This document shows, piece after piece, positions 1 through 64,000 of a stretch of DNA of 64,000 nt; the first letter of the stretch is position 1; each line of letters opens with the position of its first letter. The notes under the pieces were generated by a model that did not search any database, was not told the DNA's origin, and saw nothing but the letters and a program-made list of their open reading frames with translations. The DNA is from Bryobacter sp. (GTDB taxonomy: Bacteria > Acidobacteriota > Terriglobia > Bryobacterales > Bryobacteraceae), in contig JALHNI010000008.1 in NCBI GenBank assembly GCA_022843605.1, positions 1 to 64,000 on the forward strand. Reading direction: 5' to 3'. Position numbers and translations under genes: made by a program.

Positions 1-721
1 GCCACTTACCCGTTTCAATCGCCGCCGCCGCATCGTAGCTGCCGTTGGCATCCACGTAAATCGTGGTGCCGTCTCCCATCCGCTTGCGCGCTAACTCGAG
101 CATCTTCTTCGTACGGCCTGGGTAAGTGTCGACATTGCGGGACATGCGCCCGCCGATCTTGAACTTCATCGCCTCCGTATTGGTCTCGGCCAAGCCGCGC
201 ACGTAGACGTCAACTTCTTCTTCGGCGGTCGTCTCACGTCCGGAGCCCGAGAGATACACCGGAATCTCCTTGCGCTTCATGCCGTACATCAGTTCGCACA
301 CCGGCTTCTTCGCCGTCCGCCCTAACAGATCCCAGATGGCATGTTCGACGGCGGCGACGGGACTCCAGAAAGTCTGCCCGGAGATCTTGTAGTGGGGAAT
401 GTAGACCGCATCGATCAGGCTCTCGAGATCCCGCGCATCTTTGCCCACAAAGAACGGCATCACCCGGCGCAGCAGGATCGGTACAAAGTCGTCGATGTCC
501 TTGGTGCGCACCAGTCCTACCACGCCGTCGGTGCTGGTGGCGCGGACGAATGTGACCTTGCCTTTTGCCAGGTACTCGATGCTCGCGATCTTCACCGGCG
601 CGCCGAACTTTTTATGCAGGTGGAAGAGCGGGGCCTCGTAGCCGGGCACTCGCCGGGGGAAGTCCTGCGCCACCGCCACACCGGCGCCGGCCAGGGTCAT
701 CAGATACTCTCTGCGTCGCAT
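1..721 (-). CDS. Enolase-superfamily (mandelate racemase/muconate lactonizing type) enzyme, partial
   Basis: The gene runs off the left edge of the window; about 240 N-terminal residues are visible from ATG at 721. After a short arginine-rich start (MRRREYLMTLAGAGVAVAQ, possibly an export signal) comes the capping domain. The barrel then shows a KFK motif (K186, K188), the usual place of the catalytic lysine of the mandelate racemase subgroup, and VDANG (D224, N226), the usual first metal ligand region. Family members abstract the alpha-proton of a carboxylate (sugar acid dehydration, racemisation). The substrate cannot be told from this half. It is divergent from the ceramidase-like gene, with 47 nt between them. 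Superfamily confident; specificity unknown. Confidence 0.85.
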   Translation of the reverse strand, partial: MRRREYLMTLAGAGVAVAQDFPRRVPGYEAPLFHLHKKFGAPVKIASIEYLAKGKVTFVRATSTDGVVGLVRTKDIDDFVPILLRRVMPFFVGKDARDLESLIDAVYIPHYKISGQTFWSPVAAVEHAIWDLLGRTAKKPVCELMYGMKRKEIPVYLSGSGRETTAEEEVDVYVRGLAETNTEAMKFKIGGRMSRNVDTYPGRTKKMLELARKRMGDGTTIYVDANGSYDAAAAIETGKW

Positions 722-768
722 GCTGGCCGCTATTGTTTCACGTCTGAAAGTTGTGAGAAGCTTCGGCA

Positions 769-2028
769 GTGCAACGTATGATCGCTTTCCTCCTTCTGGC
801 CGGTACTCTGGCCGCAGCTGACTTCCGGGCTTCCGTCGTCAAGGTGGACATCACACCGAAGACACCACAGTGGCTGATGGGCTACGGCCCGCGACTCTCA
901 ACCGGCGTGCATGACCCTATTTTCCACAAGATCGTCGCGCTGGACGACGGCACGACGCAGTTCTTCCTGGTTGCTTCCGATCTCTGCATCTTTTCGCCCA
1001 GCGTCTACGACGACGCGACGAAACGCCTGAAGCAGGAGACGGGCATCGACGCGCGCAACGTCTGGTGGACCGTCACGCACACGCACTCCGGGCCCGAAGT
1101 GGGTCCGCCCGGCATGTACGACGTGCTACTGCAGGGCCGCTCCGACCATGAGTTCAACAAAGACTATGCCGAGTTCGCGATCGTGTCCCTCATCCAAGGC
1201 ATCAAGGATGCCCGCGCCCGCCTGGCCCCCGCTCGGATGGGCATCGGCACCGGCAGCGCGCAAGCCAACATCAACCGGAGGGCGCGCGATATCGACGGCA
1301 AGATCTCGTTGGGCCTGAACCCTGATGGTCCGGTGGACCGCCAGATCGGCCTCATCCGCCTGGACCACCCCGACGGCAAGCCCCTCGCACTCATCGCCAA
1401 CTACGCCATGCATGGGACGGTGATGGGTGGCCAGTTCATGGAAGTGAGCGGCGATGGACCCGGTACGGTGGCGGCCTATGTCGAGGGCAAGCTTGGCGTG
1501 CCGATGCTCTACATCAACGGTGCCGCGGGCAACATCGCGCCGATTTATAGCGTGTATCCGTCACCGAAAGCCGGCCACCTGTCGGAGTTCGGCGTTCTGT
1601 TGGGCGATCGGATTCTCGAAGCGAACCGTTATCTGAACGCCCCGGCGGGGCCGGTGCAGTTGCAATCAGCCGAGACGTTCGTCGAGACGCCGCGCAAGGC
1701 CGGCATGGGCTGGCCCGTGGGTCTGGAACGCTACACCACGCAGGACAAATCAGTCCGCATTCCGGTGCGCTACTTGCGCCTCAACGATACGGTTTTGTGG
1801 GCGGCGCCCGTCGAGATGTTCTGCGAACTGGCCTTCGCTGTGCGCCATGCCTCCCCCTTTCGCCATACCTTTTTCTTCGGCTATACGAACGGCTGGCTCG
1901 GTTACCTGCCGACGGCCAAGGCGTTTGAAGAGGGAGGCTACGAACCGCGGACGTCGCCGTTCACGCCGCGCGTGGAATCTGACTTAACTCGCGCGGTAAT
2001 TGCGTATTTGCACAGCATGGGCCGGTAG
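769..2028 (+). CDS. Neutral/alkaline ceramidase-like secreted hydrolase
   Basis: A 419-residue protein with a hydrophobic signal peptide (IAFLLLAGTLAAA). The segment after it, KVDITPKTPQWLMGYG, and the THTHSGPE motif (H104, H106) are typical of the neutral/alkaline non-lysosomal ceramidase N-terminal family, in which histidines bind zinc. Acidobacterial and planctomycete relatives are shorter than true ceramidases and their substrate is usually unknown. The start is GTG 769 because GAGAAG lies 8 nt upstream; ATG 778 is the alternative. The stop is 11 nt before the next gene, so the two may be cotranscribed. Hydrolysis of sphingolipid-like amides is inferred from family only. Confidence 0.75.
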   Translation: MQRMIAFLLLAGTLAAADFRASVVKVDITPKTPQWLMGYGPRLSTGVHDPIFHKIVALDDGTTQFFLVASDLCIFSPSVYDDATKRLKQETGIDARNVWWTVTHTHSGPEVGPPGMYDVLLQGRSDHEFNKDYAEFAIVSLIQGIKDARARLAPARMGIGTGSAQANINRRARDIDGKISLGLNPDGPVDRQIGLIRLDHPDGKPLALIANYAMHGTVMGGQFMEVSGDGPGTVAAYVEGKLGVPMLYINGAAGNIAPIYSVYPSPKAGHLSEFGVLLGDRILEANRYLNAPAGPVQLQSAETFVETPRKAGMGWPVGLERYTTQDKSVRIPVRYLRLNDTVLWAAPVEMFCELAFAVRHASPFRHTFFFGYTNGWLGYLPTAKAFEEGGYEPRTSPFTPRVESDLTRAVIAYLHSMGR

Positions 2029-2039
2029 AATGGGGAGGT

Positions 2040-3338
2040 ATGAACCTCTCCCGACGCTCGGCGCTCGCCGCACCCTTCTTCATCCGGAATCTGATCTCCG
2101 CCCCGCCGAGCGACCGTGTGCGGTTGGCCTCCATGGGCGCGAGCGCGATGGCTTACGCCACGCTGCACGGCATCGCGACCCACCCTTCCGTCGATCTCGT
2201 CTGCGTCGCCGACGTTGACACCTCCCGAAATGGCCGCGTCGCAGCCACCTACCCCAAGGCCACGCTACATCAGGACTGGCGCAAGATGCTGAAGCGGGAG
2301 CACAAGAACCTGGACGCCGTTTGCGTCGGTACGCCGGACCACATGCATGCCCCGCAGGCCATGACCGCCATGCGCTACGGGTTGCATGTCTACTGCCAGA
2401 AGCCGCTCACGTCGCACGTCCACGAAACGCGGCAACTCACCAGATACGCCCAATCGAAGGGCCTCATCACCCAGATGGGCATTCAGATTCATTCGTTCGC
2501 CGAGTATCAAGTTGCCGTCAACCTGGTGCAAAGCGGGGTGATTGGCAAGGTGAAGGAAGTCCATGCCTGGAGCAACAAGAAATGGGGCGACCTGGAACCC
2601 CGTCCCAGCACCAGCGATCCGGTGCCGTCGACACTCGATTGGGATGGCTGGGTGGGCGTCGGCCGGCCCGAGAGCTACATCAAGGACTACTGCCATCCGG
2701 GGAACTGGCGCAAGCGCCTCGAGTTCGGCACGGGCACTTTCGGCGATATGGGTTGCCACGTCTATGACCCCGTCTTCGGTGCGCTCGGACTCACCGCGCC
2801 ACTGACCGTGCGCGCCGAAGGCCCCGCGCCCACGGCCAATAACTGGGCAATCAACGCGATCGTCAAGTACGTCTATCCGGGCACACCGTTTACCGACGGC
2901 AAGACGGTGCCCGTCACCTGGTACGACGGCGATGCGCGTCCTTCAGCTGAAGTCGAGGCCCTGGTGGAAGGCGCGAAGTGGCCCGGCACCGGGTCAGTGA
3001 TTATTGGCACGAAGGGCGTCATGCTGTTGCCGCACTTCACTATGCCGCAGCTCTTTCCGCGCGCGCAGTACGCAGACTTCAGACTTCCCGAGATCAAGGC
3101 CAATAACCACTATCACGAGTTTGTTGAGGCCATCAAGGGCAATGGCAAAACTTCGACGGCGTTCAGTTACTCGGGCCCGTTAAGCGAGTCAGTGTTACTC
3201 GGCAGTTTGGCGACCCGCTTCCCCAACACGACCCTGGAATGGGATTCGGCGAAGCTGCGTTTTAAGAACGAGAAGGCGGCGAACGTCTTTCTGAAGCGCC
3301 GCTATCGCGCTGGCTGGAAGGTAATGGGACTCGGATAA
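2040..3338 (+). CDS. Gfo/Idh/MocA family oxidoreductase, Tat-type start
   Basis: A 432-residue NAD(P)-dependent oxidoreductase-like protein. The N-terminus MNLSRRSALAAPF resembles a twin-arginine signal, as in many secreted Gfo/Idh/MocA proteins of Acidobacteria and Planctomycetes. The Rossmann part starts near residue 25 (VRLASMGASAMAYA) and lacks a clean GxGxxG. The usual EKP motif is CQKPLTS, a variant found in part of this secreted subfamily. The substrate is unknown, probably a sugar or sugar acid. TAGAAT lies 8 nt upstream of ATG; GGGGAGG is also present but only 1-2 nt from the start. It ends 10 nt before the deacetylase gene. Confidence 0.85.
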   Translation: MNLSRRSALAAPFFIRNLISAPPSDRVRLASMGASAMAYATLHGIATHPSVDLVCVADVDTSRNGRVAATYPKATLHQDWRKMLKREHKNLDAVCVGTPDHMHAPQAMTAMRYGLHVYCQKPLTSHVHETRQLTRYAQSKGLITQMGIQIHSFAEYQVAVNLVQSGVIGKVKEVHAWSNKKWGDLEPRPSTSDPVPSTLDWDGWVGVGRPESYIKDYCHPGNWRKRLEFGTGTFGDMGCHVYDPVFGALGLTAPLTVRAEGPAPTANNWAINAIVKYVYPGTPFTDGKTVPVTWYDGDARPSAEVEALVEGAKWPGTGSVIIGTKGVMLLPHFTMPQLFPRAQYADFRLPEIKANNHYHEFVEAIKGNGKTSTAFSYSGPLSESVLLGSLATRFPNTTLEWDSAKLRFKNEKAANVFLKRRYRAGWKVMGLG

Positions 3339-3341
3339 TAT
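3336..3341 (+). promoter_or_regulatory. -10-like hexamer, leaderless arrangement (deacetylase)
   Basis: TAATAT lies exactly 7 nt before ATG 3349 and overlaps the TAA stop codon of the upstream gene. No Shine-Dalgarno sequence is visible, so a leaderless transcript is plausible. Confidence 0.45.
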
Positions 3342-3348
3342 AGTCGCC

Positions 3349-4899
3349 ATGAACCGGCGGCAGTTTGGGATGTTAATGACGGCGGGCCAGGTGTTGCCCG
3401 CCAAAACGGTGGTGCTCACCTTTGACGACGCGGTGAAATCGCATCGAACCGTAGTGGCGCCCCTGCTGCGCGAACTGGGCTTCAACGCCACCTTCTTCGT
3501 CACCCATCGGTGGATGCAGGACGCCGAGCACTTCCTCTCCTGGCAGGACATCGCCGAACTCCACGGCATGGGCTTCGAGATCGGCAACCATACCTGGACG
3601 CATGCCGACCTCTCGACCCCGCGGGCCGCCTCCCGTCTGGCCGCCGAACTGGCGCTGGTCGATTACGAACTCAACCGGGTGAAGGTGCCGAAGCCGGTGA
3701 GCTTTGCCTGGCCCGGCAACTCCTTCGGGCCGGAAGCCCTGGCGGTGCTCCGTGAGAACGGGATTCGCTTTGCGCGCCGCGGTGCGCAACCTGAGGTGGA
3801 GTACGGCAAGATGGCGATCGGGCCTGCCTTTAACCCGCTGAAGCATCATCCCCTGCTGATCCCCACCACGGGCGACGCTTACCCTGACTGGACCATGGAC
3901 CATTTCGAGCGCGTCGTGAACTCGGGGCAGACCGTCGTCCTGCAGTTCCATGGCGTGCCCGATGTGGTACATCCATGGGTGCACACGCCGCCCGAGGCCT
4001 TCCGAAGGTACATGCAGTATCTGAAGGCGAACGGCTTTCGGACGCTCGCCTTGCGCGACCTCGCGCCGTACCTAGGAACGCCGAAGGACCCCTTACTCAG
4101 CGCCCGCTACAAGCCCAAGCCGGCCCCCTTGCCTTTGCCGCTCGAAGTGGAGGCCACGCGGCAGGATCTGCCCTATTGGCGCGGCGTCATTCGTGAGCAC
4201 GGCTACACCGCGGCCGAAGCGCAGCTCGTCACCGGCCTGCCGGAACGCGCCGGTAAAGTCGTTGACGGCCTGCGGCTGCGGCCATATCCAGGCGGGAAGC
4301 ACATGCGGATCGGCTTCCTGGAAGGCGCCGTAAACCCGATGCGCGGCACCAAGGCCTCCGTCTTTCTGCCTTGGAAGGGTGCGGGCTACCTGGTGGTGGA
4401 CCTGCCGGAAGCGGTGATGGCCAATGGCAAGATTCACTTCCTCGGCCACACGCATATCCCGACCAGGTGGGATGAACAGAATGTGAGGATCGAGAACCGC
4501 GACTGGGAGCGGAAACCCGATGGCTCGCTGACGAACGAGTGGTTGCTGCCGGATAAAGTAGCGATCGGCGCGTCGATCCGCTTGAATCAGCAGGTGGTGG
4601 AGATGGAGTGCTGGATCCGCAATGGCTCGGATACCGCGCTCAAGAACATGCGGGCCCAAGTCTGCGCGATGTTCCGCGGAGCGCCGGCGTTCGCGGCCCA
4701 GACGAACGACAACAAGAAGCTCGAATCGCCGCGTGCCGAGACACGGGCGGGCGAGCGTTGGGTGGCCACCGAGTGGGAGGACTGCCAGCGGGTGTGGGGC
4801 AATCCGCGCTGCCCGTGCATGCACTCGGACCCTAAGTTCCCGGACTGCGCTCCCGGCGAGACCGTCCGGCGAACGGGACGGCTCTGGTTCTCTCAGTAG
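3349..4899 (+). CDS. Polysaccharide deacetylase (NodB homology) with C-terminal extension
   Basis: A 516-residue protein. The N-terminal half is a NodB-type carbohydrate esterase 4 domain: TFDDA (D26 catalytic base, D27 metal ligand) and NHTWTH (H81, H85 metal ligands), so all core metal residues are present. It should remove N-acetyl or other acyl groups from a polysaccharide such as peptidoglycan or chitin-like material. The C-terminal roughly 230 residues are outside NodB and not recognised. They include a Cys-rich end (NPRCPCMHSDPKFPDC) that may bind metal or form disulfides. MNRRQF resembles a truncated Tat start without a long hydrophobic segment. The 3' end overlaps the convergent FAD oxidase gene by 7 nt. 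Confidence 0.85.
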   Translation: MNRRQFGMLMTAGQVLPAKTVVLTFDDAVKSHRTVVAPLLRELGFNATFFVTHRWMQDAEHFLSWQDIAELHGMGFEIGNHTWTHADLSTPRAASRLAAELALVDYELNRVKVPKPVSFAWPGNSFGPEALAVLRENGIRFARRGAQPEVEYGKMAIGPAFNPLKHHPLLIPTTGDAYPDWTMDHFERVVNSGQTVVLQFHGVPDVVHPWVHTPPEAFRRYMQYLKANGFRTLALRDLAPYLGTPKDPLLSARYKPKPAPLPLPLEVEATRQDLPYWRGVIREHGYTAAEAQLVTGLPERAGKVVDGLRLRPYPGGKHMRIGFLEGAVNPMRGTKASVFLPWKGAGYLVVDLPEAVMANGKIHFLGHTHIPTRWDEQNVRIENRDWERKPDGSLTNEWLLPDKVAIGASIRLNQQVVEMECWIRNGSDTALKNMRAQVCAMFRGAPAFAAQTNDNKKLESPRAETRAGERWVATEWEDCQRVWGNPRCPCMHSDPKFPDCAPGETVRRTGRLWFSQ

Positions 4900-6239
4900 G
4901 GCGGAAACAGAGTTCCCGGACCTAACCGGCCATCCGGATCCAGGCGGCGCTTCACCGCTTTCATCGCGGCGATGTGTTCCGGCCGGTACTGTACAGCGAG
5001 TAACTTCGACTTACTCTTGCCGAGCCCGTGTTCGGCGGCAACCGAGCCGCCCAGCGAAACCGCCTTCCGGGCAAACTCGGTGAGCAGCCAGACGCCGGCG
5101 TTATAGCGCTGTTCGGTGGTGGGCATCATCAGGACGTGGGCATGGGCGTCGCCGACATGGCCAATAATGCAGTACTCGCCCGGCATCGCCGCGTCGAGGC
5201 TCTTGCGGTAGTAAGTGAGCATGTCGCGGTGTTGGTCGATGGGCACCGAGAAGTCAGTGAGCAGGGTTGGGAAGCCGTTGCGCTGTGAGACGGCCAGGGC
5301 GGTTTCAGGCAAGGCGTGGCGGAACTGGCGGAAGCGTTCGCGGTCCGCGTCGTTGGTGCCGAACCAGGATTGCCGTTCAAGCGCGTGCTGTTTCGCGAGC
5401 CGGTCGCTCCAGGCGTCTGTATCGTCGCCGATCTGCTCGATGATAAGGGCGGCTCGGGCCTCGCGCGGCGTTTCGGGATAGCGTTGAGCGATCAGGCGTA
5501 GGCCCGCCTCGTCGACGTACTCGAGCATGCGCAGGTCCGGCACTGAACGCCAGGCTTCGAGCGCGTCCTGGCAGGCTTCGTCGGACGCAAACATCACCAC
5601 GCCGTTCAGCAGCGCGGGCGGATTGGGCAAGAGGCGCAACTCGGCCTCGATCACCAGGCCGAGCGTGCCCTCGGCGCCGACGAAGAGATCGATCCAGTCC
5701 ATGCCGGGCTTCAGCGGATAGCCGGCCGAGTGTTTGCGCGCTTTAGGCTGCGGCACTTCGGGTACGGCGAAGTCGATCGCATCTCCGCGCTTGACGTCGA
5801 GCACGGTGCCATCGGCCAAAGCCACTCGCAGGCGTTGAACCCAGCGGCGCGTCGCGCCGTACTTGAAGCTGCGCGAACCGCTGGCGTTGCAGGCGATGGT
5901 GCCGCCGATGAAGGCCATGGTCTCGGTGGGATCGGGCGGATAGAACTGGCCGGTAGCCTTGGCCGCGGCGTGCAGTTCCTGCAAAGTGATTCCGGCGCCG
6001 GCAATGGCGCAACCCTCGGCAACTTCCAGGCGCCGGAACTTCTCCATGGAAATCAACCAGCCGGACTGCGGCACACGTCCGCCGGTGACGCCGCTACCGC
6101 CACCGGCAATGGTGACGGGCATTTGCGCGGCTTGTGCTTCGGCCAGGATGGCCAACAGTTCGGCTTCGTTGGCGGGGACGCAGATTCGTTCCGCGTGGCC
6201 TTTGATGCCACTGGCGTCTTCAAGATAACCCCAACTCAT
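4893..6239 (-). CDS. FAD-binding oxidase, GlcD/D-lactate dehydrogenase type
   Basis: A 448-residue flavoprotein. The PP-loop GGGSGVTGGRVP near residue 50 and the later GGTIACNASGSRSFKYG and GAEGTLGLVIEAEL segments are typical of FAD_binding_4 2-hydroxy-acid dehydrogenases (GlcD, LldD-like D-lactate dehydrogenase). The C-terminal domain carries HVGDAHAHVL and AEHGLGKSK, typical FAD-oxidase C metal/substrate histidines. It probably oxidises a D-2-hydroxyacid. The start is ATG 6239 because it overlaps the stop of the upstream ThyX-like gene as ATGA, indicating translational coupling. A longer in-frame start at 6263 exists but lies inside that gene. Confidence 0.88.
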   Translation of the reverse strand: MSWGYLEDASGIKGHAERICVPANEAELLAILAEAQAAQMPVTIAGGGSGVTGGRVPQSGWLISMEKFRRLEVAEGCAIAGAGITLQELHAAAKATGQFYPPDPTETMAFIGGTIACNASGSRSFKYGATRRWVQRLRVALADGTVLDVKRGDAIDFAVPEVPQPKARKHSAGYPLKPGMDWIDLFVGAEGTLGLVIEAELRLLPNPPALLNGVVMFASDEACQDALEAWRSVPDLRMLEYVDEAGLRLIAQRYPETPREARAALIIEQIGDDTDAWSDRLAKQHALERQSWFGTNDADRERFRQFRHALPETALAVSQRNGFPTLLTDFSVPIDQHRDMLTYYRKSLDAAMPGEYCIIGHVGDAHAHVLMMPTTEQRYNAGVWLLTEFARKAVSLGGSVAAEHGLGKSKSKLLAVQYRPEHIAAMKAVKRRLDPDGRLGPGTLFPPY

Positions 6240-7639
6240 CGGGTGAGCGGATCCTCCTCCCAAGGCGGCGTGCCAGCCATCAGGTGAGCCAACTCGGGTT
6301 CTAGCTTCTCCATGCGTTCCTTCATCGCCCAGGCGATGCGCCGGTAACTGAAGTGGCCTTTGACGCCACTGCGGAGACGGGCGATGTACTGGGCTTCGGC
6401 GAAGTCCATCTTAAACAAGAATCGGCCGCGCGCGGCGAAGGGCAGCAAGTAATGCGAGCCGGGTTGGGGTAGCGTGCCCATGGCGGCCCAGGCGGCATCC
6501 ATGGCGGCGGCGTAGAAGGGCGGGGCACCGTCGGGAGTGGCATAGCCCAGGCGGCCATCGTAGGCTTGGCGGAACTGCTGGCAGCGGCGATGCCGGTGGA
6601 GGTCGCGGTAGGCGCCGACGTCCATGATGATGTCGTAAACGTAGAGGCCGCCGCGGAAGTTCGACAGCAGATCATCGTGCTTGCCACGAGAGCGCAGCGC
6701 AACTTCGATGACTTCGGCACGGCGCGCGGCGGACCATCCGGCGGCTGCGTCGTAGAGGCTGCGATAGGGCGCGTGGGTGACCGGATAGAGCAGCGTGGCG
6801 ACCACATCGGCGGCCAACTCCGAGGGGCGCAGCAGGTCAATCTCGTCGACGGCCTCGGGCAGGATGGGCAAGTTCTGCTGGGCCCAGAGAGCGAGGTCCT
6901 TACGGGACTGGGCGAGGTGCTCATCGGCGTTGACGTACTTGGCGAGCGTCGGCGCGATGGGCTCAGTGGAAGCCGCATCCCAGAGGCACTCGGGCTGGGC
7001 GGCGCAGGCGGCGGCCGTCTCGTCGCCGATCTGGCGCAACTCACCGTATTCACTGGCCTTCATGCGGCGGATCTGGCGTTCCAGGGTCCGGATGCTGGTG
7101 ACCTGGCCGATGTTGGTGGGCACACCGAAGGGCAGCAGGTAGCGGGCCACGTCGAAGGCGCGGGCGGCGAGGTTGCGCTCGTAGGCCGGCTGCGACATCT
7201 CCGCCGGTTTCGGCAGGCGTTCGGTGAGTTGCTTGAAGGCCAATTCGCGCACTTGGCCATAGGTCTCGATGAGAGCGGCGGCGGCAGCGTGGTAGCGGGC
7301 GGCCTCTTCGGCGGTGAACTCGGGCGGGGTGATGACGCCAAGCTGAGAGAAGTCCTGATACCGGGAGGACTTGGCCTGGCCATCCCACAGCTGTTCGTCC
7401 TCGATTTCGGTCGCCGCCAGCTCGCTAATGCCCTCAAAACACAGGGCTAGGTGACCCAAATCGGCGATGGAGGCGTGGCCGTACTGGAAGTAAAAATTGT
7501 CCAGAAACTTGGCTGAATCGTGGGTGCGGACCCATTCAATCGACTGCCGGATGGAATCTGCGGACCGGCTATAGCGCGCCAGGGCGTAAGCGGACTTTTC
7601 GGGCGGCATCGGGCCGATGGCAATTACTCTTTGAGGCAC
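6236..7639 (-). CDS. Double-length ThyX-like flavin-dependent thymidylate synthase
   Basis: A 467-residue protein, about twice the normal ThyX length (220-260). The N-terminal half has YGHASIADLGHLALCFEG and SSRY (residues 91-94), matching the end of the ThyX signature, but no RHR. The C-terminal half has HRHR (R349, H350, R351) followed by CQQFRQAY, matching the start of the signature without its SxRY end. This reads as two fused ThyX modules with the signature split between them. ThyX methylates dUMP to dTMP using methylenetetrahydrofolate, FAD and NADPH. Divergent dut, 19 nt away, supports a dTMP role. Start GTG 7639 follows TAGAAT by 7 nt. Whether it is catalytically active is unknown. 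Confidence 0.8.
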   Translation of the reverse strand: MPQRVIAIGPMPPEKSAYALARYSRSADSIRQSIEWVRTHDSAKFLDNFYFQYGHASIADLGHLALCFEGISELAATEIEDEQLWDGQAKSSRYQDFSQLGVITPPEFTAEEAARYHAAAAALIETYGQVRELAFKQLTERLPKPAEMSQPAYERNLAARAFDVARYLLPFGVPTNIGQVTSIRTLERQIRRMKASEYGELRQIGDETAAACAAQPECLWDAASTEPIAPTLAKYVNADEHLAQSRKDLALWAQQNLPILPEAVDEIDLLRPSELAADVVATLLYPVTHAPYRSLYDAAAGWSAARRAEVIEVALRSRGKHDDLLSNFRGGLYVYDIIMDVGAYRDLHRHRRCQQFRQAYDGRLGYATPDGAPPFYAAAMDAAWAAMGTLPQPGSHYLLPFAARGRFLFKMDFAEAQYIARLRSGVKGHFSYRRIAWAMKERMEKLEPELAHLMAGTPPWEEDPLTR

Positions 7640-7645
7640 TCACGC

Positions 7646-7652
7646 TATTCTA
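7646..7652. promoter_or_regulatory. Back-to-back -10 elements for dut (+) and thyX-like gene (-)
   Basis: On the plus strand TATTCT (7646-7651) is followed by 7 nt and ATG 7659. On the minus strand TAGAAT (7652-7647) is followed by 7 nt and GTG 7639. The two hexamers occupy the same seven base pairs, and the whole gap between the genes is only 19 bp. There is no room for ribosome binding sites, so both mRNAs are predicted to be leaderless. Confidence 0.6.
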
Positions 7653-7658
7653 ACGTCG

Positions 7659-8093
7659 ATGATCCAAATGAAGATGACCCGGCTCCATCCGGCCGCCGTT
7701 TTGCCCAAGTACGCTCATGGCCCCGACGAAGACGCGGGGATGGACCTGTGCGCGACCGAGAACGTCCTGCTGGCCCCGGGCCAGCCGCAGTTGGTGCCGA
7801 CGGGGCTGGCCATTGAACTGCCGCCCGGCTACGAAGCGCAGATCCGGCCGCGCAGCGGGCTTTCGCTGAAGCACGCGCTCACGATTCCGAACTCGCCGGC
7901 CACGATTGACCCTGGCTACCGGGGCGAGATCAAAGTGATTCTGCTGAACCTCGGCAAGACAACGTATCAGATTACGGCCGGTGACCGGATCGCGCAGATG
8001 GTGGTGGCGCAATATACGCCGGTGGAATGGGTGGAAGGCGAACTGAGCGATAGCCAGCGCGGCGAGGGCGGCTTCGGCTCTTCCGGGCGCTAA
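7659..8093 (+). CDS. dut: dUTP diphosphatase (dUTPase)
   Basis: A 144-residue trimeric-type dUTPase with all five motifs in order: DAGMDLCA (motif 1, near 25), PRSGLSLKHAL (motif 2), IDPGYRGEIKVILLN (motif 3 with the catalytic Asp), GDRIAQMVV (motif 4) and the C-terminal arm RGEGGFGSSGR (motif 5). It hydrolyses dUTP to dUMP and pyrophosphate, keeping uracil out of DNA and supplying the dTMP precursor used by the divergent ThyX-like protein. The start has no Shine-Dalgarno sequence but a TATTCT 7 nt upstream. The 3' end overlaps the convergent membrane protein gene by 4 nt. Confidence 0.97.
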   Translation: MIQMKMTRLHPAAVLPKYAHGPDEDAGMDLCATENVLLAPGQPQLVPTGLAIELPPGYEAQIRPRSGLSLKHALTIPNSPATIDPGYRGEIKVILLNLGKTTYQITAGDRIAQMVVAQYTPVEWVEGELSDSQRGEGGFGSSGR

Positions 8094-8530
8094 AGCTTTT
8101 TGCGGGCCCAGGCGATCGGGAGGCCCACCAGGAAGAGGTGGGCCAGGACGCCGTTCAGGAAAACCGACGTGACGACCGGTGGCCAAACCGGGTTCGGGAA
8201 GGCCGAGGCCGGGATGACGATGAGGTTCATCAGCAAGTAGAAGGCGAGGCCGTAGAGCATGCCGCCCTGCACCCAGTTTTTGCGGACCCAGGGTACGCTT
8301 TGCCAGACCAGATAGAAGCCGACGGCGGCGAGTAGGGCGATGACGAAGTGCAGCACGAGCCCGGCAATCGCGCTGGGGATGCCGCCGCGGTAAGCGTCGA
8401 CACCCTGGACGCCGCTGGCGATGGACTGGAGAATGCGAATGGGCCGCGCGCCGCGCAGAGCGAAGAAGATGAGGGCGTCGGCAAGGTCAAGGATGCCGGC
8501 CAGGAGTGCGCCAATCAGCGTGGCTTTCAT
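8090..8530 (-). CDS. Small integral membrane protein, unknown function
   Basis: A 146-residue hydrophobic protein with about four membrane segments: roughly residues 4-25, 55-77 (GLVLHFVIALLAAVGFYLVW), 90-108 and 118-140. Its basic C-terminus ARKKL is consistent with a cytoplasmic end. It resembles short conserved membrane proteins of unknown function common in soil bacteria. I cannot name a family. It faces a 265-bp gap and overlaps the dut 3' end by 4 nt, so it is probably monocistronic. Confidence 0.7.
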   Translation of the reverse strand: MKATLIGALLAGILDLADALIFFALRGARPIRILQSIASGVQGVDAYRGGIPSAIAGLVLHFVIALLAAVGFYLVWQSVPWVRKNWVQGGMLYGLAFYLLMNLIVIPASAFPNPVWPPVVTSVFLNGVLAHLFLVGLPIAWARKKL

Positions 8531-8639
8531 GCTGCGATGATACGCGAAACGAGGGGCTACGGAGCGAAGCCAATTTCGGGGTTTGCTTTTTGTTTTTCAT
8601 GAGTTAGGAGTTGGCTAACGGGACGGCAGCCGTCGGGGG

Positions 8640-8653
8640 TCCTCATTTGAGGA
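8640..8653. repeat. Perfect inverted repeat in the 8531-8795 gap
   Basis: TCCTCA-TT-TGAGGA is a perfect 6-bp palindrome. It lies just after GACGG-CAG-CCGTC (8622-8632), a second short hairpin. Neither has a T-run, so these are operators or structural elements rather than terminators. Nothing else is seen in this gap. Confidence 0.3.
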
Positions 8654-8783
8654 TCGCAGGCGAGGTCAAGTTTTCGGCGTGTTCCAGGAGAAGGCGGCCG
8701 GGGAAGCTGTTGTGGGGATGAGGGTTGGGATTATTTTCGGATTTGGTGACCGGCCTTCCGGGGGAGGTCCGGTGCGGCTGACG

Positions 8784-8789
8784 TAAGCT
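8784..8789 (+). promoter_or_regulatory. -10-like hexamer before the FG-GAP gene
   Basis: TAAGCT is followed by 6 nt and ATG 8796. This supports ATG 8796 rather than GTG 8790 as the start and fits a leaderless mRNA. The GGGGGAGG sequence further upstream is too far from the start to serve as a ribosome binding site. Confidence 0.35.
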
Positions 8790-8795
8790 GTGGGC

Positions 8796-11024
8796 ATGGC
8801 TTTTTGGCGGTGGCTTCTAGTCGTGGTGGCGATGGCGGAGGAACCGGCGGGGGAGAGGTGGGTGTTTGCGGACCGGCAATTCCGGGTGGCCGTGGAGGTT
8901 GAAGGTGCGGGCGGAAACGTACCGGTTTCCGTGGAGTTCGATCCCAGGGCTCTCGGTTTAACGGGGCAGTTTGACCCGGACTCGATTGCGTTGAGCCAGG
9001 GCGGTCAGCCGCGGGAGGCGCAGATTTCGGAGTCGGTGGAGGCGGGGCGCCGGGGGAAGGTGTCCTGGTTGGTGGCGAAACCGGGCGAGGGGCCGTACTT
9101 CATTTACTTCGATGTGGTGGGACGGCGGAAGTGGCCAGTGCGGGACCGGCGTGAACCCATCGGGGCTGGGGATGCGTTCTTCCACAACAGGCCCGGCGGG
9201 TTTGACCGGCTAGGCGTGGGGATGAAGAACGATCAGCCGATGGCGGTGGATTGGGACGGCGATGGGCGCACGGATATCCTGCAACGCAATATTTATTCTT
9301 CGACTTACGGCGAGCCTTGGTGGGGCGTCTACTTCTGGCGGAATCTGGGGACCAATCAGGCGCCGCGTTTTGACCGATACCGGCGGCTGGCGGTGGAGGG
9401 GCGGTGGATTGACGACTATTACGGCTCCTACCAGCTATTCGACCAGGATGGGGACGGACGGCTGGACTTACTGGCGGGGACCGGTGGCGGCAGGCAGCGG
9501 GGCGAGCTGAAGGTTTACCGGCAGACGGGCAGACGGGACGGATTGGGATGGCCGGAACTGGAGGGGGGCGCGGTACTGCCGAAGTCCGACGCCGATATGA
9601 CCTATGGGATGCGGCTGATGGACTGGACGGGGCGCGGGGTGCGGGACCTGTTCACGCTGCGGTCGACGGTGGAGTACTTTCCGCGTCAACTGGTGGACTT
9701 TACGCTGCACCGACGGGTGGGAATGACGGGAGCGCCGGTGGCGATCGAACTGGCGGGGGAGACGACTTACTCGGCCTGGCCGTCGGACTTACTCGATGTG
9801 AATCAGGATGGCCGGCGCGATCTTGTAGGGTCAACGCGAGGCTTGCATGAGCCTGCGTTGCACACCTGCATTGTGGCGTGGGAGAACACGAGCACGGCGA
9901 GCGAACCAGCATTCACGAAGCCGGCGCGGTGCGTGTTCGATACTTCACCGGAGGGCTTTGCGATTCCTACGGCAGCAACGCCTTGGCCGGGGTTGCTGGT
10001 GAGCTATCAGGGATCCTGGCTGCGGCATCTGGACCTGGTGAAGGGGCGCTTCATTGACCGGGGACCCTGGCTGGCGCGGGGCATGCCGGTTTCGTTCGGC
10101 GGCTACAGCAGCGTCGAGGTTGTGGATTGGGAAGGCGACGGCGATCTAGATTTCGTCGGGGGCAACGAGACGGGATTCATTCAGTTGGTGGAGAACATCA
10201 GTGCGGGCGGACGGACGATGTTTCAAACCTCGCGGCCGATCCTGTTGACGGACGGCGAACCGATGTATGCGGGGCGGTGGCAGTTCATCCAGGATGCGGA
10301 CCCGGAGCGGCCATTCGGCCAGGCCAAGCCGGCGCTGGTGGATTGGGACGGCGATGGCGATTTGGATGTGATCGCGGGGAATAACAGCAATCGGCTGGCT
10401 CACTTCGAGAATGTGGGGACGCGGCGGCGCCCGCGCTATGCGCCGCTGAAAAAGTTACTGCACGAGGGGGGCGAACACTTCTCGTTTCGAGCGCAGCCGG
10501 CTCCGGTGGATTGGGATGGCGACGGGTTGATGGACTTAGTGGCGGGCAGTTCGAGCGGACGAGACCGGAACGACGGCAAGGAGATTGCGGTGTCGCTGTA
10601 CCGGCGCTATCGGGGCGAGGATGGGGTGCTCCGGTTGCGGGCGGCGGAGCCGTTCCGCTTGGCGGATGGACGGGAACTTCGAACGCCGATTCCCTATCAT
10701 CACGGCTTTGCGGTGGTGGATTGGGATGGTGACGGGAAGCTGGATGTGTTTTCGAACGAACGGTCGCAGGTGGTGCTGTATCGCAATGTGGGGAAGCATC
10801 TGGAGCGGCAGGTGATGAAGTTTTACGGCACGCCCTTATCGGTGAGCCACCACGAGACGAGCGTACGAGCAGTGGATTGGGATCGGGATGGACGGCTGGA
10901 TCTGGTGTTGGGCGGCGAATCGGGGTGGGTGTACTTCTTTCGCCGTGCTGGGCTGGAGGCGTCCGAGGCACCGAAGGCACGAGTGGGGAAATTGGAGCGG
11001 CTAGGCACTAGTGAGCAGCGATAA
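8796..11024 (+). CDS. Secreted FG-GAP/VCBS repeat protein
   Basis: A 742-residue protein with a short hydrophobic start (MAFWRWLLVVVAMA). At least eight calcium-loop repeats of the type VDWDGDGRTDIL are visible: VDWDGDGRTDIL, FDQDGDGRLDLL, LDVNQDGRRDLV, VDWEGDGDLDFV, VDWDGDGDLDVI, VDWDGDGLMDLV, VDWDGDGKLDVF and VDWDRDGRLDLV. Such FG-GAP repeats form beta-propeller blades that bind calcium through the Asp-rich loops. The N-terminal 130 residues form a separate beta-rich region. It is probably extracellular or surface-bound, with a role in adhesion or polymer binding; no catalytic motif is seen. The 3' end overlaps the convergent hydrolase gene by 17 nt. Confidence 0.82.
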   Translation: MAFWRWLLVVVAMAEEPAGERWVFADRQFRVAVEVEGAGGNVPVSVEFDPRALGLTGQFDPDSIALSQGGQPREAQISESVEAGRRGKVSWLVAKPGEGPYFIYFDVVGRRKWPVRDRREPIGAGDAFFHNRPGGFDRLGVGMKNDQPMAVDWDGDGRTDILQRNIYSSTYGEPWWGVYFWRNLGTNQAPRFDRYRRLAVEGRWIDDYYGSYQLFDQDGDGRLDLLAGTGGGRQRGELKVYRQTGRRDGLGWPELEGGAVLPKSDADMTYGMRLMDWTGRGVRDLFTLRSTVEYFPRQLVDFTLHRRVGMTGAPVAIELAGETTYSAWPSDLLDVNQDGRRDLVGSTRGLHEPALHTCIVAWENTSTASEPAFTKPARCVFDTSPEGFAIPTAATPWPGLLVSYQGSWLRHLDLVKGRFIDRGPWLARGMPVSFGGYSSVEVVDWEGDGDLDFVGGNETGFIQLVENISAGGRTMFQTSRPILLTDGEPMYAGRWQFIQDADPERPFGQAKPALVDWDGDGDLDVIAGNNSNRLAHFENVGTRRRPRYAPLKKLLHEGGEHFSFRAQPAPVDWDGDGLMDLVAGSSSGRDRNDGKEIAVSLYRRYRGEDGVLRLRAAEPFRLADGRELRTPIPYHHGFAVVDWDGDGKLDVFSNERSQVVLYRNVGKHLERQVMKFYGTPLSVSHHETSVRAVDWDRDGRLDLVLGGESGWVYFFRRAGLEASEAPKARVGKLERLGTSEQR

Positions 11025-12045
11025 AGGCGCTGATTTCGTTGAGCCAGGGGGTGCGAACGGCATCGGTTTCCATGAAGAGTTCGTGACGGGACTCGGGGTA
11101 TTTGACGAGTTGGCAGGAGGGGAGACGAGCGCAGGCCTGTGGATGGGCCGCGGAATCGACAAAGACGTCCTGGCCGGCGGAGCCGATGAGGATGGGCGTA
11201 GAGATGCTCTCGAGATAACCGGGGTTCATGACAGTGGCGCAAGAGTCATAGAACTCGTAAGCCCAGCGGTAGGTGCCTCCACCGACGCGTAACTCGGGGC
11301 GCTCGCGGAACCAGCGAAGGCCAGCCGCGTCACGGATAGCGTCGTGCGAAACGGGACTGGTGTCGGCATTGCGGGTGGCATCATCCAGCCAGTCGTGCTG
11401 TTTGAGAGCGTAGCTTTCGCCGAAACCGGCGGCCAGCATAAGCGCGGCGAAACTGCGCGCTTGCCAGGCGGGCAAGCCGGCACGGGAACCGATACGGAGG
11501 GCGGGGGCGGAAAGAATCGCGGCGCGGACGAGGCGAGGATTTTGATGGAGCACGCGGAGAGCGATGTTACCGCCCATGGAGTGGGCAACTAGGTAAACAG
11601 GGGTGCCGGAGAGCGTTTTGAGGAACTGGGCAAGGTCGGCTTGATCGTGAGCGAAGCCGATGGAGTGAGCCATCTGGGGATTCGGGAGGTAACGCTGCGA
11701 GCCGCCCTGTCCGCGCCAATCGAGGGTGGCGACGGCGAAGCCGCGGGCGAGCAGGTCGTTGAAGGTTTCGAAGTACTTTTCGCCGAACTCGGTGTAGCCG
11801 CCCACGATGACTACGGTGGCGCGGGCGGGGGACATGGGCTTAGCGGCTCCGATGCGGAGAAGGGCGCCATCCTGATTCTGGATAACGCCCCACTCCCAGG
11901 TGGCGGGTCGCTCGAAGCGAGCTTCCAGGCCAGCGAGAGGCGGACCGACGTTGGGGACTTTGCCCAGGGGATTGCCGACCCTGAAATTCACGATCGCCAG
12001 CAGAAGAGCTACGCCAGCGATGAAGCCAATCGCCCGCCGCATCAC
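11008..12045 (-). CDS. Alpha/beta hydrolase, monoacylglycerol lipase/lysophospholipase type
   Basis: A 345-residue protein with an N-terminal hydrophobic segment (FIAGVALLLAIVNF), probably a membrane anchor or signal. The fold markers are DWRGQGGSQR and the nucleophile elbow AHSMGGN (GxSxG type). A late Asp-containing strand (PILIGSAGQDVFVD) and YPESRHELFME supply the acid and histidine. The DWRGQGxS motif is typical of the Hydrolase_4 group (monoglyceride lipase, lysophospholipase L2). It likely hydrolyses a lipid ester at the membrane. It sits 6 nt downstream of the NIPSNAP gene on the same strand, so the two probably form an operon. Confidence 0.85.
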   Translation of the reverse strand: MMRRAIGFIAGVALLLAIVNFRVGNPLGKVPNVGPPLAGLEARFERPATWEWGVIQNQDGALLRIGAAKPMSPARATVVIVGGYTEFGEKYFETFNDLLARGFAVATLDWRGQGGSQRYLPNPQMAHSIGFAHDQADLAQFLKTLSGTPVYLVAHSMGGNIALRVLHQNPRLVRAAILSAPALRIGSRAGLPAWQARSFAALMLAAGFGESYALKQHDWLDDATRNADTSPVSHDAIRDAAGLRWFRERPELRVGGGTYRWAYEFYDSCATVMNPGYLESISTPILIGSAGQDVFVDSAAHPQACARLPSCQLVKYPESRHELFMETDAVRTPWLNEISAFIAAH

Positions 12046-12051
12046 TGTGAC

Positions 12052-12471
12052 TTACTTGATTTTCGAGTAATCGGTCGATTCCAAGAAAACGCTTTCCACC
12101 TTTTGATTGATCTTGCCGTCTTTCTCCGATTCAGCGGCCACTTTCTTCCATTCGGGATCATTGCGGAAGGCATCCCAGGAGGCTTTGGCGGCATCGCGGC
12201 TGGGGTGAGAAATGATGTAGATGAGGGTGTTGTTTTTGGCGGGCGCGTCCATGGGCGTCCAGTAGCCGACGTTGGTCATGCCGTGCTTTTCGAAGATGCG
12301 GGTGGTGTGATTACGGAAGCGGGCATTGAGCGCATCAAGCTTGCCGTCGAAGGTGGTGTAGGTGCGGAGCTCGAAGACACGAGCGGTTCCCGCGGCTTGT
12401 ACGCCGGAGAGATAGCCGCCGGCAAAAATCAGCAGTGCGACGGGCAAAAGAATCATCAAGGTTTTGGACAT
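12052..12471 (-). CDS. NIPSNAP family protein with signal peptide
   Basis: A 139-residue protein. The N-terminus MSKTLMILLPVALLIFAGGYLSG is a signal or anchor. The body begins VFELRTYTT and ends with a conserved YIISHPSRDAAKASWDAFR stretch; together these are the NIPSNAP fold (dimeric alpha-beta barrel). The biochemical role of the family is poorly known. The start is ATG 12471, not the longer upstream frame, because the signal peptide begins there and TACAAT stands 7 nt before it. It heads a probable operon with the downstream lipase-like hydrolase. Confidence 0.82.
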   Translation of the reverse strand: MSKTLMILLPVALLIFAGGYLSGVQAAGTARVFELRTYTTFDGKLDALNARFRNHTTRIFEKHGMTNVGYWTPMDAPAKNNTLIYIISHPSRDAAKASWDAFRNDPEWKKVAAESEKDGKINQKVESVFLESTDYSKIK

Positions 12472-12478
12472 GGTTAGG

Positions 12479-12506
12479 ATTGTATCCCCAAATGGCGGCT
12501 TATAAT
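12479..12506. promoter_or_regulatory. Divergent leaderless-type -10 pair (NIPSNAP and Gfo)
   Basis: On the minus strand TACAAT (12484-12479) precedes ATG 12471 by 7 nt. On the plus strand TATAAT (12501-12506) precedes ATG 12513 by 6 nt. The gap between the two genes is 41 bp and contains no convincing Shine-Dalgarno sequence for either start. Confidence 0.5.
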
Positions 12507-12512
12507 CATGCG

Positions 12513-13823
12513 ATGGGGTATTCCCGGCGAAGTTTCGTTCTTGGATCTGGAGCGGCGGCATTCGCGCAGGGACCGAAGGCTGGGCCGGCGAACGACCGCA
12601 TTCAGGTGGGCGTGATCGGGTGTGGGGCTCGATCCCAACAACTGATGCAGGGCCTGATGGCCAACACCGGAGTGGCGATCACGGCGATTAGCGACGCCTA
12701 TCGCGGCCGCGTGATCCGCACCCAGGAAAACTGGGGCGCTGCGGCTAAGGAGTATCGCGACTACCGGGAGATTCTGGCGCGCAAGGATGTGGACGCGGTG
12801 ATCGTGGCCACGCCGGACCACTGGCATCATCGCATGTGCCTGGACGCGATCGCGGCGGGCAAAGACATCTATTGCGAGAAGCCTCTGACCTATCGGTCCA
12901 GCGAAGGCAAAGAGATTGCGGAAGCGGCCGCGAAGGCGGGGCGCATCGTGCAGGTAGGCAGCCAAGGCTGCAGCAGCATTCTGCAGGAGCGGGCGAGAGA
13001 GATCGTGCAGAGCGGCAAGATTGGGCGAGTGACGCTGATCCGCGCCGCGTATAACCGCAACTCGGCGGCAGGCGCGTGGCTGTATCCGATTCCGCCGGAT
13101 GCGACGCCGCAGACCGTGGATTGGGATCGCTTTCTGGGGAACGCGCCGAAACACGTCTATTCAAACGAGCGTTTTTTCCGTTGGCGGTGTTTCAACGACT
13201 ATTCCGGCGGCATTGCCACCGATCTGTTCGTGCATTTGTGCACGACGATACAGTTCGTGATGAAGTCGGATGGGCCATCAAAGGCGGTGGCGATGGGCGA
13301 GTTGTACCGGTGGAAAGAGAACCGCGACGTTTACGACACGATTAACGGCTTGCTGGAGTATCCGGAGGGTTTTGCGGCGAACCTGAGTTCCACGTTCAAT
13401 AACGAGTCGCTGGCGGCGGGGAGCTTCCAGTTTCTGGGTACGGAAGGGACGCTGGTGCTGAACTACGGCAACCTGCAGGTTTTGGCCGAGAGTGGGCAGG
13501 AAGACAATCGCTGGATTGTGGAGAGCTGGCCGCGCGCGATGGAGAAGGCTTACTATGACGACCCGAAGATTCGGCAAAGCGAGTTGCCGGACACCCGGGC
13601 GGCGCGCCTCAGGCCGAGCAGTGAGAGCTATCTGGCGGAAGGGGTGGACTCGACGGTGTCGCATTTCGCGAACTGGCTAAAGGGAATCCGAACTCGTCAG
13701 GGCCATTGGGAAGATGCGCAGGTAGGCCATCGGGCGGCGGCATGCGCGCACATGCTGAACCTGTCGGCGCGTGAAGAGCGAGTCGTGAAGTGGGACCCGA
13801 AGCGGAACGACATCGCCGGATGA
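12513..13823 (+). CDS. Gfo/Idh/MocA family oxidoreductase with Tat signal
   Basis: A 436-residue protein. MGYSRRSFVLGSGAAAFAQ is a good twin-arginine signal (SRRSFVLG). The Rossmann fold begins VGVIGCGARS (GxGxxx) and the catalytic-loop EKP motif is present as YCEKPLTYRSS. It is a secreted sugar oxidoreductase of unknown substrate; the cofactor is presumably inserted before export. The start is ATG 12513, downstream of TATAAT at 6 nt; longer frames upstream would lack the signal. The stop overlaps the start of the kinase gene as ATGA, so the two are translationally coupled, an unusual pairing of metabolic enzyme and signalling kinase. Confidence 0.88.
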   Translation: MGYSRRSFVLGSGAAAFAQGPKAGPANDRIQVGVIGCGARSQQLMQGLMANTGVAITAISDAYRGRVIRTQENWGAAAKEYRDYREILARKDVDAVIVATPDHWHHRMCLDAIAAGKDIYCEKPLTYRSSEGKEIAEAAAKAGRIVQVGSQGCSSILQERAREIVQSGKIGRVTLIRAAYNRNSAAGAWLYPIPPDATPQTVDWDRFLGNAPKHVYSNERFFRWRCFNDYSGGIATDLFVHLCTTIQFVMKSDGPSKAVAMGELYRWKENRDVYDTINGLLEYPEGFAANLSSTFNNESLAAGSFQFLGTEGTLVLNYGNLQVLAESGQEDNRWIVESWPRAMEKAYYDDPKIRQSELPDTRAARLRPSSESYLAEGVDSTVSHFANWLKGIRTRQGHWEDAQVGHRAAACAHMLNLSAREERVVKWDPKRNDIAG

Positions 13824-15607
13824 GCTGGATTGGACGGAGTATTGCGCAGTACGAGATCACCGCGAAGATCGGTGAAGGCGGTATGGGCGAAGTCTATGCG
13901 GCACGCGATACGCGCTTGAACCGGCCGGTGGCGATCAAGATCCTGCCGCAGGCGAAGCTGTCTGATCCGGATCGGCGGCGGCGCTTTCTGCAGGAGGCGC
14001 AAGCGGCATCCGGGCTGAACCACCCGAACATTATCACTGTGCACGATCTGCTGGCCGACTCCGGCGGCGATTGTCTGGTGATGGAGTATCTGACCGGTAA
14101 GACACTGACCCAGGCGATTCCCCCGGAGGGCTTACCGCTACGCGAGGCGTTGTCTTACTCGCTGCAGGTAGCCGATGCGTTGATGGCGGCGCATGCGGCG
14201 GGCATCATTCATCGTGACTTAAAGCCGGCGAATGTGATGATTTCGAGCCAGGGGCTGGTGAAGTTACTGGATTTTGGCTTGGCGAAGCTGGTATCGCCGG
14301 AGGCGGACCCCACCAGTGATGTGACGCGGACCCTGGGGCCGCAGACGATTGAAGGGTCCTTGCTGGGGACGATCAACTACATGTCGCCGGAGCAGGCCGA
14401 GGGCAAGCTGGTGGATGCGCGTTCGGACATCTTCACCTACGGCGGCGTGGTGTACGAAATGTTGATGGGCAAGCCGCCGTTTGCGGGCGGTTCGCAGATT
14501 GCGACGTTGACGGCGATCCTGCGGGATGAGCCGGCGGCGTTGCCGGCCAGCGTTCCGGGGGATCTGGCGGCGTTAGTGAGCCGGTGTTTACGGAAAGATC
14601 CGGCGGCACGTTACCAGTCGATGAGTGAAGTGCGGGCGGAGATTGCGCGGATCAAGACGGCGCACGATAGCGGGATTCTGCCACTGTCGCCGACGATGGC
14701 GTCTTCGATGTCGGCCGCAATGGCGATGCCGGCGTCGAGTAAGTCAAAATTGTGGGTAGGTTTGGGTAGTTTTGCGTTGGTGGCCGGGGGCTTGGCGACG
14801 TTTCTCATGTTGCGACCGGGTGAACCGACGGCTGCACCGAGCCTCGAGCCGGATGATGCCGTGGTAGCGCACCAGCCTCCACCGCCGCCGCCGATGCCCG
14901 ACGTGCTGACGAACGACAGCGTCCTGGAGATGGTGAATGCGAAGCTGCCGGAACGCTTTATCGTGTCGCAGTTGCGCACGGCGAAGACGCGATTCGATCT
15001 GTCGACGCCTGAGCTGATCCGGCTGGGCAAGGGTGGCGTTTCGGAGGCCGTTGTGGCGGTGATGCGCGACCCGAAGGCGGTGTTGCCGGCTCCGGCCGTC
15101 GTGACGCCGGCAGTGGCAGCTCCCACGGGGCTGACGAGTCCGTCAACGTCCCCGGCTTCTGGGGTGAAGGCTGAGGCTGCCGCGCCCGCAAATGTCCAGG
15201 GAGGCGGGCTGCTGGCGGACGGTACCCGCATTCGCGTGATGCTGGATGAAGACGTGGCGCGGACGCCCCGGCCGTCGTCGCCCGTGAAGCTCTCCGTGTC
15301 GGAGAGCGTGAAGGTGAACGGCCGGGTGGTGATTGCGGCTGGGGCTCCGATCACGGCGGCACTCTCGATTGCACCGGGGCGGAAGCTGCTGGGGCAGGGT
15401 CTGCGGGTGCTTCTGCAGTTGGAGAGTGTGAGCGCGGTGGACGGACGGCAGATTCGGATTCGCTCGCGGGTGGCTGGCGGTCCGGCCGATCAGATGCGGC
15501 GTCCCATCGATGCTTCTGGGCTTTCGACGGGCAAAGTTCCGGAAGGCCTGGTGGTGACCAAGGGCACCGAGATGTATTGTTACATCGACGGCGACTTTCC
15601 GCTTTAA
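13820..15607 (+). CDS. Membrane Ser/Thr protein kinase (PknB-like)
   Basis: A 595-residue kinase. Hanks motifs: GEGGMGEVY glycine loop (18-26), VAIK with K40, HRDLKPANV with D133, DFGLAKL, and SPEQAEG in place of APE. A membrane segment (LWVGLGSFALVAGGLATFLML) follows near residue 310. The C-terminal region is proline/alanine-rich, then has a short helical module (NDSVLEMVNAKLPERFIVSQ) and a beta-rich end, all presumably periplasmic. It phosphorylates Ser/Thr on unknown targets. The start overlaps the upstream Gfo stop as ATGA. The C-terminal sensor region is unlike PASTA or TPR types and is not recognised. Confidence 0.92.
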   Translation: MSWIGRSIAQYEITAKIGEGGMGEVYAARDTRLNRPVAIKILPQAKLSDPDRRRRFLQEAQAASGLNHPNIITVHDLLADSGGDCLVMEYLTGKTLTQAIPPEGLPLREALSYSLQVADALMAAHAAGIIHRDLKPANVMISSQGLVKLLDFGLAKLVSPEADPTSDVTRTLGPQTIEGSLLGTINYMSPEQAEGKLVDARSDIFTYGGVVYEMLMGKPPFAGGSQIATLTAILRDEPAALPASVPGDLAALVSRCLRKDPAARYQSMSEVRAEIARIKTAHDSGILPLSPTMASSMSAAMAMPASSKSKLWVGLGSFALVAGGLATFLMLRPGEPTAAPSLEPDDAVVAHQPPPPPPMPDVLTNDSVLEMVNAKLPERFIVSQLRTAKTRFDLSTPELIRLGKGGVSEAVVAVMRDPKAVLPAPAVVTPAVAAPTGLTSPSTSPASGVKAEAAAPANVQGGGLLADGTRIRVMLDEDVARTPRPSSPVKLSVSESVKVNGRVVIAAGAPITAALSIAPGRKLLGQGLRVLLQLESVSAVDGRQIRIRSRVAGGPADQMRRPIDASGLSTGKVPEGLVVTKGTEMYCYIDGDFPL

Positions 15608-15624
15608 AGCCTGCTTCAGTCTCC

Positions 15625-16050
15625 TCAGTCAGCGGACGTATGGTCGAGCGTCATCTTCCAACCTTGCTTGGTGCGAGTGAAGATGAGCGTGTATCGGCCA
15701 CCGGCATTGCCACCGCCTTCCGCGGTGCGCGCGAGATGAAAACGTCCGAGCACCCAGGCATGGTCCTTGCCGAGCGGATGCACTTCAACTTCTGAGAAGG
15801 TGAGCTGTCCCATGGAGGCGGGTGTGGGATAAGTTTTCAGGTAACGATCGAGGGTCGCTTGCCATCCGCGAGCGACTTGTTTGCCGACGAAGGTGAGCTC
15901 GGGAGAGTTCACATACTCCTGCATGAAAGAGCGGATGTCGCCGCGGTTCCAGGCGGCTTGTTGACGAGCGAGCACGGCTTTGATTTCAACTTCAGCGGAA
16001 GCGCCCTGCAAGAGGCCCGCCAGCACCCAGGAGCAGAAGAACAATCTCAT
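15625..16050 (-). CDS. Secreted SnoaL-like/DUF4440 (nuclear transport factor 2 fold) protein
   Basis: A 141-residue protein with signal MRLFFCSWVLAGLLQGASA followed by a cone-shaped NTF2-like domain: VLARQQAAWNRGDIRSFMQ at the first helix and a strand-rich second half ending with GRYTLIFTRTKQGWKM. Such domains can bind small ligands or act as hydrolase/isomerase; no catalytic residues can be assigned. The start ATG 16050 is preceded by TATCGT at 6 nt. It is convergent with the kinase gene and ends 17 nt from it. Confidence 0.75.
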   Translation of the reverse strand: MRLFFCSWVLAGLLQGASAEVEIKAVLARQQAAWNRGDIRSFMQEYVNSPELTFVGKQVARGWQATLDRYLKTYPTPASMGQLTFSEVEVHPLGKDHAWVLGRFHLARTAEGGGNAGGRYTLIFTRTKQGWKMTLDHTSAD

Positions 16051-16153
16051 GCCCCTACGATAGAGGATTGCGAGAGAGAGGTGGGTGAGCATCGGGAGGG
16101 AAGGCGGAAAACGTCGTTTTTGTTGGGATTTTTGCGATGAAGGTGGGCAGCAA

Positions 16154-16181
16154 AAGAAAAAGCCCCACTTCTGTGGGGCCC
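16154..16181 (-). terminator. Rho-independent terminator of the small Lys/Ala peptide gene
   Basis: On the minus strand a GCCCCAC/GTGGGGC 7-bp stem with a 4-nt loop (16162-16179) is followed by a TTTTTCTTTT run. It lies 37 nt after the small peptide gene stop and is a textbook intrinsic terminator. Confidence 0.85.
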
Positions 16182-16217
16182 TCTCCTGTCTGACTCTCTT
16201 TCGAGAGCTTCGAACTA

Positions 16218-16283
16218 CTACTTCTTCTTAGCAGCCTTTTTGGCCGGAGCCTTTTTCGCTGCCTTCTTGGTCGCGTTCTTCAT
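16218..16283 (-). CDS. 21-residue Lys/Ala-rich basic peptide (histone-tail-like)
   Basis: The reading frame from ATG 16283 to TAG 16218 encodes MKNATKKAAKKAP followed by AKKAAKKK, 21 residues with 11 lysines and 7 alanines. GGGAGAA lies 7 nt upstream of the start, a strong promoter (TTGACA-17-TATACC) lies further up, and an intrinsic terminator follows, so this is a complete transcription unit rather than a chance frame. The composition resembles the C-terminal tails of bacterial histone H1-like proteins (HctB, AlgP), which bind nucleic acid non-specifically. A nucleoid or RNA-binding function is inference. It is too short for most gene callers. Confidence 0.7.
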   Translation of the reverse strand: MKNATKKAAKKAPAKKAAKKK

Positions 16284-16310
16284 CGAACCATTCTCCCTAA
16301 CATCAAAATT

Positions 16311-16328
16311 GCGATCAGGTCTGATCGC
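16311..16328. promoter_or_regulatory. Palindrome in the leader of the small peptide gene
   Basis: GCGATCAG-GT-CTGATCGC is a perfect 8-bp inverted repeat. It sits 13 nt downstream of the minus-strand -10 hexamer and so just inside the predicted transcript, 28 nt upstream of the start codon. It may be a repressor operator or an RNA hairpin. Confidence 0.5.
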
Positions 16329-16340
16329 GTATGTGATCCA

Positions 16341-16369
16341 GGTATAAAAGGTTTTGGTAGTAATGTCAA
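16341..16369 (-). promoter_or_regulatory. Consensus-like sigma-70 promoter of the small peptide gene
   Basis: On the minus strand, TTGACA (16369-16364), a 17-nt spacer and TATACC (16346-16341). The -35 is perfect consensus and the spacing ideal, which is rare in this GC-rich region and suggests strong expression. Confidence 0.75.
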
Positions 16370-16453
16370 GAAGAAAAACGTTGATGTTCGAGGGCTTGAT
16401 GAAGGTGCCGAAAACGAAAAAACGCTAGAGACTACAATTGTTTTAGAGGACCC

Positions 16454-16996
16454 ATGCGCACACTTCTCTGGATGGTGTTTTGCAGCTCAATATTCATGGT
16501 GGGATGCGGCAAGAAGAGCGCTCCGAAAACAGCGTCGATGCCGCGAGTGAAGATCGGATACGAGCAGCGCGGCGTCGCGAGTTGGTACGGAAATCCTTAC
16601 CATGGGCGCGCGACGGCGAGTGGTGAGATCTATGACATGGAGAAGTTCACCGCGGCGCATCAACGCTTGCCGTTCGGCGTCACGACGCGAGTGGAGAATC
16701 TGACGAACGGCAAGAGTGTCGATGTGAAGATCAACGATCGAGGTCCCTTCGTCAAGGGCCGGGTGATCGACTTGTCGCGTGCTGCGGCACGCAAGATCGA
16801 TCTGCTGGGACCAGGCATCGTGAAGGTGCGATTGAAGGTGATCGATGCGCCGGCGAGAGTGCGAGCCGAGGCACAAGGCGAACGCAGGGGACGTTTTGCG
16901 TTTCTCTTGCACCCCCTCCGTTCGCGCCGCCCACTCGACGAACGAGAAATCATCCTCACGCTGCGTCCGGCGGACGACGGGACGACGGCCGAGTAG
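16454..16996 (+). CDS. rlpA: RlpA-like septal ring lipoprotein (double-psi beta-barrel)
   Basis: A 180-residue lipoprotein. The signal MRTLLWMVFCSSIFMVGC ends in a lipobox-like VGC with Cys18 as the lipidated residue. The double-psi barrel follows: GVASWYGNPYHGRATASGE, later FGVTTRVENL and KINDRGPF..GRVIDLS, which contain the conserved His and Asp of the lytic transglycosylase active site in RlpA. It probably cleaves naked glycan strands at the cell wall. There is no C-terminal SPOR domain; the tail is Arg-rich. AGAGGA lies 3 nt before the ATG, and a possible -10 TACAAT is at 16433. Confidence 0.9.
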   Translation: MRTLLWMVFCSSIFMVGCGKKSAPKTASMPRVKIGYEQRGVASWYGNPYHGRATASGEIYDMEKFTAAHQRLPFGVTTRVENLTNGKSVDVKINDRGPFVKGRVIDLSRAAARKIDLLGPGIVKVRLKVIDAPARVRAEAQGERRGRFAFLLHPLRSRRPLDEREIILTLRPADDGTTAE

Positions 16997-17093
16997 CTAC
17001 CCCCATCGGCCGAGGGAGATCCCCACACAAGAGTGGCCAAAGTGTGCCCGTGCGGGGTAGAGAATCTCAGGGATTTCTCGTACCCTTCTAAGT

Positions 17094-17134
17094 GCAGGAA
17101 CGGAACATCAACGTTCGAAGAGAGACGTTCCTGC
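17094..17134 (+). promoter_or_regulatory. Long hairpin just upstream of the sigma-54 activator gene
   Basis: GCAGGAACG (17094-17102) and CGTTCCTGC (17126-17134) are perfect 9-bp inverted arms with a 23-nt loop. The structure ends 22 nt before ATG 17157. There is no T-run, so it is more likely an operator or 5'-UTR hairpin than a terminator. Confidence 0.4.
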
Positions 17135-17156
17135 TTCCCCCAGAATCAGTCTGTCG

Positions 17157-18185
17157 ATGAACATTGAAGAACAAACTCGCGTCCTTATCGGGCAGTCTGC
17201 GCGTACGCGCCAACTCCTCCGGCTAATTGAGAAACTCGGCCCCGCACAATGGCCGGTTTTGTTAATGGGAGAGACCGGAACGGGCAAGGAAGTCGTTGCC
17301 CGCCGTCTGCATTCCGCCCGCGCCGCCGGGCCTTTTGTGACGATCGATTGCTCCGCCATGGTGGGGCCCTTGATGGAAAGTGAGTTGTTTGGACACGCCA
17401 AGGGCGCCTTTACCGGGGCTCAAGCGAACAAGTTAGGCCTGGTGGAAGCAGCCACGGGAGGCACGGCGTTCTTTGACGAGATTGGCGAACTGCCGCTCGA
17501 CCTGCAGTCGAAACTCCTGCGTTTGCTTCAAGAGAAGGAGTATCGCCCCGTCGGCTCGGTGAGTGCGCGGAAGGCGGACTTCCGTGTTGTAGCGGCCACG
17601 AATCGAGACCTGGCGAAGGAAGTGGAGAAGGGGACGTTCCGGCGCGATCTGTTCTATCGGCTCAACGTGGTTACGGTGCGGTTGGCTCCGCTCCGCGAAC
17701 GTCGCGAAGACATTCCGGCTTTGGTATCGCATTTCCTAGCTAGTCACGGAGACCGGCATCAACTGACGCCGGAGGCGTTGGATACGTTGTTGGCCTATGA
17801 TTGGCCGGGCAATGTGCGAGAGCTTGAGAACGGAATTCAGCACATGGTGGCCGTTAACTCCGGTCCTTTCATCACGGTGCGTGATCTGCCCACCAGTGTG
17901 CAGAACTTCGCGATGCATCGCGAACAGCGCATGGCGCGAGCGGCGACGGCTTCAGCATCCAGCATGCCCAGCATGGCGCCGATGGTGGAGATCCATTCGC
18001 ACTCGGCACCCGCGCCCCGCTTCAACGGGCCGATCATCCGGTTGGCCGATCTGGAGCGTCAGCATATCCTGCGAACGATTGAATACACGCGCGGCGATCG
18101 CATCACGGCGGCTTCTCTGCTGGGCATCGGCCGTACGACGCTGTATCGCAAGTTGAAGGAATATCAGAGCCGCCGCGTGCTATAA
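17157..18185 (+). CDS. Sigma-54-dependent transcriptional activator without receiver domain
   Basis: A 342-residue AAA+ enhancer-binding protein. Walker A is [10 protein letters not shown], the sigma-54 contact loop is GAFTGA (in KGAFTGAQ), Walker B is [12 protein letters not shown], and RDLFYRLNV and [10 protein letters not shown] are the other family motifs. A Fis-type helix-turn-helix closes the protein ([21 protein letters not shown]). The AAA+ domain starts at residue about 9, so there is no N-terminal receiver, GAF or FHA sensor; activity must be controlled by expression or by partner proteins. The linker between AAA+ and HTH is rich in Met/Ser/Ala/Pro. It is 7 nt from the downstream glycosyltransferase, so probably cotranscribed. 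Confidence 0.93.
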
Positions 18186-18192
18186 CAGGCGC

Positions 18193-19227
18193 TTGATCGC
18201 CCTCGACGCAACCTACTCGCTCGATCCGCAACCCACAGGAGTGGGGGTCTATTCGCAGCGCCTTTTGCAAGGCCTAGCGTCGTCACATTCCGACACTTCC
18301 TTCGCGTGGTGTTATCGGTCACACCGTTATCTCAAGTCGGGGATGTTGCCGGCAAATTGCAAGCGGCGTCTGTTGCTGGAGCGGGGTCCCTGGATGTGGA
18401 GGGCTCCGCGGCTGTTTCATGGATTGAACCAGCGGTTGCCGGGGAGGAAGCGGTCGCCCACAGTCGCTACTTTCCACGATTTGTTCGTGCTGTCCGCAGA
18501 GTATTCCACCGCCGATTTCCGGCGGCGCTTCGCGGAACAGGCCCGCCAGGCCGCAGGTTACTCAGATTTAATCATCGCGGTCTCACATTTTACGGCTTCA
18601 CAAGTGGAGGGCTACCTAGGGGTACCGGCAAGTCGAGTGCGGGTGATTCCTCATGGGGTTGATGGGATCGATCCCCCTATCGGTGACGACCAAAGGCGCC
18701 CGGTGATCCTACACCTGGGGGCAATCCAGAAGCGCAAGAACCTGGTGCGGCTGGTGGAGGCCTTTGCGCAAGTAGGTGGGGAGTGGGAACTGCACCTCGC
18801 CGGGGGATTGGGCTATGGAGCGGACGAAGTGATGGCGGCGATCGAGCGCAGCCCTTGCCGCGCGCGCATTCGCACGCCGGGTTACCTGTCGCCCAGCCAA
18901 CTGGAGGCCGCCTATCGTGAGGCGAGCGTCTTTGCCTTCCCGTCTCTGGATGAAGGCTTCGGGATTCCGGTGCTGGAGGCGATGGCGCACGGACTGCCGG
19001 TGATCGCGGCGAACCGCTCGGCGTTGCCGGAAGCGGCAGGCGGAGCGGCATGGCTGATCGATCCTGAAGATACCGAGGCGTGGGGTGCGGCTTTGAAGGA
19101 GCTTTGCGCGGACGCCGAACTGCGGCGCATGTGGCGGGAGCGCGGCTTGGCGCGGGTCGCCGACTGTGGATGGTCGCATGCGGTGGATGCGACTTGGCGG
19201 GTCTATCAAGAGCTAGTGGGCAGTTGA
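18193..19227 (+). CDS. Glycosyltransferase family 4 (GT-B)
   Basis: A 344-residue glycosyltransferase starting at TTG 18193. The N-terminal acceptor domain has the usual PTGVGVYSQRLLQGL. The C-terminal donor domain has VILHLGAIQKRKNLVRLVEAF and the E-x7-E region FPSLDEGFGIPVLEAMAHGL, which binds the nucleotide sugar. It transfers a hexose (often mannose) from a nucleotide sugar in cell-surface polysaccharide or glycolipid synthesis. It is 7 nt downstream of the sigma-54 activator; no other glycan genes are nearby, so the acceptor is unknown. Confidence 0.9.
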   Translation: MIALDATYSLDPQPTGVGVYSQRLLQGLASSHSDTSFAWCYRSHRYLKSGMLPANCKRRLLLERGPWMWRAPRLFHGLNQRLPGRKRSPTVATFHDLFVLSAEYSTADFRRRFAEQARQAAGYSDLIIAVSHFTASQVEGYLGVPASRVRVIPHGVDGIDPPIGDDQRRPVILHLGAIQKRKNLVRLVEAFAQVGGEWELHLAGGLGYGADEVMAAIERSPCRARIRTPGYLSPSQLEAAYREASVFAFPSLDEGFGIPVLEAMAHGLPVIAANRSALPEAAGGAAWLIDPEDTEAWGAALKELCADAELRRMWRERGLARVADCGWSHAVDATWRVYQELVGS

Positions 19228-19257
19228 CGGGTGGACCTGATACCCTAGAGGAGTAGT

Positions 19258-19334
19258 CGGGGCGTAGCGCAGCCTGGTAGCGCATCTGCTTTGGGAGCAG
19301 AGGGTCGTGAGTTCGAATCCCACCGCCCCGACCA
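19258..19334 (+). tRNA. tRNA-Pro (anticodon TGG)
   Basis: The acceptor stem CGGGGCG (19258-19264) pairs with CGCCCCG (19324-19330), followed by discriminator A and an encoded CCA (19332-19334). The anticodon arm is TCTGC-TTTGGGA-GCAGA with anticodon TGG at 19292-19294. The T-loop is GTTCGAATC. Length 77 nt. The 3' end of tRNA genes is a common integration site, and the gasdermin operon begins about 230 nt downstream. Confidence 0.97.
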
Positions 19335-19506
19335 ACCCACCCTTCCGTGGCCCTCTTCCAGTTGTTCATCGGTTCATGAAACTTGAGACCGCAGAACCCC
19401 AGCGTGACCCCTCGTGTGACGCCCGAACCTGATTTGTAACTTCTGTAACTCGCTTTTCGGCTCTCATTCGCTAGGGCCGACCTGAATTCATACACCACAA
19501 ACGCGG
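19335..19506. other. Non-coding stretch between tRNA-Pro and the gasdermin operon
   Basis: No gene supported. A minus-strand open frame runs through here into the tRNA, but its translation of the tRNA region is the familiar artefact of a tRNA read as protein. No integrase and no second copy of the tRNA 3' end was noticed by eye. Confidence 0.4.
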
Positions 19507-19522
19507 GGATAGACTTCTATCC
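19507..19522. promoter_or_regulatory. Inverted repeat upstream of the gasdermin operon
   Basis: GGATAG-ACTT-CTATCC is a perfect 6-bp inverted repeat with a 4-nt centre, ending 44 nt before the GTG start of the gasdermin-like gene. It could be the operator of the defence operon or a hairpin in its leader. Confidence 0.4.
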
Positions 19523-19566
19523 GTAGATCAAGTATTCCTAATGACTTAGCGCAGGAGGTCATTCCA

Positions 19567-20364
19567 GTGGCGAAGTGTGGCGACAGAAGTGTGCAGACGT
19601 TAAATAGCAAGGGATATAACGTCATAAAACTCCCGCGGGCAGGGATCGAGCCCATGGACATCCTGGGGAAGGACGACCAGTCAACAGAACTGCTGGGTCC
19701 GCTGGCGGATGTCTGGAACACAACGGTGGCGCTGCCCACCGCAGTGACCTCGCCGGCTATGGACATTTCGGGACAGCAGACGAATGCGCTGGACCTGTCG
19801 TTGGGCCTGAAGATGCTGGGCAACGTGTTGTCCGCTTTTGGCGCTTCGACGCCATCGCTGGAGTCCGCCTACAAGAATGCGAAGTCGCTGCAGTTTACCT
19901 ACGGACAGGTGACGAGCACAACAGTGAGGCCGCTGCAGGCAGGCAACTACCTGGCGGCGGGCACGCTGAACGCGGCCAATCCGATCGTGAAGCACTACCT
20001 GTTGGAGGACGAGGCGGAGGCCTACCTGATCTTCGACGTATTGAGGTCGAATGAGCTATCCGTGGTGGCCACGGACTCGTCTGGTGCCGAAGTGAAGGTG
20101 GATCTCGGCGTGGTGCAGAATATGCTGGGACCCAAGGTGGGCTTGGGAGCTTCCGGTAGCGGAGGAACGAAGTTGACCTATACGGGCGCCATCCCGTTGA
20201 CGTTTGCTTTCCGCGCTTTTGAGATCATGTTCGACCAAGGGGCGTGGAGGTTGCAGGGCGCGGGTGTGGATGGTTTATCGTTTGCGACCTCGGTGGGCGG
20301 TAGTTCGGAGCCCGGGGGCGAGCCGATCCTACTGCGCGCGAATGGACTCCTGAAGATCAAGTGA
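19567..20364 (+). CDS. Bacterial gasdermin-like pore-forming protein
   Basis: A 265-residue protein starting at GTG 19567, 7 nt after a perfect AGGAGGT. It has no signal peptide. The N-terminus MAKCGDRS has Cys4, the position palmitoylated in characterised bacterial gasdermins, followed by GYNVIKLPRAGIEPMDIL (16-33), which matches my recollection of the family's first strand. The body is beta-rich (LSLGLKMLGNVLSAFGA, TLNAANPIVKHYLLEDEA, LTYTGAIPLTFAFRAFEIMF). The C-terminal ~24 residues after SFATSVGG form the short tail that in this family blocks pore formation until cleaved. Two clan CD proteases and a NACHT ATPase in the same operon support the call. The stop overlaps the next start as GTGA. 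Confidence 0.8.
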   Translation: MAKCGDRSVQTLNSKGYNVIKLPRAGIEPMDILGKDDQSTELLGPLADVWNTTVALPTAVTSPAMDISGQQTNALDLSLGLKMLGNVLSAFGASTPSLESAYKNAKSLQFTYGQVTSTTVRPLQAGNYLAAGTLNAANPIVKHYLLEDEAEAYLIFDVLRSNELSVVATDSSGAEVKVDLGVVQNMLGPKVGLGASGSGGTKLTYTGAIPLTFAFRAFEIMFDQGAWRLQGAGVDGLSFATSVGGSSEPGGEPILLRANGLLKIK

Positions 20365-23300
20365 ACGGGGATTACACCGACCTCGAGATCTACATTCGCC
20401 CCGCTAAGTCGACGGTGAGCGAGGCGGCGTCGCGCCATGACATCGAAGCGAAGATCGATGGCGCGGGCTTATGGCGCGACGAGACGATTCTGGACGAGTC
20501 GCTGCTGAGTGCTTTCGAGGATGACCCGCAGGAGTATGGCAAACGACTGCGGGAGCAGCTTTTCGCTGGACGCATTGCCGCGGCGTATGAGCGGGCTCTG
20601 GGAACGCAGGGACGGAAAGTGCGGGTGCGCATTCTGCTGGATCCGCTGCCGGACCGGCGTCATTGGTTCCGCTGGGAACGCCTCTTCGTAGGCGAGGAGC
20701 CCATCAGTACCTCGTCGCTGACGCCGTTTTCGCGCTATCTGCTGGATGAGCGGAGTGCGCCTCCTGTGCCGGATGACGGTGTCTTCCACTTAGTGGTGGC
20801 ACTGGCCAATCCGAGCAATTTGCCATCGGGGCTCGCAGCGGTGAACGTGATGGAGGAACTTCGGGCACTGGCGTTGGCCTTTCGCGACATCACGAATCGC
20901 ACGCTGTTCCGGCTGGTGGTGATGCCGGGGCAGATTGCGCTCGACGAGGCCCTGGTCGCGTTGCTGCAAGAGGTGCAGGCCAAGGTGGTGCCCGGGCGGG
21001 TGACCTTCGAAGCGATCAAGCTGGAGGCGCAGTCGGCAGACGGACTGCACATCATCGCGCACGGTAAATTCGACCGCAAGAAGCAGCAGGGCCTGCTGTA
21101 CTTCGAAGATGCCGAGGGCAAGCTGGATCGAGTGGATGACGAGCGCTTGAGGGCTTTGAGTACGGGGAACCTGAAGCTAGTCTACCTGCAGGCCTGCGAA
21201 AGCGGCGCCCGCGCCGCACAAGCCGCGGAAGGGGCTATGCAAGGGACCGAAATGCGCGAAGCGAGCATGGTGGGCGTGGCGGCGCGCCTGGTGGGCGCCG
21301 GGATTCCGGCCGTGGTGGCGATGCAGCAGCCGGTGGAGATGAACGATGCGCGGCTGATGACGCGAGCCTTCTACCAGTCGCTGGTGAAGGACGGGGCGGT
21401 GGACGTGGCCGTGAACGCGGGCCGGCAGGCGATCAAAAGCGGCGAGGGAGACCGATGGTCGGTGCCGGCGCTGTACATGCGCTTGCGCGATGGCCGCCTT
21501 TGGCACGCTGATCCGTTCCGCGAAGCGCTACGCGGCGAGGTGGCCAAGTGGGAGCGTCTGCACGACATGCGGACGCCAGTGCCCTTGCAAGCCAGCAAAG
21601 ATCTGGGGGGATCGCGCGCGGTGCGCGGCGGCACTTACGACGTTAACGAGCTGACTCTCTCGCAACTGCGCGAGGGTCAGGCGCGCGTGATCATCGCGGG
21701 TAGCCGTGGCGCGGGCAAGACGTCGGTGCTGGATCGCGTGGCCTGGACGCTGGGCAACGAATTTCTGGAAAAAGATGGAGACTTGTTGCCGATCCGGTTC
21801 GCGCTGACGGACTTAGCGGGGCACGCCGACCTGTTGCGTTTCATCGAGCAGCGGCTGCAGACGCAGACCGGATTGAGCTTCGCCTACAGTGACGATCTGA
21901 TCAATCAGCTGAAAACGCGGAAGCTGGTGTTGATGGTGGATGGCGAGGAAGACGTGGTGCCTGCGCGGCGCGCGGACTTCCTGCAGGCGATGGAGCGCTT
22001 GCCAGCCGGAGTCCGCGTGGTGGTGACGGTGGATGAACTCGCTTTGGGCGAGTGGCTTTCCGATAGCGTTCATGGCGGGTTGGCCAAGCAGAAGCCTTGC
22101 ATCCTGCGCATGGAGCCGATGGAGCGCGCCCTGGTGATGCGTTACCTGAATGATCTGGAAGCGAAAATCCCGGCCGTGGAAGGGAAGAAGAGCGAGACAC
22201 TGGCGGAGAAGATCCAGCGCAATCGCTGGTGGGACCTGACGAGCCAGGCCTGGATGCTGCGGCGGATGATTCGCTATCGCGACGTGGGATTGAACAACCG
22301 GGCCGAGCTCTTTAGCCGGGTGACGGCCGAGCGCATGGGGCAACTGGAACTCGGCAACGTGACGCCATCCTGCGCCGAACAGGCTTTGGCCGCGATCGCC
22401 TGGAAGCTGCAGGAGACGCAGGAAGCCGCGCTTTCCGGCGGCCCGTTGTACGAAGTATTGGCCGATGCGCGGCGCGGCCGCGAGTTTCCTTTGGCGGAGA
22501 TCAAGACCGCGCTGATTCGCGATTGCGAAGTGCTGCGCCGCAGCGGCGAAGAAGGCGTGCGTTTCTCATATGCCGGCTTTCAGGCCTACTACGCAGCGCT
22601 TTACCTGCTGCGCGCGCCGGACCGGGAACGCAAGCTGGACGACATTGTCGCGACCTTGGGTAGTGCGCGGCATTTGCGCCTGTGGGAAGAGACGCTGGTG
22701 ATTCTGGCGGGCATGATGGACGACTTCGGCAGTGTACTGGTGCGCATTCTGGCGGGTTCATCGGCGGCCAGCGGGGAACAGGTGTATCTGGCGGCGAAGT
22801 GCTCTCTGGAGATCCCCGAGGCGCGGCGGGGGCCGGAGTTGCACGACCTGCTGGGGCTCCTGCTGGACACGCTCATCTGGCGCTCGCACCCGACCAACGA
22901 CCGTCCGATCGTCGACCGCAAGAAGGCGATCAAGTGGCTGACGGAGATGGAAACCGGGACAGCGCCGGAGCAGGACCGGGCCATTGAGCATTTGGTGAAT
23001 CTGGCTTGTGACCCGATCAGCAAAGGCTGGGATGGCCAGCCGCGCTACGAATTCTCCGGGATCCGGATTGAAGCGCTGAATGTGATGCTGGCGCGGCGTG
23101 GGGCGGTGACGAAGTACATTCTGGCGAACCGGAAAGATCTGACGCCGCTGTTACGGGCTTCGGCGGAGTTGATCGACAACAACAATCCCGCGCCGATGAT
23201 CCATGTGATGAATCGCGGAAACTCTCACGAGTCGCCGCTGGCGGTTTTTGCCTTGGGCCTGTCGGGCCGCAGCGACGTGATCGACGTTCTGGCCGAGACG

Positions 23301-23885
23301 AATCTCCAGGAGGAGATGAATCGCGAAGTGTTGTGGGCGATCGCGGAGATGCTGCCGCGGCTGGATCCGGCGCAGACGCTCGACAAAGCCGTACGGCCGT
23401 TCTTGAACCGGGAGCCGGACTCGCGGATCGTGTACATGATCAACAAAGTGGGCCGCGAGCAGAAGGACACCAGTGAATACCTGGAGCGCAGCCTGGCGAG
23501 TGGCAAACCCCGGGTGATCGGCCGGGCGATCCGGACGTTGGCGGACTTGGGCGACACGGCCATGAAGGAGCCGTGCGAGATGATTGTCCGCGCCGACTGG
23601 GCGGCGTTGCGTGCCGGCGGCAGGATTGTGCTGCAGAGTGACCCAAACTGGGACGATACGCAGTCCTTGCAGCACGCAGCGCTCGAGGGGTTACGTACGG
23701 TGGGCGATATAGACACGATCGAAGTGTTGCAGAAGGCTTGGCTGAAGTTATCGCAAGTGCTCAGCCAGTTGAGTTACGACGTCGCGGAGAGCATTTACTG
23801 GCGGCTGACGGAACAGCGAAGCCGCGAGAGCAATCAACCAGAAAGAGGACCGCATGCCATTCAAACCCATTCCTGGATCCGATGA
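20361..23885 (+). CDS. CHAT protease-NACHT ATPase-HEAT-like repeat protein (gasdermin activator candidate)
   Basis: A 1174-residue multidomain protein. The N-terminal ~370 residues hold a CHAT (caspase-like, clan CD) protease: LHIIAHGKF with H234 and YLQACESGA with C279 as the expected dyad. A NACHT/STAND ATPase follows: Walker A GSRGAGKTS (447-455, K453), Walker B LVLMVDGEED (D527), then a winged-helix-like region. The C-terminal ~450 residues are helical with HEAT-like repeats and probably sense the trigger. By analogy with NLR-type bacterial systems, ligand binding and ATP would oligomerise it and switch on the protease, which could cut the gasdermin tail. The start GTG 20361 overlaps the gasdermin stop as GTGA; the 3' end overlaps the next gene by 32 nt. 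Confidence 0.85.
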   Translation: MNGDYTDLEIYIRPAKSTVSEAASRHDIEAKIDGAGLWRDETILDESLLSAFEDDPQEYGKRLREQLFAGRIAAAYERALGTQGRKVRVRILLDPLPDRRHWFRWERLFVGEEPISTSSLTPFSRYLLDERSAPPVPDDGVFHLVVALANPSNLPSGLAAVNVMEELRALALAFRDITNRTLFRLVVMPGQIALDEALVALLQEVQAKVVPGRVTFEAIKLEAQSADGLHIIAHGKFDRKKQQGLLYFEDAEGKLDRVDDERLRALSTGNLKLVYLQACESGARAAQAAEGAMQGTEMREASMVGVAARLVGAGIPAVVAMQQPVEMNDARLMTRAFYQSLVKDGAVDVAVNAGRQAIKSGEGDRWSVPALYMRLRDGRLWHADPFREALRGEVAKWERLHDMRTPVPLQASKDLGGSRAVRGGTYDVNELTLSQLREGQARVIIAGSRGAGKTSVLDRVAWTLGNEFLEKDGDLLPIRFALTDLAGHADLLRFIEQRLQTQTGLSFAYSDDLINQLKTRKLVLMVDGEEDVVPARRADFLQAMERLPAGVRVVVTVDELALGEWLSDSVHGGLAKQKPCILRMEPMERALVMRYLNDLEAKIPAVEGKKSETLAEKIQRNRWWDLTSQAWMLRRMIRYRDVGLNNRAELFSRVTAERMGQLELGNVTPSCAEQALAAIAWKLQETQEAALSGGPLYEVLADARRGREFPLAEIKTALIRDCEVLRRSGEEGVRFSYAGFQAYYAALYLLRAPDRERKLDDIVATLGSARHLRLWEETLVILAGMMDDFGSVLVRILAGSSAASGEQVYLAAKCSLEIPEARRGPELHDLLGLLLDTLIWRSHPTNDRPIVDRKKAIKWLTEMETGTAPEQDRAIEHLVNLACDPISKGWDGQPRYEFSGIRIEALNVMLARRGAVTKYILANRKDLTPLLRASAELIDNNNPAPMIHVMNRGNSHESPLAVFALGLSGRSDVIDVLAETNLQEEMNREVLWAIAEMLPRLDPAQTLDKAVRPFLNREPDSRIVYMINKVGREQKDTSEYLERSLASGKPRVIGRAIRTLADLGDTAMKEPCEMIVRADWAALRAGGRIVLQSDPNWDDTQSLQHAALEGLRTVGDIDTIEVLQKAWLKLSQVLSQLSYDVAESIYWRLTEQRSRESNQPERGPHAIQTHSWIR

Positions 23886-25158
23886 ACAATACGCGCTGAT
23901 CAGCTTTGACGCCAACGGGAACGAGCGGACCGACGAAGTCCCCGGGCTGTTTTCGCGGGAAGTGCTCGAAAAGGCCAAACGCGAGCAGCCCACCAACATC
24001 TTCTTCTTCAGCCATGGCTGGAAGGGTGACATCCCCGCGGCCATTGACCAATACAATCGCTGGATTGGGGCGATGGCGGCACGCAAAGCCGACCGGGCCA
24101 GGATGGGCCCGAACTTCAAGCCGATGTGGATTGGGCTACATTGGCCCAGCCTGCCGTTTGGCGAAGAGAATCTGGCGGCGAACAGTTTTGCGACGGACGG
24201 GGGAGACGAAATCGCCAAGCTGGTGGACGAAGCGGTGGCGCACTTCGGGGGCAGTGAGGCGGTCCGGGGGCCGCTGGAGATCATCTTTCAATCGAGCGTC
24301 GACGATGCCGGTGCGACCGAGGTGCCGCCCGCGGTCCTAAAGGCCTATCAGGAGTTGGCCGACGCGATCGGCTTTAAAGCAGGCGGCGAAGCCGATGGCG
24401 CGCCGGATGAAGACGGGGCCCCGCTGGATCCACAGGGGGCGCTGGAGGCCGCGAACATGACGGGTGCCTCGTTCGGCTTGGGTGACCGGCTGATGAATGG
24501 CATTCTGGGCGGCGTGCGTCAGTTGTCGTTCTGGACGATGAAGAAGCGTGCGCGAACGGTGGGCGAGAACGGGATGCATCGCTTTGTCGCCACGCTGATG
24601 AAGACGACCAACGCGAAGATTCACCTGATGGGGCATAGCTTCGGCTGCATTGTGACGTCGGGGATTCTGGGCGGCTCGAACGGGCGGACGCCGTTGCCGC
24701 GGCCGGTGCACTCGGTGGCGCTGGTGCAGGGGGCGTTCTCACTGTGGGCTTATGGGGAAGCCGGCAAGGTCCCGAATACGGCGAACCCGGGCTACTTCCA
24801 CAATGTGATTCCTTCGAAAGGCGTCAGCGGGCCGTTCCTGACGACGCAGTCGCAGCACGATACGGCGGTGGGGGTTTTCTATCCGGCCGCGGTGTTTCTG
24901 GATCGCGATGTGTCGTTCGATCCGGTAAAGCTGCCGAAGTCCGGGGCGATTGGCACTTATGGCATTCAGGGAACGGCTAGCGCCGTGGCGGCGAAGTTAC
25001 TCGACGAAAACAGCGAATACACGTTCGAGGGCGGCCGGATCTATAACCTGAATTGCGACCAGTTCATTAAGAAGATGGATGGCTCATCGGGGGCCCATAG
25101 TGACATTGACGGGCCGCAGGTGGCGCATCTGCTGTGGCAGGCGGCGCTCGCCTCTTAA
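23854..25158 (+). CDS. Alpha/beta hydrolase of the gasdermin operon
   Basis: A 434-residue protein without signal peptide. NIFFFSHGWKGD near residue 50 looks like the oxyanion-hole strand, MGHSFGCIV carries the nucleophile (S262 in GHSFG), and GAHSDI near the end offers the catalytic His (H415). It belongs to the lipase/esterase-like alpha/beta hydrolases found in defence loci with CHAT-type proteases; substrate unknown (lipid, thioester or peptide). Removing a palmitoyl group from gasdermin Cys4 or attacking membrane lipids are two speculative roles. GAAAGAGGA precedes ATG 23854, which lies inside the upstream gene (32-nt overlap). Confidence 0.8.
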   Translation: MPFKPIPGSDEQYALISFDANGNERTDEVPGLFSREVLEKAKREQPTNIFFFSHGWKGDIPAAIDQYNRWIGAMAARKADRARMGPNFKPMWIGLHWPSLPFGEENLAANSFATDGGDEIAKLVDEAVAHFGGSEAVRGPLEIIFQSSVDDAGATEVPPAVLKAYQELADAIGFKAGGEADGAPDEDGAPLDPQGALEAANMTGASFGLGDRLMNGILGGVRQLSFWTMKKRARTVGENGMHRFVATLMKTTNAKIHLMGHSFGCIVTSGILGGSNGRTPLPRPVHSVALVQGAFSLWAYGEAGKVPNTANPGYFHNVIPSKGVSGPFLTTQSQHDTAVGVFYPAAVFLDRDVSFDPVKLPKSGAIGTYGIQGTASAVAAKLLDENSEYTFEGGRIYNLNCDQFIKKMDGSSGAHSDIDGPQVAHLLWQAALAS

Positions 25159-25185
25159 GCCGCCCTTTGGGGCGAAGGAGTAACC

Positions 25186-26610
25186 GTGGCGGAATTTGAA
25201 GACGAAACGATGCCGCTGCCCTTCGGCGTAACGTCGAAGGGCCAGCCGCTGAACGAGCTGCAGCCGGCCGACGTCCTGCACATTGAGGAAGCTTCGGCGG
25301 CCGCGCGGGATCGGGCGCGGGCCAAGCAATTGCTGGCGTTTGCCGAAGGGGTCGATCCGCTGGACCTGCGGAGCGCGGGATGGGGGATCGTGTTCGCCCG
25401 CGATCCCGATCCGGCGTTGAAAGAGGCGTTGCAGCCCTTGATGGAGCATCGCCGCAAGCAGGTGAACGACGAGGCCTTGTTCAAGGTGTTCGATGATGCG
25501 CGCGGGGTCCGAAGCGGCGAATCGGCGCGGGGCTTTGTCACTCGTCACGGGACCGACTTCATGGAGGTGGAGCCCTCGAACGGCGTCCCGCTTTATTTGC
25601 TGTTGGTCGGTTCGCCGGAACAAATCCCGTTCGACTTTCAGTACGCGCTGGATAGCTACTGGAACGTGGGCCGGCTCGACTTCGATCGGCCGGCGGACTA
25701 TGCGGAGTATGCGCAGCATGTGATCGCCTACGAGACGGCCGCCACAGTGTCGACCCGGAAGAAGGCTGTGCTATGGAATGTGAAGAATCCGGGGGACCAG
25801 GCGACGGGGCTTCTGCACAATCTGGTGGCCAAGCCGCTAGTGGAGGGGCAGGGAACGAACAAGCCGATCGGCACGAAGTCCGGCTTCGCGGTGCAGGCCT
25901 TATTGGCCGATGCGGCCAGCAAAGGGGCGCTGTTGGACGTGCTGCGCGGCCCGGAGACGCCGGCCTTGCTCTTTACCGGCTCACACGGCGTAGCGTTTCC
26001 AGATGCCGATGAAGCGACACGGCGCGAGGGGCAGGGCGCGCTACTGGCGCAGGCCTGGTCACGCGGCGGACCAATGCTGGCGGATCATTACATCACCGGT
26101 GCGGAGGTGCTGGCCGAGGCAAATGTCACCGGCATGATCCATTTCCTGTTCGCCTGCTACGGCGGAGGCTGCCCGGCGGTGGACAACTATCAACGCAACG
26201 CCGAAGGCCAGCCGGTGCCGCTGATGGAGAAGCCGGTGGTGGCTCGCTTGCCCCAGGCGATGCTGCGGCGCGGTGCCCTGGCGGTACTGGCGCATGTGGA
26301 CCGGGCCTGGAGCTACGGCTTCCAGTCGCCCACTGGACGAGGGCAGTATCAGGGCTTTCGCTCGGTGATCGACCGGATCCTGAATGGCGAGCCGATCGGG
26401 CAGGCGACGGATTCCTTCAACCAGCGCTGGGGAGCGCTTTCCAACGAGCTGCTGGACCTCACCCGCCGTCGCGATGACGGGGATCCGATTCCGGCTACGG
26501 TGCTCGCAAACCGTTGGGTGGCGCGCAACGATGCACGCAACTACATGATCCTGGGCGACCCGGCGGTGAGGCTGCGGGTGGACGCGATGCACTCGGCCGA
26601 AGGGCCATAG
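25186..26610 (+). CDS. Caspase-like clan CD cysteine protease (C25/CHAT-like)
   Basis: A 474-residue protein from GTG 25186, with AAGGAG 5 nt upstream. The first 160 residues lead to LYLLLVGSPEQIPFDFQYAL, a segment typical of gingipain/C25-like and CHAT-like proteases. The catalytic dyad is expected in LLFTGSHGVAFP (H267) and HFLFACYGGGCP (C324). MILGDPAVRL close to the end is also common in this group. It is distinct from the CHAT domain of the second gene, so the operon has two clan CD proteases, one free and one tethered to NACHT. One plausible order is that the NACHT-linked protease activates this one, which then cuts gasdermin. It is the last gene of the operon; no terminator seen. Confidence 0.82.
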   Translation: MAEFEDETMPLPFGVTSKGQPLNELQPADVLHIEEASAAARDRARAKQLLAFAEGVDPLDLRSAGWGIVFARDPDPALKEALQPLMEHRRKQVNDEALFKVFDDARGVRSGESARGFVTRHGTDFMEVEPSNGVPLYLLLVGSPEQIPFDFQYALDSYWNVGRLDFDRPADYAEYAQHVIAYETAATVSTRKKAVLWNVKNPGDQATGLLHNLVAKPLVEGQGTNKPIGTKSGFAVQALLADAASKGALLDVLRGPETPALLFTGSHGVAFPDADEATRREGQGALLAQAWSRGGPMLADHYITGAEVLAEANVTGMIHFLFACYGGGCPAVDNYQRNAEGQPVPLMEKPVVARLPQAMLRRGALAVLAHVDRAWSYGFQSPTGRGQYQGFRSVIDRILNGEPIGQATDSFNQRWGALSNELLDLTRRRDDGDPIPATVLANRWVARNDARNYMILGDPAVRLRVDAMHSAEGP

Positions 26611-26614
26611 CCGA

Positions 26615-26620
26615 TATAAT
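26615..26620 (+). promoter_or_regulatory. TATAAT -10 before the DUF1080 gene
   Basis: A perfect TATAAT lies 9 nt upstream of ATG 26630, right after the end of the gasdermin operon. No clear -35 at 17 nt and no Shine-Dalgarno sequence; the leader would be 0-3 nt long. Confidence 0.45.
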
Positions 26621-26629
26621 ACGGCGGAC

Positions 26630-28144
26630 ATGAAACTGACGCTCGGCCTGCTCCTCGCGATGACTCTTTCCGCCCAACAGGCGGCCGATTGGCTGGAGTT
26701 GTTCAACGGCAAGAACCTGGACGGTTGGGTAGTGAAGATCGCCGGCCACGAGCTAGGCGATAACTACGGCCGGACGTTCCGGGCGGAAGACGGCGCGATC
26801 AAGGTCGCTTATGACCAATACACGGACTTCGGCAATCGCTTCTCGCACCTCTTTTATAAGCAGAAGTTCTCGCACTACCGGCTCTCTCTGGAGTACCGGA
26901 TCACCGGCCAGCAGATGAAGGGCGCACCGGGCTATGCGCGCCTGAATAGCGGGGTGATGATCCATTCGCAAGCTCCCGAGACGATCCTGAAGAATCAGGA
27001 CTGGCCGATTTCGGTGGAAGCGCAGTTTCTCAGCAACGACGGCGAACTGAAACGCCCCACAATGAACGTCTGCACGCCAGGCACAGAGATCTTCATGAAG
27101 GGGCAGATGGTGAAGGCGCACTGCACGAACTCCACTTCCAAGATCTACCGGGGCGAGGATTGGCTGAAGGTGGAGGTGGAAGTGCTAGGCGGCGAGCGGG
27201 TGCGGCACTTCATCGACGGCCAGGTGGTGCTGCAGTATGAGACGCCGCAGATCGGTGGCGGCGTGGCCAATGGCTTCGACCCGGCGATCAAGCAGGACGG
27301 CAAGTTACTCACCGAAGGCTACATTGGCTTGCAGAGCGAGAGCCAGCCGGTAGAATTTCGTAACATCCGGCTACTGAATTTGTCGGGTTGCATGGATCCG
27401 CGCAGCCCGCGCTTCAAGCCCTACTTTGTGCATCGCGACGATACGCAGTGCGCTCCGGCGGCGCGGGGGCCGGGCATCTATCCGCAATACGAGCCCGACG
27501 ACAGCTCGGGCTTCGTGTCGATCTTCGATGGCAAGACGCTCAACGGTTGGGATGGCGATACGACGTTCTGGCGCGTGGAGAACGGCGAGATCGTCGGCGA
27601 GACGACGCCGGAGAAGGTGGTGAAGGTGAATAACTTTCTCATCTGGCGTGGCGGCAAGGTGAAGGACTTCGAGTTAAAGGTGGAATTCAAGCTGAGCGGC
27701 ACCAACAGCGGGATTCAGTATCGCAGTGTCGAGTTGCCAGAAGTAGGTAAGTGGGTATTGAAGGGCTATCAGGCTGATCTCGACATCGGCAACGGCTATA
27801 CGGGTAATCTGCATGAGGAACGCGGCCGCATGCCGGGCCATGTGGTGCTGGCGCGGCGCGGTGACGTCACGCGGATCACGGAGGGGCCGAAGTACAAGGT
27901 GCTGGCTACCCTCGGCGACAACCGGATGCTGCGCGGGGTGGTGAACGTGCAGGGGTGGAATCAGTATCACATCATTGCCCGCGGACCGGTGATGCTACAG
28001 ATTCTGAACGGCCAGCTCGTCAGCGCGACGATCGACGAGGACACGAAGAATTTCGTGCCCGAAGGCTTACTCGGCTTCCAGATGCACGTCGGGCCGCCGT
28101 TCCGGGTGGCTTACCGGAACATTCTCTATCGAAAGCTGAACTAA
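26630..28144 (+). CDS. Secreted protein with two DUF1080 (3-keto-disaccharide hydrolase) domains
   Basis: A 504-residue protein with signal MKLTLGLLLAMTLSAQQ. The DUF1080 signature occurs twice: WLELFNGKNLDGWV near 23 and FVSIFDGKTLNGWD near 295. Each starts a concanavalin-like jelly-roll of about 210 residues. Members of the family hydrolyse 3-keto-glycosides or bind glycans, and in Acidobacteria and Planctomycetes they accompany Gfo/Idh/MocA oxidoreductases that oxidise sugars at C3. Several secreted Gfo proteins occur elsewhere in this window. The 3' end overlaps the convergent PQQ dehydrogenase gene by 4 nt. Confidence 0.85.
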   Translation: MKLTLGLLLAMTLSAQQAADWLELFNGKNLDGWVVKIAGHELGDNYGRTFRAEDGAIKVAYDQYTDFGNRFSHLFYKQKFSHYRLSLEYRITGQQMKGAPGYARLNSGVMIHSQAPETILKNQDWPISVEAQFLSNDGELKRPTMNVCTPGTEIFMKGQMVKAHCTNSTSKIYRGEDWLKVEVEVLGGERVRHFIDGQVVLQYETPQIGGGVANGFDPAIKQDGKLLTEGYIGLQSESQPVEFRNIRLLNLSGCMDPRSPRFKPYFVHRDDTQCAPAARGPGIYPQYEPDDSSGFVSIFDGKTLNGWDGDTTFWRVENGEIVGETTPEKVVKVNNFLIWRGGKVKDFELKVEFKLSGTNSGIQYRSVELPEVGKWVLKGYQADLDIGNGYTGNLHEERGRMPGHVVLARRGDVTRITEGPKYKVLATLGDNRMLRGVVNVQGWNQYHIIARGPVMLQILNGQLVSATIDEDTKNFVPEGLLGFQMHVGPPFRVAYRNILYRKLN

Positions 28145-29748
28145 GGCAGGCTAAAAGCAAAGATACCGCTGCCAGCGGGCATGACGATCATCTGTTTGCC
28201 GTTCACGCTGTAGGTCATCGGATTGCTGGCCATCGTGCCGCCCAGGTTGATGCGCCAAAGCTCCTTGCCGTTCTCAGCATCCAGCGCGAAGAAGTAGCTT
28301 TCCATGGCGATCTTCTCCCGGCTGATCCAGCCGCCGGTACTCCCGAAAAGGACCTTGCCCGCCGTGGTGAGCACGCCGGACCAAGGCTTGGTGTGCATCT
28401 TGTGCTCCCAGACGCGTTCGCCCGTCTTCGGGTTCAGAGCTCGAATCGCACCCCAGCCGGGTTCTTCGGGAAGGTCGATCTCCGGCACGCTGCCAATGAA
28501 GCGATTGCCCGGAATGTACTCCGCATCGCCCTTGCGGTAGAGGCCCTTGTTCTCCCAGGCCGTCAGGTAAAAGAGTCCGGTTTGAGGGCTATACGAAGGC
28601 GAATACCAGTTAGTGGCACCTTGCACGCCGGGCCACAGATAAGTGCCTTCGGGTGACGGATCAATATTCGGTTTCCGGATCGGCCGACCCTGAGCGGTGA
28701 AGCCGGCGTTCCAGGTTTGGGTTGCGAAGGCTTTACCGAGGAGGAACTCACCGGTGGTGCGGTCCAACACGTAGAAGAAGCCTCCCCGGTGCGCCCAATA
28801 GACCAGCTTGCGGGGCTTGCCCTGCCACTCGCCATCGACCAAAACAGGAACCTGGACGGCGTCCCAATCGTGGACGTCGTGGGGCACGAACTGGTAGTGC
28901 CATTTGAGCTTGCCGGTATCGGCGTCGAGGGCAATGGCGGAATCCGAGTAAAGGTTGTCGCCGGGGCGGACATCGCCGTTCCAATCGGGCGAGGGATTAC
29001 CCACGCCCCAAATGATCAGGTTCTGTTCGGGGTCATAGGCGCCAGTGACCCAGGTGGGCCCACCTCCGTGCTTCCAGGCGTCGCCGCTCCAGGTCTGGCT
29101 GCCGGGCTGTCCGGGCTCGGGGATGGTCCAGAAGCGCCAGCGGCGCTGGCCGGTCTTGAGATCGTAGGCATCGAGGAAGCCGCGAATTCCATACTCGCCA
29201 CCGGCGACTCCGGTGATCACCATGTCCTTCACGATCAGCGGCGCGCCGGTGAGGCTATAGCCGTTCTTCGCCTCGGCGACCGGCACGTCCCACAACACGG
29301 CGCCGGTTTTAGCGTGCAGGGCCACCAAGTGAGCATCGACGGTACCGATAAAGACGCGATCGCCCACCACGGCTACACCGCGGTTTACCTGTCCGCAGCA
29401 GACGTTAATCTTTTCCGGCAGACTGCGGCGATAGCGCCAATAGGGCCGGCCGGTGGCGGCATCGAGCGCTACAACGTTCGAAGGCGGTTCGCTCAGGTAC
29501 ATGACGCCATCGACCACCAGCGGCGTCGTTTCGATCCGTTCCGTGACGGGCATCTGGTAGACCCAGGCCACCTTCAGCTTGTCAACGGTCGTGCGGTTCA
29601 CCTGGTCGAGCAGGCTGTGGCGCCAGCCACGGTAGGAGCCGGAGTAAGTGGTCCAATTATGCGGTTCAGCATCGGATTTCAGCAGGCGTTCCGGGGTCAA
29701 TTGTGCCCAAGCCGTAAACGCAAGCAGGAGTAATAACAGGCTTCTCAT
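28141..29748 (-). CDS. PQQ-dependent dehydrogenase (quinoprotein alcohol dehydrogenase type)
   Basis: A 535-residue periplasmic protein with signal MRSLLLLLLAFTAWAQ. It contains the propeller W-motif repeats (VALDAATGRPYWRY, VALHAKTGAVLWDV, YDLKTGQRRWRF, IRALNPKTGERVWEH) and the vicinal disulfide NVCCGQ that stacks on PQQ. It oxidises an alcohol or sugar and passes electrons to cytochrome c. The start ATG 29748 overlaps the stop of the upstream cytochrome gene as ATGA, so both subunits are cotranslated. It lacks its own fused cytochrome domain; the neighbour supplies it. Confidence 0.92.
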   Translation of the reverse strand: MRSLLLLLLAFTAWAQLTPERLLKSDAEPHNWTTYSGSYRGWRHSLLDQVNRTTVDKLKVAWVYQMPVTERIETTPLVVDGVMYLSEPPSNVVALDAATGRPYWRYRRSLPEKINVCCGQVNRGVAVVGDRVFIGTVDAHLVALHAKTGAVLWDVPVAEAKNGYSLTGAPLIVKDMVITGVAGGEYGIRGFLDAYDLKTGQRRWRFWTIPEPGQPGSQTWSGDAWKHGGGPTWVTGAYDPEQNLIIWGVGNPSPDWNGDVRPGDNLYSDSAIALDADTGKLKWHYQFVPHDVHDWDAVQVPVLVDGEWQGKPRKLVYWAHRGGFFYVLDRTTGEFLLGKAFATQTWNAGFTAQGRPIRKPNIDPSPEGTYLWPGVQGATNWYSPSYSPQTGLFYLTAWENKGLYRKGDAEYIPGNRFIGSVPEIDLPEEPGWGAIRALNPKTGERVWEHKMHTKPWSGVLTTAGKVLFGSTGGWISREKIAMESYFFALDAENGKELWRINLGGTMASNPMTYSVNGKQMIVMPAGSGIFAFSLP

Positions 29749-30515
29749 TCGACCCTCCGCGGCCGCTGCAGCGACCATAAATAAGCCACCAGATCCTGAA
29801 GTTCCGCTTCCTGTAACTTGCCCTGATAGGAGGGCATGGCGGAGGTCTTCTGCACCACGTACCTGCGGAAGTCACGCTTGGGCAGCGTAAGCAGGCCGTT
29901 GGCCGGATGCAGCAGTTGCACGTAGTAAGTATCTTCGTTGAGCAGTACGCCCCGGTACGGCGTGCCATTTTCGAGCACGATGTCGGCCTGCCAGTAGGCT
30001 GGGTCCACCAGGGCGTTAGGCTCAAGGATCGCCCTGCGCAACTGCTCCGTGGGCCGCTGCGAGCCAATGTAGCTGAGGTCCGGTCCACTCACTCCGCCGG
30101 TGCCGCGTACGAGATGGCAGTTGGCGCAGCCGCGGGAGGCGAAGAGCATTCCGCCTCGCGTGGCATTGCCTTCCGGGGGCTTGGCCGAGCCCTTGGTGGC
30201 GAGGGTGCGGACGTAGGCGATGACTTGCCAGATTTGGTCAGCCGAGAAGAACTGGCCCGGCATGGCGGTGCCTTCGATGCCGTCCGAAACATTCTTGAGC
30301 AAAGCGGCGTCGCTGGAGCCGTGGAAGAAGACGCCGGTGGTGAGGTCCGGACCTTTCCCGCCCTGACCGGTCATCCCATGGCAATCGGCGCAGTGCGAGC
30401 GATAGATGCGCGCGCCTGCGGCAACATCGGCCGTTGTGGTGTGCGGGTTCCGGAGACTGGCGTTCTGCGCCAGCGCCGAAGTGGCAAGTAGCCATACGAC
30501 GGTGTAGATACTCAC
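29745..30515 (-). CDS. Periplasmic dihaem cytochrome c
   Basis: A 256-residue protein starting at GTG 30515, with AAGGAT about 7 nt upstream; the signal is SIYTVVWLLATSALAQ. Two haem-binding motifs, CADCHG and CANCHL, with downstream Met-containing segments (GTAMPGQFF and SAMPSYQG), which are likely axial ligands. The first domain resembles class I cytochrome c; the second is a larger domain with an LNEDTYYVQLL insert seen in haem-binding domains of this phylum. It is the probable electron acceptor of the translationally coupled PQQ dehydrogenase. Confidence 0.9.
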   Translation of the reverse strand: MSIYTVVWLLATSALAQNASLRNPHTTTADVAAGARIYRSHCADCHGMTGQGGKGPDLTTGVFFHGSSDAALLKNVSDGIEGTAMPGQFFSADQIWQVIAYVRTLATKGSAKPPEGNATRGGMLFASRGCANCHLVRGTGGVSGPDLSYIGSQRPTEQLRRAILEPNALVDPAYWQADIVLENGTPYRGVLLNEDTYYVQLLHPANGLLTLPKRDFRRYVVQKTSAMPSYQGKLQEAELQDLVAYLWSLQRPRRVE

Positions 30516-30999
30516 GCGGATATCCTTCTGCGATGTCTCGCAGGCGACATCATACACGAGCGAAACGCTGAGCGGTACTCTGGGCGCGGCGCAATCATGG
30601 GGTCGACATTGGCCGCGCAACGATTGATGAAGATACCGGCCGGTCCGGGTCCGCGAAGCATGCGCCGACGGGATGGCGGCTCAAACTGAAATGGACCGAT
30701 CCTGCGACGGCGTTGCCGGTGAACCTGATGAACCAGTTCCAGATGACGCTTCGCGCGCTGCTGCAACTGCGCCGACCAGCCTGCAGCAGCGCAATCGCGC
30801 AGGTGTCCAGAAGCAGGGCCGAACTTCCGGCGAGGACGAGCGGGCAATTGCTAGTTTTTCGTTTTGCTTGAGCGAAATCGAGGGCCAAACGCACCCCTAC
30901 TTTTGACGGTCCGTTTGGACCATCGAGAAAGTCAGGAGAACGATTCAGGCGAGCCACCGTCCGAAGTTCGCCGCCAAGCGGCAGGAGCGAAACCGGGAA
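30516..30999. other. 484-bp stretch without a supported gene; possible decayed sequence
   Basis: No intact gene is convincing. A plus-strand frame without a start (about 30602-30871) translates to segments such as GWRLKLKWTDPATALPVNLM and LRALLQLRRP, ending in TGA, which look like degraded coding sequence but match no family I know. It could also carry promoters for the divergent cytochrome gene. Confidence 0.3.
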
Positions 31000-31221
31000 T
31001 TGCGGATGCTGCGGCGTGCGCGGATCGCCAATGACAGCCAACTGGTGGCGATACAAGAGCAGGTGACGGCGAAGCTGCACGAGGAACTGCGGCTGATACG
31101 CGTGAGCGAGGACGAGCAGATCCGCCGGCTGCTGACTCCGGAACAGAACCGCAAGTTCGATGAGTACGTGAAGCTGCGCAAGGAGATGGTGGGCAGTTCC
31201 CGCGACGATAAGGACTTCTAG
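31000..31221 (+). pseudogene. Short Spy/CpxP-like (heavy-metal sensor) C-terminal fragment
   Basis: The 73-residue frame is helical and ends RRLLTPEQNRKFDEYVKLRK, the C-terminal signature of Spy/CpxP-like or periplasmic heavy-metal-sensor proteins (LTPEQ...F). Full-length members are about 130-170 residues with an N-terminal signal or membrane segment, which is missing: the open frame extends only to a TGA at 30904-30906 and contains no ATG before 31006. The sequence upstream gives no signal peptide in any frame I read. It is most likely a truncated gene; a short real gene from TTG 31000 is the alternative. It is convergent with the collagen-like gene. Confidence 0.45.
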
Positions 31222-31226
31222 CCGGC

Positions 31227-32843
31227 TTAGAACTTCACCAGCACCGTGCGGGTGAACTCGTCGCGCACCACGCCCCAGAGGAATTGGCCGTCGAAGCGGA
31301 CGAGCAGGGCTTGGGCGGCGCCGGGGTAGAGTACCGATTGGGCGACCTGTCCCTTTCCGTTGAGCTGCTGAAAGGCTCCCGTGGCCTGGTTAGCCGCCCA
31401 AACGGTAATTCCGTCGAACTCCAGATGGACGGGCCGGCCGCCGGTGGTGGCGGTGAGCGTAACCAGGTCGGTCCTGACACCCACAACCTCCGGCCTCACC
31501 CGCACCACCTTACCGTCATCCGCGCAGGCGGCCCAGACGGATTCGCCATCGAAGACCAGCGAAGGGATCGGCGAGCTTGGAGTACAAACCTGGATCTCGC
31601 CATCGACGGCACCGGTGGCCGGATTCAGTTTGAGCAGAGTTCCGGCGTCCTGGCGGGCAAGCCAGATGGAGGAGCCATCCCAGGCGACGTCGCCCAGCGA
31701 GCCGGCGGGGTTGAGGTCGAGGAGAATCTCGCCGGAGGAGGAGATCTTCGCGAGGCGATTCGAACCGGCGACCCAGAAGAATTTGCCGTCGAAAGCAATG
31801 CGGCGCGCGTTGAAGGGCAACGGAAAGCCACTCTGGTCGGCCAGGTACTCGGGGTTGATGCGGAAAAGCGATTCGGCGGCGCGCCAAAGTGCGCCTCCGG
31901 TGTGGACCAGTACTCGGCCCGGAGTGACTTGAGTGGGCGGAAACTGAGGATTGGCCGTATCGAGGGCCAAGTTGGAGGCGATTCCCGGGTTGTTTCGCCG
32001 TACGCGAATGAGCCTGCCAACGGACAGGAGCAGAATCGATTCGCCGTCGCTTTCCAGTCCGACCGGGTCCGGTGGAAGGATGTGGAGATTGGTCTCGTTC
32101 GGTTCGGCGGTGACGGGCACAGCCGCCAGGATGGAGCGCGCTTCTCCCCAGCGCCGGAAAAGCGCCTGGGATGTGAGGGCGGCGGGTGCGCCATCTTCGC
32201 GGCGCGAACCGCCGGTGGCCCCGGAAGAGCCTGCTGGCCCGGCAGGGCCGGCGGGGCCTGGGGGTCCTTGCGGGCCGGCGGGTCCAGCTGGGCCAGCGGG
32301 TCCGGAGTAGTGGAGTTCGATCCGGGGGGCTTGGCTGGTGGCGGTATTCTCTTTGCTGTCGATGACAAATTGGGTGCGGGCGTCGGCAGCAGTGAGGGCC
32401 AGACCCTGGTTAGCCGAGCCGCCCAGCCAGTCGCGGACAGCAGCGGTGACGTCCACGGTGAGGTACTCCGAGGCGGAAGAGACCGCGACGCGTATGGCGG
32501 TGGGGCTCGCCAGAGTGGGGAAGGTGGCGTCCGTCACGGCTTCCTCCGTCCACCGCGCCCGCACGGGTGCCACTTCGAAGGTGCCTGCCTGCGTCACGCG
32601 GTTCACGTAAACGACGAGCGTCGCGCGAAGGAACGTGGCGCCAGCGGGGGTGGCGGGAAGTCTGAACTGGATGAGCGCGCGGCCGCCGCCCCCCACTTGC
32701 ATGTTCGGCGAGGCGCCGTTCGTCCCATTCGCGTTGGAGGAAAGCGTGAAGGAGTCCCCAGACACCCACGCCGTCTGCGAGGCAGCCAAGGGAAGAGCCA
32801 TCGCCAGAATCCTGGCGGCAACGAAAAGTAAATGTTTCCTCAT
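31227..32843 (-). CDS. Secreted DNRLRE / collagen-like / beta-propeller protein
   Basis: A 538-residue protein with signal MRKHLLFVAARILAMALPLAA from ATG 32843. Residues about 25-180 form a DNRLRE-type carbohydrate-binding-like beta domain (RALIQFRLPATPAGATFLRA, then SEYLTVDVTAAVRDWL). Next is a collagen-like Gly-Pro-Ala stretch near 185-215 (GPAGPAGPAGPQGPPGPA). The C-terminal part has repeated segments such as IAFDGKFFWVAGS, VAWDGSSIWLAR and LVFDGESVWAAC, indicating a YVTN/virginiamycin-lyase-like propeller. This is an extracellular structural or adhesive protein. It is divergent from the ECF sigma gene, and the two promoters share the 81-bp gap. Confidence 0.8.
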   Translation of the reverse strand: MRKHLLFVAARILAMALPLAASQTAWVSGDSFTLSSNANGTNGASPNMQVGGGGRALIQFRLPATPAGATFLRATLVVYVNRVTQAGTFEVAPVRARWTEEAVTDATFPTLASPTAIRVAVSSASEYLTVDVTAAVRDWLGGSANQGLALTAADARTQFVIDSKENTATSQAPRIELHYSGPAGPAGPAGPQGPPGPAGPAGPAGSSGATGGSRREDGAPAALTSQALFRRWGEARSILAAVPVTAEPNETNLHILPPDPVGLESDGESILLLSVGRLIRVRRNNPGIASNLALDTANPQFPPTQVTPGRVLVHTGGALWRAAESLFRINPEYLADQSGFPLPFNARRIAFDGKFFWVAGSNRLAKISSSGEILLDLNPAGSLGDVAWDGSSIWLARQDAGTLLKLNPATGAVDGEIQVCTPSSPIPSLVFDGESVWAACADDGKVVRVRPEVVGVRTDLVTLTATTGGRPVHLEFDGITVWAANQATGAFQQLNGKGQVAQSVLYPGAAQALLVRFDGQFLWGVVRDEFTRTVLVKF

Positions 32844-32924
32844 ATCTGTTCCGCGGAAACTTGGCGCGGGATGGACCACGATTTTTTCCGGCGCGCTCGG
32901 ATAAGATGGGGACTTCAAGGCGCG

Positions 32925-33515
32925 ATGACGAACCACGATGTAACCGGACTGTTGCAGCACTGGTCAAGTGGAGATCAGCAGGCTTTTGAGCGGCTGGTGC
33001 CGATCGTCTACGACGAACTGCGAAGGCTGGCTGACGGATCGCTCCGGCAGGAGCCAACGGATCTTATCCTGCAGCCCACTGCACTCGTGCATGAACTCTA
33101 TCTCAAGCTTGTGGACCAGAAACGGGCCCAATGGCGAGACCGGGAGCAGTTTTTCGGGGTGGCATCGAAGATGATGCGGCGGATTCTGGTGGACCATGCG
33201 CGGCAGCGCCTGGCCGGAAAGCGCGGCGCCGGCGCTGCCCACGTGCCGGTGGAAGAGGCGCTCGACCAGCCAGCAGAAACCAGCCGAACCGTCTTGGCCG
33301 TGGACGATGCCCTGAAGCGCTTCGCTGAAATTGACCCGGAACGCAGCCGGATCGTCGAAATGCGATATTTTGGTGGCCTCGACCTCGAAGAGATCGCGGA
33401 CTTGATGCAGGTCTCGCGCACGACGGTGAAGCGCCATTGGTCTGTGGCGCGCATGTGGCTGCATCGCGAACTGGAGCAGGATATCCATGGACGCGCTTCG
33501 CTGGAAGGAAATTAG
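32925..33515 (+). CDS. ECF RNA polymerase sigma factor (SigE-like, kinase-linked group)
   Basis: A 196-residue sigma factor from ATG 32925. Region 2 includes FERLVPIVYDELRRLAD and QPTALVHELYLKLVDQ, where the PTALVHELYLKL block is the signature of the ECF group paired with Ser/Thr kinases (TIGR02999-like). Region 4 is IVEMRYFGGLDLEEIADLM followed by VSRTTVKRHWSVARMWL. No anti-sigma factor is present. The next gene is a Ser/Thr kinase starting inside this gene (29-nt overlap), so in this group activity is thought to be set by phosphorylation instead. The targets may include the divergent collagen-like gene. Confidence 0.93.
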   Translation: MTNHDVTGLLQHWSSGDQQAFERLVPIVYDELRRLADGSLRQEPTDLILQPTALVHELYLKLVDQKRAQWRDREQFFGVASKMMRRILVDHARQRLAGKRGAGAAHVPVEEALDQPAETSRTVLAVDDALKRFAEIDPERSRIVEMRYFGGLDLEEIADLMQVSRTTVKRHWSVARMWLHRELEQDIHGRASLEGN

Positions 33516-35877
33516 CGATTTAGCCGCGATCGCGGCCGACACGGCCCCCGCTGAGCGTGAGGCTTTGTACCGGGCACGGCCTGATCTGCGCGACGAGGTG
33601 GAGTCTCTGCTGCGTTTTCTGGAAGAAGGGTCGGGGCCTCTCGATTCGTTGCCGTCATCGGCTAGCCCGCAATCACTGGCAGGCCACCAGATTGGGGCCT
33701 ATCGGATTCTCCGTGAGCTTGGCCAGGGTGGCATGGGGGAAGTGTGGCTCGCCCGCCGCAGCGATCCACAACTGGAGCAGTTGGTAGCGCTGAAGCTGGC
33801 GCGCGTCTCATTTCAGTCGGAGTTCTTCGCCCGGCGATTCATCGAGGAACGCCAGATTCTGGCGCGGCTGGAACACGCCAACATTGCGCGTCTGTTGGAC
33901 GGTGGGCTGACGGACGGCGGAGCGCCCTACCTGGTGATGCAGTACGTCGAGGGCGTTCCGCTGGACGAGTGGTGCGCGACGAACGAACTGGACACGGCGG
34001 AACGGATCCGGCTTTTCCTGAAAGTTTGCGCCGCCGTGCAGTATGCGCATGAGCATTTGGTGGTGCATCGCGATTTGAAGCCGGCGAACATTCTGGTGAC
34101 CGCGGAAGGCGAGCCGATGCTGCTGGACTTCGGCACCGCCCGGCTCACCGAAACTTCGGAGCAGAGCGGAGCTACCCAGACTGCGCTGCCGATGATGACG
34201 CTCCGCTATGCCAGCCCGGAACAGGTGGACGGCCTTTCCGGCACCACGCGCAGCGATGTCTATGCTTTGGGCGTGGTGCTGTACGAATTGCTGACGGGAC
34301 GGTGGCCCTACGTGGACGAACCCGTCCACCTGCGCGTGATCGCGGAGAGCGAACCGATCGCGCCGAGCAAGGTGAACGGCGAACGTGCCCGGGAGTTGGC
34401 CGGAGATCTGGACAGCATTCTCTTGAAGGCGCTCGAGAAAAAGCCGGCGCGGCGCTATGGCACGGTCGCCCAACTGGCGGATGATCTGCGCCGCTATCTG
34501 GCCGGCGAGCCCGTCACAGCGCGCAATGCGACCTGGAGCTACAGAACTGGGAAGTTCCTTCGGCGTCACCGTTGGAGCGCGGCTGCCGCCGCGGTACTCG
34601 TCCTGACCTTGGGCGTCGCTACCGGCGTCAGTTTGCGGCAAGCGCGAATTGCCGAGCGGGAACGCGCGAAGGCCGAAGCGGTGGCCGGGTTCGTTGAACG
34701 GCTACTGGGCGCATCCCGCTCCGGCGGGGTGACCCCGCTGGCCAGTCGCGGCCGGGACCTGCGCGTCGTGGAGGTGATCGACGATGCGGCCAAGAGCGTC
34801 GGCGATGAATTCAAAGACAATCCTGAAGTGGAAGCCGGGCTACGCTCCACCATCGCGAGCACTTACATGGCGTTGGGGCAGAATCGGGAAGCGGTTCCGC
34901 ACGTAGAGCGAGCCGTCGCCCTCGCCGAAAGCGCGCACGGGGAGAATGACGCGGCGACCGCGCGTGCCCTGACGGCTCGGGGACGATTGCGCATGGCGGC
35001 CGGCAACTACACAGGCGCCCAGGAGGATTTCAACCGCGCGCTACGGACGTTGACGATGCTGGGCAGTCCGGATCTCCCGTTTCTGCACAGCCTGATGGGT
35101 GAAGGCGCCTACCGGACCGGCGACCTGAAGACCGCGCGCCAGCACTTTGAAGCATCGCTGGCCGGGATGCGCCTTTCGTTCGGCACGAAGCATCTGGCTA
35201 CGGCGACGCTCATCAACAGTATCGGGGTGATCGCGGACGAGGAAGGTGATGCGCCGGCGGCGGAGCGCTACTTTCAGGAAGCCGCGGACATCCTGCGGGC
35301 GATGCCGGGTCCCCCGGGCAATACGGTCTATCCCTTGTTTGGCCTGCAACGCGTTCATTTTCTGCGAGGGGAGTTGGACCGAGCCAAGTTAATTGGCGAG
35401 GAGGCCTACCGGATTGCGCTTCGGCAGGGAGGCGAAACGCATCGCACAACCGCCACAGCCTTGAGTGTGCTGTCGCTCACCAAGGCCCACCTTAGCGAGC
35501 GGGACGCCGAAAACGGAGCTCGGAAGGCCGTACAGATTTGCCAAGCCGTTTACCCTGCCGGGCATCTTGAGATTGCGCGCGCGTCCAACTTTCTGGCGCG
35601 CGTTCTTCTGATCAACGGGAAGCCAGCCGAGGCTGAAAGTCTGTTGCGCGAGGCCTATGCGATGGCTCGAAAGGTTTACCCGAAGCCAAACTGGCGCCCG
35701 GCGGAATCGCTCCTGTTTCTCGGCCAGGCGCTGGCAGCTCAGGGGCACCTGGAAGAGGGACGCCAATCTGCGCAAGCCGGCTTGCGGGAGTTTGAGACTG
35801 TGTTCCCCGGCGGCCATCCCCGCGTGGATGAGGCCCGGCGCGTTTATCGATCTGTAGGACGTACGGGGAAGGACTAA
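33487..35877 (+). CDS. Ser/Thr protein kinase with C-terminal TPR repeats
   Basis: A 796-residue kinase. The N-terminal 70 residues are a helical leader. The kinase domain has GQGGMGEVW, VALKLAR, HRDLKPANI (D196), DFGTARL and ASPEQVDG. A membrane segment follows (AAAAVLVLTLGVATGVSL near residue 365), then about 400 residues of TPR repeats (EVEAGLRSTIASTYMALGQN, AERYFQEAADILRAM, AESLLREAYAMARKV). The cytosolic kinase should phosphorylate the cotranslated ECF sigma factor, with the TPRs as the sensor. ATG 33487 lies 29 nt inside the sigma gene, so the stoichiometry is coupled. Confidence 0.93.
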   Translation: MDALRWKEISDLAAIAADTAPAEREALYRARPDLRDEVESLLRFLEEGSGPLDSLPSSASPQSLAGHQIGAYRILRELGQGGMGEVWLARRSDPQLEQLVALKLARVSFQSEFFARRFIEERQILARLEHANIARLLDGGLTDGGAPYLVMQYVEGVPLDEWCATNELDTAERIRLFLKVCAAVQYAHEHLVVHRDLKPANILVTAEGEPMLLDFGTARLTETSEQSGATQTALPMMTLRYASPEQVDGLSGTTRSDVYALGVVLYELLTGRWPYVDEPVHLRVIAESEPIAPSKVNGERARELAGDLDSILLKALEKKPARRYGTVAQLADDLRRYLAGEPVTARNATWSYRTGKFLRRHRWSAAAAAVLVLTLGVATGVSLRQARIAERERAKAEAVAGFVERLLGASRSGGVTPLASRGRDLRVVEVIDDAAKSVGDEFKDNPEVEAGLRSTIASTYMALGQNREAVPHVERAVALAESAHGENDAATARALTARGRLRMAAGNYTGAQEDFNRALRTLTMLGSPDLPFLHSLMGEGAYRTGDLKTARQHFEASLAGMRLSFGTKHLATATLINSIGVIADEEGDAPAAERYFQEAADILRAMPGPPGNTVYPLFGLQRVHFLRGELDRAKLIGEEAYRIALRQGGETHRTTATALSVLSLTKAHLSERDAENGARKAVQICQAVYPAGHLEIARASNFLARVLLINGKPAEAESLLREAYAMARKVYPKPNWRPAESLLFLGQALAAQGHLEEGRQSAQAGLREFETVFPGGHPRVDEARRVYRSVGRTGKD

Positions 35878-35883
35878 TTGGGG

Positions 35884-36468
35884 CTAGGCGCCGAACTTGG
35901 CGTGAAAGACCAGGTCCGACAGCGGCTTACGTTCACTGAGGGCCACTTCGCCCGTTTGGAACTGCGGATCGAGCGTCATGGGTTCGCCTTCGTAGCCAAT
36001 CGCGAACGCCGCGGCCGCCACATAGCCTTCCGGAATTCCGAGCACCTTGAGGCAGGCTTCCGGATCGTAACCGCCCATCTGGTGCACCTTCAAGCCCTCG
36101 TACTCGGCCTGCAGAGCAAGTTGAGCCATGGCCTGGCCGGTATCGTAACGAGCCCAATCATTGGGCTTGCCGTTGTTGGTAAAGGCAAGTTTCGCCACAG
36201 CGATGCCCAACAGCGCCGCCGACTTGGCCCAGGCCTGATTGAACGGCACCAAAGTGCTGAGAATTCCCGCAAAACCTTCTGTATCGCTGGCGTGCGCGAT
36301 CACGAATCGCCACGGCTGTTCGTTGTAGCAGGAAGGCGCCCAACGGGCAGCCTCGAGCAAGCGCTCAAGCACCGCCGGCTCAATGGCCTGACTCGTAAAG
36401 GCGCGCGGGCTCCAGCGCTGATGGATCAGAGGTTGCAGGCCATTGGGACGGTTGGTGTTGTTCTTCAT
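35884..36468 (-). CDS. Nitroreductase family protein
   Basis: A 194-residue flavoprotein of the nitroreductase fold. WSPRAFTSQAIEPAVLERLL and EAARWAPSCYNEQPWRFVI near residues 19-55 are the FMN-binding N-terminal motif; the GIPEGYVAAAAFAIGYEGEP segment is the C-terminal FMN loop. It reduces nitroaromatics, quinones or similar electrophiles with NAD(P)H. It ends the MarR-pirin-nitroreductase set on the minus strand, with 7 nt to the pirin gene, suggesting a response to aromatic or electrophilic compounds controlled by the MarR protein. Confidence 0.93.
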   Translation of the reverse strand: MKNNTNRPNGLQPLIHQRWSPRAFTSQAIEPAVLERLLEAARWAPSCYNEQPWRFVIAHASDTEGFAGILSTLVPFNQAWAKSAALLGIAVAKLAFTNNGKPNDWARYDTGQAMAQLALQAEYEGLKVHQMGGYDPEACLKVLGIPEGYVAAAAFAIGYEGEPMTLDPQFQTGEVALSERKPLSDLVFHAKFGA

Positions 36469-36475
36469 TCTTGGT

Positions 36476-37174
36476 TTACTTCAAATCGAAAGCGATCAGT
36501 TCGGTATTCACTGACGCGGTGAAGGTGAGCTCACCTTCATTCTGGATGGCGGCACCGTCTCCTGTCGAGAGCGGCTGGCCATTTAACGTGAGTTGGCCTT
36601 CGGCGACCTGCACCCAAACGGCTCGGCCGGAAGCCACGGGAAGGGTGACGCTTTGGCCGGCGTCCAGGATGAGCGCGTACATCTTCGCGTCAGCCTCGAT
36701 CTTTAGGGAACCGTCGTCACCGCTGGGCGACGCGACGAGTTGCAGGCGGTTGCGACGCGCCTCGCGATCAAAGGTCTTCTGCGAATAGCCGGGTTTCACG
36801 TTCTCACGATCCGGCTCGATCCAGATCTGGAACAGGTGCACCGGCTCAGTCTTCGAAGCGTTGAATTCGCTGTGGAAGACGCCGCTGCCCGCGCTCATCG
36901 CTTGCAGTTCGCCGGGCCCGATCTGGCCTTCGCCACCAGTGGAGTCGCGATGGGCCAGGGCGCCCGAGTTCACCCACGTCAGAATCTCCATATTGTCGTG
37001 AGGATGCATGCCGAAGCCCTGGCCGCCGCCGAAACGGTCCTCATTGATCACCCGGAGGGCGCGGAAGCCCATCCGGCGCGGATCGTAGTAGTTGTTGAAG
37101 CTGAAGCTGTACTTCGCATCCAGCCAGGCGTTCTTGAAGGTGCCGCGTTCCGCCGAAGGACGAATCTCAATCAT
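36476..37174 (-). CDS. Pirin family protein (quercetinase-like cupin)
   Basis: A 232-residue bicupin. The metal-binding N-terminal cupin has MHPHDNMEILTWV, AHRDSTG and VFHSEFNAS (His/His/His plus Glu ligands). It includes the pirin hallmarks FNNYYDPRRMGF and LFQIWIEPD. Family members bind Fe(II) and some oxidise flavonols (quercetin 2,3-dioxygenase activity). The start is ATG 37174, because GGAAAGGA lies 7 nt upstream; a longer frame begins at 37216 but crosses the operator-like site. It is the first gene downstream of marR and probably cotranscribed with the nitroreductase. Confidence 0.92.
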   Translation of the reverse strand: MIEIRPSAERGTFKNAWLDAKYSFSFNNYYDPRRMGFRALRVINEDRFGGGQGFGMHPHDNMEILTWVNSGALAHRDSTGGEGQIGPGELQAMSAGSGVFHSEFNASKTEPVHLFQIWIEPDRENVKPGYSQKTFDREARRNRLQLVASPSGDDGSLKIEADAKMYALILDAGQSVTLPVASGRAVWVQVAEGQLTLNGQPLSTGDGAAIQNEGELTFTASVNTELIAFDLK

Positions 37175-37206
37175 CGAAGTTTCCTTTCCCATTGTGATTC
37201 CGTTAT

Positions 37207-37221
37207 TCGTTATCACGACTA
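37207..37221 (-). promoter_or_regulatory. Putative MarR operator, copy upstream of pirin
   Basis: On the minus strand this reads TAGTCGTGATAACGA. Fourteen of 15 bases match the site in front of marR (37683-37697), including the TCGT-N4-ACGA dyad. It lies 33-47 nt upstream of the pirin start. Confidence 0.5.
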
Positions 37222-37237
37222 ATAGATGCGCGAGCCC

Positions 37238-37672
37238 TTACTTGGATTCACACAGCCGTTCCAGCAGGCGGCTCAACTGCTGCAACTCCGTCTGGGTGAG
37301 GTGCCCCATCGTTTCGCGATGGTATCGTTGGATGGTTTCTTCCAGTGACTCGAGCACTCGCAGACCCTCGTTGGTGATGCGCGCCAGTTGCACCCGGCGA
37401 TCGGTGCGGCTGCGTTCGCGAACGATCCAGCCGGGCTTCTCCATGCGGTCAAACAGGCGCGTGACGTCGGGGTCCTGGTTGATCATTCGGGCGGCAACTT
37501 CGCCGCAGGGCAGTCCATCCGGGCCGGCGCCACGCAGAATCCGCAGGGCGTTGTACTGCGTGGGCGACACACCATACGGCTTCAGCGTCTGGTGAAGCAG
37601 ATTCATCATCCGGTCTGCCGCCCGTTGCAGCCTTACCCACGCATCGGACTCGAGCAGACGCTTGCCGGACAC
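37238..37672 (-). CDS. MarR family transcriptional regulator
   Basis: A 144-residue winged-helix protein from GTG 37672. SPTQYNALRILRGAGPDGLPCGEVAARM is split as recognition helix and preceding turn; DVTRLFDRMEKPGWIVRERS and DRRVQLARITNEGLRVLE are the wing and following helices. MarR proteins repress genes until a phenolic or oxidant ligand binds. One Cys (in LPCGEV) might sense oxidation. It lies immediately upstream of pirin and nitroreductase on the same strand, and a shared dyad motif occurs before both marR and pirin. Confidence 0.92.
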   Translation of the reverse strand: MSGKRLLESDAWVRLQRAADRMMNLLHQTLKPYGVSPTQYNALRILRGAGPDGLPCGEVAARMINQDPDVTRLFDRMEKPGWIVRERSRTDRRVQLARITNEGLRVLESLEETIQRYHRETMGHLTQTELQQLSRLLERLCESK

Positions 37673-37682
37673 TCTTTGATGA

Positions 37683-37705
37683 TAGTCGTGATGACGATAT
37701 TCGTC
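37683..37705. promoter_or_regulatory. Putative MarR operator in front of marR
   Basis: TAGTCGTGATGACGA (37683-37697) overlaps a second dyad, GACGA-TAT-TCGTC (37693-37705). The related sequence upstream of pirin makes an autoregulated MarR operator likely. The site fills the 31-nt gap after the phosphoesterase gene. Confidence 0.5.
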
Positions 37706-38444
37706 AACGACCTAGGGCGAGGCGGTTCGCCAGCAAGGGCGGCAGGCCCGCCGCCAGAATGTCGCTTTGCGCGCCGGCGACATCGTATTCCACGCGGCGA
37801 TACTCCACCCAGTTCGCCCCGCTCTCGTAGAAAGCGTAGGCCGCTCGCGGATCCTGATCGCGCGGCTGGCCGACGCTGCCGGGGTTGATCAGGCAACGTG
37901 TCTCGGGATCCCATTCGAAGACCGTTGACGTTGCGCTTGTGGCCACCCTCGAAATGGTCTGGACACGATGCCGGCGCAACGCAAAGCCGCCTTGCACATG
38001 GGTATGGCCGAAGAAGCCGAGCGCCGGCTCCAGATAATCGAGGGCGTCGCGAGCGGCGGCTGCGCTGGTGAGGTATTCGTCCTCATCAAGGGGCGCGCCA
38101 TGGATCAGGGCAAAATTTTCCAGCGGAAACGGCCCGCGCGGCAGTCCGCGCAGCCAGAGGCGGTTCTCCGCCGTCAGATTCTCCGTGGTCCAGATGGCCG
38201 CGGCCTGGGCGTAGTCGTTAAACCATTCCAGGCTGGAGAGGCCGCAGGCCACGCGGTCGTGATTGCCGCGGATGTTCCAGGCCACCTTCTCCCGCGCCCA
38301 GTTGACCACCTCATTCGGCGCGGCCCCGTAGCCGACAAAGTCCCCCAGGCAGAGGATGCTGTCGAACTGGCCGGCAGCGTCAGCCAGCACCGCTTCGAGG
38401 GCGTGCCAGTTGGCATGGATGTCACTCAGAATGAGGTAGCGCAC
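37704..38444 (-). CDS. Metallophosphoesterase, YfcE/MJ0936-type
   Basis: A 246-residue protein. The start is GTG 38444, giving MRYLILSDIHANWHALEAVL, the normal family beginning; GTG 38462 adds six residues. Metal-binding motifs: SDIHAN (D-x-H), LGDFVGYG (GD), GNHDR (GNHE type), IHGAP and GHTH. These calcineurin-like proteins hydrolyse phosphodiesters or phosphomonoesters with two metal ions; the cellular substrate is unknown. A very long upstream frame extends antisense through lipA and is not real. It is divergent from lipA. Confidence 0.92.
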   Translation of the reverse strand: MRYLILSDIHANWHALEAVLADAAGQFDSILCLGDFVGYGAAPNEVVNWAREKVAWNIRGNHDRVACGLSSLEWFNDYAQAAAIWTTENLTAENRLWLRGLPRGPFPLENFALIHGAPLDEDEYLTSAAAARDALDYLEPALGFFGHTHVQGGFALRRHRVQTISRVATSATSTVFEWDPETRCLINPGSVGQPRDQDPRAAYAFYESGANWVEYRRVEYDVAGAQSDILAAGLPPLLANRLALGR

Positions 38445-38477
38445 GAGAGGTAGATACTTCACAGTAGAGCATCCCTT

Positions 38478-39356
38478 ATGCTGAAAGGAGTGCTCGTTAA
38501 CATTGAACCCGCCAAACCGAAGCGTCCGGAGTGGCTCCGCGCTCCCGCCCCGGTGGGTGACAACTATCGCGACCTCAAAGATCTGGTCAGCCGGCTGAAG
38601 CTGCACACGGTGTGCGAAAGCGCCGCCTGCCCCAATATCGGCGACTGCTGGAACCGCCGCACGGCCACCTTCATGATCCTGGGCAACGTCTGTACGCGCC
38701 GCTGCGGCTTCTGCGCGGTGCAGAAGGGCGAGCCGCTTGAGGTGGACTACGACGAGCCTCGCCGCGTGGCCGAGGCCGTGGAGGCCATGGGGCTCAGCTA
38801 TGCCGTCATCACCTCCGTCAATCGCGACGACCGTAAAGACGGCGGCGCTGACCTCTTTGCCGCGGTGATTCGTGCCATTCGAGAACGCATCCCCGGCTGC
38901 AAAGTCGAAGTGCTGACGCCCGACTTTCAAGGCTCGCACTCCGCCATCGACATCGTCCTCGATGCCGCCCCGGACTGCTTCAACCACAACACGGAAACCG
39001 TGCCCCGCCTCTACCGGCAGGTCCGCTTGGGCGCCCGCTTTGAGCGTTCGCTCGATGTGCTGCACTATGCCAAAACCAGCCATCCTGAGATTCCGGCCAA
39101 GAGCGGCCTGATGCTGGGCCTGGGCGAGACCAACGCCGAGGTCCGCGAGACGATGCGCCAACTGCGAGCGGCCAAAGTCGACATTGTCACTCTGGGCCAG
39201 TATCTGCGGCCGTCGCCCAAGCACCTGCCCATCATTCGCTATGTGCCCACGAACGAGTTCGCCGAGTTGCGCGACTTCGGCTATTCGCTCGGCTTTCAGC
39301 ACGTGGAAGCGGGTCCACTGGTACGCAGTTCGTATCACGCCGACGAAGCCCTCTAA
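38478..39356 (+). CDS. lipA: Lipoyl synthase (radical SAM)
   Basis: A 292-residue radical SAM enzyme. Auxiliary-cluster cysteines are in CESAACPNIGDCW and the SAM-cluster motif is CTRRCGFC. TVLTPDF-type and LMLGLGET segments are present, and the C-terminal RSSYHADE supplies the conserved serine ligand. It inserts two sulfurs into protein-bound octanoyl groups to make lipoyl cofactor for pyruvate and 2-oxoglutarate dehydrogenases and glycine cleavage. All eight core residues are visible, so the enzyme should work. No lipB lies adjacent. Confidence 0.98.
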   Translation: MLKGVLVNIEPAKPKRPEWLRAPAPVGDNYRDLKDLVSRLKLHTVCESAACPNIGDCWNRRTATFMILGNVCTRRCGFCAVQKGEPLEVDYDEPRRVAEAVEAMGLSYAVITSVNRDDRKDGGADLFAAVIRAIRERIPGCKVEVLTPDFQGSHSAIDIVLDAAPDCFNHNTETVPRLYRQVRLGARFERSLDVLHYAKTSHPEIPAKSGLMLGLGETNAEVRETMRQLRAAKVDIVTLGQYLRPSPKHLPIIRYVPTNEFAELRDFGYSLGFQHVEAGPLVRSSYHADEAL

Positions 39357-39390
39357 CTGCGCGCTACACTAGTGGCGAACAACGGGCGAA

Positions 39391-40587
39391 ATGGCCACCA
39401 CCAACTTCCAGTCTCAGCTCTCGCTGCTGCGCAAGCGCATAACGCGCATCGACCGGAAGTTTGCGCCGGCCGCGCCCCCCGTTCGTGAGCTGCCCGGCGA
39501 ACTCGCCACCACCGCTCACGGCCAGCATTGGGAAGTGGAGCAGCATTACACCCAGCATGGCAACGTCGATACGGCGCATCTCTCGCGGTTGCCTGGGCAC
39601 CTGCTAAACGCCATCTCCGGCGGGGCCATTGCCGATGTGCCACCGGAGCGCTGGGCCTTCCTCGATACCGAGACCACGGGGCTCGCCGGCGGCACCGGCA
39701 CCGTTGCCTTCCTGGTCGGTGTCGGCCGCATCACCCCCGATGGCTTCGCGGTGCGCCAGTTCTTCATGCGCGATTTTGGCGAAGAAGCCAGCCAACTGGC
39801 AGCGCTCTCCGCCCACCTGAGCCAGTTCGATGTGCTGGTGACCTACAACGGTAAGAGCTTCGACGCGCCGCTGCTGGAGACGCGCTATCGCATGACTCGC
39901 GCCCCGCACCCACTCGCGCGGCTGGAGCACGTCGATCTACTCCACGGCGCCCGGCGGCTATGGAAGCTTCGCTTCGAAAGTTGCCGGCTGGTTGAGCTCG
40001 AACACCGCGTTCTGGGCTATACCCGTGTCGGCGACGTCCCCGGCGAGATGATCCCGCAGCTTTACTACGACTTCATCAAGCGTCCGCGCCCGGCGCTGCT
40101 GGAGCCGGTGTTGGAACACAACCGCCTCGATATCGTTTCCCTGGCTTGCCTGACGGCGATCGTTCCGCGCGCCTTCCACGAGCCGCACGAAATGGAGTTT
40201 ACCTCCGGCCAGGAGTTGATCGGCCTGGGCCGTTGGCTGCTGGCTGCGGAGCGCTTCGACGAAGGACTGGGTCTCATGCGCCGCGGCGTCGACTACCCCA
40301 TCCCCGATGACCTGATGTTTAAGACCCTTTGGGAGATCGCAGTGACGGAGAAGAAGCTCGGCCGAGGCCCCGGCGGCTTCGCCAACCTGGCCCAATCCGA
40401 CAACCCCTTCCGCGCCTTGGCGCTGGAGGAGTTGGCCATCCACTACGAGCATCGCGAGAAGAACTTCGCCATGGCCCTCGAGTTCACCGATGCCGCGCAG
40501 AAGGCAAAATCCGTCTCGCCGACGCTCGAACGCCGCCGTGAACGGCTCTCACTCAAGCTGTCGAAGAATCAGCGCCGCTTGCTGTAA
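39391..40587 (+). CDS. YprB-like ribonuclease H-fold 3'-5' exonuclease
   Basis: A 398-residue protein. WAFLDTETTGLAGGTGTVAFLVGVG near residue 87 (read as DTETTG) is the first DEDD exonuclease motif. VLVTYNGKSFDAPLLETRY provides the second Asp and EHNRLDIVSLA the third. The C-terminal 130 residues are helical, TPR-like. This matches the Bacillus YprB group (RNase_H_2). It probably trims nucleic acid 3' ends; a DNA repair or RNA role is not settled. It starts 34 nt after lipA. Confidence 0.88.
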   Translation: MATTNFQSQLSLLRKRITRIDRKFAPAAPPVRELPGELATTAHGQHWEVEQHYTQHGNVDTAHLSRLPGHLLNAISGGAIADVPPERWAFLDTETTGLAGGTGTVAFLVGVGRITPDGFAVRQFFMRDFGEEASQLAALSAHLSQFDVLVTYNGKSFDAPLLETRYRMTRAPHPLARLEHVDLLHGARRLWKLRFESCRLVELEHRVLGYTRVGDVPGEMIPQLYYDFIKRPRPALLEPVLEHNRLDIVSLACLTAIVPRAFHEPHEMEFTSGQELIGLGRWLLAAERFDEGLGLMRRGVDYPIPDDLMFKTLWEIAVTEKKLGRGPGGFANLAQSDNPFRALALEELAIHYEHREKNFAMALEFTDAAQKAKSVSPTLERRRERLSLKLSKNQRRLL

Positions 40588-40678
40588 GCCGCAATGTCAA
40601 TTTTTCTGGCGAACTGGCTAACCAGCGCGGCCTGTTTGGTCGATTAGACATGGAACGGTTACAATAGCGATTATCCTG

Positions 40679-41425
40679 ATGGGAAGTTTTCTCCGCGGCC
40701 TGAGTCTAGCCATATTTGGCCTTGCTTCCTCCCTTCACGCCCAACCTTTTGCTGCCCCTGACAAGCCGGATCCGGCGCGGGACCTGTTGGAGCGTTACTG
40801 GGAGCAGGAGAAGGCGCGTATCCCCTTGGTAAATGTCGCGATGGATTGCGAAATTGAAGCCACCGTCCCCAAGTGGAAGAAATCCAGCAAGATGACCGCC
40901 CTGCGCCTGATCTCGAAGATCGGTCGCATCACGTACCAGAAGCTCTCTTTCACCGGCGACGATCAGGTGAAACGCGATGTGATTGCCCGATACCTGACGG
41001 CCGAGACGGAAGCGCGTTCGCACACCGGCGATATCTCGCTGTCGCCCGCAAACTATAAGTTCACCTACAAGGGCCGGCTGGAGCAGGGCGGCAAAGTCGC
41101 TTACATTTTCCAGCTCAATCCCCGCGCCAAGCGCGTCGGCCTGTTTAAGGGAGATCTGTGGCTCGATGCCGAGACTGGTTTGCCCCTCCGGGAGTCCGGC
41201 CGTTTGGTGAAGAATCCTTCAGTTTTCTTCAAGAAGACGGAGTTTACCCGCACCTACGAAATTCGGGAGGGCAGGGCGTATCTCTCCACTTGGAACAGCT
41301 CCATCGATGCCCGCGTGGTGGGCCGTGTGGAGATGGCCGTGAAGTATTCGAACTATCAGACGCCCCCGCCGCAAGTTGCCGCCGACCCCACCGCCAACCC
41401 GCAAGCTTCCGCTAAAGTTTTTTGA
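40679..41425 (+). CDS. Secreted LolA-like outer-membrane lipoprotein-sorting fold protein
   Basis: A 248-residue protein with signal GSFLRGLSLAIFGLASSLHA. The body is beta-rich with segments such as KVAYIFQLNPRAKRVGLFKGDLWLDAETGLPLRE (split, this run is typical of LolA/MucB-like beta-sheets in which a lipoprotein or lipid is cradled). Acidobacteria have many such proteins of unknown function. TACAAT lies 13 nt before the start. The next 190 nt contain a hairpin and an intrinsic terminator. Function unproven. Confidence 0.6.
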   Translation: MGSFLRGLSLAIFGLASSLHAQPFAAPDKPDPARDLLERYWEQEKARIPLVNVAMDCEIEATVPKWKKSSKMTALRLISKIGRITYQKLSFTGDDQVKRDVIARYLTAETEARSHTGDISLSPANYKFTYKGRLEQGGKVAYIFQLNPRAKRVGLFKGDLWLDAETGLPLRESGRLVKNPSVFFKKTEFTRTYEIREGRAYLSTWNSSIDARVVGRVEMAVKYSNYQTPPPQVAADPTANPQASAKVF

Positions 41426-41449
41426 CCCGTTATCGGCCTCGCTTTCGCC

Positions 41450-41577
41450 TTCCCTATTGACAGGGAATTCATGAGCGGAGGAAAGACGCCTAACGAGCCA
41501 GAGACCTGTAGATAGAACATCCGACAGAGTAAAAGACAGAACGAAAGCGGCGCCCGTTTCACAGAGCGGGCGCTTTT
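41450..41577 (+). ncRNA. Candidate structured RNA ending in an intrinsic terminator
   Basis: Between two genes lies TTCCCT-ATTGAC-AGGGAA (41450-41467), a perfect 6-bp hairpin, then about 80 nt of purine-rich sequence (GGAGGAAAGACGCC) without an open frame, then the terminator at 41550-41577. It could be a small RNA, a 3'-UTR of the LolA-like gene or a regulatory leader. I do not recognise a known RNA family. Confidence 0.3.
41550..41577 (+). terminator. Rho-independent terminator
   Basis: A 7-bp stem GCGCCCG/CGGGCGC (41550-41556 with 41567-41573), a 10-nt loop and TTTT. A-rich sequence in front (ACGAAAG) could let it work in both directions. It ends the transcript of the LolA-like gene or of the candidate small RNA. 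Confidence 0.75.
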
Positions 41578-41616
41578 CGTTGTTGTGGATTCGCCCATGG
41601 GACAATGTGAGGGCAC

Positions 41617-42420
41617 ATGATAGAAGTTCTCAAGACAGGCGTCTCCGCACGCCAAGCCAAGGTGGCGATATTCGATTTCGATGGCACCGTTTCGCTGGTG
41701 CGTTCCGGCTGGGTGCATGTGATGGTTCCCATGATGGTGGAAGGGTTACGCGACCTCGGCTCCGGCGAAAGCGACGAGGAACTCACGCGCCTCGTCGAGG
41801 AGTACGTCGGCCAGTTAACGGGCAAAGAGACCATCTACCAGATGATCCAGTTCGCCACGGAGATCGAGAAGCGCGGCGGCACACCGCTCACCGCCCTCGA
41901 CTATAAACACGAGTACCTGCGACGACTGTGGGACGTCATCAAGGATCGTGTTAGGGAATTGCAGGATGGCGCCTCCCCGGAGAAGTATCTGGTGCCTGGC
42001 TCCCGGGAAGTGCTCGACGCCTTGAAGGCTCGCGGCCTCAAGCTTTACCTGGCCAGCGGCACCGACGAAGTGGACGTCCGCCGCGAGGCTGATCTCCTTG
42101 ACCTCACGCGCTACTTTGACGGCGGCATCTACGGCGCCTCGGACGATATGGCGTCCTTTTCGAAGGGCATGCTGGTCAAGCGGCTCGTCGAACAGGCAGG
42201 CTATCAAGGCGAGGAGCTTCTGGCTTTCGGCGACGGCTATGTCGAGATCGACGTTGTGAAGCAGGCCGGCGGCGTCGCGGTGGGTATCGCCAGCGACGAA
42301 CCGGAATGTCTGAAGGTGGATACCTGGAAGCGCAATCGCCTGGCCGGCGTTGGCGCCGACTTCATGTTGCCCAACTTCCGAGGCTCAGAGTCGTGGCTGC
42401 CGAAACTGTTTGGGGCGTAG
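41617..42420 (+). CDS. HAD superfamily phosphatase
   Basis: A 267-residue HAD hydrolase. Motif I is AIFDFDGTVS (nucleophile Asp and acid Asp), motif II lies around LYLASGTDEVD, and motifs III/IV are KRLVEQ and LAFGDGYVEID. The helical cap is in the first 130 residues (C1 type). It probably dephosphorylates a small phosphorylated sugar or sugar derivative. It is the first gene of a four-gene operon followed 3 nt later by the DHS-like gene, then a PfkB and a ROK sugar kinase, so it likely removes or cycles a phosphate in that pathway. Confidence 0.85.
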   Translation: MIEVLKTGVSARQAKVAIFDFDGTVSLVRSGWVHVMVPMMVEGLRDLGSGESDEELTRLVEEYVGQLTGKETIYQMIQFATEIEKRGGTPLTALDYKHEYLRRLWDVIKDRVRELQDGASPEKYLVPGSREVLDALKARGLKLYLASGTDEVDVRREADLLDLTRYFDGGIYGASDDMASFSKGMLVKRLVEQAGYQGEELLAFGDGYVEIDVVKQAGGVAVGIASDEPECLKVDTWKRNRLAGVGADFMLPNFRGSESWLPKLFGA

Positions 42421-42423
42421 AGC

Positions 42424-43386
42424 GTGACCAGCAAGTATCCGATTTTTGACCGCACTCGTCTGCGGGTGCAGCCGCTTGGTGATCGCGCGCATGACCTGAA
42501 GCTCACCAACTGGCTTTCGCTCGACGATCCAACCCCGGAATACGGGGATGCGCGCCTCGCCACCGTCGCCAATCGCCTTCGCCAAGCCAAGCAGCAGGGT
42601 TCCGCCCGCATTCTGATGATGGGCGCTCATCTTTTGCGCGCGGGTGTCAGCCGCCATCTGATCGACCTGATCCAGAACGGCTGGATCGACCAGGTCGCCA
42701 TGAACGGAGCCGGAGCCATTCATGACTACGAACTCGCGCGCATCGGCGCCACCACCGAAAGTGTCGCCCGCTACATTCGTACCGGCGAGTTCGGCCTGTG
42801 GCAGGAAACTGGCGAACTCAACGACTGGATCGCCGAGGCGGCCCAACTCGGCTTGGGCCTGGGCGAGAATGTCGGGCGCCGCATCGCGGAAAGCGACTTC
42901 CCGCACCGCGATCTCTCCGTGCTGGCCGCCGCCTATCGGGCCGGCGTCCCCGTGACCGTGCACGTCGGCATCGGCTACGACATTCTGCATGAGCATCCCA
43001 ACTGCGACGGTGCCGCCACCGGTGCCGCTTCCTATCGCGACTTCCTGATCTTCGCGAAGACAATGGAACGCCTGGAGGGTGGCGTCATGCTGAGCTTTGG
43101 CTCGGCCATCATGGCGCCGGAGGTCTACCTGAAGGCCCTTGCCATGGCTCGGAACGTCGCCGCCCAGGAGGGCCGCACGATTCGTGATTTCCTCTCGGTG
43201 GTTTTTGACCTCGTGCCGATCGCCGGTGACTGGCGCGCCGAACTCCCCAAGACCGACCCCGGCTACTACTTCCGCCCGCACAAAACCATCCTGGTGCGTA
43301 CCGTCGCCGACGGCGGCCAGAGCGAATACTTCTGCGGCGGCCATCGCGCCACCCTTCCCGCGCTTTGGAGGCACTTACGCGGATGA
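42424..43386 (+). CDS. Conserved protein with deoxyhypusine synthase-like features
   Basis: A 320-residue protein from GTG 42424. The AHLLRAGVSRHLIDLIQ region, VAMNGAGAIHDYELA, VHVGIGYDI and GGVMLSFGSAIMAPEVYL resemble the Rossmann-like NAD fold of deoxyhypusine synthase, where a GAxxxHD-type motif occurs. The organism is a bacterium and lacks hypusine, so hypusine formation is unlikely; relatives act in homospermidine or unknown pathways. In this operon it sits between a phosphatase and two sugar kinases, so a sugar-phosphate or NAD-linked reaction is also possible. I cannot assign a reaction. The stop overlaps the PfkB start as ATGA. Confidence 0.45.
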   Translation: MTSKYPIFDRTRLRVQPLGDRAHDLKLTNWLSLDDPTPEYGDARLATVANRLRQAKQQGSARILMMGAHLLRAGVSRHLIDLIQNGWIDQVAMNGAGAIHDYELARIGATTESVARYIRTGEFGLWQETGELNDWIAEAAQLGLGLGENVGRRIAESDFPHRDLSVLAAAYRAGVPVTVHVGIGYDILHEHPNCDGAATGAASYRDFLIFAKTMERLEGGVMLSFGSAIMAPEVYLKALAMARNVAAQEGRTIRDFLSVVFDLVPIAGDWRAELPKTDPGYYFRPHKTILVRTVADGGQSEYFCGGHRATLPALWRHLRG

Positions 43387-44345
43387 CGCCTCGCGAGATC
43401 CTGGATCGGTTACCCTCGCTCTCCGCGCTGATCGTGGGCGACGTCTGCCTCGACCGTTGGTGCACTTACCTGCCCGAGTTATCGGAGGCGTCGCGCGAAA
43501 CGGGCATCCCCCGCGTCGCTGTCGTCCACACCGAAGTAACTCCCGGCGCCGCGGGCACCGTCGCGAATAACTTAGCCGACCTGGGCGTCGGCACCGTTAG
43601 CGTTCTTGGCCTGGTGGGTGACGATGGTTTCGGCTACGAACTGAAGCGGGCGCTTTCCCGGCGCCGAATCTCTTCCGAGTTACTCCTGACCCATGCAGGC
43701 TATCCCACCTTCACTTATACAAAATTGATCAATGGGCACACCGGCATTGAGGACTTACCGCGCGTCGACTTCGTCTCCGTTGAACCGACGCCGGCCCCCG
43801 TCGAGGCGCATATCCTGGAGCAGTTACGCGAATGGGCCGGTCGCTTCGATGTTGTTTTCGTTTGTGACCAGGCCGAGCATGAAACCGGCGGCCTAATTAC
43901 GCCCACCATCCGCCAGGAACTTACCCGCTTAGCCACCAAGCAGTTCTACTTCGTGGATTCGCGCGCCCACTTAGACGGCTTTCGCGGCGTGTTACTGAAG
44001 CCGAATCAGGAAGAGGCCGAAACCGTCTGCCAACGCCTGTTTGACGACAAGCGCGCCTTCAGCCGTCTGCGCGAGTTGACTGAGGCGCCCATGCTCTGGG
44101 TAACCCACGGCGGCGACGGCGTCATGATCGTCCGGCCCGAGGGTGAACAGTGGGTGCCCACAACAAAGGTCCAGAACCCGGTGGATATTTGCGGCGCGGG
44201 AGATAGCTTTTCTGCTGGATCGGCAATGGCCATCGCGGCTGGCGCTACGCCCGAAGAGGCGATCGCCTTTGGCCATCGCGTCGCCTCGATCACGGTGATG
44301 AAGAAGGGTACTGGGACGGCCACACCGGCCGAGGTGCTCTCTTGA
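43383..44345 (+). CDS. PfkB family carbohydrate kinase (RfaE1/HldE-like)
   Basis: A 320-residue ribokinase-fold kinase. LIVGDVCLDRW is the first strand, PGAAGTVANNLADLG the substrate-binding loop, LLKPNQEEAE and DICGAGDSFSAG (anion hole and catalytic Asp) the ATP site. The arrangement is closest to ADP-heptose pathway kinase domains (RfaE/HldE N-terminus), but the C-terminal cytidylyltransferase part is missing. Start ATG 43383 overlaps the previous stop as ATGA; the stop overlaps the ROK start as TTGA. It likely phosphorylates a sugar handled by the operon. Confidence 0.9.
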   Translation: MTPREILDRLPSLSALIVGDVCLDRWCTYLPELSEASRETGIPRVAVVHTEVTPGAAGTVANNLADLGVGTVSVLGLVGDDGFGYELKRALSRRRISSELLLTHAGYPTFTYTKLINGHTGIEDLPRVDFVSVEPTPAPVEAHILEQLREWAGRFDVVFVCDQAEHETGGLITPTIRQELTRLATKQFYFVDSRAHLDGFRGVLLKPNQEEAETVCQRLFDDKRAFSRLRELTEAPMLWVTHGGDGVMIVRPEGEQWVPTTKVQNPVDICGAGDSFSAGSAMAIAAGATPEEAIAFGHRVASITVMKKGTGTATPAEVLS

Positions 44346-45202
44346 ATACACTCGCCATTGATGTCGGCGGAACGAAGTTTTCCATGGCCGTCTTTTCCGG
44401 CGGCCAGATGATCCGCCGTATCTCAGAACCCACCGATCGATCTGGTGGACGAGACTGGATGCTGAACCGCATCGTCACCCTCGCGCGCGAATGGCAGTCC
44501 GATCCTGGTTTCCAGATCTGCGGCGTCGGCTTCGGTGGCCCTGTCATCTTCAACGACCAACGCATTGCCCTCTCCACGCACGTCGGCGGCTGGAGCGACT
44601 ATGCACTGCCGCTCTTCCTGAAACATGAGCTCGGCATTCCCGTCATCATGGACAACGACGCGAACGTCGGCGCTTTGGGAGAAGGTCGCCATGGTGCCGG
44701 CCAAGGCGCGCTTCCGCTGTTCTACATGACGCTCTCCACCGGCATCGGCGGTGGCATTCTTACCGAACACGGCGTACATCGCGGGGCCGACAGCTATGGC
44801 GGCGAGATCGGCCACCTCACCATCCGGCCCGATGGCCCGGTGTGCCTCTGTGGCGCGCGCGGTTGCTTCGAACGGATGTGCTGCGGACTTTGGCTTGAGC
44901 GAGACCACGGCCGTTCCGCGAAAGAGTTAGTTCAGGATCCACGCTTCGTCGAACGCTATGTCATCGACCTCTCGCTAGGATTGAAAGCGGCGCTAATGTT
45001 ACTCAATCCGGCCCGCATCGTGATTGGCGGCGGCATCAGCAAAGCCGGAGACTTACTCTTTGTGCCGCTGCGCGAGGAATTAGGCCGGCAAATCACGAGT
45101 TGGTCCCGAGCCCGCGTCGACGTAGTACCAGCAGGACTAGGCGACGACAGTGTGCTGTGGGGCGCGCTCGAGTTAGCGCGAGAACTGCCGGTTACTTCTT
45201 AA
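44342..45202 (+). CDS. ROK family sugar kinase (glucokinase-like)
   Basis: A 286-residue ROK protein beginning at TTG 44342 (TTGA overlap with the PfkB stop). IDVGGTKFSMAVFSGG is the phosphate-binding loop, GVGFGGPV and DNDANVGALGEG follow, the latter with the catalytic Asp, and STGIGGGI with the zinc site CLCGARGCFE. No N-terminal HTH, so it is an enzyme, not a repressor. It uses ATP to phosphorylate glucose or an N-acetylated hexose. It overlaps the convergent zinc-ribbon gene by 11 nt. Fourth and last gene of the operon. Confidence 0.93.
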   Translation: MNTLAIDVGGTKFSMAVFSGGQMIRRISEPTDRSGGRDWMLNRIVTLAREWQSDPGFQICGVGFGGPVIFNDQRIALSTHVGGWSDYALPLFLKHELGIPVIMDNDANVGALGEGRHGAGQGALPLFYMTLSTGIGGGILTEHGVHRGADSYGGEIGHLTIRPDGPVCLCGARGCFERMCCGLWLERDHGRSAKELVQDPRFVERYVIDLSLGLKAALMLLNPARIVIGGGISKAGDLLFVPLREELGRQITSWSRARVDVVPAGLGDDSVLWGALELARELPVTS

Positions 45203-45689
45203 ACAGATTGTCGAAGGCCGCCCGGGCATCGCTTGCACTCTTGGGTGCCGGTCCGTTCGGAAGAATCGGAGCGCGCATGGAAGTGCTCGCCGATTCACGC
45301 GCCGCATCGCGCGCCACGGTCACCTGCGGTGAGAACAGTTGGCACAGATTGGCACGGTCCTTGTACGCGATGCGTTCCGGAATCGGCTTCAAGCACTGGA
45401 AGCGCGTGGAGGGCTCGAAGTGCGCGCACTGTTTGCAGCAATGCAAGGCAGCGTTACACTTTGGACAATTGCCGGTGAAATCGATATCGGAAGGCAGTGT
45501 CGTGGCGCAGTTGTAACAGCGCGAAGCGGTTACCGTTTGCACCATGCGCGGCAAGCGCGGCCCGGTGATATCGATGGAAGGGCGGGGGCCTTGCGGCTTC
45601 GGACGTTCGCGGTCGAAACCACGATCGCCACCACGGTCAAAGCCGCGGTCCTGGTAGCCGTTTTGGCGGTATTTGCGGTCGTCATCCAT
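45192..45689 (-). CDS. Zinc-ribbon-type Cys-rich protein, unknown function
   Basis: A 165-residue protein. The N-terminus is Arg/Asp/Gly-rich (FDRGGDRGFDRERP) and unstructured. Then RCYNC (C58, C61), NCPKC (C75, C78), CCKQC (C84, C85, C88), FQC (C99) and NLC (C116) make at least one zinc ribbon and perhaps a second site. The C-terminal 40 residues are again low complexity, ending FDNLFKK. RGG/RDG-like tails suggest RNA binding. No close family recognised; conserved proteins of this type occur in Acidobacteria. Confidence 0.65.
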   Translation of the reverse strand: MDDDRKYRQNGYQDRGFDRGGDRGFDRERPKPQGPRPSIDITGPRLPRMVQTVTASRCYNCATTLPSDIDFTGNCPKCNAALHCCKQCAHFEPSTRFQCLKPIPERIAYKDRANLCQLFSPQVTVARDAARESASTSMRAPILPNGPAPKSASDARAAFDNLFKK

Positions 45690-46021
45690 GAAAGATGCTC
45701 CCTTGCGGATGTCCAGCCCAATGGTAGGGTCGTTTGAGGTCTAACGTGTTTTTGGGGACTGGAAGATGGTCTAGATTCGCCCGTTACTTGTCCATTCGTG
45801 TTTGACCGATGAGTCAATGTGCCTGCGCACACCGTCCATCGGATGTACCAACTTTACTCACTGACCGCGAGTCTCAAAGAACAGCTCGGTTCCCGGAAAC
45901 GCTAGGGGGGTTTGGTTCGTGAGAGGTTCGCACTGGATCGGCCAGAACTGAACTCAGGACTTCACCCTTATATCATGTTCCTTCGGACAAATCCAGCGCG
46001 AACTTTAGCGAACTAAATTCC
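45690..46021. other. 332-bp gap with an imperfect long inverted repeat
   Basis: No gene or RNA family recognised. It holds the 13-bp inverted repeat at 45926-46003, a small hairpin next to the glycogen phosphorylase stop (TTTAG-CGAA-CTAAA, 46004-46017) and the promoter region of the zinc-ribbon gene. Confidence 0.5.
45926..46003. repeat. 13-bp imperfect inverted repeat enclosing 52 nt
   Basis: GTTCGCACTGGAT (45926-45938) and ATCCAGCGCGAAC (45991-46003) pair over 13 positions with a single mismatch that becomes a G-U pair in minus-strand RNA. Smaller hairpins lie inside (CTGA-AC-TCAG near 45948; TCC-TTC-GGA near 45979). It could be a structured RNA in the 3' region of the glgP transcript. Confidence 0.35.
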
Positions 46022-48583
46022 CTAACTCCATTTCATACGGCCTTGGCACGGCCGCCGCAATGGATCTTCGGTATGGTTGGGACTAACTCGGAACGCATAA
46101 CCCAACCGGCCCATCTGTTCCGGTACCAGTTGCAGGCTGAAAACGTGGAGTCCGTCTTTTGTTTCGGCTGGTTTCAACAGTGAGACCCGCGTGTTTTCCA
46201 GCTGGCCGTCGGAGGCGATGCGGCCCACAACGACTTCCACCCGCACGTCGTTCGCCGCCAAACCGGCCAGGTCCACCACCGCGCGCGCTGTCACGGATTC
46301 GCCCGCCGTCAACTCCGCCTGTGAAGTCGTCAAACCGGCCTCTCGGATCTGCACCCGATCCCAGACGCCCTGGATCTTGTCTTCCCACTTGGCCCGATCC
46401 CGGGCCAGCGTAAACCCGCCGCTGCGCATCTGTTCGAACGAAGCGTGCGCGGGACGATAGAGCTTGGTCGTGTAGTCCTCCAGCATGCGCTGGGCGTTGA
46501 AGCGTGGGCTCATGTTGGTGAGACACGTTTTCATCCGGTCCACCCAGCCCTCCGGGACGCCGTCGTCATTGCGCCGATAGTAAAGCGGCAGAATGTCGTT
46601 CTCCAGCGCCGAATAGATGTCGAGCGCGTGCAGGTCGTCCTGATCCTCACTGTAGGGCTCCCGGCCACCGATCGCCCAGCCGCCCGAATCTTCATAGGCT
46701 TCGTCGTACCAACCGTCCAGGATGCTGAGGTTCAGCACGCCGTTTAACGCCGCTTTCATGCCGGAAGTACCACAGGCCTCTTCGCCCCGGCGCGGAGTGT
46801 TCAACCAGAGGTCGACGCCCTGCACCATCTCTTTGGCGATCCGCAGGCCGTAATTCTCGAGGAACACCAAACGATTGCGCAGTTCGGGATCGCGCGATAG
46901 CAGCGCAATCTCCCGGATAAACGTCTTGCCGGGAACATCCTTCGGATGGGCCTTGCCGGCAATCACGATTTGCACCGGCCGCTCGGCATTCAACAGAATG
47001 CGCTTGAGGCGGTCCGGATCGCGGAATAGCAGTGTCGCGCGCTTGTAGGTCGCAAAACGCCGAGCGAAGCCGATCGTGAACACTTCCGGATCGAAGCCCT
47101 CTTCAATACGGCGAATTTCCGAGGCCGAGGCATGGCGTTTGCGCGCGGTTACCGCTGCACGTTCGCGGACAAACTGCGACAACTGCTTTTTGCGCTTCCG
47201 GTGCGCTTCCCAGATTTCAGTACACGGAATCTCATCCACCTGGGCCCAAATGCCCGGCTCTTGATGACGGTCCCGCCAATCGGGCTGCAAATAGCTATCG
47301 AATACCGTGGCCAGATCGCCGTTCAACATCGACGGCAGATGCGTACCGTTGGTCACCGCGGTGATCGGCACTTCGTCAGTAGGCAAGTTCGGCCACAGGC
47401 CGCCCCACATCTCGCGCGACACCACTCCGTGCAGCAACGCCACCGCGTTGCGGAAAGCCGAGCAGTTCATCGCGCAGATGGCCATTGAAAACTTCTCGTT
47501 GACGTCGTCACCGTTGCGCCGGCCCAAGCTGAACAGTTGGGCGGGCGAAATGCTACCTTCGTTGCAGAAGCGGCTCAGGTGATCCCAAACCAGCGATCCG
47601 TCGAACAGATCGATACCGGCCGGCACCGACGTGTGCGTCGTGAAGATATTGCTTTCGCGCGTCGCTTCCAGAGCCTCGGCAAAGCTGAGCTTGTGCTCAT
47701 CCATCAGATCCCGGATGCGCTCCAGCGCCAGGAACGCGGCGTGACCCTCGTTCATGTGGAACACCGTCGGGCGGTAGCCCATCGTTTTTAGCGCCCGCAA
47801 CCCGCCAATGCCCAGCACGATCTCCTGCTTGATTCGCGTGCCATGGTCACCGCCGTAGAGATTCTCGGTGATGTTCCGGATCTCCTCGGTCGGGTTCTCG
47901 GGAATGTTCGTATCCAGCAGGTACAGCTTGTTGCGCCCGCTCTCCACCTGCCACAACTTGATGGTGATCGTCGCGAACGGCAGATTCACCTGCACCCGGA
48001 CCTCTTTACCGTCCGCATCCACCACCGGACGGCAGGGCATCAGGTGGAAGTCGTTTACCGGGTAGAGTTCCTGCTGCCAGCCATCGGGGTTCAACGACTG
48101 CTGATGATAGCCCTTCTGGTAGGCCAGGCCGACGCCGATCAACGGCAGGCCGGCATCGCTCGAACCCTTCATGTGGTCGCCCGAAAGCACGCCTAACCCG
48201 CCGGAGTAAACTGGCAGGCAATCCGTCAAGCCGTACTCCATGGAGAAGTAGGCGATCACCATGTTCTCGTCGCCCGGCTGTTTCAGGTCCATCGGCGCAC
48301 GCTTCATGTAAAGGTCGAAGCGTTCACAGGCCCGCTCATAGACCGCCATATAACGTGGATCGGCCGCGGCGCGAGCGATGGTTTCCTGCGGTAAGCTGCT
48401 CAGCATCAGCACCGGGTTATGGCTGGCCCGCCAGGCCACCGGATCTAAACGGCGGAACACCATCCGCAAATGATGATCCCAGCTCCACAACAGATTGTGA
48501 GCCAGTTCAGGAAGTCTCTTCAGGGACGCCGGCAGCGCGGGGTGCACCTGAAGTTCTCGGTAAGAACGGATTTGGAAAGACAT
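46022..48583 (-). CDS. glgP: Alpha-glucan (glycogen) phosphorylase
   Basis: An 853-residue GT35 enzyme of the shorter, bacterial/archaeal type (TIGR02094-like). ELAHNLLWSWDHHLRM near the start, YFSMEYGLTDCLPVYSGGLG, FHMNEGHAAF and the PLP site EEACGTSGMKAALNGVLN (K610) are all present. It releases glucose 1-phosphate from glycogen or maltodextrin by phosphorolysis. The C-terminal 130 residues are beta-rich (ELTAGESVTARAVVDLAG), a DUF3417-linked region usual in this group. It is divergent from the Rrf2 gene (101-nt gap). Confidence 0.97.
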   Translation of the reverse strand: MSFQIRSYRELQVHPALPASLKRLPELAHNLLWSWDHHLRMVFRRLDPVAWRASHNPVLMLSSLPQETIARAAADPRYMAVYERACERFDLYMKRAPMDLKQPGDENMVIAYFSMEYGLTDCLPVYSGGLGVLSGDHMKGSSDAGLPLIGVGLAYQKGYHQQSLNPDGWQQELYPVNDFHLMPCRPVVDADGKEVRVQVNLPFATITIKLWQVESGRNKLYLLDTNIPENPTEEIRNITENLYGGDHGTRIKQEIVLGIGGLRALKTMGYRPTVFHMNEGHAAFLALERIRDLMDEHKLSFAEALEATRESNIFTTHTSVPAGIDLFDGSLVWDHLSRFCNEGSISPAQLFSLGRRNGDDVNEKFSMAICAMNCSAFRNAVALLHGVVSREMWGGLWPNLPTDEVPITAVTNGTHLPSMLNGDLATVFDSYLQPDWRDRHQEPGIWAQVDEIPCTEIWEAHRKRKKQLSQFVRERAAVTARKRHASASEIRRIEEGFDPEVFTIGFARRFATYKRATLLFRDPDRLKRILLNAERPVQIVIAGKAHPKDVPGKTFIREIALLSRDPELRNRLVFLENYGLRIAKEMVQGVDLWLNTPRRGEEACGTSGMKAALNGVLNLSILDGWYDEAYEDSGGWAIGGREPYSEDQDDLHALDIYSALENDILPLYYRRNDDGVPEGWVDRMKTCLTNMSPRFNAQRMLEDYTTKLYRPAHASFEQMRSGGFTLARDRAKWEDKIQGVWDRVQIREAGLTTSQAELTAGESVTARAVVDLAGLAANDVRVEVVVGRIASDGQLENTRVSLLKPAETKDGLHVFSLQLVPEQMGRLGYAFRVSPNHTEDPLRRPCQGRMKWS

Positions 48584-48626
48584 CAGCTAACTCAGTTGGA
48601 AAAGAACTCGATTGTTTCGACGTGGC

Positions 48627-48637
48627 TTAAATTAAGT
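48627..48637. promoter_or_regulatory. AT-rich palindrome between glgP and the Rrf2 gene
   Basis: CTTAA-A-TTAAG is a perfect 5-bp dyad in the only AT-rich patch of the 101-nt gap. Rrf2-type regulators bind AT-rich dyads, so autoregulation and glgP control are possible. Confidence 0.3.
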
Positions 48638-48672
48638 TTTTTAAATGATACCCAGATCACTGGAGCATCTAT

Positions 48673-48678
48673 TACAAT
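48673..48678 (+). promoter_or_regulatory. -10-like TACAAT before the Rrf2 gene
   Basis: TACAAT is followed by 6 nt and ATG 48685. No Shine-Dalgarno sequence is present, again consistent with a leaderless mRNA. Confidence 0.5.
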
Positions 48679-48684
48679 CACGAC

Positions 48685-49173
48685 ATGAAATTGAGTGCTC
48701 AGGAGGAGTACGGGCTCCGTTGCCTACTCCACATGGCGCGTCAGGGTGAAGGGGCCAGCCTCAGTATACCCGAGATTAGCCGCGCCGAAGGCCTTTCGAT
48801 CCCGAACGTTGCCAAGTTGATGCGTTTGTTGCGGATGGGTGGATTTGTGGCGAGTGTGCGGGGCCAGTCCGGGGGCTATACGCTTTCGCGAACCTCCGAA
48901 CAAATCACTGTGGGTTCCGTCCTGGAGCTACTCGGTGGGCGACTGTACGGACCTTCCTTCTGCGATCGTCATTCCGGCCTGCAGGATGCTTGCACGCATA
49001 ACAGCGACTGCAGTTTACGACCGATTTGGCAGACACTGCAATCGATGATTGAGCATGTATTGAACCGCATGACGCTTGGTGACCTGCAGCGCAATGAGAA
49101 GGAGATGATGCGGATGTTGAACGAACGCACCAATCAACTCTTGCCGGTCACCCAGATTCGGCACAGCGCTTAG
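48685..49173 (+). CDS. Rrf2 family transcriptional regulator, Fe-S type
   Basis: A 162-residue regulator. The winged helix is KLSAQEEYGLRCLLHMARQG, then IPEISRAEGLSIPNVAKLMR and GQSGGYTLSR. Three cysteines C93, C103 and C109 (FCDRHSGLQDACTHNSDC) are spaced as in IscR-like Fe-S-binding members (C-x9-C-x5-C rather than C-x5-C-x7-C). It probably senses iron-sulfur status, oxygen or NO. It is divergent from glgP and the only regulator nearby. Not adjacent to isc or suf genes. Confidence 0.93.
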   Translation: MKLSAQEEYGLRCLLHMARQGEGASLSIPEISRAEGLSIPNVAKLMRLLRMGGFVASVRGQSGGYTLSRTSEQITVGSVLELLGGRLYGPSFCDRHSGLQDACTHNSDCSLRPIWQTLQSMIEHVLNRMTLGDLQRNEKEMMRMLNERTNQLLPVTQIRHSA

Positions 49174-49181
49174 CCCACCGC

Positions 49182-50279
49182 CTAATGGCCGCCTGCTGCT
49201 GCTTCTGCTTTTTTCCGTCGACGCTTCTTCTTGGGCTTCTCCGCAGACACTTCCGGCCCGGCCGCTGAGGGTTTAACTTCTGCCTTCACTGGAGGCTCTG
49301 GCTTCGCTGCTTCCTTCTTGGCCAGTGCCGTCGGCTTAGCTTCGTCCTTTTTCGCACTATTCTTCACAGTCGCTTCAAGAGCCTTGTTTGGTGCTGCCCC
49401 TACCGTTTTGCCGTGATTATCATCCTTACTGTTGGACTTGTTGTCCTTACCGTTTTCTGCGGCTTTACCGTGCTCAGCTTCAGCGGGCTTGCCATGCTCC
49501 GCCGGCTTCCCATGTCCGTCCTTGGCATCCTTTGACTCTTCCGGTTTCGGCTTCGGACGGTTGTACTGCACGATGATCGACACCCGCCGATTGTTCGCCG
49601 CACCCGGATCGTCCTTTGTCATCAGCGCCTGATCCGCAAAACCGCGCACCTGCTTCACCTGATCCGGCCGCAATCCGTTGTCCTGCATAAAGCGACGCGC
49701 CGCGTTCGCGCGATCGCCCGAAAGCTCCCAGTTCGAGTAGCCCCCCCTGCCCTTTACCGGCCGCGAGTCCGTATGGCCCTCAATCAGAATCGTGTTCTGC
49801 ATCTTGCTTAGTTGTTCCGCAAGCTTGGCCAACACGTCCTGGCCGTTCTTGCTGGGATCCGGGGAACCGCTATCGAAGAACATTCCCTTCTCGGTCTCCA
49901 TCAGTTCGACACGCAACCCTTCGCCGGTCACGGTCATCTTCACCTGATCCTTCAGTTCCTCGAACTCCGGCATCTCCTTCATCGCCTGTTCCAGTTTGTC
50001 CTTCAACTGGTCCATGTTGTTCTGGTCCATCGTGATCGATTGACCCGCCCCGGACATCCCGCTCCCCGACTCTTTGCCGCTTCCCGAAGGGTCATTGAAG
50101 TAGCCCGCTACCGATTGCTTCACTTCCTCCGACGAACTCACCAGCCACATCACCATAAAGAACGCCATCATCGCCGTCACGAAGTCGGCGTAAGCGACCT
50201 TCCACGCGCCGCCATGGTGGCCGCCGCCCATCACCTTCTTCTTGATGACGATAATGGCCTGATTATTCGGGTCCGCCAT
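49182..50279 (-). CDS. motB: Flagellar motor protein MotB
   Basis: A 365-residue stator protein. AWKVAYADFVTAMMAFFMVMWL at residues 25-46 is the membrane helix with the proton-conducting D32. A plug-like region follows (KQSVAGYFNDPSG), then an OmpA peptidoglycan-binding domain (ILIEGHTDSRPVKG, SNWELSGDRANAARR). The C-terminal ~110 residues are a long Lys/Glu/Ala/His tail ending KPKKKRRRKKAEAAAGGH, unusual for MotB. It forms the stator with the adjacent MotA (4 nt upstream on this strand). No other flagellar genes are in the window. Confidence 0.96.
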   Translation of the reverse strand: MADPNNQAIIVIKKKVMGGGHHGGAWKVAYADFVTAMMAFFMVMWLVSSSEEVKQSVAGYFNDPSGSGKESGSGMSGAGQSITMDQNNMDQLKDKLEQAMKEMPEFEELKDQVKMTVTGEGLRVELMETEKGMFFDSGSPDPSKNGQDVLAKLAEQLSKMQNTILIEGHTDSRPVKGRGGYSNWELSGDRANAARRFMQDNGLRPDQVKQVRGFADQALMTKDDPGAANNRRVSIIVQYNRPKPKPEESKDAKDGHGKPAEHGKPAEAEHGKAAENGKDNKSNSKDDNHGKTVGAAPNKALEATVKNSAKKDEAKPTALAKKEAAKPEPPVKAEVKPSAAGPEVSAEKPKKKRRRKKAEAAAGGH

Positions 50280-50282
50280 GGC

Positions 50283-51146
50283 TTACTTGTCACCGCCTCC
50301 GCCACGGCAGGCGCCTTCCATCTCCTTGAACGACGGCCGCACATGACCCGGAATCTGCCGTCGCGCGAACTCCACCGCCAGGATCGGCGCCGCACCTTTG
50401 ATAAAGGCCATCACCCCGGCCCGCAGAAACTTCAGGAATTCGTTCTCCGCGTCGTTGATCTTTTGCATATTCGTCGCCAGCGGACCCAGAAAGCCGTAGC
50501 AGAGCAAAATGCCCAGGAACGTGCCTACCAGCGCCGCTCCTACCTTGTGCCCGATCTCCGCCGGCGGTCCGCCGATGGAGCCCATCGTGATCACCACGCC
50601 CAACACCGCGGCCACGATCCCCAAGCCCGGCAACGCATCGGAGACCTGCTGCAGCGCGTGGACCGGCTCGTTCGCCTCGTGATGGTGCACTTCCATATCG
50701 CTCTCCATCACCTGATCCAGCTCAAAGTGGCTTACGCCCCCCGAGATTGCCGTCCGCAGAGAATCGCAGATAAAGTGCAGCGCATGATGATTCTTCAGCA
50801 GCATCGGATACTTTGAAAACAACTGGCTCTTGGCCGGATCATCCACGTCCGCCTCCAGCTTGTTCATCCCGTTCTTCCGCGCATACGAAAAGATGTCGTT
50901 CAACATCTTCAGCGAGTCCAGGTAGGACTTCTTCGTGTGCGGGCTCCCCTTCATCACCCCCAACAACCCGTGAATGATTGCAATAATCGTGGACAGGGGG
51001 TTGGCGATCAGGAGCGTCCCGAGTGCCGCACCTCCGATAATCACCAGCTCCGCCGGCTGAAACAACACTTCCAGGTGACCGTGTTCCATCAGGTAGCCCC
51101 CGATGACGGCTCCAATTACGACCACAATTCCGATAATGGCGAACAT
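50283..51146 (-). CDS. motA: Flagellar motor protein MotA
   Basis: A 287-residue protein with four membrane segments: residues 3-20, 34-52, about 170-195 (LPGLGIVAAVLGVVITMG) and 202-222. The cytoplasmic loop between segments 2 and 3 carries the charged residues that contact FliG. GLGIVAAVLGVVITMG and GAALVGTFLGILLCYG are hallmarks of MotA/TolQ/ExbB channels. With MotB it forms the ion-driven stator. The two genes are 3 nt apart (motA stop at 50283, motB start at 50279). Confidence 0.96.
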   Translation of the reverse strand: MFAIIGIVVVIGAVIGGYLMEHGHLEVLFQPAELVIIGGAALGTLLIANPLSTIIAIIHGLLGVMKGSPHTKKSYLDSLKMLNDIFSYARKNGMNKLEADVDDPAKSQLFSKYPMLLKNHHALHFICDSLRTAISGGVSHFELDQVMESDMEVHHHEANEPVHALQQVSDALPGLGIVAAVLGVVITMGSIGGPPAEIGHKVGAALVGTFLGILLCYGFLGPLATNMQKINDAENEFLKFLRAGVMAFIKGAAPILAVEFARRQIPGHVRPSFKEMEGACRGGGGDK

Positions 51147-51212
51147 CTTGCGCCTACACCCCTCCCTAGTTGACAGCCCTCGCGCTGTCTTAAGGGTGCT
51201 TATCGGACAGGC

Positions 51213-53657
51213 CTACAGCTTCTTGACCGCCGCTTCAATCTTCGCCGCAATCTCTATCGAGTCCTGCCCTGTCACTTCCAACGGCGCCCCGAAGGCGACT
51301 TCCACTTTGCCCGGCGTCGCCATCCGCGCATCGCGATGCAGTACCCGATGCACCCCCCGCAGACGCACCGGGATCACCCGCGCCCCCAGGCGCGACGCCA
51401 TCATCCCAATCCCCGCTTGAAACGCCGCCACCTCATCCCCATCCGCATGCCGCCCCTCCGGAAAGATCACGATCGACCACCCATCGGCCAACAGCTCTCC
51501 CATGTAGCGCAGAGCATCCTTCGTCCCCGCTTCCCGCTGCGGCAAAGGGAAAGCATTTAACATCAGGCAGGCCAGGTAGTAACCCAAGGAGTTGCGTAGG
51601 CGCTTGGCTAAGCCGTACCGGTCCGGGTGGTAATGAGCGTCGAAAAACTCCTTCCGCATCGCTACCGCCACCCGGTACCGCCACCGCCCCGGCAACGCAA
51701 GCAGCAGTGCCGCCGTATCCAAATAGCTCTGATGATTCACCGCAAACAGCACCGGACCCTGTACTTCCCGCAAGTGTTCCAGTCCGCTCGCCCGCACATG
51801 CAGAAAAACCCGGGCCAGCGGTAGAACCCACGACGGTAGGCAAACCCGGCGGATCGCCCGCGCCCACCCTTGCCGCGCCCACCGCGGAAACTCGAGCGCT
51901 GCATCCTCCGCCGGCGCCGGCGGCAGACTCGCGATCTCCGCTAGCGTCGCCGCCCGCGTGAATAGGCTTTCGTCCACGGGCTGGCCAGTCCGCTCTTCAA
52001 TCTCCATCAGTAGCTGCACCCGCTCGAGCGAACTCAGCCCCAACTCATTCAACTTCGTGCCCTCGCGAATTCCGTAGCGAGTCAGCACTCCTTCCAGTCC
52101 GTTTCCCGTTGACGCCGGCGCCACCGGCACCCCGTGCAGCCAGTCGCGCACTTCGCGCCTCTTCAGCTTGCGCGTCCCATGCGTGCGAGGCAGCGGATGG
52201 TCGCTGGTCCACTCTGTCGCATCGCGCATCTGCTGATGCGGCTCCAGCCGTGCATTGGCCGCCGCGAGCACCTTCGGAATCGTGGCCGATTCCTCCAGCA
52301 CCAGCACCGCGTGCGCCCGGCCATCCTTCTCCACCACCGCCGATTCCACAACTCCCGGCGTCTCGTTCAGCTCCCGCTCCAGATCGTCCGGAAAAATGTT
52401 CATCCCATCGGCGGCGGCGATCATCTCCTTCTTCCGCCCGCGAATTCGCAGCGCTCCCGCCGCATCCAACTCGCCAACATCCCCCGTGTGGAACCAGCCG
52501 TCTTCGCTCAGAATGCTCTCCTCGGAGCCGTAGTAGCCGCTGGTGATGTTCTCCCCACGCACTAGAATCTCGCCGTCTTCGGCCAGCTTCATCGTAACGC
52601 CGCGAATCGGCTTACCCACCGTGCCGTGGCTCGGGTGGAAGGGGTGATTCAGGCTGACAATCGGCGCGGTCTCCGTCAGACCATAGCCTTGAATCACCAC
52701 GTAGCCCAGCTTGCGCCAAAACTCTTCGAGCTCCGGATCCAGCGGCGCAGCACCCACCACGAACGCCCAGCATTTCCAGCCCAGCAGCCGGTGGACGCGC
52801 CGATACCGCCAAAACGCCTGCAAGATGCCCTTCGGTTTGCCCGGCGCCTTCACTTCCGGGCAACGCATCTCAACATAATCCCGCAGCAGTTCGAGCATCT
52901 TGGGCACCGCGACCACTACGGAAATGCGTCGGCGCTTCACCTGCCGCACAATCTCGGGCGGATGGTGGCCCTTCAGAAAGATCACCTGCCCGTCCACCAT
53001 CGGCGGAATGAAGGCCGCCATCGTCTGGCCAAAGAGGTGGCTCAACGGCAGCAGATTCAGGAAGCGAATCGGGAAGAAGAGTGGCTCGGCAAACCAGCGC
53101 ACAATCGGCTTCGCCCGGTACCGCCGGATCTCCTGTTCCACTGGGTTCAGATTTGCCAGCAGGTTCCGGTGCGTGATTCGCACGCCCTTCGGCTCGGCCG
53201 TGGCACCTGAAGTGAACAGGATCTCGGCAAGGGAGTCTTTGTCCCGGGGCATCGGCGCCGAGGGCGTTGCCATGGCGCCTTCGAGCTCCGCCATCCGCCA
53301 GGCGACGCCCGGCCAGGGGACTTCATCGCCCACAACAATTCCCCGGGCCGCGGTAATCTGACGCACGCGCTCCACGAACTGCACGGTACTCCGCGCATCG
53401 ATCGGCACCGCCACCACGCCCCGCAACAGGCATCCCCACAAAGCAATCACCCAGCCCGGCCGATTCTCACCCCACAGGATCACCTTGTCGTCGGCAGACA
53501 ATCCCGCTGCCTCGAGCCTGGCCGCAAACGCCTGCGCCGCCGCCGCCGTCCCCGCCGTGGACAGCGCGATCGTCCGGTAACCATCGTCATATGCGAACAA
53601 CGGCCGGCTCTCTGCCGCCCAGTCGTCGAAAAGGTCCAGCAGATGTTCGCGAGTCAT
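51213..53657 (-). CDS. Acyl-CoA/ACP synthetase-ACP-PlsC fusion protein
   Basis: An 814-residue three-module protein. The N-terminal ~480 residues are an AMP-binding acyl-activating enzyme: LFTSGATAEPKGVRITHRN (P-loop-like), YGLTETAPIV, GWFHTGDVGE and RIRGRKKEMI. Next is an acyl carrier domain near 510-590 with LGLSSLERVQLL (phosphopantetheine Ser). The C-terminal ~210 residues are a lysophosphatidic-acid-type acyltransferase: NHQSYLDTAA (H-x4-D) and FPEGRHADG. It can activate a fatty acid, load it on its own carrier and esterify it to a lysophospholipid, as in Aas-type enzymes. A GTCAG-N5-CTGAC dyad is upstream (53745-53759). Confidence 0.93.
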   Translation of the reverse strand: MTREHLLDLFDDWAAESRPLFAYDDGYRTIALSTAGTAAAAQAFAARLEAAGLSADDKVILWGENRPGWVIALWGCLLRGVVAVPIDARSTVQFVERVRQITAARGIVVGDEVPWPGVAWRMAELEGAMATPSAPMPRDKDSLAEILFTSGATAEPKGVRITHRNLLANLNPVEQEIRRYRAKPIVRWFAEPLFFPIRFLNLLPLSHLFGQTMAAFIPPMVDGQVIFLKGHHPPEIVRQVKRRRISVVVAVPKMLELLRDYVEMRCPEVKAPGKPKGILQAFWRYRRVHRLLGWKCWAFVVGAAPLDPELEEFWRKLGYVVIQGYGLTETAPIVSLNHPFHPSHGTVGKPIRGVTMKLAEDGEILVRGENITSGYYGSEESILSEDGWFHTGDVGELDAAGALRIRGRKKEMIAAADGMNIFPDDLERELNETPGVVESAVVEKDGRAHAVLVLEESATIPKVLAAANARLEPHQQMRDATEWTSDHPLPRTHGTRKLKRREVRDWLHGVPVAPASTGNGLEGVLTRYGIREGTKLNELGLSSLERVQLLMEIEERTGQPVDESLFTRAATLAEIASLPPAPAEDAALEFPRWARQGWARAIRRVCLPSWVLPLARVFLHVRASGLEHLREVQGPVLFAVNHQSYLDTAALLLALPGRWRYRVAVAMRKEFFDAHYHPDRYGLAKRLRNSLGYYLACLMLNAFPLPQREAGTKDALRYMGELLADGWSIVIFPEGRHADGDEVAAFQAGIGMMASRLGARVIPVRLRGVHRVLHRDARMATPGKVEVAFGAPLEVTGQDSIEIAAKIEAAVKKL

Positions 53658-53744
53658 GCGTCGGAGGATTAGACGGCACCGGAGGCTTGCTGGTTGCCGT
53701 AAGCGGCCTCGGCCGCTAACGAAAGTCGATAAGCAAAACTGCTG

Positions 53745-53759
53745 GTCAGTCGGTCTGAC
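53745..53759. promoter_or_regulatory. Dyad upstream of the fatty-acid gene
   Basis: GTCAG-TCGGT-CTGAC lies 88-102 nt upstream of the acyl synthetase/PlsC start and downstream of the malate synthase stop. TetR-type fatty acid regulators bind similar short dyads, but no regulator gene is nearby. Confidence 0.25.
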
Positions 53760-53783
53760 ATGCCTGCAAGGCGGTCATCGTTC

Positions 53784-55331
53784 TTAGTCCAGTTGCTCGT
53801 ACGCCGGCAAGGTCAAAAAGTCGATAAACCGCTCGGTCGCAATCAACTGATCGAAGATCCTGGCGGCTTCGGCCTTGGCCGGCGTCCCCGGATTCGCGGC
53901 CAGCTCCGCCGCCATCGTCTCGCGGACCAGGTCCATCGTCACCGTCCGTCCATCCGTCAGCGTCACGCCGTGCCGCACCCATTGCCACACCTGCGCACGA
54001 GAGATCTCGGCTGTCGCCGCATCCTCCATCAGGTTGTAAATCGGCACGCAGCCGTTCCCGTTCAACCAGCTTTCGAGATACTGCAGGCCGATGTCGATGT
54101 TCATCCGCAAGCCGCGCTCCGTAATGTCACCCACGGTCGGCTTCAGTAGCTCCTCGGCGGTGACCACATCGTCGCGTTGCTTCGAAATCTGGTTCGGTGT
54201 CGGCATGTGTTCGTTGAATACCGCCATCGCCACCGGCACCAAACCCGGATGCGCCGCCCATGTGCCGTCGTGCCCGGCGAGCACCTCGCGCAATTTGTCG
54301 AGCCGCACCTTCTCAAATGCCGCCGCATTGGCTTCCGGATTGTTCTTGATCGGAATCTGCGCGGCCATGCCGCCCATCGCGTGGATGCCGCGCTTGTGGC
54401 ACGTCTTGATCAACAACCGGACATAGGCATCCAGAAAATCGCGGTCCATGGTGACTTGCGCGCGATCCGGCAGAATCTTATCAACTCGATGACCCAGCTT
54501 CTTGATGTAGCTGAAGATGTAGTCCCAACGGCCGCAGTTGAGGCCCGCCGAATGATCACGCAGTTCCCATAGGATCTCGTCCATCTCGAACGCCGCCAGG
54601 ATCGTCTCAATCAACACCGTAGCGCGCACACTGCCCTGCGGCACGCCGCAATACTCTTGTGAGAAGACAAACACGTCGTTCCACAAGCGCGCCTCCAGAT
54701 GGCTCTCCATCTTGGGCAGATAGAAGTAAGGACCCGCTCCCTTCGCCAACAACGGCTTCGCGTTATGGAAGAAGTAGAGCCCGAAGTCGAAGAGTGACCC
54801 CGACATCGGCGCGCCATTGACGAGAAAATGCTTTTCTACGAGATGCCAGCCGCGGGGCCGCACAATCAGCACCGCCGGCTTCTCGTTCAACTTGTAAGCC
54901 TTGCCCTCGGGGCTGGTAAAGCTGATTGTCCCCGCCACTGCGTCGCGCAGGTTGATCTGGCCCTGGACGGCGTTATCCCAGGTGGGCGAATTCGAATCTT
55001 CGAAATCCGCCATGAAGGTGGGCGCGCCGCAGTTCAGCGCATTGATCACCATCTTGCGTTCCACCGGGCCGGTGATTTCGACGCGTCGATCCTGCAGTGC
55101 CGGCGGAATCGGCGCCACCGTCCACTCGGTCTCGCGCACCGATCGCGTGCTCTCCAGGAAGTCCGGCAGTGCGCCAGCCTCCAGGTCCAGGCGACGCGCA
55201 TCCCGCTGCGCGAGCAGTTCCCGCCGCCGCGGACCGAATCGAGTCTCCAGGTCCACCAGAAACGCGATCGCTTCCGGCGACAGAATCGCCTCGTAGCCGG
55301 ACTTCAAAGGTGCAAGAATCTGGTGGGTCAT
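53784..55331 (-). CDS. aceB: Malate synthase A
   Basis: A 515-residue malate synthase of the A type. Motifs: [64 protein letters not shown] (catalytic acid region) and [16 protein letters not shown] near the end. It condenses glyoxylate with acetyl-CoA to malate. Isocitrate lyase is not in this window, so the glyoxylate source is not shown. The gene stands alone, 126 nt from the fatty-acid gene, with which it may share a role in acetate or fatty acid use. Confidence 0.97.
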
Positions 55332-55457
55332 GGCAAGAGATTCTACTTTACCTTGCCGTTCCGGCGCAAAGGTCGATTGTGAGCACCGCTACGGCTATGT
55401 TATGTTGAAAATTCATGCCTGAGCGCGATCTGTTGCGCTCGGCGGCGAGGATTTCTC

Positions 55458-55718
55458 ATGGCCTACGTAATCGCAGAACCCTGCATTGGAACGAAAGACA
55501 CCGCTTGCGTCGACGCTTGTCCCGTCGACTGCATCCACCCCAAGAAAGATGAAGCTACCTTCGGTGACGCCGAAATGCTCTACATCGATCCCGTGGAGTG
55601 CATCGACTGCGGTGCGTGCGTCCCGGTTTGCCCGGTTTCCGCCATCTTCGCCCTCGACGATCTGCCCGAGAAGTGGAACGACTTCACGGCCAAAAACTCC
55701 GCCTTCTACAACCGCTAG
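55458..55718 (+). CDS. fdxA: 7Fe ferredoxin ([3Fe-4S][4Fe-4S])
   Basis: An 86-residue ferredoxin. C9-x7-C17-x3-C21-P and C48-x2-C51-x2-C54-x3-C58-P are placed as in Azotobacter ferredoxin I: C9, C17 and C58 for the 3Fe cluster, C21, C48, C51 and C54 for the 4Fe cluster, plus C25 equal to the free C24 there. It transfers single electrons at low potential. GAGGA precedes the start. It is convergent with the VapC gene, overlapping at the stops by 3 nt. Confidence 0.95.
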   Translation: MAYVIAEPCIGTKDTACVDACPVDCIHPKKDEATFGDAEMLYIDPVECIDCGACVPVCPVSAIFALDDLPEKWNDFTAKNSAFYNR

Positions 55719-56122
55719 TTCAAAGCTGACCGCACATCGGTCAGGGCGAAGTCGCCACCGAGATACAGCAGCGGCCAGTTGAGCAAAGTCGCGCCGGCGT
55801 AAGCCATGCAATCGCCATAGTTCAACCGCGCCGGATGGCGTCCCTTGCCATAGCGAAGATAGGCTTCACTCGCGGCTTGGTAATGCCGGTATTCGAACGC
55901 GATGACGTCAATCCGGTAAGTGCGGAGAAATTCTTCTACCCACGGCCGCGGGTCGTACCCGAAACGAGGCCCGAGCACCATGGTCGCCTCCACAAGAGAG
56001 GGAGCACCCACCGCCCGTCGCCGCACCCGTTCCATCGTTGCCATCGCCGATTCCCATCCCGCTTCCCGGATTGCAATCGCCACGATGACCGAGGTATCGA
56101 TGAAGCAACAATCATCCGACAT
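55715..56122 (-). CDS. VapC-type PIN-domain toxin
   Basis: A 135-residue PIN-domain RNase. Acidic residues: D9 in CFIDTSVIV, the Glu of SLVEATMVL, the Asp of NYGDCMAYA and that of GGDFALTDV, the four that bind the metal in VapC toxins. It cleaves RNA (often tRNA or rRNA) when its antitoxin is lost. The start overlaps the antitoxin stop by 11 nt. Confidence 0.9.
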   Translation of the reverse strand: MSDDCCFIDTSVIVAIAIREAGWESAMATMERVRRRAVGAPSLVEATMVLGPRFGYDPRPWVEEFLRTYRIDVIAFEYRHYQAASEAYLRYGKGRHPARLNYGDCMAYAGATLLNWPLLYLGGDFALTDVRSALN

Positions 56123-56357
56123 CGCCGAAAAGCTCGTCTTCCTCTTCGCGGGTGGGCATCTTCAATCCGGGCGGTAGAGTTGCCCAATGCCGTTCCAGAA
56201 AACGGTGCGCGTCAGTGAACTCCTGCGCGGGCTCAGCCAAGCGGGCTCTGCGTTCAAGTAGGGCCACCCGGATCGCCTCAGTCTTCGTCTCGCCGGTTCG
56301 TTTCGCGACCTCCGCCGCGAGACTCTCCACTTCGGGATTCTTGAGATTCAGAGCCAC
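56112..56357 (-). CDS. VapB-type antitoxin (Rv0623-like)
   Basis: An 81-residue protein. The N-terminal ALNLKNPEVESLAAEVAKRT matches the Rv0623/PSK_trans_fac ribbon-helix-helix or related VapB group, and the C-terminal acidic tail (REEEDELFGDVG) is suited to block the toxin. GTG start at 56357; TAGAAT lies 6 nt upstream, a leaderless arrangement. It overlaps the toxin gene. Confidence 0.88.
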   Translation of the reverse strand: MALNLKNPEVESLAAEVAKRTGETKTEAIRVALLERRARLAEPAQEFTDAHRFLERHWATLPPGLKMPTREEEDELFGDVG

Positions 56358-56363
56358 GCTCGA

Positions 56364-56369
56364 ATTCTA
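56364..56369 (-). promoter_or_regulatory. -10-like TAGAAT before the antitoxin
   Basis: On the minus strand TAGAAT is followed by 6 nt and GTG 56357. No ribosome binding site; leaderless pattern. Confidence 0.45.
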
Positions 56370-56385
56370 CCATCAAACTGGAAAA

Positions 56386-57642
56386 TTACACCTTTTCCGG
56401 AACTACGTAAGGTGCCCGGTACTTGCGAGTCAACAGGGCGTTCGCTTCGGCGTCGCCCGGGAACTTCATCGTTGCCGGGTCGAACTTCAGTTCCCGGCCC
56501 ACACGGTGGGCGATGTTGCCGATGTGGCAGTAAGCTGTTGAAATCGCAGTCTCTTCCACCTCGGCGTGCAACAACTTGCGATCACGTGCGCGCACCGCAT
56601 CAGCGAAGTTGGCGAAGTGATCCAGATTCGCCGGATACTCCGGTTCCGGCTCCGGCTTCTTGTTCCGGCCCAACGTCAAGCGATGGCGGCCGTCCGCCAT
56701 CAGGTGCAGGTGACCCTTGGTACCGAAGAAATCCCAGGACATCGGCTCACTGGTGGGCAGGCCGCGCAAGGCTCCCACAATACTCGATCCATCAGCGAAC
56801 ATCCAGGTGACGTTCTGCGTGTTGGGCGTCTGGCCCTGATCCTTCTCACCGAATCGACCGCCAGTAGATCGCACGGCAACCGGCATGTTCTTCTTCATGC
56901 CCCAACGCAGCACGTCGATCATATGGATGCCGTTGTTGCCGAGCTCGCCGTTGCCGAAGTCCCAGAACCAGTGCCAGTTGTAGTGCACCAGATTCGCGTG
57001 ATACGGCTGCATCTGGGCGGGGCCAAGCCACAAGTCCCAATTCAGATTCGCCGGCGGCTGGGTGATCGGCTTGAAGCCGATTGGCTCACGATTGCCCGGG
57101 AAAACAAAATTGCCCTGGTAAATGTCGCCGATCGTGCCGGCGTGCAGCAGGTCAACAGCCGCGCGAAAACGGCCCCACCAACGGCGCTGCGTTCCTCCGG
57201 CGGCTATCCGGTTGTACTTCCGCGCGGTCTCCACCAGCTTGATGCCTTCGAAGACGTTATGCGACACCGGCTTCTCGACGTAGACATCCTTGCCGGCCTG
57301 CATCGCCCAGATCGCCGTCAGCGAATGCCAATGATTCGTCGTCGCGATCGTCACCGCGTCGATCGACTTGTTGTCGAACACGCGCCGCATGTCGCTCTCA
57401 ATGATCGGCCGCTTACCCGTCTTCTGGAAGATCAACTGCGACGCCGCCTCGGCTCGCGCTCCATCCACTTCCACCAGTGCGCCGATCTCCAGATTCGGCA
57501 CGGGCAGCATCTCTCGGATATGCGCGGTGCCCCGTCCACCCACGCCCACAATGGCGACACGAAGACGATCATTGGCTTGTGCCCAGGTCTGCTGAGCCGC
57601 GGCGGCGGCGACGAGAAAATGACGACGTTGGAGAGTGCTCAC
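56386..57642 (-). CDS. Gfo/Idh/MocA family oxidoreductase with Tat-like start
   Basis: A 418-residue protein. MSTLQRRHFLVAAAAAQQTW is a twin-arginine-type signal. The Rossmann fold begins VAIVGVGGRGTAH, the catalytic-loop motif is VYVEKPVSHN, and NNGIHMIDVLRWG follows. Substrate is unknown, probably a secreted sugar oxidation system as in the other two Gfo proteins. Start GTG 57642 overlaps the stop of the upstream membrane protein as GTGA (57639-57642), so the two are coupled. Confidence 0.9.
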   Translation of the reverse strand: MSTLQRRHFLVAAAAAQQTWAQANDRLRVAIVGVGGRGTAHIREMLPVPNLEIGALVEVDGARAEAASQLIFQKTGKRPIIESDMRRVFDNKSIDAVTIATTNHWHSLTAIWAMQAGKDVYVEKPVSHNVFEGIKLVETARKYNRIAAGGTQRRWWGRFRAAVDLLHAGTIGDIYQGNFVFPGNREPIGFKPITQPPANLNWDLWLGPAQMQPYHANLVHYNWHWFWDFGNGELGNNGIHMIDVLRWGMKKNMPVAVRSTGGRFGEKDQGQTPNTQNVTWMFADGSSIVGALRGLPTSEPMSWDFFGTKGHLHLMADGRHRLTLGRNKKPEPEPEYPANLDHFANFADAVRARDRKLLHAEVEETAISTAYCHIGNIAHRVGRELKFDPATMKFPGDAEANALLTRKYRAPYVVPEKV

Positions 57643-58181
57643 ACAGGCATCTTAACGCGCTCGACACTCTCCAGGGCGGCCGCCGGACGCTCCGCGCGCA
57701 ACCACTGCCGGGTCAACAGCCAGCCGGCCGTCAAGGCCGCCACCAATCCGAACATCACCACCAACTCGATTACCTCGTTGGTGTTTGGCCACCAGTAGCC
57801 GGGCTGCTCTGCGAAATGCTTTTTCCAATAACTCAAGTCCGCCTGGAGCGGCCCTGGCAGCCGTGTCATCCCCGCCCGGTCACCTAGAAAGATCCCGATG
57901 TGGGCCAGCGCCACCAAGGACAGACGATGCCCCGCCGCCGCTAGAATGCCACCCAACAGGCAACACGCCGCCATCACCCCAACACCGGCCTGGAGCCGAA
58001 ACAGCCGCGCGATCGCGCACATCGCCGGCAACACCAAACCAGGAATCGCCAAAATCGCCATCACCGACCACTGCCTCGACTGCGGGTAATAGGAATAGAC
58101 GATCGACAGAGGCAGGTTCAGCGTCACGAACGCCGTCCCGATCCCGAAAGCCTCGCGCATCCCCGCCAGCCAGTTCTGCAT
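57639..58181 (-). CDS. Integral membrane protein, unknown function
   Basis: A 180-residue protein from ATG 58181 with about four or five membrane segments (around residues 13-30, 40-62, 65-90, 95-112 and 140-160). No family recognised. It is translationally coupled to the Gfo oxidoreductase gene, so it might help membrane delivery or sugar uptake, but there is no sequence evidence for either. Confidence 0.6.
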   Translation of the reverse strand: MQNWLAGMREAFGIGTAFVTLNLPLSIVYSYYPQSRQWSVMAILAIPGLVLPAMCAIARLFRLQAGVGVMAACCLLGGILAAAGHRLSLVALAHIGIFLGDRAGMTRLPGPLQADLSYWKKHFAEQPGYWWPNTNEVIELVVMFGLVAALTAGWLLTRQWLRAERPAAALESVERVKMPV

Positions 58182-58346
58182 CCTAGATAACAGTAGCCGG
58201 TATGTTGTCGAATGCCCATCGGCGAAAAGCCTGTGCGCCCCGGCAAGCAACCTTATCCACCCGCCCGAAATGCTAGGTGTCCGCACGGAACCTGGATCAT
58301 GAAGAATCCGTCATACTAGGCACAGAGAGATAACAGAGAGAAACAA

Positions 58347-59216
58347 ATGAACGCACTCAAAACGGCATTACTCCTCGGCTCCATGAGCGGCCTGCTGATT
58401 TTCGCCGGACGCATGGCCGGTGGTCAGCAGGGCATGATGATCGCCCTCGTCATGGCCGTCGGTATGAACTTCTTCAGTTACTTCTTCTCGGAGAAGATGG
58501 CCCTCTCCTCCAGCGGCGCCGTGCGCGTCAGCGAGACGGAGAACGCCTCCATCTTCGGCCGCATCGGCCCCATGACGGCTCGCCTCTGCGAACGCATGGG
58601 TCTCCCCATGCCCAAGTTGTGGGTGCTTCCCGAAGCGTCACCGAACGCCTTCGCCACCGGCCGCAACCCTGCGAACTCCTCGGTCGCCGTCTCAGCCGGT
58701 CTGCTCGACCTCATGAGCGATCGCGAAGTGGAGGCCGTGATCGCCCACGAACTCGGCCATATCAAGAATCGCGACATCCTGATCAGTTCCATTGCTGCCA
58801 CCTTCGCCGCGGCTATCTCGTACATGGGTCACATGCTCATGTTCATGGGCGGCAGCCGCCGTCATGACGATGAGGAAGACTCAGGCGGCGGCGGCATGAT
58901 TGGCGCCCTCGCCATGATGATCCTCGCGCCCCTCGCCGCCGGCGTCATTCAGATGGCCATCTCGCGCACCCGCGAATTCAGCGCGGACTATGCAGCTGCC
59001 AAGTACACCGGCTCGCCCGAAGGCCTGATCACCGGCCTATCCAAGCTGGAGACGTGGTCCAAGCGAATTCCCATGGAGTCCTCGACACCGGCCATGTCGC
59101 ACATGTACATCATTCCGGCCATGTCCGGCCAGTGGTTCGCGCGCCTCTTCTCGACGCACCCGCCCACCGGCGACCGCATCGCGCGCCTCGAAACCTATCG
59201 CGGCCAGATCCTGTAA
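58347..59216 (+). CDS. htpX: HtpX membrane zinc metalloprotease
   Basis: A 289-residue M48 protease. Two N-terminal membrane segments (LLLGSMSGLLIFAG, GMMIALVMAVGMNFF), the zinc motif HELGH (H134, E135, H138) and FSADYAA with the third ligand, followed by STHPPTGDRI. Membrane-bound quality-control protease that degrades misfolded membrane proteins. GAGAGA is close upstream of ATG 58347; TACTAG or CATACT near 58311 may be the -10. Confidence 0.96.
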   Translation: MNALKTALLLGSMSGLLIFAGRMAGGQQGMMIALVMAVGMNFFSYFFSEKMALSSSGAVRVSETENASIFGRIGPMTARLCERMGLPMPKLWVLPEASPNAFATGRNPANSSVAVSAGLLDLMSDREVEAVIAHELGHIKNRDILISSIAATFAAAISYMGHMLMFMGGSRRHDDEEDSGGGGMIGALAMMILAPLAAGVIQMAISRTREFSADYAAAKYTGSPEGLITGLSKLETWSKRIPMESSTPAMSHMYIIPAMSGQWFARLFSTHPPTGDRIARLETYRGQIL

Positions 59217-59217
59217 G

Positions 59218-60711
59218 TTACTTCTCGAGTAAGAAGTTGCCGACCACCATCGAGTCGATGCCGCTCGAATAGAAGCTGCGAACGGCATCGCGCGGGCTGC
59301 AAACAATCGGATCGCCGAACAAGTTGAACGACGTGTTGTAGAGCACGGGAAGCCCTAGTTTCTGGCCCGCTTCCAACAATAGCCGGTGATACAGCGGATT
59401 CTCGCTCGCGTTCACCGCATGCAACCGAATCCAACCGTCACCCAGGATCGCGCTGGCGAATCGTTCGCGATACTCCGGCTTCACGCGGCTCATCGTCGCC
59501 AGGTGACCCGCGTTCTGGCCCACCTCAAAGTACTCGCCCGCCAGTTCCGCCGGCACTGAAGCCGCAAACTTGCGGAACGATTCGCGATGCTTGATGTACT
59601 GATTCAGGTTCTCGCTCGCGTAGGGATCCGCCGGCGAAGCCAGGATACTGCGATAGCCTAACGCCCGCGGCCCGAACTCCATGCGCCCCTGCATCCACGC
59701 AACGATCTTGTCCTCCGCCAGTTGGCTCACCACGCTGGCGATCATCTCCGTCGTCGTGCCCAGTAGGCGGAAACCCAGCTTACAGTTCTCTACGACTTTC
59801 TTGATCTCCTCCGCCGTGTACTCCGGACCCAGCGCCAAGGTCGCAAACGGGATCGCCCGCGTCTCATGCAGCACTTCGTGCCAGGCGTGCGCCGCCGCAC
59901 CCAGGGCCGTCCCCGCATTACCTGCGGCAGGCTGCACAAATACCCGCTTCCAGTTCCCGCTATTTTCGAGCGCCGACACTAACATCGCGTTCTGAAAAAG
60001 ACCGCCGGCCAGACAAAGATTCTCTCCTTTGCCGGCCAATCGCACGACCGTTTCTTCCACCACGCGCTGCAACGATGCCGCCACGTCCCGCGGCTCCTTG
60101 CCGGCCAACTGCTCCAACTTACTCAAGTCCAGCCGCGCCCAGGTGCCTTCCGTCGATTCAATCGTTTCCGTCAGTAAGTCACGAAAACACGGCTCACCCG
60201 CCGCCGACATCCATTGCACTTTGTGCTCATCCGCATTGGGAGTAAAGCCCAGCAGGCGAGTCACGCGGCTATAGAGTTCACCCAGGGAATCCGGAAAGAT
60301 TGCCTCCTGCGTTAATGTCAATGACGAGCCGCTGCCCGTCCACAGAGCGCCGCAACGCGAATCGCCCTTCCGGTCGAGCGTCAAGACCGTGGCTTGGTCA
60401 AAACCTGATAGATAGTAAGCAGAAGCCGCGTGCGCGCGATGGTGCTCCACCAGGGCAATTCGCGCCTTGGGGAAGCGATTCCGCAATTCCACATGAAATT
60501 CCGTGTTAAACGGCTTAGCGATCGCAATCCAGCCGATGTCGCCCGCACTGGCGCCGGCTAACTTCAAACAAGCGGCGATCGCCGCGTCCGGTAACTGCCC
60601 GGGGGGGCCGTGCCGAAGCTTATCCTCCTCAAGCGCACCCACGAACTCACCGTCACGCAAAATACAGCAGGCGGCATCGTTTTCGAGTCCACCAATCCCT
60701 AAAATCATCAT
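59218..60711 (-). CDS. Carbamoyltransferase (NodU/CmcH family)
   Basis: A 497-residue protein. Start MMILGIGGLENDAACCI, then EHHRAHAASAYY (catalytic His region), LTLDRKGDSRCG (ATP site), and the C-terminal Sua5/YrdC-like module with WMQGRMEFGPRALGYRSIL and GWIRLHAV. It carries a carbamoyl group from carbamoyl phosphate, through carbamoyl-AMP, to a hydroxyl of a sugar or natural product. No other secondary-metabolite gene is near, so the acceptor is not shown. It abuts HtpX in convergent orientation. Confidence 0.93.
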   Translation of the reverse strand: MMILGIGGLENDAACCILRDGEFVGALEEDKLRHGPPGQLPDAAIAACLKLAGASAGDIGWIAIAKPFNTEFHVELRNRFPKARIALVEHHRAHAASAYYLSGFDQATVLTLDRKGDSRCGALWTGSGSSLTLTQEAIFPDSLGELYSRVTRLLGFTPNADEHKVQWMSAAGEPCFRDLLTETIESTEGTWARLDLSKLEQLAGKEPRDVAASLQRVVEETVVRLAGKGENLCLAGGLFQNAMLVSALENSGNWKRVFVQPAAGNAGTALGAAAHAWHEVLHETRAIPFATLALGPEYTAEEIKKVVENCKLGFRLLGTTTEMIASVVSQLAEDKIVAWMQGRMEFGPRALGYRSILASPADPYASENLNQYIKHRESFRKFAASVPAELAGEYFEVGQNAGHLATMSRVKPEYRERFASAILGDGWIRLHAVNASENPLYHRLLLEAGQKLGLPVLYNTSFNLFGDPIVCSPRDAVRSFYSSGIDSMVVGNFLLEK

Positions 60712-60719
60712 GCTTCTGT

Positions 60720-62126
60720 TTAAACCTTCTTCAAGCGTTCAATCACGCGCTGGCGGCCCACACACGCAAATACCAGAAAGGCCGACGGCCCCACCGCCTG
60801 GCCGCTCAGCGCCGCGCGGCTTGCGTTAATCAGTAACCCGGGCTTCACGCCGCGCTCTTCCGCTAGCTTGCGGAGTTCCGCCTCACAAATTGCCTCGGAG
60901 AACTCCGGCTGCGCTTCAAGCCTCTCCCCAAGTTCCCGCAAGATCTCTCGCGCCTGCGGCTGATTCAACTTGTCCAGCGCCACTGGATCGATCTCGAAAT
61001 CATCCGAAAAGTAACCCTTACCTCGCGTCGCGAAATCATGCAGCGACGTGAAGCGCTGCCGCACCGCATCAACGGCCAAACGGAACCGCTCCTCATCGTC
61101 TTGCGGCGGCAGCGACGAACGAATCAGGGGTAGTAGCTCTTCCAGCGGCATACTGCGCAAGTGCTGGCCGTTCAGCCAAAGCGCTTTCGCATCGATCGGT
61201 GACTCTTCCGAAAAATTCACCACCGCGTTCGACCGGTTGATCCCTTCGAAGCCGAATGCATCGACCAGTTCCTGCCGCGTCATCTGCTCGCGGTCATTCT
61301 TCGGTGACCAGCCCAGCAGGCACAGGAAGTTCACGTACGCATGCGGCAGAAAACCGGCATCGCGATAAGTCGTCACACTCACCACCGGCCCATGCTTGCG
61401 CTTCGAAAGCTTCGCGCCATCCGGCGCAATCAACAGCGGCAAGTGCGCAAACTTCGGAATGTCGCCACCCAGCGCCTCAAAGATCAGTACATGCTTGAAC
61501 GTATTCGTCAGATGATCCTGACCGCGGATAATCTGCGTGATCTTCAGGTCCACGTCGTCCGCACAGGAGGCCAGGTGGTAGGTCGGCATGCCGTTCGAAC
61601 GTAGCAGCGCAAAGTCCTCAATGTCCTTGGCCAGCTTCGTCTGCTTACCGAAGACCCCATCCGCGAATGCCACGACGTGCTTTTCTTCGCGCGGTACACG
61701 GAAGCGCAGCACAAAGGGTTCACCCGCGGCTGCCCGCCGGTCACTCTCTTCGGCCGAAAGCTCGCGCATCCCCGGATTGAATAGCCACCCCCCGGCAGGC
61801 TCGGATGCCACCTCGTCCTCAGCCCGTGCCGGAGTGAAGTCCCGGTAAGCGAGGCCCTTCTGCCGGATCGTCTCGGCCGCCGCCGCATGCAGCGCCAGCC
61901 GGTCGCTCTGCCGGTAGAATTCGTCCCAACCCAGGTCCAGCCAGTTCAAGCCATCGAAAATCGAATCCACCGATACCTGCGTGTTGCGTTCGACATCGGT
62001 GTCATCCAGCCGCAGCACCACCGTACCGCCATTGTGGCGGGCGTAGAGCCAATTGAAGATAAAGGTACGGGCGCTGCCAATGTGCAGGTATCCGGTGGGT
62101 GAGGGAGCAAAACGAACGCGCAGCAT
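60720..62126 (-). CDS. gltX: Glutamyl-tRNA synthetase
   Basis: A 468-residue class I synthetase. RFAPSPTGYLHIGSART holds the HIGH signature and KLSKRKHGP the KMSKS loop. The C-terminal anticodon-binding domain is complete. It charges tRNA-Glu (and possibly tRNA-Gln, with later amidation) using ATP. The carbamoyltransferase gene begins 8 nt downstream, so the two may share a transcript. Confidence 0.97.
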   Translation of the reverse strand: MLRVRFAPSPTGYLHIGSARTFIFNWLYARHNGGTVVLRLDDTDVERNTQVSVDSIFDGLNWLDLGWDEFYRQSDRLALHAAAAETIRQKGLAYRDFTPARAEDEVASEPAGGWLFNPGMRELSAEESDRRAAAGEPFVLRFRVPREEKHVVAFADGVFGKQTKLAKDIEDFALLRSNGMPTYHLASCADDVDLKITQIIRGQDHLTNTFKHVLIFEALGGDIPKFAHLPLLIAPDGAKLSKRKHGPVVSVTTYRDAGFLPHAYVNFLCLLGWSPKNDREQMTRQELVDAFGFEGINRSNAVVNFSEESPIDAKALWLNGQHLRSMPLEELLPLIRSSLPPQDDEERFRLAVDAVRQRFTSLHDFATRGKGYFSDDFEIDPVALDKLNQPQAREILRELGERLEAQPEFSEAICEAELRKLAEERGVKPGLLINASRAALSGQAVGPSAFLVFACVGRQRVIERLKKV

Positions 62127-62200
62127 GCTGATCCTTCAGGATAGCAACTGGCCATTGATTTCACGGTACTAAGCACTACGGCGTGCCCTCGCCGAACCGC

Positions 62201-63481
62201 CTAAGCGTAGAGTCCGCGCAGCTTAATCGCCGAGATCACCCGGTCCAGGCCCAACATGTTAGCCGCCGTGCGATTGTCCACCTTGTGCTTCTCCGCATAG
62301 TTCACCACGTCATGGAAGGCGGTCACCATGATCTCTTCCAGGCGCTGGATGACGAGTTCTTCGTTCCAGAAGTAACCCATCCGGTCCTGAACCCACTCGA
62401 AATACGACACCGACACGCCGCCCGCATTGGCCAGAATGTCGGGGATGATGAAGACGTTGTTCTCACGGAGGATCGGGTCGGCCGCCGGGGTGGTGGGGCC
62501 ATTGGCCCCTTCGCAGATCACTTTGGCGCGAATCTTCGCCGCATTGCGCGACGTGATCACGTTCTCCTTCGCCGCAGGCAACAAAATGTCGCACTCCAGG
62601 GTGAGCGCCTCGTCCTTGTCGATATTCTCCGCGCCAGCGAAGTCGACGATCGAACCCGTCTCGCGGCGGTGCTGCATCAGTTTCTCGATGTCGAGCCCAT
62701 GCGCGTTGTAGACCGCGCCATCCCATTCGACAATGCTTACGATCTTGAAACCGGCTTTCGCCATCAGGCGCGCGCTGGTTCCGCCGACGTTGCCGAAACC
62801 CTGGATGATCACCTCGGCCTCGCTCGGCGCCTTGCCGAGCTTCGCCAGCGCCTGCTGGCACACAATCATACAACCGCGGCCCGTCGCCTCGGCGCGGCCT
62901 TTGCTGCCGCCCAGACTCACCGGCTTACCCGTGACGACGGCCGTGGCGGTGGCTTGGCGCACATGCATCGAGTAGGTATCCATGATCCAGGCCATCATCC
63001 GCTCGTTGGTACCCAGGTCCGGCGCCGGAATGTCGATCTCCGGCCCGATCATCTCGATAATGGCCGACGTATAACGGCGCGTCAGTCGCTCAAGCTCCCC
63101 ATCCGACATGATGGACGGATCGCAAATCACACCACCCTTGGCTCCGCCGTAAGGAATATTCACCACGGCGCACTTCCAGGTCATCCAACTCGACAGCGCC
63201 CTCACCTCATCCAGGCTCACGTCCGGCGCAAAGCGAATCCCGCCCTTTGCCGGACCCCGCGCAATGGAATGCTGCACCCGGTAGCCGGTAAACACTTCTA
63301 GCCGCCCATCGTCCAGCAGCACCGGAATCGCCACCGTCAGTTCGCGCGTCGGCGTCGACAACATCTTGCGCATTCCGTCGTCGATCCCCAACAGCGTGGC
63401 GGCCTGGTTGAATCGCGTTTCCGCGGAAATCCAGGGGTTCAACTCGTTGGCGGGCACTACGACAGGGGCTTCTGCGATCAT
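62201..63481 (-). CDS. gdhA: Glutamate dehydrogenase (NAD(P)-dependent)
   Basis: A 426-residue hexameric-type enzyme. RVQHSIARGPAKGGIRF and YGGAKGGVICDP carry the substrate lysines, and VIIQGFGNVGGTSARL the NAD(P)-binding glycine motif. It interconverts 2-oxoglutarate plus ammonia and glutamate. GAGGTAA precedes the ATG by 7 nt. The gap to the divergent next gene is only 21 bp. Confidence 0.97.
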   Translation of the reverse strand: MIAEAPVVVPANELNPWISAETRFNQAATLLGIDDGMRKMLSTPTRELTVAIPVLLDDGRLEVFTGYRVQHSIARGPAKGGIRFAPDVSLDEVRALSSWMTWKCAVVNIPYGGAKGGVICDPSIMSDGELERLTRRYTSAIIEMIGPEIDIPAPDLGTNERMMAWIMDTYSMHVRQATATAVVTGKPVSLGGSKGRAEATGRGCMIVCQQALAKLGKAPSEAEVIIQGFGNVGGTSARLMAKAGFKIVSIVEWDGAVYNAHGLDIEKLMQHRRETGSIVDFAGAENIDKDEALTLECDILLPAAKENVITSRNAAKIRAKVICEGANGPTTPAADPILRENNVFIIPDILANAGGVSVSYFEWVQDRMGYFWNEELVIQRLEEIMVTAFHDVVNYAEKHKVDNRTAANMLGLDRVISAIKLRGLYA

Positions 63482-63502
63482 GGAGATTACCTCAAAATCA
63501 TT

Positions 63503-64000
63503 ATGTCATCCAGTCTCCAAACTCCCCGCCGCGACTGGCTCGCCACAGCCTTTCTGCCCTTCTGGCCGTTTCGCTCGTCCACGCAAAAAATCGGCGGCGT
63601 CCGTTTCGATATCATCCGCCGCGGCCGCTCCACGCACCGTTATTTCCATGTCCACGGCAACGAAACCACCGCGCGGGAATTGCTCTATGAGCACATGCGC
63701 AAGTTCAAGGGCACCGGATTCACGGTGCAGAGTCTCGAGCGGCAAGTAGCGCTTGGGGCCCTGGAGATCGATCCCAATCGCATGTTTTCGCGCGAAGGCG
63801 CCGAAAAGAACTTGCGCCGCGTCAATCGCAACTATTCCGAGGCGGCCATGCAGAACGCCCTCCTCTACCTGGAGCGCGATCGCCACAAATTCGTCAAAGC
63901 CATCCTGCCGCCCGAAGGCGGCCTGCTCATCGCCCTCCACAACAACGGCCCGGGCTATTCTGTGCAGACGGAGGTTCCCATCTCCGACGAAGTCTCGCTC
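63503..64000 (+). CDS. Secreted M14/succinylglutamate desuccinylase-like protein, partial
   Basis: Runs off the right edge; 166 residues visible. The start has a twin arginine (TPRRDWLATAFLPFWPF) and looks like an export signal. VHGNETTARELL contains an HxxE pair, the zinc-binding motif of M14/AstE-like peptidases, and the later LIALHNNG offers the next His. Divergent from gdhA with a 21-bp gap. The family assignment is tentative because the catalytic end is not in the window. Confidence 0.6.
   Translation, partial: MSSSLQTPRRDWLATAFLPFWPFRSSTQKIGGVRFDIIRRGRSTHRYFHVHGNETTARELLYEHMRKFKGTGFTVQSLERQVALGALEIDPNRMFSREGAEKNLRRVNRNYSEAAMQNALLYLERDRHKFVKAILPPEGGLLIALHNNGPGYSVQTEVPISDEVSL

What the first reader, a model, noticed from the sequence alone, without database searches (positions are those of the whole stretch)
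16154..16369. Complete transcription unit for a 21-residue Lys/Ala peptide
A consensus promoter (TTGACA-17-TATACC), a perfect 8-bp palindrome in the leader, a GGGAGAA ribosome site, a 21-codon frame with 11 Lys and an intrinsic terminator lie within 216 bp. The peptide resembles a free histone H1 tail. Such small genes are usually missed.
Basis: partly seen in the sequence, partly recalled or inferred. Interest (0 to 1): 0.62.

Follow-up and report, generated by a model that had tools for sequence, protein, structure and literature searches.

The report
Tiny lysine-rich peptide gene, class-wide
A very small gene for a lysine-and-alanine peptide of about twenty residues, with its own promoter, RNA hairpin and terminator, is conserved across a large class of soil bacteria and looks like a histone tail made as a separate molecule.

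Summary
Promoter, hairpin, GGGAGAA, frame and terminator are as described; the peptide is MKNATKKAAKKAPAKKAAKKK, with 10 Lys rather than 11. A covariance model of promoter plus leader finds the unit in 183 of 200 genomes of the window's family. In a class sample two models find it in 64 of 67 family genomes and 75 of 232 others; in a phylum sample 26 of 297 hit, all inside the class. The frame is coding: 54 of 63 single-base differences in codons 2-8 are synonymous, and 33 of 33 inspected units outside the family encode Lys-rich peptides of 11-26 residues. The palindrome is an RNA hairpin near the predicted 5' end, kept by compensatory changes. The same cassette drives 52- to over 90-residue repeat proteins in some genomes. 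In three genomes the frame is lost but the leader persists. Best reading: a free-standing disordered polycation that binds nucleic acid or polyphosphate like a histone H1 or HupB tail. The gene is well supported; its target is inferred.

The parts
16364..16369 (-). -35 box TTGACA
   Evidence: TTGAC is invariant in the 36-unit alignment
16341..16346 (-). -10 box TATACC (TATATA in most relatives), 17-nt spacer
16311..16328 (-). 5' leader hairpin GCGATCAG-AC-CTGATCGC (as RNA: 7 bp, 4-nt loop), about 6 nt after the predicted start of transcription near 16334 (start inferred)
16291..16297 (-). ribosome-binding site GGGAGAA
16218..16283 (-). 21-codon frame MKNATKKAAKKAPAKKAAKKK plus TAG
16193..16208 (-). 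small hairpin between stop codon and terminator
16154..16187 (-). intrinsic terminator hairpin

Best explanation
This is a stand-alone, probably well expressed gene for a short, unstructured polycation. A near-consensus promoter makes a transcript of about 180 nt whose 5' end is a hairpin (probably protecting the message), a strong ribosome site starts a Lys/Ala frame with no acidic residue, and an intrinsic terminator ends it. The peptide most likely works as the tail of histone H1 or of HupB does, but free in the cell: its lysines neutralise and bridge polyanions, first of all chromosomal DNA, possibly RNA or polyphosphate. Shown here: the gene, its coding nature, the RNA hairpin, its class-wide and mostly single-copy conservation, its changing length. 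Inferred: strong expression, the role of the hairpin, the binding partner.
For: Cassette in 183 of 200 family genomes and 75 of 232 other class genomes, nearly always one match per genome. Synonymous changes dominate: 54 of 63. 33 of 33 distinct inspected non-family units keep a Lys-rich frame; 20 of 20 spread family hits do. No Asp or Glu in 129 units, 48% Lys, 30% Ala. Length runs from 11 to more than 90 residues behind the same cassette, as expected if charge and flexibility rather than a fold are selected. The same kind of tail is fused to an HU DNA-binding protein in the same genome. In mycobacterial HupB a PAKK/KAAK tail is needed for association with the nucleoid (abstract of PMC5676037).
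Against: No expression or binding data. The frame is lost in three genomes of genus g54 that keep the leader, three more g54 genomes show no match, and family f3 shows none, so the peptide is dispensable there. No trade-off with the HU tail was found. The single-sequence leader fold is unremarkable.
Confidence: 0.6

Rival explanations
1. The RNA is the product: a small RNA with a 5' hairpin, an exposed GGGAGAA and a terminator, and the frame is secondary; or the gene has two functions.
For: Three g54 loci keep promoter, hairpin, GGGAGAA and terminator without the frame; the leader is very conserved.
Against: Synonymous pattern in the frame and 33 of 33 inspected frames kept across families whose leaders differ a lot. 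The three relics may simply be decaying; three other g54 genomes have no match at all.
Confidence: 0.12
2. A small ribosome-associated or RNA-chaperone peptide: a basic peptide that binds ribosomal RNA rather than DNA.
For: Size, charge and vertical one-copy inheritance would fit.
Against: Low-complexity sequence of very variable length is unlike a peptide seated in a fixed ribosomal site; no family match.
Confidence: 0.15
3. A lysine attenuator: the Lys codons and the terminator sense charged tRNA-Lys for a downstream gene.
For: Short frame rich in one amino acid, followed by a terminator; in the window itself the next gene (15625-16092) runs in the same direction.
Against: In relatives the nearest recurrent downstream gene within 600 nt runs towards the unit in 71 of 82 loci and with it in 2; 9 are farther away. 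No downstream gene found beside the unit in the family was found beside it in 34 loci outside (control). Frames of 76 to over 90 residues do not fit.
Confidence: 0.02
4. A secreted antimicrobial or a toxin peptide.
For: Strongly cationic and very small.
Against: Almost no hydrophobic residue besides Ala, no recurrent transporter or immunity gene recognised among neighbours, mostly one copy per genome across a class, no DNA match in phage or plasmid collections.
Confidence: 0.03

Closest known systems
HupB/HupS-type HU proteins with H1-like tails (Mycobacterium, Streptomyces)
   Same: Tail of PAKK/KAAK motifs (abstract of PMC5676037); an HU with such a tail exists in the window's own genome.
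   Different: Here the tail is a separate gene product without any HU domain.
Bacterial histone H1-like proteins (AlgP of Pseudomonas; HctA/HctB of Chlamydia, the latter from search listings)
   Same: Lys/Ala/Pro low-complexity composition; AlgP has a KPAA-repeat tail and associates with polyphosphate granules and DNA (abstract and passages of PMC9239181). Expanded forms of the present gene look similar.
   Different: AlgP has an N-terminal domain and a long tail; the peptide here is 11-27 residues in most genomes.
Kinetoplastid histone H1 (recalled)
   Same: Consists of an H1-like Lys/Ala tail without the globular domain (recalled).
   Different: Eukaryotic, longer, several gene copies (recalled).

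Membership tests
Bacterial histone H1-like proteins | Lys/Ala-rich, low-complexity, no acidic residues | tested here: met
   48% Lys, 30% Ala, no Asp or Glu in 129 units
Bacterial histone H1-like proteins | Match to a curated profile | tested here: not met
   Four peptides of 21-79 aa, window peptide included: no Pfam or NCBIfam match with E below 0.1; peptides this short rarely score
Bacterial histone H1-like proteins | Binds and compacts DNA | not testable with these tools
   needs the peptide
HU family (PF00216) | HU fold domain | tested here: not met
   No PF00216 match in the peptide; the HU protein of the same genome matches at 5.1e-23
Transcription attenuator leader peptides | Conserved co-directional target gene downstream of the terminator | tested here: not met
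   71 of 82 nearest recurrent genes run the other way, 2 run with it
Known RNA families (Rfam 15) | Match at the gathering score | tested here: not met
   Only a tRNA in the window; sub-threshold hits over the unit are all far below their cut-offs
Small basic ribosomal proteins | Presence on ribosomes | not testable with these tools
   No curated family match either

The most novel reading that the evidence does not exclude
A class-wide family of free-standing 'histone tails': among the smallest dedicated DNA-compacting or polyphosphate-organising gene products known, as short as 11-13 residues, under one ancestral promoter-hairpin-terminator cassette that has also given rise to full-length H1-like proteins by repeat growth.
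Probability: 0.4. Interest if true: 0.8.

Novelty: new variant of a known kind. Interest (0 to 1): 0.64.

Why it matters
Frames this short are usually left unannotated, so a gene kept by most members of a major family of soil bacteria, and by many others of its class, may have gone unseen; searches for four sequence strings and for the terms used found no paper on it. If it binds DNA, it separates the tail from the body of a chromatin protein and makes the minimal length of a natural chromatin peptide testable. The graded series from 11 to over 90 residues behind one cassette is a natural experiment on how H1-like repeat proteins arise, and the g54 relics on how they are lost.

Tried and rejected
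Attenuator reading: rejected on neighbour orientation. DNA-operator reading of the palindrome: disfavoured, because the arms vary together, loop length varies and many different stems occur; a protein site that uses the conserved GCGATC core is not excluded. Trade-off between the free peptide and the HU tail: in genus g54, genomes without an intact frame have HU tails of 23, 32, 11, 17 (a second copy 8), 18 and 11 residues, genomes with it 26, 7 (a second, contig-end copy 8), 9, 12 and 14; no clean relation. Gene order as a clue to function: an RlpA-family gene upstream (59 of 129 loci) and a convergent methyltransferase-like gene downstream (58 of 129) recur inside the family, but neither was found beside 34 loci outside it within about 1.5 kb on each side (the control finds them), so neighbours give no function. 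Structure prediction was not run: a 21-residue Lys/Ala peptide would not give a meaningful model. The automatic structure of model R2 pairs promoter with leader bases, which cannot happen in the RNA; it served as a sequence profile. Most class hits found only by R2 were not inspected for the frame.

Full report
What is there. On the minus strand of the window lies TTGACA-17-TATACC, an inverted repeat GCGATCAG-AC-CTGATCGC, GGGAGAA, a 21-codon frame and a strong terminator hairpin. The peptide is MKNATKKAAKKAPAKKAAKKK; it has 10 lysines, not 11. Within this one sequence the support is moderate: the formal scan lists neither this promoter nor this terminator, and the leader folds no better than shuffles (z -0.45).

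Conservation in the family. A DNA search of 61 genomes found matches in 40; some of these are only Lys/Ala-coding DNA. From them 36 units were extracted, one per genome, each with a -35 box 82-92 nt before the ATG. The pattern itself fixes the first codons and the ribosome site, so only features outside it count as independent: TTGAC at the right distance, the Lys-rich C-terminus, the terminator. Of the 155 rows from both sources I dropped the 2 chance hits, 22 duplicates and 2 with too little upstream DNA, which leaves 129 distinct units, mostly of the window's family but with a few from other families. Of these, 110 have TATATA exactly 17 nt after the -35, and 2 have no TTGAC at the expected distance. 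A model of promoter, leader and eight codons (R1) hits 183 of 200 family genomes, 134 of the 140 of good quality, nearly always once. The family is taken to be Bryobacteraceae, because a contig of the window's genus-mate G001 has the same length (240,163) as a record named Bryobacteraceae bacterium.

Conservation in the class. R1 on 299 class genomes hits 90: 64 of 67 of the family and 26 of 232 others. A second model from 17 units of family f11 (R2), run on a class sample of the same size (taken to be the same draw), hits 71 non-family genomes; with four found by R1 only that makes 75 of 232. R2 on 297 phylum genomes hits 26, all within the class. In family f3, of the same order, no match was found among the genomes tested. 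One f11 genome is a single contig of 5,650,368 bases, which I recall as the size of Candidatus Koribacter versatilis.

The frame is coding. In the 36 units found by DNA similarity, codons 2-8 differ from the commonest codon by a single base 63 times, 54 of them synonymous; 20.6% would be expected. The units are related, so the p-value printed in that call overstates the case, but the direction is clear. All 33 distinct non-family units examined have a Lys-rich frame of 11-26 residues behind GGGAGA or a close form, for example MATKKKAKKKKKH, MKKKAAKKKKK and MKCATKKPAKKKAKKK; the search asked for a Lys-rich frame there, and every locus had one. A spread check of 20 further family hits gave 19 by script, and the twentieth is a long repeat protein in the same place. 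No Asp or Glu occurs in the 129 units.

The palindrome is an RNA hairpin. On the 36-unit alignment 94% of cells pair, 20 cells change on both sides (shuffled mean 4.3; none of 500 shuffles as high), and sliding the partner drops pairing to 25-41%. One measure, the number of pairs with a change on both sides, is not exceptional there (4, reached by 126 of 500 shuffles). In family f11 88% of cells pair, with 15 double changes. Across all units 123 of 127 and, outside the family, 29 of 33 have a stem of at least 7 bp, against 15% and 8% of shuffled leaders; most stems start 7-12 nt after the -10 box. That is close to the 5' end of the message, where such hairpins are known to protect mRNA (recalled; a paper search on this found nothing). 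The terminator is present in 122 of 124 and 33 of 33 units; the criterion is lenient, with 231 of 620 shuffles passing.

Length is elastic. Behind the same cassette are products of 52, 76, 79 and 87 residues and one of more than 90. In genus g8 a related leader precedes a long Lys/Ala protein with a different promoter. So a short peptide and H1-like repeat proteins are states of one kind of locus.

Losses. In genus g54, G066, G176 and G202 keep promoter, hairpin (weak in G202), GGGAGAA and terminator, but the frame is gone; flanking genes show the loci to be orthologous to intact ones of the same genus. G121, G210 and G222 show no match. The peptide is therefore dispensable in that genus.

Other carriers of the tail. 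The window's genome has an HU protein with a Lys/Ala tail and a 213-residue protein, acidic at its N-terminus, ending in Lys/Ala repeats, inside which a GGGAGA and an ATG precede MKFATKKAAKKAPAKK, like the peptide. HU tails of this type are 5-32 residues long in the genomes compared.

Mechanism. The evidence fits a disordered polycation kept for charge and flexibility. By analogy with HupB (abstract of PMC5676037) and AlgP (abstract and passages of PMC9239181), DNA or polyphosphate is the likely partner; this step is inferred. Literature searches found nothing on this gene within the held library.

Noticed in passing
L005 (G000:C119), minus strand 1441-800: A 213-residue protein of the window's genome, acidic at its N-terminus, ends in Lys/Ala repeats; an internal GGGAGA and ATG start a stretch MKFATKKAAKKAPAKK very like the peptide, perhaps a fusion or an internal second start.
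   Followed up: partly
L199, L200, L201 (genus g54): Promoter, leader and terminator kept without the peptide frame, at loci orthologous to intact ones: recent loss, or an RNA with a function of its own.
   Followed up: partly
L178-L198, L205 (family f11): Many leaders of this family carry a second hairpin just before the ribosome site, such as TTCCAT...ATGGAA or CGATG...CATCG.
   Followed up: no
L207-L212 (genus g8): A related hairpin leader with TTGATTGGGAGAATC precedes a long Lys/Ala-repeat protein, with a different upstream sequence in place of the usual promoter.
   Followed up: no
window 16413-16446: An AAAACAATT-type element (reverse strand; ATTGTTTTA on the plus strand) lies just before the divergent RlpA-family gene 16454-16996; across loci it occurs in 22 of 59 with RlpA and 4 of 69 without, so it probably belongs to the RlpA promoter.
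   Followed up: partly
loci, downstream of the unit: A convergent gene that looks like a SAM-dependent methyltransferase of the MidA/NDUFAF7 kind (name recalled, not scanned) ends close to the unit in 58 of 129 loci; in the window a DUF4440/SnoaL-like gene (15625-16092) stands there instead.
   Followed up: partly

Follow-up and report, generated by a model that had tools for sequence, protein, structure and literature searches.

An acidobacterial operon joining an optional gasdermin to a protease-paired alpha/beta hydrolase, a candidate for altruistic cell death

Bacterial gasdermins are cleaved some 20 residues from the C-terminus, behind a Leu or Arg, by adjacent caspase-like proteases, and most carry a palmitoyl thioester (PMC9612521). 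An operon in the window (the whole 64,000-nucleotide stretch of Bryobacter sp. DNA analysed here) raises the question of whether it is one more system of this type or a different arrangement to which a gasdermin has been added. The original prediction described a gasdermin-type cell death operon of acidobacterial origin, and both its origin and its layout of four co-directional, overlapping or tightly packed frames at 19567-26610 were confirmed (Table 1). Homologues of each of the four proteins, about 25-70% identical, lie beside the same neighbours in other genomes, thus the gene set is not a chance one. A scan of the operon for promoters and terminators gave nothing above chance, and a secreted-protein gene starting at 26630, 20 bases 3' of the operon, was absent from those loci of relatives that were inspected.

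Table 1. Features of the operon and its 5' flank, in window coordinates.
Feature	Positions	Strand	Remarks
tRNA-Pro (TGG)	19258..19334	+	immediately 5' of operon; ARAGORN; possible insertion landmark
Ribosome binding site AGGAGG	19553..19558	+	8 bases 5' of gasdermin GTG start; read from sequence
Gasdermin gene	19567..20364	+	265 aa, GTG start
CHAT protease - NACHT-like - HEAT repeat protein gene	20361..23885	+	1174 aa; 4-base overlap with gasdermin gene
Alpha/beta hydrolase gene	23854..25158	+	434 aa; 32-base overlap with CHAT gene
C25-type cysteine peptidase gene	25186..26610	+	474 aa; 27-base gap after hydrolase gene

As judged by its profile matches, the first gene product is a bacterial gasdermin. 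It matches the PADLOC bGSDM model (1.5e-69), the NCBIfam prokaryotic gasdermin NF051890 (1e-58, scoring 198.5 bits where the cut-off is 100) and the solved structure PDB 7n51, the Vitiosangium gasdermin (1.4e-41, residues 3-263). The last match spans the whole length of the protein, leaving no sign of a fold unlike gasdermin, and the translation start agrees with the starts of relatives (MAKCGDRS / MAKKKDPS). The two features first noticed in this protein are both present, namely a Cys at position 4, an acylation-type position, and a short C-terminal tail from about residue 240 to 265, which in alignment comprises a Gly/Ser/Pro-rich linker with a hydrophobic end. The N-terminal Cys is missing from the gasdermins of three other loci (L087, L088 and L009). 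Those of L087 (6554-7351) and L088 (9760-10584) start with MAKKKDPS and have a Cys near the C-terminus instead (SSSCRLRV and SSSCLLRLSEA, respectively). A shift of the acylation site to the C-terminus is possible there, and members may differ in how lipids tune pore formation. Scans of viral contigs for the gasdermin, the hydrolase and the C25 peptidase returned no relatives.

The operon encodes two clan CD proteases, as had been proposed, although their description needs amendment. The second gene product was described as a CHAT-NACHT-HEAT protein, of which CHAT (Pfam, 7.8e-22, 78.5 bits, cut-off 24) and HEAT (HEAT_2, 2.9e-4) stand, and the CHAT dyad His234/Cys279 is invariant in all 18 homologues. 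The NACHT assignment is weak, with a Pfam score of 17.4 bits (4.2e-3) under the cut-off of 26.7 and a match of any kind in only two of six relatives. The P-loop of the window protein (GSRGAGKT, at about residue 447) is intact, but it is broken in all five relatives compared (GSRGSSKGT, GKRGRDKRQ, GSRGRAKTT, GPSGSNKTE and GQRGTARST), making an ATP-driven, classical NACHT switch doubtful. Membership of the bNACHT group, defined by a Pfam NACHT match over the cut-off together with a Walker A motif kept in relatives, is not supported. A PADLOC SAVED_CHAT match (E 3.7e-8) is confined to the CHAT part, with no SAVED domain detected by PADLOC. Likewise, no CARD or trypsin match was obtained in a Pfam search of the operon proteins, bearing in mind that CARD can escape sequence detection. 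The fourth gene product, predicted to be a caspase-like protease, is a clan CD cysteine peptidase but of Pfam family Peptidase_C25 (2.9e-5, marginal at 23.9 bits against a cut-off of 23) rather than C14, for which Pfam returned nothing at E values as high as 1. Its dyad His267/Cys324 is invariant in 23/23 homologues, and the records of plasmid homologues name the product "C25 family cysteine peptidase". A model built from three sequences (pLDDT 42.4) was too poor for a fold search, and solved structures offered no credible homologue of the CHAT protein, the hydrolase or the C25 peptidase.

The third gene product is predicted to be an alpha/beta hydrolase, in line with the original prediction, on the grounds of a GxSxG nucleophile elbow and a catalytic triad. 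The triad, Ser262 (GHSFG)-Asp336-His415, is invariant in 36/36 members (from one alignment with 11 homologues and another with 36), while no family model, those of Pfam, PADLOC and NCBIfam included, scored above its cut-off. A single-sequence model (pLDDT 33.6) was too poor for a fold search. Ahead of the nucleophile strand lies an insertion of 129 residues, which across homologues measures about 113-165 residues, is placed between a WPS strand and an MKxRA helix, and differs in its sequence motifs between the hydrolase clades partnered by C25 peptidases and by subtilisins (S8).

An order-wide search located the hydrolase in 48 of 257 genomes. Of the 36 hydrolase loci examined, 34 contain a protease, a C25 peptidase in 19 cases and an S8 protease in 15; the two exceptions are L155, which lies at a contig edge, and L028, which has Ter-type neighbours. 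In the latter (L028:1851-8890) the hydrolase adjoins genes for a TerD/TerF-type vWA protein and a ClpB-like AAA protein. Partner type changes once in the hydrolase tree (support 100/100), and the protease-paired hydrolase spans four phyla. Plasmids of Rhizobium johnstonii (pRL11) and Rhodococcus oxybenzonivorans also carry paired S8 and hydrolase genes, separated by 9-12 bases, and the S8 partners inspected have no evident signal peptide. Such two-gene pairs, with cytosolic-looking N-termini, are widespread (L154, L156-L166, L168, L169) and appear to form a compact defence or cell-death system, so far undescribed. The hydrolase and C25 peptidase are fused in a protein of 960 aa (L088), and a single protein of 1390 residues (L152:9256-13428) joins both to a phospholipase D-like domain (1.9e-34). 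These fusions indicate linked function, with the phospholipase D-like domain pointing to a further effector. No description of the protease-hydrolase pair was found in the literature searched.

The distribution of the four genes shows which of them are constant. In the order to which the source bacterium belongs, a gasdermin is present in 14 of 257 genomes, which are all members of one family. The complete set, far from lacking in relatives, recurs in four other genera, giving five genera of that family in total (window, L087, L088, L091 and L092), against an expected overlap of 0.65 genomes (P = 1.4e-4, uncorrected for kinship). Gene order in L087 and L092 is that of the window, and in L091 it is CHAT, hydrolase, C25, gasdermin; L092 lies at a contig edge, where the gasdermin frame misses about its first 30 residues. 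In window and relatives alike, both the CHAT and the C25 protease share an operon with gasdermin. Three loci (L090, L093 and L008, the last from a MAG) hold C25, gasdermin and CHAT without the hydrolase, Granulicella has gasdermin and C25 with a divergent CHAT protein, and some gasdermin loci of the order have other partners, for example C14 caspases (L086, L089).

The remaining three genes also occur on their own. CHAT-HEAT, hydrolase and C25 genes without gasdermin are present in six Acidobacteriota loci (L029, L147, L148, L149, L150 and L152), one of them (L148) in the window's genus. Further afield, and again without gasdermin, the hydrolase adjoins C25 on Sinorhizobium and Nostoc plasmids, lies about 8 kb from it in Planktothrix, and in Gemmobacter and Bradyrhizobium forms a more diverged pair with it, accompanied by one further protein and a CHAT protein of small size. 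Between hydrolase and CHAT, three diverged hydrolase-X-CHAT-C25 operons (L025, L026, L032) encode a conserved protein of 450-610 residues with no Pfam match. In a tree built from the concatenated core proteins, a locus with gasdermin is paired with one lacking it three times at full support (window/L148, L087/L147, L088/L152), and the gasdermin must have been gained or lost at least four times. The gasdermins of L087 and L088 are each other's closest (65% identical, support 97/97) and yet the cores beside them do not group as sisters, hence the gasdermin reassorts relative to the core. The core-only loci contain no convincing remnant of a gasdermin. The gasdermin is therefore an optional add-on, gained or lost several times, to a core of CHAT, hydrolase and C25; the operon does contain a gasdermin, as claimed, but as a variable rather than a constant component. 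Effectors appear to be exchangeable around the CHAT and C25 pair. The bacterial gasdermin operon is known as a kind, and what appears new is the optional gasdermin and the protease-paired hydrolase within the core.

Taken with work on bacterial gasdermins (PMC9612521), CARD-NLR systems (PMC13236601), nuclease-protease pairs (PMC12799240) and SAVED-CHAT (PMC11229360), from which the proposed steps are inferred, the operon probably encodes a protease-triggered, altruistic cell death, presumably directed against phage, in which two effectors attack the membrane. The CHAT-NACHT-like-HEAT protein would act as the sensor, its repeat part reading an infection cue and its CHAT protease becoming activated. 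CHAT and C25 could then operate as a cascade, in which CHAT activates C25, or in parallel, and either could remove the C-terminal tail of the gasdermin to allow membrane insertion and pore formation. The C25 peptidase would also activate the hydrolase, most likely by a cut within the long insertion before the nucleophile, and the activated hydrolase would attack membrane lipids. Pores and lipid hydrolysis together would damage the membrane, and the infected cell would die. In support of such a scheme, phospholipases or endonucleases can replace gasdermin in CARD-NLR systems (PMC13236601), various immune systems contain a pro-nuclease together with a partner protease that gates it (PMC12799240), and SAVED-CHAT works through a proteolytic cascade (PMC11229360). 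A narrower proposal is plausible if short of probable, namely that the hydrolase founds a previously undescribed family of lipase effectors gated by proteases and inherited with C25 or S8 across at least four phyla, to which the window adds a gasdermin for a dual membrane attack run by a single protease relay of CHAT and C25.

Which protease serves which effector can be read differently. CHAT alone might cut the gasdermin while C25 serves only the hydrolase, leaving two separate systems under one promoter. The activation of a fungal gasdermin by a TPR-CHAT protease (PMC12881547) and the gain or loss of gasdermin while C25 and hydrolase stay agree with this separation; even so, it is somewhat unlikely, as C25 adjoins gasdermin without the hydrolase in L008, L009, L090 and L093. 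CHAT is also present in those four loci, thus co-occurrence cannot separate C25 from CHAT as the gasdermin protease. The direction of control over the hydrolase is a related matter, given that strict protease pairing is compatible with a cut that switches the enzyme either on or off. The proteases might degrade or restrain the hydrolase, which would then make or consume a signal, or act once free of protease. Co-activation is a better fit to the hydrolase-protease fusions (L088, L152) and to the company of membrane attackers (gasdermin and the phospholipase D-like domain), and the analogous pro-nuclease-protease arrangement is an activating one (PMC12799240), so that restraint is improbable.

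The role of the hydrolase itself might also be a different one. Thioesterases are alpha/beta hydrolases, which counts for a reading in which the enzyme is an acyl-protein thioesterase acting on Cys4 to regulate the lipid anchor of the gasdermin, with the gasdermin as the sole killer. The Cys4 of the window protein and the palmitoyl thioester of most bacterial gasdermins (PMC9612521) are in keeping with it. Against this, the hydrolase is far commoner without gasdermin, beside C25 or S8 proteases, and is retained in L087 and L088, whose gasdermins have no N-terminal Cys, rendering such a role highly improbable. Under the preferred reading of two co-activated membrane attackers, the locus would not merely be another gasdermin operon but a modular death pathway, in which the proteases are fixed and the membrane attackers (gasdermin, hydrolase, phospholipase D-like domain) are swapped.

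The operon can be compared with several described systems. With bacterial gasdermin operons (Johnson et al., 2022, via PMC9612521) it shares the same gasdermin family over full length and caspase-fold protease neighbours, CHAT being among the partners listed; some of those operons also have phospholipase genes nearby. It differs from them, as described there, in combining a C25-type peptidase, a CHAT-HEAT protein and a protease-paired hydrolase, and in that gasdermin is optional. The Lysobacter CARD-NLR gasdermin system (Wein et al., 2025, via PMC13236601) likewise has a sensor ATPase-like protein, proteases and a gasdermin, the last replaceable in relatives by a phospholipase or endonuclease. 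Unlike that system, the operon shows neither a trypsin-like protease nor a CARD at the sequence level, its sensor is a CHAT protein whose NACHT-like part is degenerate in relatives, and gasdermin and hydrolase co-occur. As in the nuclease-protease pairs, including canu (PMC12799240), an effector enzyme is co-inherited with proteases of differing families and its insertion is a possible gate, although the effector is an alpha/beta hydrolase instead of an MBL-fold nuclease and the gating is putative. The SAVED-CHAT type III CRISPR cascade (PMC11229360) has in common the CHAT protease and a proteolytic cascade, here a proposed one, while the window CHAT protein has no SAVED domain. If the lipase proposal is true, the hydrolase family would be the lipid counterpart of pro-nuclease-protease pairs. 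Its recurrent pairing with two unrelated protease families leads to a direct prediction, namely that immune enzymes activated by proteases form a class, and the version made of just two genes, S8 and hydrolase, is small enough for immediate test.

A separate link between protease and hydrolase at a gasdermin locus is found in the same bacterial family (L086:4379-10219), where the gasdermin is followed by a C14 caspase and then by a trypsin-alpha/beta-hydrolase fusion. This resembles the window in having a protease-linked hydrolase beside a gasdermin but appears independent, as the protease families are unrelated and the profile of the window-type hydrolase misses the fusion.

The tRNA-Pro gene was considered as a site of island insertion and set aside, given that its 3' end is not repeated within the window, the composition of the operon resembles its surroundings, and the operon flanks are separated in a genome of the same genus (G533), so that no empty site is demonstrable. 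The genome of the window contains a second C25 locus (L059; G000 contig C4, 30000-49500), with a CHAT-SIR2 fusion, an nSTAND1-WD40 protein, a protein kinase with TPRs and a C25 peptidase. In G533, the 3' part of the tRNA-Pro recurs about 2.5 kb downstream (51 bases, 98%) in an integration-site-like manner (L116; contig C18, 133500-146500).

Follow-up and report, generated by a model that had tools for sequence, protein, structure and literature searches.

The gasdermin gene shown here is the first of a four-gene operon in the window (the whole stretch of 64,000 nucleotides that was analysed), which comes from a soil acidobacterium. The operon is probably a cell-death (abortive infection) system in which a bacterial gasdermin is activated by proteolysis, a reading to which a probability of roughly 70% can be given. 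In human cells, gasdermin is a pore protein that bursts infected cells. The genes are tightly packed and encode, in order, the gasdermin, a CHAT-NTPase-HEAT protein, a predicted alpha/beta-hydrolase and a C25/caspase-like protease (Table 1). By its fold the gasdermin is an ordinary member of its family; the operon is what is new, and the cysteine is the oddity.

Profile and sequence matches identify the first gene as a genuine bacterial gasdermin, as the original prediction had proposed. The open reading frame of 265 codons begins with GTG. The PADLOC bGSDM profile (PDLC02986) matches residues 4-262 with E=1.5e-69, and the NCBIfam equivalog NF051890 (prok_gasdermin) scores 198.5 bits, above its cutoff of 100. 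The alignment with known bacterial gasdermins suggested as a check gives 7N51 from Vitiosangium as the best PDB sequence match (E=1.4e-41 over residues 3-263; E=9.3e-77 with a family profile). A Pfam search with the gasdermin gave no match. Three gasdermin queries found no relative in viral contigs, a plasmid search found a match in Gloeothece alone, and a scan of genome contigs with a 6-row alignment gave 6 loci.

Table 1. Features of the gasdermin operon and its upstream flank, in window coordinates
Feature	Position	Strand	Evidence
tRNA-Pro(TGG), directly upstream of the operon	19258..19334	+	ARAGORN
Ribosome-binding site AGGAGGT, 7 nt 5' of the gasdermin GTG start	19553..19559	+	sequence
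Bacterial gasdermin, 265 aa	19567..20364	+	profile and PDB sequence matches
Cys4 codon, sole Cys of the gasdermin; same column as the 7N51 N-terminal Cys	19576..19578	+	alignment and sequence
Variable linker ATSVGGSSEPGGEP, residues 240-253; putative activating-cleavage region	20284..20325	+	alignment, tails
Conserved C-terminal latch ILLRANGLLKIK, residues 254-265; putatively autoinhibitory	20326..20361	+	alignment, PMC9612521, PMC10989679
CHAT protease - P-loop NTPase (NACHT/AAA_16-like) - HEAT protein, 1174 aa	20361..23885	+	Pfam
CHAT catalytic His234	21060..21062	+	invariant in 12 sequences
CHAT catalytic Cys279	21195..21197	+	invariant in 12 sequences
Predicted alpha/beta-hydrolase, 434 aa, GHSFG motif	23854..25158	+	motif, weak Abhydrolase_8
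Predicted nucleophile Ser262 of the hydrolase (GHSFG)	24637..24639	+	invariant in 11 homologues
Peptidase C25 / caspase-like protease, 474 aa	25186..26610	+	Pfam C25, dyad
C25-like His267	25984..25986	+	invariant in 14 sequences
C25-like Cys324	26155..26157	+	invariant in 14 sequences

Neighbouring genes of the operon overlap or stand 27 nt apart: the gasdermin stop codon overlaps the GTG start of the CHAT-NTPase-HEAT gene (GTGA), the hydrolase gene overlaps the latter by 32 bases, and the C25-like gene starts 27 bases after the hydrolase gene. A promoter and terminator scan returned nothing above shuffles. In the 1174-aa protein the CHAT domain scores 78.5 bits in Pfam, and a profile search of the PDB with the CHAT alignment found the CHAT chains 8rot and 8tl0; the matches to the AAA_16/NACHT and HEAT-like regions are weak and lie below the Pfam gathering cutoffs. 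The C25-like protein reaches 23.9 bits against Pfam C25, just above the gathering cutoff of 23, and a paralogue in the same genome scores 37.3 bits across the His/Cys dyad. The third protein is assigned to the alpha/beta-hydrolases on the basis of its GHSFG motif together with a weak match to Pfam Abhydrolase_8 (E=0.037). PDB profile searches with the C25-like and hydrolase alignments found no relative. The invariant His/Cys dyads of both proteases agree with the expectation that a short, putatively inhibitory C-terminal tail is encoded beside two clan-CD-type protease genes.

The gasdermin has a short C-terminal peptide, ending in SFATSVGGSSEPGGEPILLRANGLLKIK, and the large C-terminal domain is absent. 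The last core element before the tail is SFA, whose Phe239 is unchanged across six close relatives. The linker that follows varies in length among relatives, and Gly, Ser, Ala, Asp and Pro abound in it. It leads to a terminal hydrophobic segment, which is ILLRANGLLKIK in the window gasdermin, APIILRAGLLRI, VILSSSCRLRV, AILLKPGQLVRLK and PIVVPAELVEIRF in relatives, and SALLDEGGLLD in 7N51. A latch pattern, written after viewing the alignment and hence post hoc and descriptive, is found in 13 of 18 sequences; when the last 30 residues were shuffled 2000 times, it turned up in 1.3 sequences on average and never in more than 6. The tail pattern is not a product of chance. The tail had been put at roughly 24 residues. 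Twenty residues rather than 24 follow SFATSVGG, and 20-28 is a fair range, since the last residue of the active construct 8SL0 corresponds to about residue 237 of the window gasdermin and the tail that wraps around the core in published bGSDM structures has about 20 residues (PMC9612521).

In published bGSDMs the cut follows a Leu or Arg that lies about 20 aa before the C-terminal end (PMC9612521). No such Leu or Arg P1 residue lies about 20 aa from the C-terminus of the window gasdermin, which counts against the proposed activation: L237 and L255-R257 flank the linker and, since Leu, Arg and Lys are all absent from residues 238-254, sequence alone does not reveal which residue is P1. Arg/Lys-specific enzymes are known in the C25 family, which speaks for the original proposal of cleavage after Leu255/Leu256 or Arg257, the Leu and Arg residues of EPILLRANGLLK in the hydrophobic stretch of the tail. 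The preference of known bGSDM proteases for Leu or Arg at P1 (PMC9612521) points the same way, but these residues are part of the conserved latch, and only 8-10 residues would come off, just 8 for a cut at Arg257. Moreover, fewer than half of the relatives have a basic residue at position 257, which is Arg in the window gasdermin and L035, Lys in L076, and Ser in L034, L027 and L028. Cleavage at these sites is thus unlikely. The composition of the linker, the end of 8SL0 and the position of the originally proposed sites within the latch together place the activating cut most likely at residues 237-253.

In the favoured reading of proteolytic activation, the CHAT-NTPase-HEAT protein would be the likely sensor and switch, with sensing by its NTPase-HEAT part. 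Once this protein is triggered, the gasdermin would be cut within the linker region by its CHAT protease, by the C25-like protease or by the two in succession, upon which the C-terminal latch would be freed and the gasdermin would form pores in the membrane. Cys4 would be expected to bear a lipid that lies under the latch and aids pore formation. The predicted hydrolase would most likely be a second, membrane-directed effector that attacks lipids, and the operon as a whole may act in phage defence. In bGSDM systems described in the literature that contain caspase-like proteases and NLR-like ATPases, the gasdermin is cut about 20 aa from its C-terminus and the cell is killed (PMC9612521 and PMC9079055).

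Most bacterial gasdermins carry palmitate on the N-terminal Cys (PMC9612521), which is C3 in the Bradyrhizobium bGSDM (PMC9079055). The column shared with the 7N51 N-terminal Cys upholds the prediction that Cys4 occupies the palmitoylation position. That the cysteine is kept holds for the window gasdermin itself but not for its two closest full-length relatives, in which Cys is lost and Lys stands at the Cys4 position. In the clade of the window gasdermin, nine members have the N-terminal Cys (the window gasdermin, L028, L076, L040, L038, L036, L029, L037 and L030), usually as their sole Cys, and none of the nine has a Cys in the tail. The three clade members without it, L034, L027 and L041, have Lys, Lys and Gln, respectively, at this position and carry their sole Cys in one shared latch column. 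The difference (3/3 vs 0/9) gives a Fisher p=0.0045, but L034 and L027 are sisters. On the best tree, computed with the two Cys sites left out, two changes are needed for the cysteine position, and a single origin of the latch Cys is not rejected (p-AU 0.29), so that the three cases stand for one or two events. L031, L032, L033 and L042, which fall outside the clade, have Cys at neither site. The N-terminus of L035 was left out of these counts because its first about 130 bases look chimeric.

These sequences raise the possibility, which is tentative and leans towards doubt, that a single lipid-anchor Cys has been relocated within the clade, lying in the pore-forming N-terminal part of most members and in the C-terminal latch of L034, L027 and L041. 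In Bradyrhizobium a tail Phe contacts the palmitoylated Cys3 (PMC10989679), which makes it conceivable that a latch-borne acyl chain could fill the same tunnel while attached to the inhibitory peptide instead. Proteolysis would then part the lipid-bearing latch from the pore domain, implying a different logic of the lipid switch, in addition to the use of gasdermin as an effector that plugs into a protease/hydrolase core. Since close relatives have lost the N-terminal Cys and hold a latch Cys, they would offer a clean test of the purpose of the palmitoylated N-terminal Cys. A gasdermin-like open reading frame in another genome (L131:2761-3648, G707:C373; 62 bits, below the family cutoff) has a start that resembles a lipoprotein signal (LVFVFLATAAC-DPEK), with Cys directly before the usual DP, and its product may instead acquire its lipid in the manner of a lipoprotein.

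The presence of a GHSFG alpha/beta-hydrolase in one operon with a likely target of S-palmitoylation could also mean that the hydrolase is an acyl-protein thioesterase which strips palmitate from Cys4, while the proteases act on other targets. However, the hydrolase is equally present with Lys-bearing gasdermins (L034 and L027) and occurs without any gasdermin (L063, L064, L065 and L067), which makes a role in serving the Cys4 lipid highly improbable. The hydrolase as a depalmitoylase was therefore rejected on co-occurrence.

Comparison across the order indicates that the gasdermin is an exchangeable effector, which may be present or absent beside a conserved three-gene core. Gasdermins above the cutoff occur in 14 of 257 genomes of the order, hydrolase homologues (E<=1e-5) in 44 and C25 homologues in 31; hydrolase homologues of at least 46% identity are found at 13 places in 12 genomes. 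The same four genes, at 27-54% identity, occur in four other genomes (L034, L035, L027 and L028), with gasdermin as the first gene except in L028, where it is the last. The core is found without gasdermin in L063, L064, L065 and L067, of which L063 belongs to the same genus and has a core 67-70% identical to that of the window; a search throughout the L063 genome found no gasdermin. At L066:10756-14928, a single 1390-aa protein combines the hydrolase, the C25-like protease and a C-terminal two-HKD PLD-like, DrmC-like domain, and gasdermin is absent. The hydrolase and the C25-like protease are also fused into one protein in L027, and their fusion in both loci suggests that the two are functionally tied. 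The core stands without gasdermin in five loci, and the proteases may therefore have other main substrates.

On the hydrolase tree the presence of gasdermin needs five changes, at least four of them forced by well-supported branches, which supports the view of gasdermin as an interchangeable effector. L027 (with gasdermin) and L066 (with the PLD domain) are sisters on this tree (support 99/97), whereas on the gasdermin tree L027 is sister to L034 (support 100/97), implying that gasdermin and core differ in history. The same five changes, and the finding that a complete core lacks gasdermin both in G071, of the same genus (67-70% identity), and elsewhere, could be taken to mean that gasdermin is a passenger and that the working system is the CHAT-NTPase/hydrolase/C25 core with the hydrolase as effector. 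This is very unlikely, as the gasdermin frame is intact, its stop overlaps the start of the next gene, its core and latch are conserved, and it recurs in five loci, whereas a useless gene would decay. A gasdermin that belongs to the system and is activated by proteolysis remains the favoured interpretation.

A second type of module, composed of CHAT-SIR2, nSTAND1-WD40 and C25, occurs with gasdermin in L029 and L036 and without it in L105, L110, L112 and L120. L105 lies in the same genome as the window operon (G000:C4:31-40 kb) and encodes a CHAT-SIR2 protein of 699 aa, an nSTAND1-WD40 protein of 1115 aa, a Ser/Thr kinase-TPR protein of 691 aa and a C25-like protease that is 42% identical to that of the operon (ORF4). 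In another genome (L073:9880-12780, G144) a distant hydrolase homologue (27%) adjoins a subtilase gene, possibly a hydrolase-protease pair outside C25 systems. In L072 and L073, genes close to the distant hydrolase homologues resemble the window gene at 58347-59192 (about 70% DNA identity), a likeness that is probably coincidental.

By blastn, positions 15627-19214 are syntenic with the sister genome G071 (L126) at 71-73% DNA identity, and the synteny ends just before the tRNA-Pro gene. The G071 core operon (68%) lies on another contig than the syntenic stretch, and together these observations suggest that the locus may be mobile. The operon may be an island inserted at tRNA-Pro; an empty insertion site there was looked for in the G071 comparison and was not found.

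To the gasdermin systems described so far, the operon adds an acidobacterial one whose other products include two clan-CD-type proteases and a predicted lipase. Within one bacterial family the core is retained while gasdermin has been gained, lost or replaced (in L066 by a PLD domain), a pattern like that of inflammasome-like systems with exchangeable effectors. The closest solved relative is the Vitiosangium sp. bGSDM (7N51/8SL0), with a full-length match (E=1e-41), an N-terminal Cys in the same column as Cys4 and a tail segment similar to PILLRANGLLK of the window gasdermin. The Runella and Bradyrhizobium bGSDMs share with the window gasdermin a short tail, an N-terminal palmitoyl Cys (predicted here) and an adjoining caspase-like protease (PMC9079055 and PMC9612521), but the present operon has two clan-CD-type proteases and a hydrolase. 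The Runella protein is cut after Leu247, before Gly (Johnson et al. 2022, as cited in PMC9079055 and PMC9612521), whereas the window gasdermin linker has no Leu-Gly. The CHAT-SIR2/nSTAND-WD40/C25 modules (L029, L036, L105 and others) likewise have the C25 family, a CHAT domain and an optional gasdermin (L029 and L036), but SIR2 and nSTAND proteins replace the hydrolase and the NTPase-HEAT fusion. The CARD-NLR systems, including that of Lysobacter, also combine gasdermin with proteases and an NLR-like ATPase (Wein et al. 2025, as cited in PMC13236601). Their trypsin-like domain was sought with Pfam in the four proteins of the operon and not found, the proteases here being CHAT and C25-like. Effector exchange is common to both, since gasdermin is swapped for phospholipases or endonucleases in CARD-NLR systems (PMC13236601) and a PLD domain takes its place in L066.
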